In this document: one piece after another, positions 1 to 26,545 of the stretch
Layout: each line of letters begins with the position of its first letter
Numbering within the stretch: position 1 is the first letter of the stretch
Position numbers and translations under genes: made by a program
Virus record (IMG/VR): IMGVR_UViG_3300033145_001819
Location: 1-26,545 of that record
Origin: a virus
DNA: 26,545 bases
Reading direction: 5' to 3' (one strand)
The notes under the pieces: generated by a model
Told to the model about the DNA's origin: nothing
Database searches by the model: none
What the model saw: only the letters and a program-made list of their open reading frames with translations

Positions 1-519
1 CACGATCGTGCCCGTCACGACCGGCTCCCGGTTCTCGTAGAGGTGAGCGACGTAGAGCAGAATCCAGTGCAGCACCGTTTCGGGAACGTCGCTGGCCGCG
101 TCCCCATAGCCAGCCTTGAACGTGATCGTCACCACATCGATGACCGGCTGCGTGGCCGGCCAGCTCTCCCCTTCGGCCAGTCCAATCCTCCCGCACTCGC
201 CACTCGTATCGACGATGTAGTTCTCCGCAGACATCGTCTGGGCGTCGCCGTTCGTGTCGGTGTACTCGACGGAGGTGACGGACTGGAGTGGGGCCCGGGG
301 AAACTCGATCTCAGACTCGTCGGGAAACCGATCGAGGTGCATCTCCCACGTCTGGGTGACGAACGCCCGATCGGCTTCCTTCTCGAACTTCTTCCGGGCA
401 GCGATGACGAGCGTATCGATGTACGTGTCATCGTCCGCGTGTAGGACCCTGAGGTGAGCCTTAGCCTCGGCCGTGGTGATGAGCTCAACCGCAGGGCCGG
501 TATGAAGAACCAGCCTCAC
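1..519 (-). CDS. Head-tail connector protein, gp6 / phiE125 gp8-like (3' end cut by window)
   Basis: The first 173 codons of an adaptor that in this family forms a ring under the portal and joins head to tail. The GTG start at 519 has GGGAGGTGAG just upstream (522-531) and lies 3 nt after the stop of the preceding gene. The N-terminus has the family pattern: ITTAEAKAHLRV, then DDTYIDTLVIAARKKFE, a short beta segment beginning FPRAPLQSVTSVEY, and later DVVTITFKAGYGDAASDVPE followed by a helix that runs off the window. The order after capsid and decoration genes is the usual one in HK97-type phages. The reading frame given here was derived directly from the reverse complement, because other frames in this stretch are also open but have arginine/serine-rich, non-protein-like translations. 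Confidence 0.82.
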   Translation of the reverse strand, partial: MRLVLHTGPAVELITTAEAKAHLRVLHADDDTYIDTLVIAARKKFEKEADRAFVTQTWEMHLDRFPDESEIEFPRAPLQSVTSVEYTDTNGDAQTMSAENYIVDTSGECGRIGLAEGESWPATQPVIDVVTITFKAGYGDAASDVPETVLHWILLYVAHLYENREPVVTGTIV

Positions 520-522
520 GGC

Positions 523-780
523 TCACCTCCCTATGATCTTCCGGGCCAGGTCCGCCTTCGGACCATCCGGAGACCTCTCCAGGTACTTCTCCGGAGGGGT
601 CGCCAGTGGCCACTCGGGTGTATCGCCCGGCGGCGTGTCTGCCGTCTCGACCTCGTTCGGATCGACCCAGTCGTCCGGCAGTCGCTCGGCCATGCCATTC
701 TGGAGCAGGTTCTCTCCAGCGTGCTGGGAGTAATTCACAACCTGCCCAGCATAGGCGCCCACCTTGCAGAGGAGCCTCAT
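523..780 (-). CDS. Small phage structural-region protein, unknown function
   Basis: An 85-aa protein starting MRLLCKVGAYAGQ and rich in Asp/Glu/Pro in the second half (DDWVDPNEVETADTPPGDTPEW). The ATG at 780 is chosen because GAGGAGCTGATC lies directly before it and because the in-frame sequence further upstream is arginine/histidine-rich antisense of the neighbouring gene. It starts 2 nt after the LamG-like gene ends and stops 3 nt before the connector start, so it is part of the head-gene operon. The N-terminal VGAYAGQVV stretch and WPLATPPEKYLE tail give no family I recognise. Proteins of this size at this place are often small head-completion or unknown conserved proteins. Confidence 0.6.
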   Translation of the reverse strand: MRLLCKVGAYAGQVVNYSQHAGENLLQNGMAERLPDDWVDPNEVETADTPPGDTPEWPLATPPEKYLERSPDGPKADLARKIIGR

Positions 781-782
781 GA

Positions 783-1523
783 TCAGCTCCTCATCTGCCA
801 GCACCTGATGTAATCCACCAGAATGGTGCCGACGCCGGTGCCGGTGGCCTTGTAAGGCCCGAAATACGGCTGCAGGATCGCGTTCGCCCCGGTGGCCGCA
901 TACACGAAGGTGGTCCCCGTGGCCACGTGATTGCCGTCGATGTAGAAGCGGATGTCTGCCACATCGAAGAACTCGATGCGGAAGATGTGCCAATCCGCGG
1001 CGAGAACGGTCACGCCACTGGCGGCACTCTGATTGGTGGCATCGTCATCCACCTCACAGAAGATCTCGCCACTGCCGTCGGCGGTGAAGAACGCCGAATA
1101 GGTGATGGCGTCCGGGCCGTCCGCCCAGTCACCGATCAACCCGAAGACGATCTCGGCCACATCGGTCGGCAGCACGGAGAGCCTGACCCGTGCCTCGAAG
1201 ACCAGCCCCTGCTCCAGCGAGAAACCCCGCTGGTCATCGTGATAGAGGCCACCGTCCTGCTTCTGGTTGTCAGCCGTCAGCGCACACGCGATCTGGCCAT
1301 TGGCGGCGTCCGCCACACCAGCGACGGTGGGAGGCCCTGCACCGACGATTTTCTTCGCCCAGGGCATGCCGGACTCGGCAGAGGCTGCGGCGGGGATGAC
1401 CACGTTGCCAGCGCCCAGGAAGTCGTCGTAGAAGACGAGGGGCGCCATGACGCCCACGCGCTCATGCGTGGTGGCCTCATAAAACTGGAGGATTCGGTTC
1501 CTCCACTCCGATTTCGTGCTCAC
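783..1523 (-). CDS. LamG / concanavalin A-like beta-sandwich protein
   Basis: A 246-aa protein with no signal peptide. After about 27 residues it has a classic LamG-type layout: VFYDDFLG near residue 30, LVFEARVRLSV near 107-117, a glycine/aspartate-rich centre, then WHIFRIEFFD (about 180) and IRFYIDGNHVATG (about 190-203), ending in LQPYFGPYKATGTG and VDYIRCWQ. Such jelly-roll domains bind sugars or act as structural decoration. The GTG start at 1523 has AGGAG 7 nt upstream. Its position between capsid/decoration genes and the connector suggests a virion surface protein, perhaps a head fibre or host-surface binder. That role is inferred; the fold assignment rests on motif pattern only. Confidence 0.72.
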   Translation of the reverse strand: MSTKSEWRNRILQFYEATTHERVGVMAPLVFYDDFLGAGNVVIPAAASAESGMPWAKKIVGAGPPTVAGVADAANGQIACALTADNQKQDGGLYHDDQRGFSLEQGLVFEARVRLSVLPTDVAEIVFGLIGDWADGPDAITYSAFFTADGSGEIFCEVDDDATNQSAASGVTVLAADWHIFRIEFFDVADIRFYIDGNHVATGTTFVYAATGANAILQPYFGPYKATGTGVGTILVDYIRCWQMRS

Positions 1524-1581
1524 TTCTATTCTCCTGTTCCGAGCCCTTGGGGCCCGTCCGTAGACGAAACGAGAGCTGGCA

Positions 1582-1605
1582 GGGGACGGCCCGAAGGCCG
1601 CCCCC
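1582..1605 (-). terminator. Very stable UUCG tetraloop hairpin between two head genes
   Basis: The minus-strand RNA has a 10-bp stem (one G-U pair) closed by a C(UUCG)G tetraloop, 15 nt after the stop of the decoration-like gene. It is followed by a pyrimidine-rich but T-poor tail (TCTCGTTTCG), so it may be a weak terminator or an RNA-processing/stability element that sets the level of the upstream capsid and decoration messages. The 1524-1619 gap holds nothing else except the ribosome binding site of the next gene. Confidence 0.6.
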
Positions 1606-1619
1606 GACCGGTCAGAGGG

Positions 1620-2081
1620 TTACGCGATCGCCGTTACGGGAACGTGCTGCTTGTAACGCGACCTGGAGAGCACGACGATGACCACCGCAGTGCACGGGTC
1701 GTTCGCGACCTCGGTGATTTGCAGCCGGACGAAGTTGAAGCCGTCCGCGAGTTCTTCCGCATCGACCTCGATGGCGATGGCCTTGTTCGCACCTGCCACG
1801 GTGGTGTATCCCGTGGAGGCGATTGCCGTCAGGGCACCCCAGGTGTCGATGGTTGACTGAAGGCGGTAACGATACGCGATAGCATTCGCGCCCCCTCCCG
1901 CCGCAGTGTTGCATTCCTCCACCGTGAGCGTTGCCGTCCCGGTGCCCCCGGCCCCCTCGAAGAGAAGGAAGGTGATGTGATCGTAGTCCTCCATGTTGAA
2001 CACATCGGTGGCCGGGTCCCCGTCGTAGAGGTCCGCGAGCGGCTGGAGGGCGATGACTACATGATCTGGTCCAATCAACAT
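1620..2081 (-). CDS. Probable head decoration/stabilisation-type protein
   Basis: A 153-aa, Ala/Gly/Thr-rich, beta-strand-rich protein directly after the capsid gene. The ATG at 2081 has AAGGAG 7 nt upstream and is 11 nt from the capsid stop. Features are VVIALQPLADLYDGD, HITFLLFEGAGGTGTATLTVEEC (two strands split by a Gly/Thr turn, about 35-57), YRYRLQSTIDTWGA, and a C-terminal pair of strands FVRLQITE and TAVVIVVLSR. Small beta proteins at this position commonly coat the HK97-type capsid, but no recognised motif proves it. There is no signal or membrane segment. Confidence 0.55.
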   Translation of the reverse strand: MLIGPDHVVIALQPLADLYDGDPATDVFNMEDYDHITFLLFEGAGGTGTATLTVEECNTAAGGGANAIAYRYRLQSTIDTWGALTAIASTGYTTVAGANKAIAIEVDAEELADGFNFVRLQITEVANDPCTAVVIVVLSRSRYKQHVPVTAIA

Positions 2082-2092
2082 GACGCTCTCCT

Positions 2093-3739
2093 TTAGGCGC
2101 GGGCGGCAAGAGCGACGAACGGAGAAACCGTGTCCGTGCCCTTGAAGGGAGTGAGCGGCGCAGCCCACTTCGGCTGCCCGTCGACGCGATAGACGAACCG
2201 GAAAACCGACTCGTCGTAGATGTACCGGACATGGATGGAGAAGTCCGACTTGATCCCACCCTTGTCGATCATCTGGTACTCAGAGAGATCGGCAAGGACG
2301 ATGTCACCCACCGTGCCCAGCGTGGCCATGTACTCCACGGGCAGGATCGGCAGGCCGAGCAGCATGTTGTACGGCTGGCCGGCCGCACCGTTGGCAGGCA
2401 CGAACACGGGAGATCCACCCACACCCACCGTGAGACCCATGGTGAAGAGCTGGGGAATCACGTCCTGGTTGATGAGCCAGACCTTCGGATAGGTGGCGGG
2501 GTCACCGACGTAGGTGACCAGCGTTGAGTAATGGCGGGCGAACATCTTGATGATGTTCTCATAGACGATGGTCTTCGCGAGCTGGCCGGTCTCCTTCGCC
2601 ACGCTGATGAGAGAGCCACCAGGCAGGATGCCAAGCGGCTGGCCGGCGCCCGTGCCGTTGATGATCGCGTTCTCCGCCTTGAACCGAAGCTCGACCGGCA
2701 GATGCTTCAAGATCCACGCACCCAGCGCCGTGGCGTCCTCGAGTAGTTCGTCGGTGGCGTAACAGAGCCCGATCACCTTGTGCAGGTTGAGCTCCATCTG
2801 GCGGAACTCAGGTTGAGAGGCCGTCTTCTCCTTCGCCTCCGCAGCCCAGTAGGCGCGGATTCCACCCATGCGGGAACCATCCGCACGGCTGGTCTCGTTC
2901 ACGGCGTTGATCTTCATGCCGTTCGAGCCAGCGCCGATCGGAAGGCTGTCGACCCGGGAGAGGAGGCTCCCGGTCTGGTAGGTCCTCTCGAGGATGCCGG
3001 GGGTGAAATCCTTCTGGACGAGGAAGCCACCATCGGAAGGCACGCTCTCGCTCAGACCGGTGGCCGCACGAAACTCGTGGGCGATGCCGATCAGCCGCGG
3101 GTGCATCACTGGTCCAGCGGGATCGAGTGCAGCCCTCACGGCCAGCAGCTGCTCACCCAGTGAGCCGAAAGGCTGCTGCTGCTCTCTGGGAATGCCCAGA
3201 TCGATCACGGGGGCCGCACGCTGGTCGCCCTCACCACCGTCACCATCGAGGTCAGGCGGCTCGGGCAGATTCGTGGGCGCCTCGAGGCGGAGATTCAGAG
3301 CACTGAGCTCTTCGGCTTTCTTGAGCGTCGCGATGTGGCCGTCGAGCTCCTCCTTCCGCTCATCGTACTCCGTCTGCTCTTCCTCGGTCAGAGCACGCTT
3401 CGCCTCGCTCGCTTTACCCAGCGTGGCCATGAGCTGATCTCTCAACTCACCGACCTTCGTCTGAATGGCGGCGAGGTCCAGAATGCCTGCCCGGAGCAAG
3501 GCCGGATTCTGAAATCCAAGGATTCGGTCCACCGCTCGGTATAGCGCACTCATGCAGGAGGACAGAAGGCTCACGACACCGAGACCTCCGGCCACTGCCT
3601 TGGCATAAAGTCGCTTGGCGAAGGGTTGCTCGTTGAACCGGATGACAGTCGGTTCGGGCGGGGGTTGGATCGGGGTGAGGAATCCGATCATCGTGAGGAG
3701 AAGCCCCACGGCCCTCGCCCTGAAACTGAGGTGTCTCAT
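2093..3739 (-). CDS. Major capsid protein, HK97 family
   Basis: Builds the icosahedral shell after cleavage by the prohead protease. The protein is 548 aa from the first ATG. Residues about 77-150 (from AIQTKVGELRDQL to LKKAEEL) form a charged heptad-like helix, matching the delta/scaffold domain removed on maturation. The shell domain starts near 240 with SDGGFLVQKDFTPGILER and continues through MKINAVNETSRADGSRMGG, the helix ENAIINGTGAGQPLGIL, and a C-terminal beta region with VRYIYDESVFRFVYRVDG. Start choice is uncertain: ATG 3739 has GGGAGG 7 nt upstream, but that site sits in a hairpin arm and gives an odd hydrophobic 60-residue extension (GLLLTMIGF near 12-20). An in-frame GTG at 3574 has GGAGG 10 nt upstream, and an ATG at 3553 has no good site. 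Confidence 0.93.
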   Translation of the reverse strand: MRHLSFRARAVGLLLTMIGFLTPIQPPPEPTVIRFNEQPFAKRLYAKAVAGGLGVVSLLSSCMSALYRAVDRILGFQNPALLRAGILDLAAIQTKVGELRDQLMATLGKASEAKRALTEEEQTEYDERKEELDGHIATLKKAEELSALNLRLEAPTNLPEPPDLDGDGGEGDQRAAPVIDLGIPREQQQPFGSLGEQLLAVRAALDPAGPVMHPRLIGIAHEFRAATGLSESVPSDGGFLVQKDFTPGILERTYQTGSLLSRVDSLPIGAGSNGMKINAVNETSRADGSRMGGIRAYWAAEAKEKTASQPEFRQMELNLHKVIGLCYATDELLEDATALGAWILKHLPVELRFKAENAIINGTGAGQPLGILPGGSLISVAKETGQLAKTIVYENIIKMFARHYSTLVTYVGDPATYPKVWLINQDVIPQLFTMGLTVGVGGSPVFVPANGAAGQPYNMLLGLPILPVEYMATLGTVGDIVLADLSEYQMIDKGGIKSDFSIHVRYIYDESVFRFVYRVDGQPKWAAPLTPFKGTDTVSPFVALAARA

Positions 3740-3930
3740 GAAAAAGCCTCCCAGGCTCCGGTGCCGGGGAGGGCATGAAGAAGGCGCCAGCCACCGACAC
3801 CACGGTTTCGTGGTTGCCAGTAGCTCGACGCCACTTCTGTGTACGCCTCTGCTACGTTACGCGGCTCCCACCGGATGAGCTCTCTGCTCCCAGTCGCGCC
3901 CGACGCAGGAGCCGCGCCTTTTGCAAACAT
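3736..3930 (-). CDS. Possible 64-aa ORF between protease and capsid (doubtful)
   Basis: An open frame beginning MFAKGAAPASGATG and ending LPGTGAWEAFS whose TGA overlaps the capsid ATG as ATGA, the same junction type used throughout this genome. Against it: the start has only TTGGG upstream, the translation has no recognisable pattern, and the same bases form long perfect stems and a terminator-like hairpin. The region may instead be an untranslated structured leader, listed separately. The two readings are not exclusive. Confidence 0.25.
   Translation of the reverse strand: MFAKGAAPASGATGSRELIRWEPRNVAEAYTEVASSYWQPRNRGVGGWRLLHALPGTGAWEAFS
3741..3774 (-). terminator. Hairpin plus T-run immediately before the capsid start codon
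   Basis: In the minus-strand RNA CCTCCC (3772-3767) pairs with GGGAGG (3752-3747). A one-base mismatch follows, then GGC/GCC around an ACCGGA loop, and the stem is followed by C and five U (3745-3741), giving the form of an intrinsic terminator. The capsid ATG lies 2 nt later, and the GGGAGG arm is also the only Shine-Dalgarno sequence for that ATG. It could therefore terminate, attenuate or hide the ribosome site. Confidence 0.6.
3799..3916 (-). ncRNA. Candidate structured leader upstream of the capsid gene
   Basis: Three helices can be drawn in the minus-strand RNA: a perfect 9-bp long-range stem (3908-3916 with 3860-3868), a 5-bp stem 3851-3855 with 3820-3824, and a perfect 6-bp hairpin 3809-3814 with 3799-3804 around a 4-nt loop. 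They lie in the 207-nt interval between protease and capsid, just before the terminator-like hairpin. No Rfam family is recognised. This is a candidate cis-acting RNA, not a proven one. Confidence 0.35.
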
Positions 3931-3946
3931 CCCAAGTCTACGAAGT

Positions 3947-4588
3947 CTAGTTCCTAGAGATCAACCCTCTAGGAACCTCAGTCTCCAAGACTAGGAGCCG
4001 GCGAAGCACGTCCGGATCCTGACCATGGCTCGCCTTCAGGCACTCGATCCCGCAGCTGAGCGTGTCCTCGATAGAGCGCACCTGGACGTCCGTCTGGGGA
4101 TAAGCCGGGAACGTCTGGGGCCCGAGCTCCCGAAGGCTCGCCTGCAGAACAGTCCGGTAGAGGACGCCGTCCTTCTCCTCCCAGATCTGGTGCTCACGAG
4201 ACGCGCAACAGAATCCGAAGCTGTTCTCCCGGATGTCACCACGTTCGATCGACACCGCCAGATCCTGCACCCAGCTCGTCCGGGGTGGATCCACTTCGTA
4301 GTGGACGCCGCGATTGTCCTCGCTCAGGCGAAGGGTGCCCGAGCTCTTCCTCCCCAGGACCCGGTCCGAGTTGTGGTTGAAGATCGAGCGGATGTCGTCC
4401 GTCTCGATGGAGACGCTGAACGCGCCCTTCATGATCCGTTCCCGGAATCCACCCAGGTCGTCGGACCACTGATCGAAGACGATGCCGTAGCCTGAGATGA
4501 GCGTCGGATACCCATCGTCGCCCTTCTGCACGCGCATCTCGAGCGCCGGCCCATCACGGAGCTCAATGGCTCCCTGTGCCTGTTTCAT
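3947..4588 (-). CDS. Prohead protease, HK97 family
   Basis: A 213-aa serine protease that matures the capsid inside the prohead by cutting the scaffold domain. The family signatures are visible: ISGYGIVFDQWSDDLGGFRERI (31-52), the catalytic His in SIFNHNSDRVLGR (His72), a strand segment GVHYEVDPP, and the catalytic Ser in GDIRENSFGF (Ser123). The ATG at 4588 is chosen because GGGAGGTAGAG precedes it. An in-frame start 27 nt upstream would lie inside the portal gene and lacks a site. It begins 2 nt after the portal stop, so portal and protease are co-translated. The length is normal for the family. Confidence 0.93.
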   Translation of the reverse strand: MKQAQGAIELRDGPALEMRVQKGDDGYPTLISGYGIVFDQWSDDLGGFRERIMKGAFSVSIETDDIRSIFNHNSDRVLGRKSSGTLRLSEDNRGVHYEVDPPRTSWVQDLAVSIERGDIRENSFGFCCASREHQIWEEKDGVLYRTVLQASLRELGPQTFPAYPQTDVQVRSIEDTLSCGIECLKASHGQDPDVLRRLLVLETEVPRGLISRN

Positions 4589-4590
4589 CT

Positions 4591-6576
4591 CTACCTCCCT
4601 GCGACAACGTAGCAATCGCAGCCGCCATGTAGTTGTGGGTGTCCAACCGCTCTGTAAGCCTTGAGCGGCTCCGTCTCCCCGTCCTCGGGATCCACTGTGT
4701 CACCGGCCTTGAGGAAGAATCCTTCACCTGCCACCACCCGGCCCTCCATCTTCCGGCAGAGCGGGCAAGTATCTCCCCTCGTCCTCCAGACCGTCTTGAA
4801 GCCGGCAGCCACGAAGACGGTCTTCGCGACCGCCGCTCCGAACTGCACTGACTCCCTGAACCCGATCTTCCCCGGCCGCTTCTGCTCCCACTCATCCAGG
4901 CGCTCGGTCAGCACGGCCTCGAGCTCGTCCGGATTCGCCTCTCGAATGAGCTCCTCCAGCTGGCCCCGAGAGGAGTCGACGTGCCGGACGGCCAGCGTGC
5001 GGGTGTAGGCCTCGACGAAGTTCTCCATCTCCTCCGTCATGCCACCCTCGCCGTTCACCTCCTCGGCGGCTGCCGCCTGAACGACCTCGGCGTAGGCCCT
5101 CAGCAACGGGAGCATCTGGCGCTGGATGTACTCGGGCAGGTCCTGGTAGATCTTGCTCAATCTCGATTCCAGGTCCGCTGCAGATCGAGTGCCCAGCGTC
5201 TCCTTGATCGCCCGCCTCAGGTCCTCTAGCTCGCGCTTCACGACGCGGCCACCCGCCGCGGTGAGCAGCTTTCGGTAGGTGAGCCGGTACCGGTTTCGCT
5301 GGCGGACGGAGCGCTGGCTCCGGAGCTCAAGGCCCGGGGCAGGGAGTAGCGCCCGGCCCTCTTCGCCAGGCCCGCCACCCGTCTCCAGGTCCATCCCCGC
5401 CTGGGAGAGCGGCATCATGTTGAGCTGCACGAACCGGCTGTTCGCGAACTCGCCCTCCTCAGGGTTCCGGTGCTCGATCTCGGCCCATTCGTTGGGGCTA
5501 AGCGAACCTCCCTGGAACTGCGTCATCAGGGCCTCGGATCGGCTCTTCGCGTCTCCTCTCATGAGACCGTCCAGGAGGAACTCGGCGAAGTAGGTGTCCC
5601 TCTCCGACTCGGGGAAGAGCTGGTAGAAGCCCTGCTCCCAGCGCACCAGCCAGGGGCGGATCGTCCCGACCGCGAAGTCGATCAGATCGTGCTCGACGTT
5701 GGAGTGCGTGGATCGGTCCAGTTCCCGCAGCTTGTGGGGCGCGAGGTTCAGCATCCTGGCAACCTCGGTGATTTGGAACTTCCGGGTCTCCAGGAACTGA
5801 GCCTCCTCCGATGTCATTCCCACGGATTGCCACTTGAGGTCCTGCTCGAGGAGAGCGGCGGAGTGAGCTTTGGCGGAGCCTGCGTGCGCCTTGTTCCAGG
5901 AGTCCTCGATGTTCTTCCTGGACTCTTTGTCCAGCTTCTTCGGCGTGGTGAGCACGCCGCCCGGGCGCGCATCGTTCTTGAAGAACCGGGCCCCATACTG
6001 CTCCGTCGCTCGAGCTAGGCCGAGCGCCTCGCACATAAGGGTAACCGGTGAGTAGCCGATGATGCCGTCCCCGGAGAGGCCCCGGACGTGGAGGATCTGA
6101 TCCTGCGTGAAGCGCCGATCCTCCTGCCCTCGCCGGCGAAGGTAGTACACGAGCTCGCCGGCCTCGACCTTGATCCGGATCCGGTCCGGATGGAGGGGAA
6201 TCAGCTGGATGATTCGGCCCAGGCTGTTCCGCACGATCTGTGCGATCGCGTTGCCCCGGAGCAAGAGGTGGCCCTGCATCATCTCGAAGAACTCGACCGC
6301 CGTCTGCCAGGGGTTGGGACGACGATGGAGCACAGGCCAGAGATGGTGCTCCGAGGCCGGCAGCTTCCCGCCAGCGTTCAATCGCCGGTAGACCTTGAGC
6401 GGTAGCGTGGCCACGGTCCCGGCGATGATCGACACCCCCGCCCAGACGGCCGAGATCCAGAGCGCGTTGTCGTGGGTGACCTCGACGCCGCTGCTGGGCG
6501 TTGGGTAGATCGGCCGAAACCAACGATCATCGTCAGGCGCCCACTGGCGCTTCTCCAAGCTTGTGAAGATCCCCAT
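4591..6576 (-). CDS. Portal protein (HK97 type) fused to a C-terminal MuF/SPP1 gp7-like head morphogenesis domain
   Basis: At 661 aa this is about 200 residues longer than a typical HK97 portal. Residues 1-400 carry the portal pattern: DNALWISAVWAGVSIIAGTVATLP (about 36-59), HHLWPVLHRRPNPWQTAVEFF (about 77-97), GNAIAQIVRN, and the motif HVRGLSGDGIIGYSPV near 163-178, then RFFKNDARPGGVL. From about 420 the sequence changes to a charged helical region, and the extreme C-terminus has the metal-binding-like motif of Mu F / SPP1 gp7 proteins: CPLC at 604-607, then GHPQLHGGCDC with His646, Cys653 and Cys655. There is no separate MuF gene nearby, which supports a true fusion. It overlaps the upstream small gene as TAATG. 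Confidence 0.9.
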   Translation of the reverse strand: MGIFTSLEKRQWAPDDDRWFRPIYPTPSSGVEVTHDNALWISAVWAGVSIIAGTVATLPLKVYRRLNAGGKLPASEHHLWPVLHRRPNPWQTAVEFFEMMQGHLLLRGNAIAQIVRNSLGRIIQLIPLHPDRIRIKVEAGELVYYLRRRGQEDRRFTQDQILHVRGLSGDGIIGYSPVTLMCEALGLARATEQYGARFFKNDARPGGVLTTPKKLDKESRKNIEDSWNKAHAGSAKAHSAALLEQDLKWQSVGMTSEEAQFLETRKFQITEVARMLNLAPHKLRELDRSTHSNVEHDLIDFAVGTIRPWLVRWEQGFYQLFPESERDTYFAEFLLDGLMRGDAKSRSEALMTQFQGGSLSPNEWAEIEHRNPEEGEFANSRFVQLNMMPLSQAGMDLETGGGPGEEGRALLPAPGLELRSQRSVRQRNRYRLTYRKLLTAAGGRVVKRELEDLRRAIKETLGTRSAADLESRLSKIYQDLPEYIQRQMLPLLRAYAEVVQAAAAEEVNGEGGMTEEMENFVEAYTRTLAVRHVDSSRGQLEELIREANPDELEAVLTERLDEWEQKRPGKIGFRESVQFGAAVAKTVFVAAGFKTVWRTRGDTCPLCRKMEGRVVAGEGFFLKAGDTVDPEDGETEPLKAYRAVGHPQLHGGCDCYVVAGR

Positions 6577-6755
6577 TATTCCGTTCTCCCCATTCTCCAG
6601 ATGCCCATGAACCAGAGGGCCATACCCACCGGAATCAGCCCGGGGAGACCGAACCAGGCGGTCATCCCGAGGCCCACCAGCAGGAGACCTCCGTAGACAT
6701 GGAAGTCTCGGCCGTCAGCTGGCACCAATTGTCTGAATCGCCTCAACAGGTTCAT
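6576..6755 (-). CDS. Small two-helix membrane protein between terminase and portal
   Basis: A 59-aa protein. After a basic N-terminus (MNLLRRFRQL) come two hydrophobic segments, YGGLLLVGLGMTAWFGL (about 21-37) and IPVGMALWFMGIW (about 41-53), ending in charged residues. The ATG at 6755 is preferred because GGAGG lies 8 nt upstream. Another ATG two codons earlier is too close to that site. It overlaps the terminase 3' end by 41 nt and the portal start by 1 nt (TAATG). Small membrane proteins at this site occur in HK97-type phages, but their role is not known to me. Confidence 0.7.
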   Translation of the reverse strand: MNLLRRFRQLVPADGRDFHVYGGLLLVGLGMTAWFGLPGLIPVGMALWFMGIWRMGRTE

Positions 6756-8391
6756 CAGCATCGCCTCCAAGAATCGTGATTCCGCGGTCTTTGTATGTCG
6801 ACGACTCGTCCTCGTGAACGAGGGCACGGCCGAGCCCCATCACCAGGGCGACCATGCCGTCGATTTTCTCGGCGCTCTTGTCCTTCGCCATCTTGATACT
6901 GCCAGCCGGGTCCTGCATGACGGCAACGTTGTTGGCCATCCAGTTCAGCGGTGGGCTGTTCCCATGCCGGACCTTCCCCGAGACCACCAGCCGCTCGAGC
7001 TCCTTGCATGGCTCGGTCATCGACTTATAACCCTGCCGGAACTCAACCATCGTGAGCCCTTCCTCGGCCAACTGGAGGGCGGTCTGGGTCGCCATCCAAG
7101 GATCGAAAGCGCACTCGACGATCTGGAACCGGTCTGCATCCTCCCGGATCTGGGCCTTGATGAAGTCGTAGTCGATCACGTTGCCCGGGGTCGTGGTGAG
7201 CCAGCCATCCCGGACCCAGGCGGCAAACTCCGGCCTCTTCAGGGCTCGCTCCCTCAGCATCTCCTCCGGGATCCAGAACCGCATGAGCACATCGAAGAAG
7301 CCCTTCTTCCGGGGGAAGACTAGAGCGAGCGCGGTGAAGTCGAGCTTGCTCGAGAGGTCGAGGCCGGCGAAGCACTCACGGCTCTTGAGGTACCGCTCGG
7401 CGGGACGTTTCGGGCAGCCCTTCCATGCTTCCATCGGGATCCAGCGCGTGACCTGCTGGGTCCAGATATTCAGATGCAGCCGAAGGAAGGTGTTCAGGAA
7501 CGAGGGCTGGTGCTTCGCCTTCTCGCACATCTCCTGGATGTACTCTTCCTTGATCGAAACCCGGAGGTTGGGATTCGCCTTCCACCAGGTGGCAGGCTTC
7601 GTCCAGTCGTCCTCCTCCTCGGCCGCGGCGATGAAGGCGTAGAACGAGTCATCCTCGAAGACACCCTCCAGGACCTGGCACGCATACTCGTGGATCTCCC
7701 AGCCGATCGAGGTGGGATCGAAGACGCCGGCCGTGGTGATCGCGAACGTGAGCGGCTGCCGGCGGGCGCCCATCCCCGTGATCATCACGTCCCAGACGAG
7801 CCGGTTCTTATGGGCGTGGAGCTCGTCGACCAGGTTGCCGTGGGGATTCAGGCCGTCGAGCGTGTCCCCCTCAGCTGAGAGCGGCTCGAACTTGGAGCCG
7901 AGCTTCGCGACGCTGAGGTTGTAGCGGAGGGCCTTCACATAGCGCTGCAGCCGCGGCGAGAGCTTCACCATCGCCTTCGCGGCCTCGAACACGATCCGAG
8001 CCTGGTCCTTCTTCGTTGCCGAGCTATAGACCTCCCCGCCCGGCTCGAGATCTCCGACCGTCAGGTAGAGCCCAACCCCCGCAGCCATCTCGCTCTTCCC
8101 GTTCTTCCTCGGGATCTCGATGTAGGCTGTTCGGTACCGGCGAGTCCCATCCGCCCGCTTCCAGCCGAACACCTCCCGGAGGATCTCCTTCTGCCACTCC
8201 TCGAGGACGAACGGGAGCCCGGCCCACTCGCCTTTGTGGTGACGGAGGTACTCCTGGAAGAACGTGACCACATGCTCTGCGGCCTGCTCGTCGAAGTGGT
8301 ATCCCTTCTTCGGGAGCTCGACGTGATCACGCTTCGCTCGCTCCCGGGCCAGCTGTTCCCACTTCCCGATCAGGCGCTTCTTACTCGGCAT
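6715..8391 (-). CDS. Terminase large subunit (TerL), HK97/Terminase_1 type
   Basis: The packaging motor: an ATPase that drives DNA through the portal and a nuclease that cuts the concatemer. The protein is 558 aa. The ATPase has Walker A PRKNGKS (94-100), Walker B NLVDE (186-190) and coupling motif FAITTAG (about 216-222). The nuclease has acidic residues at Asp345 (GLDLSSKLDF), Asp430 (AFDPW) and Asp511 (KIDGMVAL), so both active sites look intact. The ATG at 8391 is preferred over a TTG six codons upstream. It overlaps the previous gene by 11 nt. The TerS-67aa-TerL-membrane-portal-protease-capsid order is characteristic of this head module. Confidence 0.95.
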   Translation of the reverse strand: MPSKKRLIGKWEQLARERAKRDHVELPKKGYHFDEQAAEHVVTFFQEYLRHHKGEWAGLPFVLEEWQKEILREVFGWKRADGTRRYRTAYIEIPRKNGKSEMAAGVGLYLTVGDLEPGGEVYSSATKKDQARIVFEAAKAMVKLSPRLQRYVKALRYNLSVAKLGSKFEPLSAEGDTLDGLNPHGNLVDELHAHKNRLVWDVMITGMGARRQPLTFAITTAGVFDPTSIGWEIHEYACQVLEGVFEDDSFYAFIAAAEEEDDWTKPATWWKANPNLRVSIKEEYIQEMCEKAKHQPSFLNTFLRLHLNIWTQQVTRWIPMEAWKGCPKRPAERYLKSRECFAGLDLSSKLDFTALALVFPRKKGFFDVLMRFWIPEEMLRERALKRPEFAAWVRDGWLTTTPGNVIDYDFIKAQIREDADRFQIVECAFDPWMATQTALQLAEEGLTMVEFRQGYKSMTEPCKELERLVVSGKVRHGNSPPLNWMANNVAVMQDPAGSIKMAKDKSAEKIDGMVALVMGLGRALVHEDESSTYKDRGITILGGDADEPVEAIQTIGAS

Positions 8392-8584
8392 GGTGCACCG
8401 CCTGATCAAGAGCGTGTCGAGCCATCTGAATGATCGGATCCTCGTCCTCCGACTCCCAGGGCTTGATCTCCTCCCGGCGCTCCTCGATGATCGCCTCGAG
8501 AGTGAAGGCCATGGTCACGAACACGAGCATGTCCGGGTGCATCTGGAGCACGCAGACCATGGGGCCGGACTCGGGCGCGGCCAT
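8381..8584 (-). CDS. Small acidic protein between terminase subunits, unknown
   Basis: A 67-aa protein beginning MAAPESGPMVCVLQMHPD and then a long charged helix (TLEAIIEERREEIKPWESEDED, in two halves) ending QMARHALDQAVHHAE. It starts 1 nt after the TerS stop and overlaps the TerL start by 11 nt, so it is expressed with both subunits. I do not recognise the family. Its place suggests a terminase-associated or assembly helper, which is inference. Confidence 0.65.
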   Translation of the reverse strand: MAAPESGPMVCVLQMHPDMLVFVTMAFTLEAIIEERREEIKPWESEDEDPIIQMARHALDQAVHHAE

Positions 8585-8585
8585 C

Positions 8586-9077
8586 TCAGATCGCCTTCAG
8601 GCCCTGCGGCCCGCCGAAGAGGAACTCATTATCGGCCTGATCCTGGCCGGGCTCGGGGAACGCCTCGATGCCCGTGCGGCCGGACGGGTCGAACCCGAAG
8701 CGGGTGGCGTACTTCTGATACTGCTCGAGGGCCCGATTGAGGATGCCGATCTCGGGGCGCTGCGTGACGTAGCCATTGCTCCCTGTGAACGTGAGGCCAT
8801 GCTTCTTGATCGCCCTCCGACACCTCCGGATCATGCCCCAGCACTCGCAAGCGTTGATGAACTGAGACCAGTCCATGTCGGTCATCACCCGATCTCTGAC
8901 GAGCTTCGGAGCGTAGTACCTCCAGTGATGGCTGGCGTCCCGGTCCAGGTACCTGGGTTTCGGTGGAGCTCCGACCTTCGGCTGGGGCTCGTTCTTCGGG
9001 GCCCGGTCCTTTCGGTAGGTGCCCTCGAGCTTCTTCTTCGCCGTGGGTTTCTTCGGCGGTCCAGGCTTAGCCATCAT
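8586..9077 (-). CDS. Terminase small subunit, P27 family
   Basis: Recognises viral DNA and hands it to TerL. The 163-aa protein starts with a Lys/Pro-rich tail (MMAKPGPPKKPTAKKK) followed by GAPPKPRYLDRDASHHWRYYAPKLV and FINACECWGMIRRCRRAI, the layout of P27-type subunits. The C-terminal half holds a helix NRALEQYQKYATRFGFDPSGR, also typical. Two adjacent ATGs (9077 and 9074) are possible and neither has a strong ribosome site. The 137-nt gap upstream may hold the packaging site. Confidence 0.85.
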   Translation of the reverse strand: MMAKPGPPKKPTAKKKLEGTYRKDRAPKNEPQPKVGAPPKPRYLDRDASHHWRYYAPKLVRDRVMTDMDWSQFINACECWGMIRRCRRAIKKHGLTFTGSNGYVTQRPEIGILNRALEQYQKYATRFGFDPSGRTGIEAFPEPGQDQADNEFLFGGPQGLKAI

Positions 9078-9214
9078 GCATACTCATTCACCATTTATTC
9101 AGAACCCCCCCCAGGGGGCTAACCTGACGCTGTGTAGCCAAACATGGCGCACCGCCTAACAGGGCTTTCGGCCTAGATAATCGACCCACCCTCCCCCTCG
9201 ACGTGCATAGATAT
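9078..9214. other. Terminase-proximal intergenic region with a C8-A-G5 tract; candidate packaging (cos) region
   Basis: This 137-nt gap between HNH and TerS genes is the second largest in the late block. It contains eight C, one A and five G in a row (9105-9118), a GC-only dyad bounded by AT-rich sequence. HNH nucleases next to TerS are a known feature of cos phages, so a cohesive-end site here is plausible, but no cut position can be read from sequence alone. Confidence 0.3.
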
Positions 9215-9574
9215 TCATTTTCCAAAACGACCATCCTCCTTCGCCGTCTTGCTCGAGTGACAGGTCTTGCAGAGAGACTGGAGGTTGTCCCAGTCCTCGT
9301 TCTCCCTGTTCCCGTCGATGTGGTCGACCTCATTGGCCGCGGTGACCTTGCCCTCGGCTCGGCACGCTCGGCACAGTGGTTCCTCACGCAGCTTCGCCGC
9401 CCGAAGCTTCCTCCAGTGTCGACTCGAGTAGTACGCGTCAGTGCGCTCTGGGTCTGCCCGGCGCTCCCGGTTGTAGTCCCGCTGCCTTTGCTTCGTGTGA
9501 GAATCGCAGCGAGGGGTGTGGCTCAGCTTGGGACAGCCAGGGTGAGCGCAGGGGGTAGGGAGCCTATGAGGCAT
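9215..9574 (-). CDS. HNH endonuclease, terminase-associated
   Basis: A 119-aa nuclease. The core is complete: CRAC (68-71), the catalytic VDHIDGN (His85 with Asp84), Asn98 in WDNLQSLC, and CKTC (102-105) followed by HSSK. This is the HNH motif with a structural zinc held by two CxxC pairs. An extra N-terminal Cys-rich part (Cys9, Cys14, Cys23) may hold a second metal. ATG 9574 has GGGAG about 8 nt upstream and overlaps the previous gene by 11 nt. In HK97-like phages such HNH proteins stimulate terminase cutting at cos. The same role here is inferred from position. Confidence 0.9.
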   Translation of the reverse strand: MPHRLPTPCAHPGCPKLSHTPRCDSHTKQRQRDYNRERRADPERTDAYYSSRHWRKLRAAKLREEPLCRACRAEGKVTAANEVDHIDGNRENEDWDNLQSLCKTCHSSKTAKEDGRFGK

Positions 9575-9767
9575 TGGCTGGCTCCCGCTCACGGGCAACC
9601 TCATGGAGGGCTCCGCAGCTGGAGCAGGGCACCACGTCGTGGCCATCCTCAGCTTCCCTGCTGTGGGTCACGATCCCGATCACCCGGACCGGTCCTCTGA
9701 GCTCAGCCACGAACCGGTTGCAGCGGCGCCCTGACTTGGCCCGGGCCTGGCAGCGGATCACAGCCAT
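9564..9767 (-). CDS. Small zinc-ribbon-like protein, unknown
   Basis: A 67-aa protein with Cys6 and Cys16 (CQARAKSGRRC) and a CSSC at 48-51, a four-cysteine set fit to bind one zinc. The ATG at 9767 has no clear ribosome site. A TTG three codons earlier is also open. It is the first gene after the 9785-9815 terminator and overlaps the HNH start by 11 nt, so it opens the late block. The family is not recognised. Confidence 0.6.
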   Translation of the reverse strand: MAVIRCQARAKSGRRCNRFVAELRGPVRVIGIVTHSREAEDGHDVVPCSSCGALHEVAREREPANAS

Positions 9768-9784
9768 GGGGCACAAAGACGAAA

Positions 9785-9815
9785 GGCCCGCGCCCCTCTG
9801 TAGGAGCTGCGGGCC
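9785..9815 (-). terminator. Strong intrinsic terminator between early and late blocks
   Basis: The minus-strand RNA forms GGCCCGC/GCGGGCC (7 bp), a bulged A, then GCUCC/GGGGC and a 6-nt loop, about 12 bp in all, followed by UUUCGUCUUU. It lies in the 110-nt gap (9768-9877) between the winged-helix gene and the first late gene, only 18 nt before that gene's ATG. Late transcription would need a promoter inside this short space, read-through or antitermination. A possible -35 box TTGACC occurs upstream of it, without a good -10. Confidence 0.8.
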
Positions 9816-9877
9816 ATAGAACGGGCCGTGATGTTCGGGTTTCCTAGAACGAAGCTAGCAGTCACGGTTTCTCATGG

Positions 9878-10147
9878 TCAAGGATCGTCCTCCTTCTCTG
9901 GTGCCAGCGGCGCATCAAGGACTTCGGCTAGTGCACGTCTTCCTTGGCTTGTCAGCCACGCCGTGCGGAGGCTCACGCCGTACTCGATCCAGCCCCGCTT
10001 AAAGAACCTCTCGTACTTGGCCTCCACTACTTTCGGAGGGAATCCCTCATCATAGAGCACACGATATGCCGGAAGGCCCCCATGCTCATCGTGTTCCTGG
10101 ATCAACGTCAGGAGGCGGATGTCTGGGATGTCTTTCGCCTGGACCAT
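9878..10147 (-). CDS. Winged-helix-like small protein, possible regulator
   Basis: An 89-aa protein from MVQAKDIPDIRLLTLIQEHD. The first half looks like a helical recognition unit (AYRVLYDEGFPPKVVEAKYERFFKRGWIEYG). The second has a short hairpin and SLRTAWLTSQGRRALAEVL, as in winged-helix proteins where a strand-turn-strand follows the recognition helix and ends in LTxxGRxAL. The ATG at 10147 has GGGGGGA upstream and overlaps the previous stop (TAATG). It is the last gene before the terminator, a place where late-gene activators are often found. DNA binding is inferred. Confidence 0.6.
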   Translation of the reverse strand: MVQAKDIPDIRLLTLIQEHDEHGGLPAYRVLYDEGFPPKVVEAKYERFFKRGWIEYGVSLRTAWLTSQGRRALAEVLDAPLAPEKEDDP

Positions 10148-10362
10148 TATTCCCCCCTGGACACCTGGAACCTGTTCCACCAGCGCGTCGGTCCGGTGCC
10201 GTGATAGTCGAATTGCCAATGGCCACGGCCCCAGGTCCGGGGCTTCCAAAGCACGGCAGTTGAGACCCATTTCGCGAGAACCGTCTCCTCGCTGCAGCTA
10301 GGACAGATCCGCGCCTGGGTGAATCGAGCACAGTCGTGGCAGTGCTTCATCTGCTCGCTCAT
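10147..10362 (-). CDS. Small zinc-ribbon protein, unknown
   Basis: A 71-aa protein whose N-terminus has CHDC (8-11) and CPSC (20-23), a compact zinc ribbon, followed by a Trp-rich tail (WKPRTWGRGHWQFDY). It overlaps both neighbours (ATGA with the methyltransferase, TAATG with the next gene). No specific family is recognised. The two CxxC pairs 9 residues apart make metal binding likely. Confidence 0.65.
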   Translation of the reverse strand: MSEQMKHCHDCARFTQARICPSCSEETVLAKWVSTAVLWKPRTWGRGHWQFDYHGTGPTRWWNRFQVSRGE

Positions 10363-11045
10363 GGGTCTTCCGTCCTAGATGGGGTCTCAGGGTCCCCTAA
10401 ACTCTCAGAAGACCCAGCCCTTCGAAAGACGAAGGTGTGGATGTCTTCCCTGCCCAGGAGCGTCTCTGGGGTGCTGTGCTCGAGGCACTCGAACCCTTGC
10501 TCCCGCATCCAATTCAGGAACCCTTCTCGGGTCCAATACCAGCGGTGCTCATCCTTTCTGAAGTGCTTCGAGTTGAGGATGTGGCGGGCGTCGGTGAACA
10601 AGGGCAGGCTCACGAAGGCCCAGTCTGTGACCCTCCTCAGGAGCCCCGCTGGATCCGGTAGGTGCTCGAGCGAGTCCCAGAAAGTGGCCACTGGCACAGG
10701 TGCCTCATAGGGGTTCAGCCAGCACCTCCGGTGCCTCAACCACTCCGCAGCAACCGAGCTCGTGTCATACCCCCATGTAAGAAAGCCCCTCTTCCGGCCC
10801 AGGTCGACAAACGCTCCGCAGCCAATCCCAACATCCAGAACCGGCCCAAGATCCAAGCCATACCGGTCGATGATCGCGAGTCGGCCCAATGTGAGCGTCC
10901 GTCCGAGCTCCGTCGCGGCGTACTCCTGGTATTTCCGGAAGTAGGCCTCGTCGTAGGGGCTCCCCTCGACGGGGTAGTGGCCCATGCCGCGTTCAGGGAG
11001 CCACACGAGGCCCGATTCCCTCCAGGAGGAGAACACGGCGTCCAT
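10359..11045 (-). CDS. Class I SAM-dependent methyltransferase
   Basis: A 228-aa protein with motif I VLDVGIGCGAFVDLGRKRGF (about 70-88), then WGYDTSSVAAEWLR (about 91-104) placing the acidic residue after strand 2, and VATFWDSLEHLPDP (about 119-132) as motif IV/post-IV with the D-x-L-E-H-L-P-D pattern typical of the methyltransferase 11/23 group acting on small molecules or sugars. The start at 11045 is the ATG in TGATG at the end of the preceding glycosyltransferase-like gene. Upstream in-frame sequence is antisense of that gene. The tight pairing suggests a shared glycan or nucleotide-sugar modification task. Confidence 0.82.
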   Translation of the reverse strand: MDAVFSSWRESGLVWLPERGMGHYPVEGSPYDEAYFRKYQEYAATELGRTLTLGRLAIIDRYGLDLGPVLDVGIGCGAFVDLGRKRGFLTWGYDTSSVAAEWLRHRRCWLNPYEAPVPVATFWDSLEHLPDPAGLLRRVTDWAFVSLPLFTDARHILNSKHFRKDEHRWYWTREGFLNWMREQGFECLEHSTPETLLGREDIHTFVFRRAGSSESLGDPETPSRTEDP

Positions 11046-11911
11046 CAGGCGACCTCCTCGAGGGTCCGACTGAATCGCCTTCCGAAGTAGCGGATTCGCC
11101 TGTCGCACTGGTGCATCATGTCGCCACATCGGCAGTAATTGTCCGGCATGATCCAGCGGACCTGAGAATCGTCCATTCCAAGGCTGATGAGCCGCTCCGG
11201 TGAGTTGTGCCTTCCGTTCCCGCCGGCCACGATGATGAGGGGCGTCTTCGTGGCGATCGCCATGGGCAGAATCCAACCCACACCACCGACCACGATCGCC
11301 GCATGGCGAACCAGGGCCACGAGCTGCTCGATTACGAGCTCGCCGTGATGGAAGACCTCGTCCGCTGGTGGCCGTGGAGCGACGAGCCACTCCGCTTTTC
11401 CCTCGAGATCGGCGATAGAGACGACGTGAAATCCCCGCTCACGCAGCTTCGCCGCGGCGATCCGGAGGTAGCCAGGCGGGGGGTTCCGGGCCTCGTTTTG
11501 CCACTCTTTCCGGACCACGACCGGGCGTATCACTGCAATCGGCTTCGAGGAAGTGACGGGAGAGGGCCCATGGTCCGGGAGATCGAAAATGAGCCCCTCC
11601 TCACCCAACGGGATCATTGCAGCAATCCCGGCAATAATCGAGAGAGCGCTCCTGTCCAGATACGGCCGGAGGTGCTGAGCAAGGCGGGGCACCTGGGACC
11701 AGCGGGAGGCCGGTTGCCGCTCGACGTTCTTCCGCTGGGTCCTGAGATCGGTTTCAGGGTGCACGAAATGCACCGGCAGGTCCTCGTAGAGCTCCGGCCA
11801 GGGCGTCTGGACCCAGAGTTCCCCCAGATGGGTGAGTTCCCGAGCGAAGGGCCGGAGGTAGATGTTGTCCCCCATGCCATGCCAGGCCTCCAGGAAGAGC
11901 TTCCGCTTCAT
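11045..11911 (-). CDS. GT-B glycosyltransferase-like protein (heptosyltransferase/GT9 resemblance)
   Basis: A 288-aa protein. The N-terminus MKRKLFLEAWHGMGDNIYLRPFARELTHLG resembles the GxGD-x(7)-P start of GT9-type enzymes. A central linker with IAVIRPVVVRKEWQNEARNP matches the start of the second Rossmann domain. The C-terminal domain has the donor-site-like stretch HAAIVVGGVGWILPMAIATKTPLIIVAGG (about 213-241) and then a Cys cluster (YCRCGDMMHQC) that is unusual for GT9. It overlaps the initiator gene by ATGA and the methyltransferase by TGATG. The substrate is unknown. Host-surface glycan or virion glycan modification are both possible. Confidence 0.68.
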   Translation of the reverse strand: MKRKLFLEAWHGMGDNIYLRPFARELTHLGELWVQTPWPELYEDLPVHFVHPETDLRTQRKNVERQPASRWSQVPRLAQHLRPYLDRSALSIIAGIAAMIPLGEEGLIFDLPDHGPSPVTSSKPIAVIRPVVVRKEWQNEARNPPPGYLRIAAAKLRERGFHVVSIADLEGKAEWLVAPRPPADEVFHHGELVIEQLVALVRHAAIVVGGVGWILPMAIATKTPLIIVAGGNGRHNSPERLISLGMDDSQVRWIMPDNYCRCGDMMHQCDRRIRYFGRRFSRTLEEVA

Positions 11912-12816
11912 GTCTTGAGCATCTCCCCCAGAATCGAGCCGGCTCGGTTGCTGTCCAGGTCGAGAGCCTTGAGAGCCTCGGCCCGAGCCACATACCATCG
12001 GTCTCGCCGGCCACGCTGCCAGAAGTAGGCCATCGTGTTGGATTCGTTGCTCTGCTCGATGACCTTCTGGATGATCTCCAGGTCCTCGCCCTGGTCGTGC
12101 AGCTTCTTGCAGACATCGAGGTCACGATTCAGGGTCCACTTCCGACCTTCCTGATGAGCCCACTGGGGGGGCTCGGGGCCTCCCCAGAGGATCCGGTGCC
12201 CTTCCTCCCGGAACCACTTCGCGAACTCCCCCCACTCGTCCTCAGCAGAGTTTTCAACATCGGGGCTCGCCCCATCTTCTGACGAACGAAGTGAGGAGGA
12301 AGATGTAAGGGTCCGGTTAGGCTTGGTTCGGTTAGGTTGGGCGGTGCCACTGTATGCCATACCGTTAGGTATACCGTTAGGGAAACGGTTACCTATACGG
12401 TTTCCAAGTGCTTCTATGATGGCATGATAGTGGGCCCGCTTGTTCTGCTCGAGGGCCTGGGCCAGCAAAAAGAGCAGTGGAGTGTCCGGAATCGAGGCAA
12501 GGTCCGATATTGCCCCCGTCACGACCTTGTGATTCTCGAGGGTGTTGTGTCGGAGGAACCTCAGAATGAAGACGCAGCGGTTCTCCGGGTCGAGGTAAAT
12601 CCGGCCCGATTCCTCGAGCTCCTGAAGGTGCGATTCGACCTCGTCCTGGGCCCACTGGAGATCGGCCGCAGCGTACCCCATGTGGAGCACATAGAGGCCC
12701 AGCCGATTCCGGTGTCTGCAGGTCAGGAGGTAGAGCATGAGGAGCCGGCCCCGCTCAGTGAGGCCGCGGAGGACCGGATCATCCCAGAACGTCTCCTGCA
12801 CTTTGCCGTAGGCCAT
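11908..12816 (-). CDS. Phage replication initiator / replisome-organiser-like protein
   Basis: A 302-aa protein. The N-terminal 95 residues look like the winged-helix fold of phage replisome organisers: ETFWDDPVLRGLTERGRLLMLYLLT, then helices ending in ESHLQELEESGRIYLD and the wing VFILRFLRHN. A low-complexity linker (about 140-185, Asn/Pro/Gly/Ser/Arg-rich) is followed by an acidic stretch and a C-terminal helical domain (EEWGEF-like start, WFREEGHRIL, MAYFWQRGRRDRWYVARAEALK). ATG 12816 has GAGGGGGTT directly upstream. The linker is encoded by iteron-like repeats, as in lambda O. No helicase or polymerase gene is present, so the host replisome is probably recruited. Confidence 0.72.
   Translation of the reverse strand: MAYGKVQETFWDDPVLRGLTERGRLLMLYLLTCRHRNRLGLYVLHMGYAAADLQWAQDEVESHLQELEESGRIYLDPENRCVFILRFLRHNTLENHKVVTGAISDLASIPDTPLLFLLAQALEQNKRAHYHAIIEALGNRIGNRFPNGIPNGMAYSGTAQPNRTKPNRTLTSSSSLRSSEDGASPDVENSAEDEWGEFAKWFREEGHRILWGGPEPPQWAHQEGRKWTLNRDLDVCKKLHDQGEDLEIIQKVIEQSNESNTMAYFWQRGRRDRWYVARAEALKALDLDSNRAGSILGEMLKT
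12313..12405. repeat. Iteron-like repeats inside the initiator gene; candidate replication origin
   Basis: Four copies of [C/T/A]C[C/G]GTTAGG occur on the plus strand at 12313-12321, 12328-12336, 12361-12369 and 12373-12381. The last two sit in a perfect-phase 12-bp tandem (12359-12370 and 12371-12382, ATACCGTTAGG plus one base). They are followed by inverted relatives (AACGGTTACC, TATACGG) framed by GGAAAC (12381-12386) and GTTTCC (12400-12405). The stretch is visibly more AT-rich than its surroundings. Confidence 0.55.
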
Positions 12817-12823
12817 AACCCCC

Positions 12824-13177
12824 TCAGAAGCCCCAGAGCCACCAGATGGCCAGGAGAGCCACCAGGGTGGGTGTAGTGATGTCCATGATCGTGTCCAAGC
12901 CTTTGAATCCCCGGGCCTGGATCTGCTTAATCTCACGGCGCCAGTAGTAGACCGCGGTGAGGGAGCTCCCCAGCGCATAGCCCAGGCGGAACCAGGGCCC
13001 CACCGGAGGCACCAGGAGGCCCAGGAGCCAGAAGAGCGTTCCCCCGAGAATCCCGAAGGCCATCGTGACCAGCGCATGAGCGACCCAGGTGTGAGGATCC
13101 TTCGGAGGCCCGAAGATCGGGGTGGAGTACTTCTGGAGTGAGTTGATCCAGCCAGAGATCTCGGTGATCCAGCTCAT
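12824..13177 (-). CDS. Three-helix membrane protein, unknown (holin-like size)
   Basis: A 117-aa protein with hydrophobic segments at about 33-55 (VAHALVTMAFGILGGTLFWLLGL), 60-76 (VGPWFRLGYALGSSLTAV) and 98-116 (ITTPTLVALLAIWWLW). A basic loop (YYWRREIKQIQARGFKG) lies between the last two. AAAGGAG lies 8 nt before the ATG, and the start overlaps the preceding stop (ATGA). It sits in the early block beside the initiator, which argues against a late holin and fits a membrane-acting early protein. The family is not recognised. Confidence 0.65.
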   Translation of the reverse strand: MSWITEISGWINSLQKYSTPIFGPPKDPHTWVAHALVTMAFGILGGTLFWLLGLLVPPVGPWFRLGYALGSSLTAVYYWRREIKQIQARGFKGLDTIMDITTPTLVALLAIWWLWGF

Positions 13178-13443
13178 CTGGCATGCTCCTTTCTTCCGCT
13201 TCTGAGCATGGTGGAGCGCTTCGCGAGCTCCTCACGAAAGCACACTACCTCGGGGTCTTTCGGATCAGGCTCGTAGGGCTTTCTGGGCTTCAGGGGCTCA
13301 GGGGGAGGATAGTGTGAATCAGGGCATTTCGACTGCTCACAGGGCGTGCAGGTCGCTACCCGCCCCTTGCCCCTCTTCCTCTTCCGGAACAGCGTCTCAT
13401 TGCGCTCAGCGTGGCAATTCGTGCAGACCTGATAGGTGGTCAC
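13174..13443 (-). CDS. Small zinc-finger-like protein, unknown
   Basis: An 89-aa protein with CTNC (7-10) and CTPC (32-35) plus a third cysteine soon after, separated by a very basic stretch (RKRKRGKGR). This matches phage and HNH-like treble-clef fragments that begin xxCxxCxxxK. The C-terminal half is Pro/Lys-rich then helical. The GTG start at 13443 overlaps the upstream stop (GTGA). DNA or RNA binding is plausible from the basic Cys-rich N-terminus. Confidence 0.6.
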   Translation of the reverse strand: MTTYQVCTNCHAERNETLFRKRKRGKGRVATCTPCEQSKCPDSHYPPPEPLKPRKPYEPDPKDPEVVCFREELAKRSTMLRSGRKEHAR

Positions 13444-13766
13444 CCTTTGCTCTCCTCCCCGGTGATGAAGGCCAGGACGGCATTGCGCTCCCTTGCCGTG
13501 CAGAGCAGGAGCCCCTGACCCTCAGGCGTGCGTCGAAAGACCTTCACGATCTGCCCGTGGCCGTCACGGTAGCCACCGAAACGGGCGACCTCGTAGGTGA
13601 CGCCGTTGACCACTTCGAGCTTCGTGTATGGAGGAAGTGGGCGCTTCGCTGGATCCGGGTGCTGACCTCGACGCCGGGGGACGTGGCGCCGGGCCTTGAT
13701 CACCTTCTCCCCGGTCCCCTCGATGGCGGCATTCCTCCGCGCATCCTTTTCGGCACGGGTCGTCAT
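13440..13766 (-). CDS. Conserved-looking small basic protein, unknown
   Basis: A 108-aa protein. The N-terminal 40 residues are strongly basic (MTTRAEKDARRNAAI, ARRHVPRRRGQHP). The rest has short strands LEVVNGVTYEVARFGGYRDG and IVKVFRRTPEG and ends LLLCTARERNAVLAFITGEE. The start overlaps the DUF5131 stop as TGATG and its stop overlaps the next start as GTGA. No family is recognised. Confidence 0.6.
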   Translation of the reverse strand: MTTRAEKDARRNAAIEGTGEKVIKARRHVPRRRGQHPDPAKRPLPPYTKLEVVNGVTYEVARFGGYRDGHGQIVKVFRRTPEGQGLLLCTARERNAVLAFITGEESKG

Positions 13767-14533
13767 CAGGCCACCCTCGGGTATTCAGTAAAGCGCCGGC
13801 CATCGAGCTCCGGCGTGGAGACCTTCTTGCCATCGATGTGGAGCTGCTTCAGGAAGAAGGGCGTGTCCGTGGCCACACACTGGTCGCAGAGATCTTCGAC
13901 CCAGGCGAGGTCACACTCCCGGCGCCGGGGCCCGCTCTCGTCGCCACAGACGACCCAGTCCAGGCTCGCCCCATATGCCCCGTCCATGAACCGCTCGATC
14001 TCCAGTTGCCCCAGCAGCGGCTCGGCGCTGATCCATCGCACCGCAGCCCGGGACTTCAGCAGGTGGGGAATCCGCTCCTCGGCTGCCTCTTGGTTCTCAA
14101 TCGATACACCGAGCCAGACGTTGGAGAGGAAGGGCAGCTCCTGGGTGAGCTCCGCAGCCCGCTCTGCCCGCTTCGTGAGAGCCAGGTAGGTGTGCCAGGA
14201 GTAGTAAGCCATCACGTCCCAGATTTCCTCTAGGAGAGCGTCCGGGACGGCCTCGTGGAACAGGTCGGACATCGAGCAGGGGAAGATCTTCTGAGGCGTC
14301 TTCCACTCACCGGGCCTGTCGAGCGCATGCTTCACCACGCGGAGCCGGCCATTGTAGACGGGCCTCCCGTCTGCCGTCTCTTTCGTGAGCCCTTGGTAGT
14401 ACGGAGTCCTTGGGTTCTTGCTGAGCCGGTGATGGGCCCGGAAGGCCGCATAGCAATTCCGGCACCCCTCAGAGACGGGGGTGCACCCGACGATCGGATT
14501 CCAGCTCTTCTCGGCCCACTCGATCTTGGTCAT
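13766..14533 (-). CDS. DUF5131 / phage Gp37-Gp68 family protein
   Basis: A 255-aa protein with the defining start IEWAEKSWNPIVGCTPVSEGC then RNCYA, giving Cys17, Cys24 and Cys27. The rest also fits: the PCSMSDLFHEAVPD motif near 85-98, ALTKRAERA, NVWLGVSIENQEAAEERIPHLLK (about 138-160), WISAEPLLG and WVVCGDESGPRRRECD (about 193-208), and FFLKQLHIDGK. The family resembles radical-SAM-fold proteins with a three-cysteine cluster. Its biochemical role is not settled. It is coupled by ATGA to the upstream ASCH gene, a pairing I recall as common in phages. Confidence 0.9.
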   Translation of the reverse strand: MTKIEWAEKSWNPIVGCTPVSEGCRNCYAAFRAHHRLSKNPRTPYYQGLTKETADGRPVYNGRLRVVKHALDRPGEWKTPQKIFPCSMSDLFHEAVPDALLEEIWDVMAYYSWHTYLALTKRAERAAELTQELPFLSNVWLGVSIENQEAAEERIPHLLKSRAAVRWISAEPLLGQLEIERFMDGAYGASLDWVVCGDESGPRRRECDLAWVEDLCDQCVATDTPFFLKQLHIDGKKVSTPELDGRRFTEYPRVA

Positions 14534-15210
14534 GGGCCGACCCTCTCGTACTTGATGACCCAGACCCAGGGATTCGACTCCCAGGTGTAGCCGCGGTGGG
14601 AGTTCAGCTTGTCCCAGAGATCAGCGAAGTGAGCCCGGGCCACCTCGTCCGTCGTGACGGGTGGCTGGTCGGGGTGGAGCCTGCCCGGAGTCAGGTAGCT
14701 CGCTGGCACGTTGCCCGCCGGGTTCGATGGGGCCATACGCCACAGAACACCGCCGTCGGACACAGGGATCTGGATGCCTTCCGCCCAGATGCCCTCCGTG
14801 GTGATGTCCTGCACCCGCTCGACCCGAACGTCCTTGACCTCCAGCCGGAGTCGGCATGCCCACTTCGGCATGTGGATGGAGGGACGCCAGCGATGTTCAC
14901 CGTTGAGCGGAAACCCCGTCGAGGTCGCGCCGTCAGCCCGATACGCGAGGATGTAATGCCCGGCTTGGAAGTCATGTTCCTTCGGGCGAAACACCGGTTC
15001 GAAGACGCGGGCCCACAGAATTGCGTGTGTCTCCCGCACCCAGAGGCGGTCGCCGGGGACGCCGTAGGGGCACCAGTCGGGCTCCTCACCCTTGAGCATC
15101 AGTCCTTCCAGGCGCTCTGGGTTTCGCACCACCCTCCGGGTCATCGTCTTCAGGTCCTCGAGCGTGGCCCGGACCATCTCCCCGCTCATCAGGATCGGGT
15201 GGTCACTCAT
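14530..15210 (-). CDS. ASCH-domain protein, phage type
   Basis: About 226 aa. The N-terminus PILMSGEMVRATLEDLKTMTRRVV is the usual start of phage ASCH proteins, followed by YGVPGDRLWVRETHAI (about 50-65), a long insert, IHMPKWACRLRLEVKDVRVERVQDIT and, near the C-terminus, HFADLWDKLNSHRGYTWESNPWVWVIKYE. The ASCH fold is PUA-related and predicted to bind RNA or modified bases. Start 15210 is preferred to 15219 because AGGA lies 8 nt upstream. It overlaps the upstream gene by 8 nt and DUF5131 by 4 nt, so the two probably act together. Confidence 0.88.
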   Translation of the reverse strand: MSDHPILMSGEMVRATLEDLKTMTRRVVRNPERLEGLMLKGEEPDWCPYGVPGDRLWVRETHAILWARVFEPVFRPKEHDFQAGHYILAYRADGATSTGFPLNGEHRWRPSIHMPKWACRLRLEVKDVRVERVQDITTEGIWAEGIQIPVSDGGVLWRMAPSNPAGNVPASYLTPGRLHPDQPPVTTDEVARAHFADLWDKLNSHRGYTWESNPWVWVIKYERVGP

Positions 15211-15577
15211 CGGGGGCATCCTGGATCGTGATGACGGGGATCATCTTCCCACCGCAGCCAGCCGAGCAGGATTGGTAGTGCGAAGGCGGCGGATCGGCCG
15301 GGAGCGACTCCTGGTCGCCACAGTCCTGGCATCGGAAGAAAACCACCTCAGGCCATTCCTCCGTCTCGTCACTCCCGAAGAGCCGGCGAATCACCTCAGG
15401 ACCGTCATCAGCGTCGACGCAGAGAGTCCCGGATTTCCCTCCCCTGTTCCACACACCGATGTGCCAGTGTGCTGGAGTCTTCTCGATGCGGACGCTGCTG
15501 ATGACCGGGCGTTCCCGCGTGGGTCCAACTGGGCCCCCGTATCCCCTTACACGCAGTGAAACCGGTTGCTCAGCCAC
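15203..15577 (-). CDS. Unknown protein with C-terminal zinc-ribbon
   Basis: A 124-aa protein. Its GTG start at 15577 has GGAGGAGG 6 nt upstream, and in-frame sequence further upstream is antisense-like. The N-terminal half has short strands (SSVRIEKTPAHWHIGVWNRGGKSGTLCVDADDG). The C-terminal half carries CQDCG (about 83-87) and CSAGCGG (about 104-110), forming a likely zinc ribbon. It overlaps both neighbours by 8 nt. The family is not recognised. Confidence 0.62.
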   Translation of the reverse strand: MAEQPVSLRVRGYGGPVGPTRERPVISSVRIEKTPAHWHIGVWNRGGKSGTLCVDADDGPEVIRRLFGSDETEEWPEVVFFRCQDCGDQESLPADPPPSHYQSCSAGCGGKMIPVITIQDAPDE

Positions 15578-15794
15578 GGGAGGCCTCCTCCGGAGGTCTC
15601 GGCTGCAGGAAGAAGAGCTCCAGGGCACGCAGGTCATACTCCTCATAGAGCTCGGGGCCCACCATCTTCCTGAAGGCCTCCGAGAATCGGTTGGAGGCTC
15701 CCTCCTCCGGACCGAGCCAAGCGTGGTTGATCGCGGCAGCGATCGCCGCGACAAATGGAGGAGACTCCGGCCGGCACCAGGTGGGGGAGGGCAT
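15570..15794 (-). CDS. Small helical protein downstream of the attP-like block, unknown
   Basis: A 74-aa protein from MPSPTWCRPESPPFVAA, then helical AAINHAWLGPEEGASNRFSEAF and LYEEYDLRALELFFLQPRPP. The start is tentative: the frame is open to 15959 but upstream translation is not protein-like and falls in the candidate attachment region. The ATG at 15794 has only AGG nearby. It overlaps the next gene by 8 nt. Confidence 0.5.
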   Translation of the reverse strand: MPSPTWCRPESPPFVAAIAAAINHAWLGPEEGASNRFSEAFRKMVGPELYEEYDLRALELFFLQPRPPEEASRG

Positions 15795-15850
15795 CAGGCC
15801 TGCACCACCAGGTCCTGGGGACCGGAAACCGAAGGGATTCCGAACGAACT

Positions 15851-16115
15851 GTCGAAAGTTCCGTCGAAAGTCTGCGAGGTATATGTTCCCGAAACCCCGA
15901 TAGGCGTGTCTGTCGCCCGGTTTGTTGCCACCTGATCGATGACGGGCGCAACCCCGCATGACACAAAGGCTTGACGGAATTCAGGAGGGGTTACAGACTT
16001 GAGCCTTGTTGGACGTGATACGGCGGATGGATTTGTGGCCGATATAAATCCGGCGAGGCCGTAAGTCCTTACCCCACCTACCATCCGCCCAAGGTGTCGA
16101 AAGTCCTGTCGAAAG
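15851..16115. other. Candidate attP region with paired arm-type repeats
   Basis: The 330-nt interval 15795-16124 next to the integrase 3' end is the largest gap in the early block. It contains GTCGAAAG four times in the same direction, as two pairs each spaced 12 bp: 15851-15858 with 15863-15870, and 16096-16103 with 16108-16115, 226 bp apart. Between them lie a perfect 9-bp inverted repeat (GGCGGATGG at 16022-16030, CCATCCGCC at 16081-16089) and an imperfect dyad around 15964-16009. Paired same-direction arm sites flanking a core are what many tyrosine integrases use. The core crossover is not identified. Confidence 0.5.
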
Positions 16116-16124
16116 AGCGGGTCT

Positions 16125-17435
16125 TTACTCACCCGAAAAACCCCCCTCCGTCTTCAGGTCCACCGTTCTCGCGGCCTGCTCCATCGTCTCCGCCTGCACC
16201 TTCTTGTAGCCGTACTTTCGGAGTGTCGCCGTCGTCATCCCGATGTACTCGCTCGCTGCCCCGTCTCCGATCTCGTCGGCCAGCATGGTGGCCACCGCCC
16301 GGCGGAAGGAGTGCCAGGCTCGGCTGGGCTGATGCTTCACCCCGGCGAGCTCCTCGAGGCGCATGAGCTGGCCCCAGAGCGTCTGTGGGGGCACTAGGTT
16401 CCGAGGCTTGGAGACCTGGTAGAGGATGGGATGGTCGGCGCCCAGCGGGTTCGGGAAGCACTCCAATGCCCAAAGCACGGCTTTCCTATGCTGAGTCGTC
16501 ATGGGCATGTGCTCGTCACCTCGCCCGTAACCCTCCCCCTTCGCCTCCTCCGCCCTCCAGGTGACGATCCCGGCCTCGAAGTCGTGGTCCCCTTCCGTGA
16601 GCCCGCAGATCGCGCTGATGCGTCTCCCTGAGCTGGCGATGCCGGTGGCCACCAGGACGTGCCACTGGCCCTCGGCAGCGAGCTTCGGTGCCGCCTCCAG
16701 AAGACGCCTCCGCTCCTCCCGCGAGTATTGGGGGATATCCGCCTTAGTGCGATCCACCTTCCGGCCCTTCAGCGGATTGCGCTCGAGCCCGATCGTCTTC
16801 TGGTGCTGCTCGATCACGTAGTTGATCGCGCAGCTCATTCGGTCCATGTCGTTGGAACCAGTGCGAGGGGATCCACCGGCCGCTACCGAGTCATTGAAGT
16901 ACGTCGTGGCGTCCGCCGGCTCCAGGTCCACGATTCGCTTGTCGGGACGGAAGCGGGTGTCCTTCATGATCCGTCGGAAGCCGTACACGTCAGAGATGAG
17001 AGTGGCCTCCTTGGGCACGTTGGCGCTCTTCCGGATGCTCTCGGGGAGATCCCGGTACCACTCCTTCAGCTTCGCCGCCGTGACGGCCAGGAGCTGCTCC
17101 GGGAAGCCTGGGAAGCGCTTCAGGTAGAGGATCACGCAGTCGCGCATGGTGAGGTCCTGCCCCTTCGCCTCCCGCTCGAGGTCCTTCTCAACCCCGGACC
17201 GGAGCTTCTCCGTCATCTCCACGGCCACCCGGGTGACCACCTTTCTGAGTGACCCCGTGTCTGCAGCGAAGACGGTCTTCTGGCGGGTCCTCCCGGTCTG
17301 GGGATCCTGGAACCTGACCTTCAGCTTCCCCTTCTGCGCAATCACGCGCACTCGGGCCCCATAGGGACCGGTCGACCAGGCATCGACCTTCCCCGCCTCG
17401 AAGTTCTTCCGGTCTTCCTTCGCGGGACGACCCAT
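16125..17435 (-). CDS. Tyrosine recombinase (phage integrase)
   Basis: Catalyses integration and, with a directionality factor, excision. The protein is 436 aa. An N-terminal basic domain (to about 90) and a SAM-like core-binding helix bundle (about 95-215) precede the catalytic domain. Visible residues are Arg271/272 in SSGRRISAICGL, His375 and Arg378 in WHSFRRAVATML, and the nucleophile candidate Tyr408 in TLRKYGY. The usual second histidine (LGH box) is replaced by YIGM at about 397-400. ATG 17435 is chosen because it lies 1 nt after the upstream stop and begins the MGRPAKEDRK basic tail. The 3' end faces the attP-like block. Confidence 0.88.
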   Translation of the reverse strand: MGRPAKEDRKNFEAGKVDAWSTGPYGARVRVIAQKGKLKVRFQDPQTGRTRQKTVFAADTGSLRKVVTRVAVEMTEKLRSGVEKDLEREAKGQDLTMRDCVILYLKRFPGFPEQLLAVTAAKLKEWYRDLPESIRKSANVPKEATLISDVYGFRRIMKDTRFRPDKRIVDLEPADATTYFNDSVAAGGSPRTGSNDMDRMSCAINYVIEQHQKTIGLERNPLKGRKVDRTKADIPQYSREERRRLLEAAPKLAAEGQWHVLVATGIASSGRRISAICGLTEGDHDFEAGIVTWRAEEAKGEGYGRGDEHMPMTTQHRKAVLWALECFPNPLGADHPILYQVSKPRNLVPPQTLWGQLMRLEELAGVKHQPSRAWHSFRRAVATMLADEIGDGAASEYIGMTTATLRKYGYKKVQAETMEQAARTVDLKTEGGFSGE

Positions 17436-17436
17436 C

Positions 17437-17775
17437 TCAGGTCGTGACCAGCTGGTGAGCGATCTCTTCCGGCGGGAGAGCGGGATCATAGCCCTCGCGG
17501 TGATCCGCTCTGCGCGGCGGCACCGCGCTCACCTTGATGAACCAGTCGCGGCCACGCTTGACCGCCAGTCCCTCCGCAGCCCAGCGCGGCAGCCGGCGCT
17601 CGAAGTAGGAGCGGGAGCGACCAGAGCGCTCCATCGCCAACGGAAGCGTGACCTCCGACTCCGCCGCCTCGACCTCCTCCACCGCGGCGTCCAGGATCTC
17701 CAGCGCGAAGTCCGTGGACACCGTCCCCGGCGCGATCGCCTCGACCTTCTCCCGGTACTCGTCCAGCCGTGTCAT
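17437..17775 (-). CDS. Helix-turn-helix-like protein just upstream of integrase
   Basis: A 112-aa protein. Acidic N-terminal helices (residues 1-42) precede a probable HTH: LPLAMERSGRSRSYFERRLPRWAAEGL (about 44-70) then a short strand pair AVKRGRDWFIKV, as in MerR/excisionase-type winged domains. It sits immediately before the integrase, where an excisionase is often found, so it is a candidate directionality factor. That is inference only. The ATG at 17775 overlaps the upstream stop (ATGA). GGAGG abuts the ATG, and a GGAGGGAG 11 nt upstream may serve instead. Confidence 0.6.
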   Translation of the reverse strand: MTRLDEYREKVEAIAPGTVSTDFALEILDAAVEEVEAAESEVTLPLAMERSGRSRSYFERRLPRWAAEGLAVKRGRDWFIKVSAVPPRRADHREGYDPALPPEEIAHQLVTT

Positions 17776-18521
17776 CCTCCGAACATCTCCCTCCAGGCGA
17801 GCTCCCGAACCTCCTGCATGACCGTCTCGTCTGCCACAACCTTAAGGTAGACCTCCCAGTCACCGTTCTCCTTCTGGCTGGCGTCGAAACAATCCTCCGG
17901 GCTCGAGTTAAGGAAGATCCTCCGCTGATGGGGAGGCTCTGGGAGCTGCTCGCATGCCTTCCGGACCTCTTCTTCGACCTCCTCCACGGCGTTCGTGAGT
18001 TCCTCGAACGCCTCGTCCAGCCCAGGCTCGGCCTGTGCCGACTCCTCGACTTCATCTGAGGCGGGGGGCTCCACTGCTTCGCCCTCCTGCCTCAGCTCCC
18101 GGCGCACTGCGTAGAAGTAGGTGACCTCGAAGGTCGACTCCTTAATCGTGTACCCGAGCTCCTTCTGCATCAGGGCGTAGGCATCAGGGATACTGATGTC
18201 GGGACGGTTGGTGAAAAGATCCCTGAGCCACTGCCGCAGCTTCGTGGTGTCCGTCTTCTTTGCCATGTAATCCTCCACTGGGATGTGCCGTACCGTGGTC
18301 CTCGATTCCTGCTGCAGACGCTGAGCCTCCTCCAGCGTCTCCTCCATCAACCCCTCCGCCCACCACTCCCTGAACTCCCTCTTGAGCTCCGCTGGCGAGG
18401 CCTTCCATCCGGCTCGCTCGAGAAGCCTCTTGGCCCGGGCCTCGATGAGTGCCCTCCCCTGCCGCTGGAGGTAGGCATCCCGCTCTGCTGGGAGGTCTAC
18501 GGCCAGGGCAGGGGTCGTCAT
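17772..18521 (-). CDS. Unknown early protein with central HTH-like and acidic regions
   Basis: A 249-aa protein. Residues 1-90 are helical and charged (LIEARAKRLLERAGW, REFREWWAEGLMEETLEEAQRLQQE). A small domain follows with RQWLRDLF, ISIPDAYALMQKELGYTIKESTFEVTYFYAVRREL (about 109-144), a pattern like a short winged-helix. Next comes a very acidic coiled stretch (about 150-195) and a C-terminal tail RIFLNSSPEDCFDASQKENGDWEVYLKVVADE. It overlaps both neighbours by ATGA. No family is recognised. Confidence 0.6.
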   Translation of the reverse strand: MTTPALAVDLPAERDAYLQRQGRALIEARAKRLLERAGWKASPAELKREFREWWAEGLMEETLEEAQRLQQESRTTVRHIPVEDYMAKKTDTTKLRQWLRDLFTNRPDISIPDAYALMQKELGYTIKESTFEVTYFYAVRRELRQEGEAVEPPASDEVEESAQAEPGLDEAFEELTNAVEEVEEEVRKACEQLPEPPHQRRIFLNSSPEDCFDASQKENGDWEVYLKVVADETVMQEVRELAWREMFGG

Positions 18522-18880
18522 GTCGGTCGAAGCTCGAGCTCCACTCTCTGCTGGCCCTTCTTCCGGTTGATCAGCTGCCGGGGCAGTCCGGTGTAGGCCA
18601 GGTTCTCCTCACGATCGTCGACCAGGTAGCCACGGCTCGTGAGCCAGTCCTCGATCCACTTCAACCGGTTCATGGCGTTGCCCTGGTCCATCCGGTTCCA
18701 GACGTAGTAGGTGACCGTGGCCTCCACCCTCACCCAGGGCCGGTGGGGGGGCTCAGGGAGCCGGCCGAGGGTGAGGAGGCCGTCCAGCAGCCTCCAGTAC
18801 GCCTTCCTCTTGCTGTGCTTGACGAAGTGGTGGAGGCGACTGTTGGCCAGGTTCACGGGAAGGGGAAACGTGAGCTTCAC
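18518..18880 (-). CDS. RusA-like Holliday junction resolvase
   Basis: A 120-aa protein, the normal size for RusA. The fold markers are present: MKLTFPLPVNLANSRLHH with a basic patch (KHSKRKAYW), then VRVEATVTYYVWNRMDQGN, KWIEDWLTSRGYLVDD and a final strand VELELRP. Acidic candidates are Asp65, Asp78, Asp88 and Asp89. In RusA the motif is D-x-D-N, but here it reads DQGN (65-68), so the second Asp is Gly. The enzyme may have altered or reduced activity. GTG 18880 overlaps the upstream stop (GTGA). It would resolve junctions during phage recombination or replication. Confidence 0.78.
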   Translation of the reverse strand: MKLTFPLPVNLANSRLHHFVKHSKRKAYWRLLDGLLTLGRLPEPPHRPWVRVEATVTYYVWNRMDQGNAMNRLKWIEDWLTSRGYLVDDREENLAYTGLPRQLINRKKGQQRVELELRPT

Positions 18881-19668
18881 GCCTCAGCGTCCTCCTCGTC
18901 GTCCATCTCCTCGAGGAGCGACAGCTGGAAGGGGTGCTCGGTGTCCAGCCCGCGCTTCACGCTGTTGGCCAGCCGCACGGTGTCCCTGAAGACCCGGGCC
19001 CCGAAGATCTCCAGCTCGTCGAAGTACCCGACGAAGTCCGCCGGCCGGAGCTTGCCCTTGCCGTCGAGTTCACGGAGCGCGTGGTAGCAGGTCCACACCT
19101 TCTGCAGCGGGGTCATGTGCTTGAAGAGATGGAAGTTCACCTCGAGCACGGCCCAGCAGTCGTCGGTGAGGTAGCGGTCCAGACCCCCCAGGCTCTTCGC
19201 CCGGGACCGGACCGTCACGCCGCGCGACGTCCAGGTCTGCTTGTTCCGCCAGAGGCAGATGACCTTCTTCGGGGTGATCTCGATCTGCGGACAGCCGGCG
19301 GTCAGGAGGGCGACGACCCTCTCGACGACCTGGGCCGGCCGGTACTCCTCATCGTTCTCACCCTGCCACTCGAGCGGAGTGGTGAGATCCGGATGGACGT
19401 CCATCAGGGCGATCAAACCCTCGACGGTCCGCTCGCCCCCGATGTTCCTGACCTGGCGTCTGAGCTCTGCCAGCGCCTTCCGGGCGGTGGCCACCTCCTC
19501 CTTCGTGGCCTCGGGCGGCACGTACTCCGGGACCTCATCCTCCTCCTGGGTGGCAATGCCCTGCTCCCCGGGCTCGACCTCGACCTGGCCACCGTCTTCG
19601 ACGGTCAGACCGACCTCGGCCTCCGCAGCCTCAGCCTCCCGGTCCGCGACCTTCCGTAACGATTCCAT
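18877..19668 (-). CDS. Phage-metallopeptidase-like protein with degenerate active site
   Basis: A 263-aa protein. The first 75 residues are acidic and disordered. From about 100 the order resembles the putative phage metallopeptidase domain: ITPKKVICLWRNKQTW, DRYLTDDCWAVLEVNFHLFKHMTPLQKVWTCYHALREL (about 164-201, split here over two parts of the domain), then RPADFVGYFDELEIFGARVF. Where that family has a HExxH-type zinc helix (for example DHELCH), this protein has YHALREL, keeping only one histidine. It therefore looks catalytically inactive or changed. Some family members stay unassigned, so confidence is moderate. It is in the early operon, coupled by GTGA to RusA. Confidence 0.5.
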   Translation of the reverse strand: MESLRKVADREAEAAEAEVGLTVEDGGQVEVEPGEQGIATQEEDEVPEYVPPEATKEEVATARKALAELRRQVRNIGGERTVEGLIALMDVHPDLTTPLEWQGENDEEYRPAQVVERVVALLTAGCPQIEITPKKVICLWRNKQTWTSRGVTVRSRAKSLGGLDRYLTDDCWAVLEVNFHLFKHMTPLQKVWTCYHALRELDGKGKLRPADFVGYFDELEIFGARVFRDTVRLANSVKRGLDTEHPFQLSLLEEMDDEEDAEA

Positions 19669-19832
19669 CAGCCTTCACCTCCGAGTTGGGTTCCTTCCGC
19701 TTCCGGCATGTACGGGTGAGCGTCCTCCACGGTGGTGGCTGAGACGCACAGCACTCCAACCAGCAAAGCCGAGGTCCCCAAGAGAGCGAGAACGCCGGCG
19801 ACTGCACCGATGAAAAACGAGCTCCAGTCCAT
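19668..19832 (-). CDS. Small single-span membrane protein
   Basis: A 54-aa protein read from the reverse complement: MDWSSFFIGAVAGVLALLGT then SALLVGVLCVS and a polar tail ending GTQLGGEG. One hydrophobic segment covers about residues 7-31. GGAGG lies 7 nt before the ATG at 19832. A second ATG at 19838 overlaps the upstream stop as ATGA but is only 1 nt from that site. Its stop overlaps the next start (TGATG). Small early phage membrane proteins of this form often change host envelope processes, but no family is recognised. Confidence 0.55.
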   Translation of the reverse strand: MDWSSFFIGAVAGVLALLGTSALLVGVLCVSATTVEDAHPYMPEAEGTQLGGEG

Positions 19833-19834
19833 TC

Positions 19835-20122
19835 TCATGCCTCCTGCCTTGTCGCCAGGGCCACGACCCCATTCTGGTCATTGCTCTCCTCGAGCGGGGT
19901 GCGACTGATCACCGACTCGCCTTCCCGCGGCTGGACCAGGTCACCCTCATTCACGATCTCCCTGAGGCTCTCGACACTGAGGTCCGGCTGGCGTTCACCA
20001 GGCTCCGGGATCACTCTGCACACGACCCAGAATCCCTTCATGGAGAAGCCGGTCTCTGACTTCCCAGGGTTGTGGCCGTCGATCTCCTGGCCGCTGAAAT
20101 CACAATGTGTCTTCGTGGCCAT
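19835..20122 (-). CDS. Unknown early protein
   Basis: A 95-aa protein from MATKTHCDFSGQEIDGHNPG with strands GFWVVCRVIPEPG and an acidic tail (VNEGDLVQPREGESVISR). GGAG lies 6 nt before the ATG at 20122, and an ATG two codons upstream is also possible. The opening CDFSGQEI looks like half of a Zn-binding turn (as in domains that begin CDxxG), but no second Cys pair is present. It overlaps the upstream gene by 23 nt. Confidence 0.55.
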   Translation of the reverse strand: MATKTHCDFSGQEIDGHNPGKSETGFSMKGFWVVCRVIPEPGERQPDLSVESLREIVNEGDLVQPREGESVISRTPLEESNDQNGVVALATRQEA

Positions 20123-20474
20123 CGTCATCTCCGACGTAGCGGTAGCGGTTCAGCTGATTCGCGTGCGATCCTTTCGTGCGACTCTTGTAGGTCCCAGCGA
20201 ATTTCCACTCCTCCCCGCGGAACACGCAGCCCAGGAAGTTCCGGCTGAGCTCCTGAGGGGGAGGGGGACTCAAGCTCTCGAAGTAGATCCGGGCATCGTC
20301 AGGAGTGACGAAGGCGTCGGCGGGGGAGACGGTGGACAGCCACTCCCAGCGCTCCCGCATCCGCTCCCGGATCAGCCCGAGGTAGTAGCCCCGCAGCTCG
20401 GACTCCTCCATCTGATCCAGGACCTGGTCCCGGACCTGTTCTTCAGGGTTCAGGAGGGAGAGCTGCGCAGTCAT
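20100..20474 (-). CDS. Unknown early protein next to the RDF-like gene
   Basis: A 124-aa protein. The N-terminal helices (QVRDQVLDQMEESELRGYY, IRERMRERWEWL) lead to FVTPDDARIYFESL and a C-terminal strand region NFLGCVFRGEEWKFAGTYKSRTKGSHAN and LNRYRYVG. The latter resembles small winged or beta-hairpin modules that conserve the W-x-F/RxG pattern. It overlaps the upstream stop (TGATG). The family is not recognised. Confidence 0.58.
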   Translation of the reverse strand: MTAQLSLLNPEEQVRDQVLDQMEESELRGYYLGLIRERMRERWEWLSTVSPADAFVTPDDARIYFESLSPPPPQELSRNFLGCVFRGEEWKFAGTYKSRTKGSHANQLNRYRYVGDDDGHEDTL

Positions 20475-21772
20475 CAGACGGAGATCTCAGCCTCGGTCTG
20501 CTCGACCTCGGCTTCCTCGCTGTCCGTCTCCTCGATCGGAGTGGGGAGGCCTCCGAGCTTCAGCTTCTGGATCTCACGCTGGACCCAGGCGCTCACGCCG
20601 CAGCCAATCACGCGCCAGATCCTCCCGGCCTGGTCGTGCCCGATCCCGCTCACATCGATCAGGTTCTTCAGGATGTCGAGGTCCTCCTCCGAGACCGGAT
20701 CCTCCTGGGCGAGCTCCCGGATGGCCCGGGTGAAGAGAGCCTTGCCATGCTGCTGGATGTCCCCGATCGCACGGACGAAATGGAGGTGTTCCCACTGGGT
20801 GGAGCTCTCGGGGAGCTCCGGATGGGCGAACTGTAGAGCCTTCCGGCAGTCTTCCCGCTCAGCGGGGTCATCGTAGAGCTCAGCGATGAGGCCGAAGTAC
20901 TGCTTCCGGAGGTCGTGGATATCGATCTCCTCCCCAGCCTCCTCCTCGCCCTCCTCCTCCTGGACGTCCGTCCCGAGCTGGAACTCCTCAGCGATCTCGC
21001 CGGCTTCCGCTCGGTCGAGCTCCTCGAGTTGAGCCTCCAGGCCGGCGGTCAGGAGGCGGACCTCCTTGCGAGTGGCGCCAAGCTGGCGGTGATGGGTGAG
21101 TGCGATCTGCCGCGCCTCCTCGAAGGTGCCCCTGAGCACGAGGCCCACCTTATAGGCTATGCCAGTCCGGAGCTGCCCGCCCTCGCCCTTGAACTGGACC
21201 TCCGCGGGGTACAGCACTAGCAGGAGGGGCAGGCCGGCGAGGGAACCGAAGTTCCGGTAGAAGACCTCAAGTGCGTTCTGGATGTTACGGATCGATTCCC
21301 AGGAGGTAGTCCTGAAGACATGGACGGCACCGAACGTGCTGGCATCCTCGAGGATGACGCTGAAGCGACCGTAGGGCTTGCAGGCACACTCCCCACTCTC
21401 GCCCCGCTGGCAGGTCACCTCTTCACCATTCTCAAGATTGATGGCGACCTCACCGTCACAGTCCCAGATCTTCTCCCTGCCATTGTACCTCACGAGCCGG
21501 GAGAAGAAGTTGTCCTCAGGCGTGTCACCGAGCAGGCGCACCTTCAGGGTCGTGGGCTTCTCCCCGACGGCCTCGTGGATGCCCTCATCGAGAAGGAAGT
21601 TCTCATCATCGGCCTGACCCCTCTGGCGCGTCACGACCTTGAAGTGATCGTATTTCACGGGAGGCGGCTTCCCCCCCTTGCCCTTCTTGCCTTTCCCCTG
21701 CCCGCCGATCTTGATCTTGCCGATCTCCATTGGCCGGGGATCCAGCACCACGGGACTGATCGTCTTTCTCAT
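20474..21772 (-). CDS. gp3 / recombination-directionality-factor-like Cys-cluster protein
   Basis: A 432-aa protein. Residues about 17-215 match the phage family often labelled RDF-like or hydrolase/metal-binding: a Lys/Gly-rich start, KPTTLKVRLLGDTPEDNFF, WDCDGE (Cys105), then CQRGESGECACKPYGRFSVIL with Cys121, Cys129 and Cys131, then VFRTTSWESIRNIQNALE and LAGLPLLLVLYPAEVQF. The four cysteines probably hold a metal. In phiC31/Bxb1-type phages, family members drive excision with serine integrases. This phage has a tyrosine integrase, so another role (DNA binding, replication) is likely. The long acidic/helical C-terminus (about 245-432) is extra. It overlaps neighbours by ATGA and TGATG. Confidence 0.72.
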   Translation of the reverse strand: MRKTISPVVLDPRPMEIGKIKIGGQGKGKKGKGGKPPPVKYDHFKVVTRQRGQADDENFLLDEGIHEAVGEKPTTLKVRLLGDTPEDNFFSRLVRYNGREKIWDCDGEVAINLENGEEVTCQRGESGECACKPYGRFSVILEDASTFGAVHVFRTTSWESIRNIQNALEVFYRNFGSLAGLPLLLVLYPAEVQFKGEGGQLRTGIAYKVGLVLRGTFEEARQIALTHHRQLGATRKEVRLLTAGLEAQLEELDRAEAGEIAEEFQLGTDVQEEEGEEEAGEEIDIHDLRKQYFGLIAELYDDPAEREDCRKALQFAHPELPESSTQWEHLHFVRAIGDIQQHGKALFTRAIRELAQEDPVSEEDLDILKNLIDVSGIGHDQAGRIWRVIGCGVSAWVQREIQKLKLGGLPTPIEETDSEEAEVEQTEAEISV

Positions 21773-21996
21773 GGTGTCACACTCTCCTCCGCCTCGTAGT
21801 GGGCGCTCAGCTTCCCCCGGGCCTCCTGGTACTCAGCGTGGGCAGCGTCGCGATCCTCACGGGTGCTCCCGATCGTCCCCTTGAGCTCCAGCCACCGCTC
21901 CCACCTGGAGCGGGCCTCCTTCTTGAGCTGGAACCCGGCCGCACACACTCGACCACCGGGGACCGTGGGGTCACATCCGCAGTGGCAGGTGGTCAC
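21769..21996 (-). CDS. Small coiled protein with N-terminal Cys cluster
   Basis: A 75-aa protein from a GTG start at 21996 (GAGGCTGAAGCG upstream; GTGA overlap with the previous stop). The N-terminus TTCHCGCDPTVPGGRVCAAG has four cysteines within 17 residues, fit for a metal site. The rest is a charged helix (LKKEARSRWERWLELKG, DRDAAHAEYQEARGKL). The upstream continuation of this frame is antisense-like. The family is not recognised. Confidence 0.58.
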   Translation of the reverse strand: MTTCHCGCDPTVPGGRVCAAGFQLKKEARSRWERWLELKGTIGSTREDRDAAHAEYQEARGKLSAHYEAEESVTP

Positions 21997-22115
21997 CGCT
22001 TCAGCCTCTTCCAGACTCGGAGGAGGAGCGAGCCCCGCATCCGGCCCACCATCCACGTCCGCCGGCAGCACTCCCGACGGTAGGCGACATGTGCCTTCGC
22101 TTCGTCGGGACTCAT
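21993..22115 (-). CDS. Tiny basic protein, unknown
   Basis: A 40-aa protein MSPDEAKAHVAYRRECC then RRTWMVGRMRGSLLLRVWKRLKR. GAGAGG lies 6 nt before the ATG at 22115 and both ends use ATGA/GTGA overlaps, which supports it as a gene despite its length. It is strongly basic. An earlier in-frame start at 22175 is possible but sits inside the upstream gene. Confidence 0.45.
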   Translation of the reverse strand: MSPDEAKAHVAYRRECCRRTWMVGRMRGSLLLRVWKRLKR

Positions 22116-22342
22116 GCGGACCTCTCGGCCTTGGCGACGGTGCATCCGTCCATACACGGCCCAACCTCCACCCACTCTCGATGCACATAGAACGCGCTGC
22201 CGTCGGTGTAGCGCTGAACCCGGATCACGGGCTTATCACATTTGGGACAGCATCCTGGTGTGCGCTTGCTCATAGTCCGTCCTGGCTTCGCCCACCGGAC
22301 CGGAAAATGAACCACGCCATTGATGACAGTGGGTTCGTTCAC
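22112..22342 (-). CDS. Small zinc-ribbon-like protein
   Basis: A 76-aa protein. Its GTG start at 22342 has GGAGG 7 nt upstream and overlaps the previous stop (GTGA). The core is CCPKCDKPVIRVQRYTDGSAFYVHREW with CPKC (32-35), followed by CMDGC (63-67), giving four cysteines for one zinc. An in-frame ATG at 22273 is less well supported. No function is assigned. Confidence 0.62.
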   Translation of the reverse strand: MNEPTVINGVVHFPVRWAKPGRTMSKRTPGCCPKCDKPVIRVQRYTDGSAFYVHREWVEVGPCMDGCTVAKAERSA

Positions 22343-22806
22343 CCGAACACCTCCTCCTCAGCGATCCCTCGGGACTGGAACTCGTACATGATGGCCGAGA
22401 TCTCTTCATCCACGGCCGCATCACCCTCCTTGGCCCGGGCCCGCTCCATCCACGAGATCCCACGACTCACGTCGTTGCTGTTGTCCGCACCCTCCAGGCA
22501 CTTCTCCATTCCGCGAAGCTCGTGGAACCGGGCAATCAGCTCGTCCTTCGTCTTGGTCTCGATGACCTTCCACTTGGCCATCGCCTTCGTCTGGGCGACG
22601 TGCCGATAGGGGTGGGGGCTGTTCATGAGGTAGAGCTGGAAAGCGTCTGGAGGTGATCCGCGGCCGTCAGTGCGCCAGCGCTGGGTGGTGCGGCGGGAAC
22701 AATGATGTCTGAGCGCCGCTGCCTTGTCGCTCGGTTCACTGTCTGCATGGGCATTGGCAGCGGCCTGGGCCACGGTGTCTCGAGTGCGGAGGTCACGTGC
22801 CGACAT
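22339..22806 (-). CDS. Helix-turn-helix-like early protein
   Basis: A 155-aa protein. Residues about 27-62 read SDKAAALRHHCSRRTTQRWRTDGRGSPPDAFQLYLM, a layout seen in phage Cro/CII-like HTH proteins (a short helix, turn, recognition helix TTQRWR and SPPDA cap). The rest is helical, including KWKVIETKTKDELIARFHELRGMEKCL and a C-terminal acidic helix. GGAGGTGAGCG precedes the ATG at 22806. It lies second in the leftward early operon after the RHH gene, with a 23-bp dyad in between. A role as early regulator is inferred. Confidence 0.6.
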   Translation of the reverse strand: MSARDLRTRDTVAQAAANAHADSEPSDKAAALRHHCSRRTTQRWRTDGRGSPPDAFQLYLMNSPHPYRHVAQTKAMAKWKVIETKTKDELIARFHELRGMEKCLEGADNSNDVSRGISWMERARAKEGDAAVDEEISAIMYEFQSRGIAEEEVFG

Positions 22807-22823
22807 CGCTCACCTCCGGTCAT

Positions 22824-22846
22824 GGCCAGAACCGATGGATCTGGCC
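22824..22846. promoter_or_regulatory. 23-bp near-perfect dyad between the RHH and HTH genes
   Basis: GGCCAGA (22824-22830) and TCTGGCC (22840-22846) are perfect inverted arms; the centre adds CC/GG around a GAT core. It lies in the 82-nt gap 22807-22888, 7 nt before the ribosome site of the next gene. It could be a protein-binding site or an RNA hairpin controlling the downstream start. Confidence 0.5.
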
Positions 22847-22888
22847 GTGTGCATCGCGGGAACAGCGTGTAGCGTCGTGGCCATGGGT

Positions 22889-23083
22889 TTACAGACCGAC
22901 CAACGCAGGTTCTCTGACGACCGCATGCGCAGTGATGTACTCGTGCACCGCTTCCCGTAGCGTCTCCGAGAGATCTCCGTGTCCCCGATCAAGCTGGATC
23001 GCTTCCAGCCGTAACCGAGTCGAGAGATCGTCCCGAAAGGCCATTGTGGTCTTCTTCTGTGGCTTTTCGTTTGCGCCTGTCAT
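22889..23083 (-). CDS. Ribbon-helix-helix (Arc/CopG-like) regulator
   Basis: A 64-aa protein. It has a short basic arm, the strand KKTTMAFRDDL, then helices STRLRLEAIQLDRGHGD (split at the turn) and LSETLREAVHEYITAHAV. This is the RHH fold: a beta strand that enters the major groove followed by two helices that make the dimer. It is the first gene of the leftward early operon, divergent from the repressor, so it probably acts in the lysis/lysogeny switch. The ATG at 23083 has no Shine-Dalgarno sequence. Confidence 0.75.
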   Translation of the reverse strand: MTGANEKPQKKTTMAFRDDLSTRLRLEAIQLDRGHGDLSETLREAVHEYITAHAVVREPALVGL

Positions 23084-23162
23084 ATGTTGCCGTTGGCTGA
23101 TTCGGGGCGTTTGCGTGCGCCATTTCTGTCCCTACCCGGACAATATTGTCAATTCGTTTGCG
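23068..23162. promoter_or_regulatory. Divergent switch region: triple CGTTTGCG repeats, 12-bp palindrome and -35 box
   Basis: CGTTTGCG occurs three times in the same direction at 23068-23075, 23108-23115 and 23155-23162. GACAATATTGTC (23139-23150) is a perfect 12-bp palindrome. A consensus TTGACA -35 box for leftward transcription (minus strand, 23152-23147) lies partly inside it, though no good -10 box was found at normal spacing. This 80-bp gap between the divergent RHH and repressor genes is the likely operator. Confidence 0.6.
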
Positions 23163-23163
23163 G

Positions 23164-23580
23164 ATGTCAAGAGTGTCGGAAAACGGTCGGAAACGTCAGG
23201 AATTTGAGGCTCGGATCAGGGACCGGGTAATTGAGTGGTGGACGGACGAGTCCCCCCAGCCCTCACTGGCTCATATCGCGGAACGCACCGGGGCAGGAGA
23301 GCGGACGGTCAGGCGATACCTCGACCCAGAAGACGGGACGAAGAAGATCCCGGCATGGTGGGTAGCCGAACTCTGTCGCGCCTTTGGGGTCAGCCCGGAG
23401 TGGATGTTCCTCAACCGGGGACCACGCGTTGCCATTGGCAGCGAAGTCACCGGCCTCGCATGTGAGACGATTACCAGACTATTACGAGAGGTGCGCGACC
23501 CTACTCACAGGCCCGCCGTGGTCTCCAGCCTTCTGGAAGAGATTCTCGACACACTAGACAGTCTTGATGTTGAAGAATGA
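23164..23580 (+). CDS. Phage repressor, small XRE-type HTH
   Basis: A 138-aa protein. The N-terminal helix (RKRQEFEARIRDRVIEWW) is followed by a five-helix HTH: SLAHIAERTGAGERTVRRYLD (about 35-55) with recognition helix ERTVRRYL, then IPAWWVAELCRAFGVSPEWMFLNRG (about 62-86), the usual XRE end. The C-terminal helix (about 100-138) may dimerise. There is no S24 peptidase-type cleavage domain, so it is not LexA-like. The ATG at 23164 is preferred to an upstream TTG. It is divergent from the leftward early operon, which it probably represses. The 3' 80 nt overlap a convergent minus-strand gene. Confidence 0.8.
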   Translation: MSRVSENGRKRQEFEARIRDRVIEWWTDESPQPSLAHIAERTGAGERTVRRYLDPEDGTKKIPAWWVAELCRAFGVSPEWMFLNRGPRVAIGSEVTGLACETITRLLREVRDPTHRPAVVSSLLEEILDTLDSLDVEE

Positions 23581-23692
23581 GATCGGCGCGCACATCCCTG
23601 ATAACCTTGACTCGAACACGTCCAACGTAGAGCCGGTCTCCAGGAAGTAGGTTCAATTCGGGAATAGGGTCTCTCACAACATACAAATCCAC
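23501..23692 (-). CDS. Small unknown protein convergent with the repressor
   Basis: A 63-aa protein MDLYVVRDPIPELNLLPGD, then RLYVGRVRVKVIRDVRADLI, then a CLVC pair near 45-48 and a polar tail. The GTG start at 23692 has a strong GGAGG 6 nt upstream, which is the main reason to accept it. Its last 80 nt are antisense to the repressor 3' end. No family is recognised and it may be a minor protein or an antisense regulator. Confidence 0.5.
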   Translation of the reverse strand: MDLYVVRDPIPELNLLPGDRLYVGRVRVKVIRDVRADLILQHQDCLVCRESLPEGWRPRRACE

Positions 23693-23801
23693 AACAGACC
23701 TCCGGGCCTTAGGGTAGCCCTGGAGATACCATACTAGCTAAACAGATGAATTAGGTTCCCACCGCCGTCTCCCCCCCAGCGGCACCAGAAGGAGCAGTCA
23801 A

Positions 23802-24773
23802 ATGGGCGAGAGAACAGACCGGCTCAAGGAGTTCCTCCTCCTTGCGCTGGCATGGCTCTTCGGTGTCTTCCTCCTGGTGATCGCGATCACGATCGCCTTC
23901 ACGTATCCACGCGCAGCAATCCCACCCGTGCTAATGAGTGCGCTGGTTCTTCCACCGGTTCGTACCTGGGTACACGCACGCACAGGATGGAAGCTTCCCG
24001 GCCAGATCAAAGTCGGTCTTTTCATAGGCCTCGTGGTTGGGTGGGGCATGCTCATTGTCTATTCCGAAGTCGCGCTGGAAGAGGCACGGGTGGCCGAGGA
24101 GCAGGCCGAGGCGGCAGGGAGAGAAGCTGAGCAGCAGGAGGCACTGCGTCAGGAGTTCCTTGAGGCCCGAGACTCCCTCCTGCGGTTTGTCAGGACCGCT
24201 ATCTCAGAAGGGGATCTTCAGTCAGCCGTTCGGACCTCAGGGGAGTACCTCTCCGTGGGTGATGAAGAGATGGCCGCCCTTCACGAGGAGGCACAAGCAG
24301 CCCGGCTGGCCCTTCAGGACAAGGAGTTGGAGCAGGAGATCCTTACACGTCTCAGGACCATCCCTGCAAGCAACTGGGATCAGAATCGCAGTCTCTATAG
24401 TCGTCTCATCCAATTGAATCCCAATGAGCCCAGATACAAGGAGAGATTCGACCGCTACGACGCACTTATAAAACGACGGGAAGAGCAGCGAAGAGCCCGT
24501 CTGGCTGCCTTCGGTGATCCACCGGTGAAGAGTGCCTGGGATGGGACATACCGTGTGGTGAAGGAGTACCTGCGGGGGGTCATGAATGACCCGGGGAGCC
24601 TGGAGATGGATGGCTGCACCGACGTGCGCTACGTGGACCGCGGGTGGCTCGTCGGATGTGACTACCGTGGTCGGAACGCGTTTGGCGGGATGGTCCGGCA
24701 GTCGAACTGGTTCATCATCGTCCACGGCCGCGTCATCGCAATGGAAGAGTCATCGGCCTATACGATCAGATAG
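23802..24773 (+). CDS. Membrane protein with coiled coil and C-terminal globular domain
   Basis: A 323-aa protein. AAGGAG lies 7 nt before the ATG. Hydrophobic spans are at about 11-35, 38-52 (weaker) and 71-90. A long Glu/Gln/Arg coiled coil covers about 90-215. The C-terminal domain (about 243-318) has the conserved-looking series VVKEYLRGVMNDPGSLEMDG, RGWLVGCDYRGRNAFGG and SNWFIIVHGRVI, which resembles a small domain found at the end of many unrelated bacterial membrane proteins. It sits between repressor and DUF3800 on the lysogenic strand. A prophage-expressed host-protective or exclusion role is inferred, not shown. Confidence 0.7.
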   Translation: MGERTDRLKEFLLLALAWLFGVFLLVIAITIAFTYPRAAIPPVLMSALVLPPVRTWVHARTGWKLPGQIKVGLFIGLVVGWGMLIVYSEVALEEARVAEEQAEAAGREAEQQEALRQEFLEARDSLLRFVRTAISEGDLQSAVRTSGEYLSVGDEEMAALHEEAQAARLALQDKELEQEILTRLRTIPASNWDQNRSLYSRLIQLNPNEPRYKERFDRYDALIKRREEQRRARLAAFGDPPVKSAWDGTYRVVKEYLRGVMNDPGSLEMDGCTDVRYVDRGWLVGCDYRGRNAFGGMVRQSNWFIIVHGRVIAMEESSAYTIR

Positions 24774-24781
24774 GCTGAAAC

Positions 24782-24844
24782 TCACGCTCTACGGCCCGAC
24801 CGTGGCGATGCCGGATCTACAGTGTTCATGAGAGACGAGTGTGA
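24782..24844 (+). promoter_or_regulatory. Base-paired leader immediately before the DUF3800 start
   Basis: TCACGCTC (24782-24789) can pair with GAGTGTGA (24837-24844) through 8 bp including one wobble, ending 1 nt before the ATG. Inside are ACGG/CCGT around CCCGA and GGC/GCC around GAT. The closing stem covers the place where a ribosome site would be. No good Shine-Dalgarno sequence is visible. Confidence 0.4.
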
Positions 24845-24845
24845 C

Positions 24846-25613
24846 ATGGCTGACAAAGAAGAGAAGCTCGGTCCGACCGAGATTGCCTACATCGACGAGA
24901 GCTACGACACAGACAAGTTCTGCATGAGTACCCTGATTCTATCGACTCACCAGTGGCGGGAGTGCTTCGAGATCGTGAAGGAGTGGCGCCGGGAGCTCCG
25001 CAAGGAGCACGGCATCTTCACGAACAAGGAGTTCCATGCAACGAAGTTCGTGAGCGGACGCGGTCGCCTCGGTCACCGAGACGTGCCGAAGGCGCTACGG
25101 GCACAGATCTTTCTCGATGCCATGGATCTCATCGGCAGTTTGCCGGGAGCTGCAATCATCAGCGGAGCATGGGATGTGGCGAGCCTGGACGACCCCAATG
25201 CCCATGCCTTCCAGCGGATCCAGGAGCGGTTGCAGCGTCGATGCACTGGTCAGGCTGGGTACATCGTCACAATTGCCGATGAGGGACGCGCTACTGAGCT
25301 CCTCCGTGTCTCTCGCCGAAGCAAGGTCTACAACCCAGTGGGGAGCATGTTTGGAATGTGGGGAGACGGATCCGTCTCCAAGAACATCCCAAATGAGCGA
25401 CTCATCGAGGATCCGGTGTTCCGCAACTCGGCCCAGTCCTACTTCCTCCAGCTCGTCGATTTCGTGGCCTTCGCTCTGCTGAAGAGCGAGGTGACGCCGA
25501 CTCCACTTGTCACGAAGTACGGACTCCACGAGGCGTATGATCGTCTAGAGCCGGTCTGTGTGAAGGTGGCCACAGGGAGAGATCCCCGTAAACTCGGCAT
25601 CATTCGCACATAG
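24846..25613 (+). CDS. DUF3800 protein, RNase H-like fold
   Basis: A 255-aa protein. The family signatures are clear: AYIDESYD (Asp17, Glu18), NKEFHATKFVSGRGRLG (Glu62, His64), TIADEGR (Asp145, Glu146) and SAQSYFLQLVDFVAFALLK (Asp205), a full set of acidic residues for a two-metal nuclease site. DUF3800 proteins are widespread on mobile elements. Their role is unproven, with defence or nucleic-acid cleavage suspected. Start 24846 is chosen over ATG 24828 and GTG 24822 because the family usually starts shortly before the AYIDES strand. It follows the membrane gene by 72 nt on the lysogenic strand and is closed by a hairpin. Confidence 0.85.
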   Translation: MADKEEKLGPTEIAYIDESYDTDKFCMSTLILSTHQWRECFEIVKEWRRELRKEHGIFTNKEFHATKFVSGRGRLGHRDVPKALRAQIFLDAMDLIGSLPGAAIISGAWDVASLDDPNAHAFQRIQERLQRRCTGQAGYIVTIADEGRATELLRVSRRSKVYNPVGSMFGMWGDGSVSKNIPNERLIEDPVFRNSAQSYFLQLVDFVAFALLKSEVTPTPLVTKYGLHEAYDRLEPVCVKVATGRDPRKLGIIRT

Positions 25614-25623
25614 ACACAACGAA

Positions 25624-25655
25624 GCCGCCCCCCGGGACGACTTCCGGGAGGCGGC
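25624..25655. terminator. Strong hairpin ending the plus-strand module (possibly bidirectional)
   Basis: GCCGCC pairs with GGCGGC, then after one C-A mismatch CCCGG pairs with CCGGG around a short loop, about 11 bp. On the plus strand it follows the DUF3800 stop by 10 nt without a T-run. On the minus strand it is followed by TTCGTTGTGT, so it may act better on leftward transcripts coming from the late operon. Confidence 0.65.
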
Positions 25656-25937
25656 GTGAGCAGAACCGAGATCCTGGCACAGTTGTCAGGCTCAGTCCCG
25701 CAGTGGCAGAATAACCCGAAGTTATCCCGAATGCAAGAAAAACCTTGCGGATCTTTCACCGGGCTAGATCAGTAGGCTACCAGCTTTCGACCGGACACCT
25801 CTGGTCCCATCCAGCCATCCCGAAGCCCAGCGGCCAGGAGTATTCTCGGTAATATTTTCGTGGCCGTTTTCCGTTTTACGTAAGGCGATAAAATGGGACT
25901 CTACATTTGGGACGACTGCTACTTCATTCACGGGAGA
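25656..25937. other. Non-coding gap with weak leftward promoter-like boxes and a small hairpin
   Basis: This is the remainder of the 324-nt gene-free stretch (25614-25937). It holds a minus-strand TTGCAT (25736-25731) and TATTCT (25713-25708) spaced 17 bp, a tandem TTCGGG repeat between them, and a GCAAG/CTTGC hairpin near 25733-25747. It has no convincing gene; a plus-strand frame from 25893 is antisense to the next gene. Confidence 0.3.
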
Positions 25938-26495
25938 TCACCGTACCCTGCAGGTGGCCCAACCCACGGACGCACAGGCCGAGCACTGGAGGGCGTCCTT
26001 GAGGAGGGCCCAGCGATCGCTCCGGACGATGAGCGAGTCTGCGTGAGCTCGAGCGGAAACGCCGCCCCGGGTGCGGTAGCTGAACTGCCGGAGATCTCCG
26101 GTGGAGAGGGGCCCGGTGATGGTGAGTCGGTCGCTCCGGAAGAACCAGCTCTCATCGAGGGAGAATGACCTGATCAGGAGCCGCGGATCCGGCGCCAGAC
26201 GCACTGTGTCCACGCCTCCCTGCACTGTGTCGACCCGGACGACTGTATCGGCGCAGAACGCCGCCACATCCCTCTCAGCGCCTCCTCGTGCGGTGGCCAC
26301 CTGCTCTGGCTGGACGATGCGGTAGACGATCCGCTCCCTCCACCTCACCACCGTGTCGGGCTCCAAGGCCTCGATCGCGGCCCGGTGAACAATCACCTCC
26401 GGGTAGGCGATCTCCCGCGGGGCAGGGGAGAGGGCGTAGAACGCTGCAGCTCCGACGATGAGCCAGAGGATAGGGGAGGCGAGCTTCTCCTTCAT
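25938..26495 (-). CDS. Membrane-anchored protein of the late/lysis end, unknown
   Basis: A 185-aa protein. After MKEKL a single hydrophobic segment (ASPILWLIVGAAAFYALSP, about 6-24) is not followed by a cleavage site, so an N-terminal anchor with the rest outside the cytoplasm is likely. The body contains short strands and repeated DTV turns (PDTVVRW, ADTVVRVDTVQGGVDTVRL, about 47-105), then LLIRSFSLDESWFF and RLTITGPLSTGDLRQF. The C-terminus has two cysteines near SACASVGWATC. GAGGA lies 7 nt before the ATG, and the start overlaps the upstream stop (ATGA). It is spanin-like in layout only. Confidence 0.6.
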   Translation of the reverse strand: MKEKLASPILWLIVGAAAFYALSPAPREIAYPEVIVHRAAIEALEPDTVVRWRERIVYRIVQPEQVATARGGAERDVAAFCADTVVRVDTVQGGVDTVRLAPDPRLLIRSFSLDESWFFRSDRLTITGPLSTGDLRQFSYRTRGGVSARAHADSLIVRSDRWALLKDALQCSACASVGWATCRVR

Positions 26496-26545
26496 GGCTG
26501 TATCCTCGGCATGAGTTGCCGGATGTCGTCGACGGAGAGGATGGG
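26492..26545 (-). CDS. 3' end of a gene cut by the right edge
   Basis: The last 17 codons read PILSVDDIRQLMPRIQP then TGA, overlapping the next start as ATGA. The phrase SVDDIRQLMPRI resembles the N-terminal substrate-binding helix of GH19-type lysins (where a similar V-x-Q-L-R-x-I-M-P phrase occurs), but it is at the C-terminus here, so no function is assigned. Confidence 0.55.
   Translation of the reverse strand, partial: PILSVDDIRQLMPRIQP

What the first reader, a model, noticed from the sequence alone, without database searches (positions are those of the whole stretch)
23802..25655. Lysogenic-strand cassette: membrane/coiled-coil protein plus DUF3800 with intact acidic site
These are the only well-supported plus-strand genes besides the repressor and lie where prophages carry defence or exclusion genes. 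The DUF3800 protein keeps Asp17/Glu18, Glu62/His64, Asp145/Glu146 and Asp205, enough for a two-metal nuclease. Its partner has two to three membrane spans, a long coiled coil and a C-terminal globular domain. A membrane sensor plus nuclease pair would be a plausible anti-phage system; this pairing is not one I know to be described.
Basis: partly seen in the sequence, partly recalled or inferred. Interest (0 to 1): 0.68.

Follow-up and report, generated by a model that had tools for sequence, protein, structure and literature searches.

The report
Prophage nuclease gene with RNA partner
Next to its master repressor this temperate phage carries a membrane protein gene and a nuclease gene that are not a conserved pair; the nuclease gene instead travels with a repressor gene and with a small folded RNA-like element just after it, which suggests an RNA-protein module rather than a membrane-sensor defence system.

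Summary
Both genes are real. ORF A (23802-24773) has three predicted TM helices, a coiled coil, a TPR-like region and a C-terminal alpha/beta domain. ORF B (24846-25613) is a DUF3800 RNase H-fold protein with D17, E62, D145 and D205 invariant in relatives. The proposed sensor-nuclease pairing is not supported: none of 57 viral records with A-type proteins carries DUF3800, no DUF3800 record carries A nearby, and A's large domain is predicted outside the cytoplasm.

What recurs with B is different. In its five closest phage relatives it lies behind a repressor-type gene on the same strand, even where repressors are unrelated. Its 3' flank holds a conserved RNA-like element: 16 aligned flanks, 12 of 13 pairs with double-sided changes, covariation 0.53 against 0.17 shuffled. 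The window has a diverged copy at 25660-25701 (20/23 consensus; best of 3000 random flanks 18), though the covariance model gives it only 5.6 bits. No Rfam model matched. A pattern search found a further phage with the element, a divergent DUF3800 and a CI repressor. DUF3800-RNA association is already known; this looks like a new variant. Function is untested.

The parts
23146..23580 (+). putative lysogeny repressor (144 aa, HTH)
   Evidence: weak HTH_31 (E=0.007, below cut-off) and PHROG repressor matches; 30% identity over 74 aa to the HTH protein upstream of DUF3800 in L143
23802..24773 (+). ORF A: three-TM, coiled-coil, TPR-like protein with C-terminal alpha/beta domain predicted outside the cytoplasm
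24846..25613 (+). ORF B: DUF3800 RNase H-fold protein (255 aa; GTG start at 24822 possible)
25624..25655 (.). P1: GC-rich hairpin 10 nt after the DUF3800 stop
   Evidence: a hairpin at this place also follows most DUF3800 relatives
25660..25701 (+). diverged copy of the DUF3800 3' RNA-like element: P2 25660-25666/25695-25701 (5 of 7 pairs, two A-C), P3 25673-25679/25684-25690 (7 pairs)
   Evidence: weak in model R1 (5.6 bits with filters off; not found with default filters)

Best explanation
The region is a lysogeny operon: repressor, then two independent accessory genes. ORF B with the folded RNA-like element in its 3' flank is a mobile nuclease-RNA module that temperate phages keep behind the repressor. 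Shown by computation: RNase H-like fold and conserved acidic residues, recurrent repressor-DUF3800 order, and a covarying 3' element present with very different DUF3800 proteins. Inferred: the element is transcribed with the gene and binds its DUF3800 protein; it holds or directs the nuclease while the prophage is stable, and the nuclease acts on nucleic acid when another phage enters or the prophage is lost, giving exclusion or addiction. ORF A is separate: a membrane-anchored protein facing the cell exterior or periplasm, most plausibly a superinfection-exclusion protein.
For: B: model pLDDT 83; best structural matches are RNase HII/H2/H3 (1eke Z 10.5, 155 aligned, 3.2 A; the top 19 rows are all of this class). 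Repressor neighbour: S24 or HTH proteins upstream on the same strand in all five closest relatives, with a lipoprotein gene between in L141, and a gene annotated as immunity repressor overlapping DUF3800 in Gordonia phage WinkNick; L139 and L140 share a 100% identical DUF3800 behind repressors without detectable similarity, their DNA identity starting at the repressor end. RNA element: 16 aligned 3' flanks from phages, chromosomes and a plasmid; 76.9% of cells paired (slid controls 25-38%), covariation 0.528 against 0.166 +/- 0.029, 0 of 500 shuffles. Pattern search of IMG/VR found L179: a divergent DUF3800 (E=4e-17) between an S24 repressor and the element. Window copy 20/23 against a maximum of 18 in 3000 random flanks and 17 elsewhere in the window. 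A: no DUF3800 partner; positive charge in the TM2-TM3 loop across the family and before the TM in single-TM members; a relative of its C-terminal domain in a Gordonia phage lipoprotein.
Against: No expression, binding or phage-plating data. In the window ORF A lies between repressor and B. The window RNA copy lacks the CUAC loop (CGAG instead) and is not found by the model built from relatives at default settings. The 3' element was not recognised in 9 of 27 distinct DUF3800 flanks inspected. Element boundaries were anchored by eye, so the covariation counts lean towards that structure. The element could also be a terminator or a recombination boundary: L139 and L179 share it with the phage backbone while the DUF3800 differs. 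Structural matches of A's C-terminal domain (3ub1 Z 7.2, 7pkw Z 6.4) are in the range that can be a common arrangement.
Confidence: 0.5

Rival explanations
1. A and B form one membrane-sensor plus nuclease anti-phage system, similar in idea to SNIPE, which cuts phage DNA at the membrane during injection.
For: Adjacent, same strand, 72-nt gap, lysogenic side, lower GC3 than the core. Membrane-located nuclease defence exists (SNIPE, PMC13190303). In L141 and L149 an unrelated lipoprotein or secreted protein also lies between repressor and DUF3800.
Against: No co-occurrence in relatives; A's soluble part predicted outside the cytoplasm; no PADLOC match.
Confidence: 0.08
2. B is an ordinary stand-alone lysogeny nuclease and the 3' element is only a transcription terminator or transcript-stability structure.
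For: P1 is a terminator-like hairpin directly after the stop; terminators often follow the last gene of an operon.
Against: P1 lacks a U-run on the + strand. P2/P3 has conserved loop sequences and covarying stems, unlike generic terminators, and strong model hits in 385 genomes lay only behind DUF3800 genes, although those three were training loci.
Confidence: 0.25
3. The 3' element is a DNA-level recombination or cargo-exchange boundary behind the repressor, and DUF3800 genes are simply the cargo.
For: L139, L140 and L179 share DNA around the element while repressors or the DUF3800 gene differ.
Against: All cargo found is DUF3800, including chromosomal, plasmid and Gordonia/Rhodococcus loci; stems change by compensation rather than staying identical.
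Confidence: 0.1

Closest known systems
DUF3800 (Pfam PF12686), including DUF3800 proteins associated with Cas12a2, type V-A2 and VI-F CRISPR loci (PMC10910872, PMC12669027)
   Same: RNase H fold with conserved acidic residues; family match E=1e-13
   Different: stand-alone phage protein behind a repressor, without CRISPR or TPR fusion
DUF3800-associated RNA motifs (Rfam DUF3800-I and others)
   Same: conserved structured RNA next to DUF3800 genes; the association is stated in PMC10910872
   Different: no Rfam model matched the window or relatives; how the known motifs lie relative to their genes could not be compared, since RF02969 hit nothing in 349 genomes
Superinfection-exclusion membrane proteins such as P22 SieA (PMC10883804)
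   Same: A is a membrane protein encoded on the lysogenic strand of a temperate phage
   Different: no sequence relation tested or shown; A has coiled-coil, TPR-like and C-terminal alpha/beta parts
PHROG 3403 / Vibrio phage VHML ORF47
   Same: the C-terminal domain (WDG..MNDP.S..RGKNAFGG) is shared
   Different: unknown function; VHML ORF47 is shorter and aligned only over the C-terminal part

Membership tests
DUF3800 (PF12686) | profile match over most of the domain | tested here: met
   52.8 bits against cut-off 21, profile positions 1-147 of 149
DUF3800 (PF12686) | conserved acidic residues of an RNase H-type site | tested here: met
   D17, E62, D145, D205 invariant
DUF3800 (PF12686) | nuclease activity | not testable with these tools
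   needs an enzyme assay
Rfam DUF3800 RNA motifs | match to a curated covariance model | tested here: not met
   none at gathering; no DUF3800 model up to E=10 on the window and L165 flanks
Rfam DUF3800 RNA motifs | structured RNA associated with a DUF3800 gene | tested here: met
   16 aligned flanks with covariation; the window copy itself is weak
Two-gene membrane-sensor plus nuclease system | conserved adjacency of both genes | tested here: not met
Known anti-phage systems (PADLOC-DB 2.0.0) | profile match of either protein | tested here: not met
Superinfection-exclusion membrane protein | membrane protein expressed from the prophage | tested here: inconclusive
   location and TM prediction fit; expression not known
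Superinfection-exclusion membrane protein | blocks infection by other phages | not testable with these tools
   needs plating assays

The most novel reading that the evidence does not exclude
A phage-borne RNA-protein module in which a DUF3800 RNase H-fold nuclease is paired with its own 3'-encoded structured RNA, of a class not covered by Rfam, and kept behind unrelated repressors in phages of distant hosts as a lysogen-expressed exclusion or addiction device.
Probability: 0.35. Interest if true: 0.8.

Novelty: new variant of a known kind. Interest (0 to 1): 0.55.

Why it matters
DUF3800 proteins are widespread, turn up next to CRISPR effectors and putative non-coding RNAs, and have no established function. 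A compact phage version with a defined, covarying 3' element and a recurrent place behind the repressor gives a concrete RNA to test for binding and a concrete phenotype (exclusion or prophage maintenance) to look for. It also shows that gene adjacency in a lysogeny operon alone does not make a two-gene defence system.

Tried and rejected
Single-sequence searches of viral contigs with A, B and the RDF-like gene found no relatives; megablast against phages found none. PADLOC: none. NCBIfam: none for A or B. Rfam weak hits (mir-2290, sR2, sR084) are far below their cut-offs and rejected as chance. Four weak genome hits of the RNA model (22-24 bits) have no DUF3800 nearby and are taken as chance. 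L180 and L183 pattern matches lie inside the same coding gene and are chance. The window's only default-filter model hit (6087-6126, - strand) lies in the portal gene and is taken as chance. WinkNick has both a DUF3800 and an A-type C-terminal domain, but about 22 kb apart, the latter in a lipoprotein gene next to the tape measure gene.

Full report
Observation. They score as coding with the phage's own codon usage and have lower GC3 than core genes. The window is a 26.5-kb IMG/VR virus record with terminase, portal, major head protein, integrase and RDF-like genes on the minus strand. Its host is not known: the terminase is about 45% identical to phages of several phyla.

ORF B. Pfam DUF3800 matches residues 13-212. 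In two alignments, one with 9 actinobacterial/phage relatives and one with 12 IMG/VR relatives, D17, E62, D145 and D205 are invariant, position 18 is E or D, H64 is common, and E146 is not conserved. The AlphaFold2 model (pLDDT 83) aligns best with RNase HII, H2 and H3 (1eke Z 10.5; 19 leading rows of that class), in line with published descriptions of DUF3800 as RNase H fold (PMC10910872; PMC12669027). Activity is not shown.

ORF A. Genome and viral scans with a profile gave 63 and 57 loci. Most share only the C-terminal domain; about two dozen match more of the length, in proteobacteria, Bacteroidota and phages. The model (pLDDT 94.5, 28 sequences) shows helices 2-61, a long helix 67-121, TPR-like helices to 237 and an alpha/beta domain 251-316; TPR proteins match by sequence and weakly by structure. 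In three-TM members the loop between TM2 and TM3 carries 1-6 K/R (mostly 3-6), while the TM1-TM2 loop carries 0-1; single-TM zinc-ribbon members carry 6-10 before the TM and 1-3 after. This predicts the C-terminal part outside the cytoplasm. Two cysteines (C272, C286) recur in L012 and L016, and a related domain occurs in a Gordonia phage lipoprotein. A role in superinfection exclusion is inference by analogy with proteins such as P22 SieA (PMC10883804).

Pairing. DUF3800 was searched in 81 records or genomes carrying A-type proteins: none of 57 viral contigs, one phage record and two plasmid records had it, and 2 of 21 bacterial genomes had it away from the A locus (no shared sequence between those places). 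A-type proteins were searched in 22 DUF3800 records: one match, WinkNick, about 22 kb away. Pseudomonas plasmids pair A with another hypothetical protein instead. The pairing in the window is therefore most simply co-residence in a lysogeny operon; A-type genes also follow HTH-like genes in L016, L029, L073, L081 and L083 (L016 has no Pfam match and is judged by eye).

Repressor association. In the five closest relatives of B (38-41% identity) an S24 or HTH protein lies upstream on the same strand. In Gordonia phage WinkNick the gene annotated as immunity repressor overlaps DUF3800 by four bases. L139 and L140 have identical DUF3800 proteins but repressors without detectable similarity, and their DNA identity begins at the repressor end. 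Chromosomal relatives (L165-L169) do not have this arrangement, nor do all phage relatives (L145, L148, L151).

RNA-like element. Comparing L139 with relatives showed a segment downstream of the DUF3800 stop that is more conserved (76-92%) than the coding DNA (67-69%). Alignment of 3' flanks showed, after a hairpin P1, a stem P2 enclosing a CUAC-type loop, hairpin P3 and a UUCA-type loop. On 16 flanks, 12 of 13 pairs have double-sided changes; 76.9% of cells pair against 25-38% for slid versions; covariation is 0.528 against 0.166 +/- 0.029. These flanks come from IMG/VR contigs, Gordonia and Rhodococcus phages, a Rhodococcus plasmid and chromosomes. It was not recognised in L146, L167, L169, L132 and L134-L138. 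A covariance model from 15 flanks without the window, searched in 385 genomes, gave three strong hits, all behind DUF3800 but all training loci, and four weak hits without DUF3800. The independent test is the DNA pattern scan: of three contigs not seen before, L179 has the element right after a divergent DUF3800 (243 aa, E=4e-17), itself right after an S24 repressor; L180 and L183 are chance. L179 shares DNA around the element with L139, so it is not fully independent by descent.

Window copy. The window has GCAGAAC-CGAGAU-P3-CUCA-GUCCCGC at 25660-25701. Against the consensus of L139, L141, L143 and L144 it scores 20 of 23; the best of 3000 Markov flanks is 18 and the next best place in the window 17. 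The model built from relatives does not find it at default settings and gives it 5.6 bits, best of the stretch, with filters off. I regard it as a probable, diverged member. Two of its seven P2 pairs are A-C, as in L139 and L141.

Known or new. The literature already links DUF3800 to putative ncRNAs (PMC10910872), and Rfam holds DUF3800 motifs (PMC11701678). None of them matched here. So this is best called a new variant of a known kind. The mechanism (RNA restrains or directs the nuclease; exclusion or addiction in lysogens) is inference.

Noticed in passing
L139, L140, L179: Identical DUF3800 behind unrelated repressors, and an identical 3' element behind two very different DUF3800 proteins, indicate module exchange at the repressor 3' end.
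   Followed up: partly
L170:424-759 (WinkNick 9720-10058, - strand): Small lipoprotein gene between tail assembly chaperone and tape measure genes carries a relative of the C-terminal domain of ORF A.
   Followed up: partly
L003, L004, L005: Pseudomonas plasmids pair the A-type protein with another conserved hypothetical protein (306-331 aa) directly upstream.
   Followed up: partly
L167:3985-4993: A chromosomal DUF3800 gene lies directly behind a small ORF that looks Cas2-like by eye.
   Followed up: no
window 25600-25900: The whole non-coding stretch after ORF B folds somewhat better than shuffled sequence (z -2.0); no Rfam match.
   Followed up: partly
L140:4078-4158: Rfam Proteo-phage-1 RNA in a DUF3800-carrying phage contig.
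   Followed up: no
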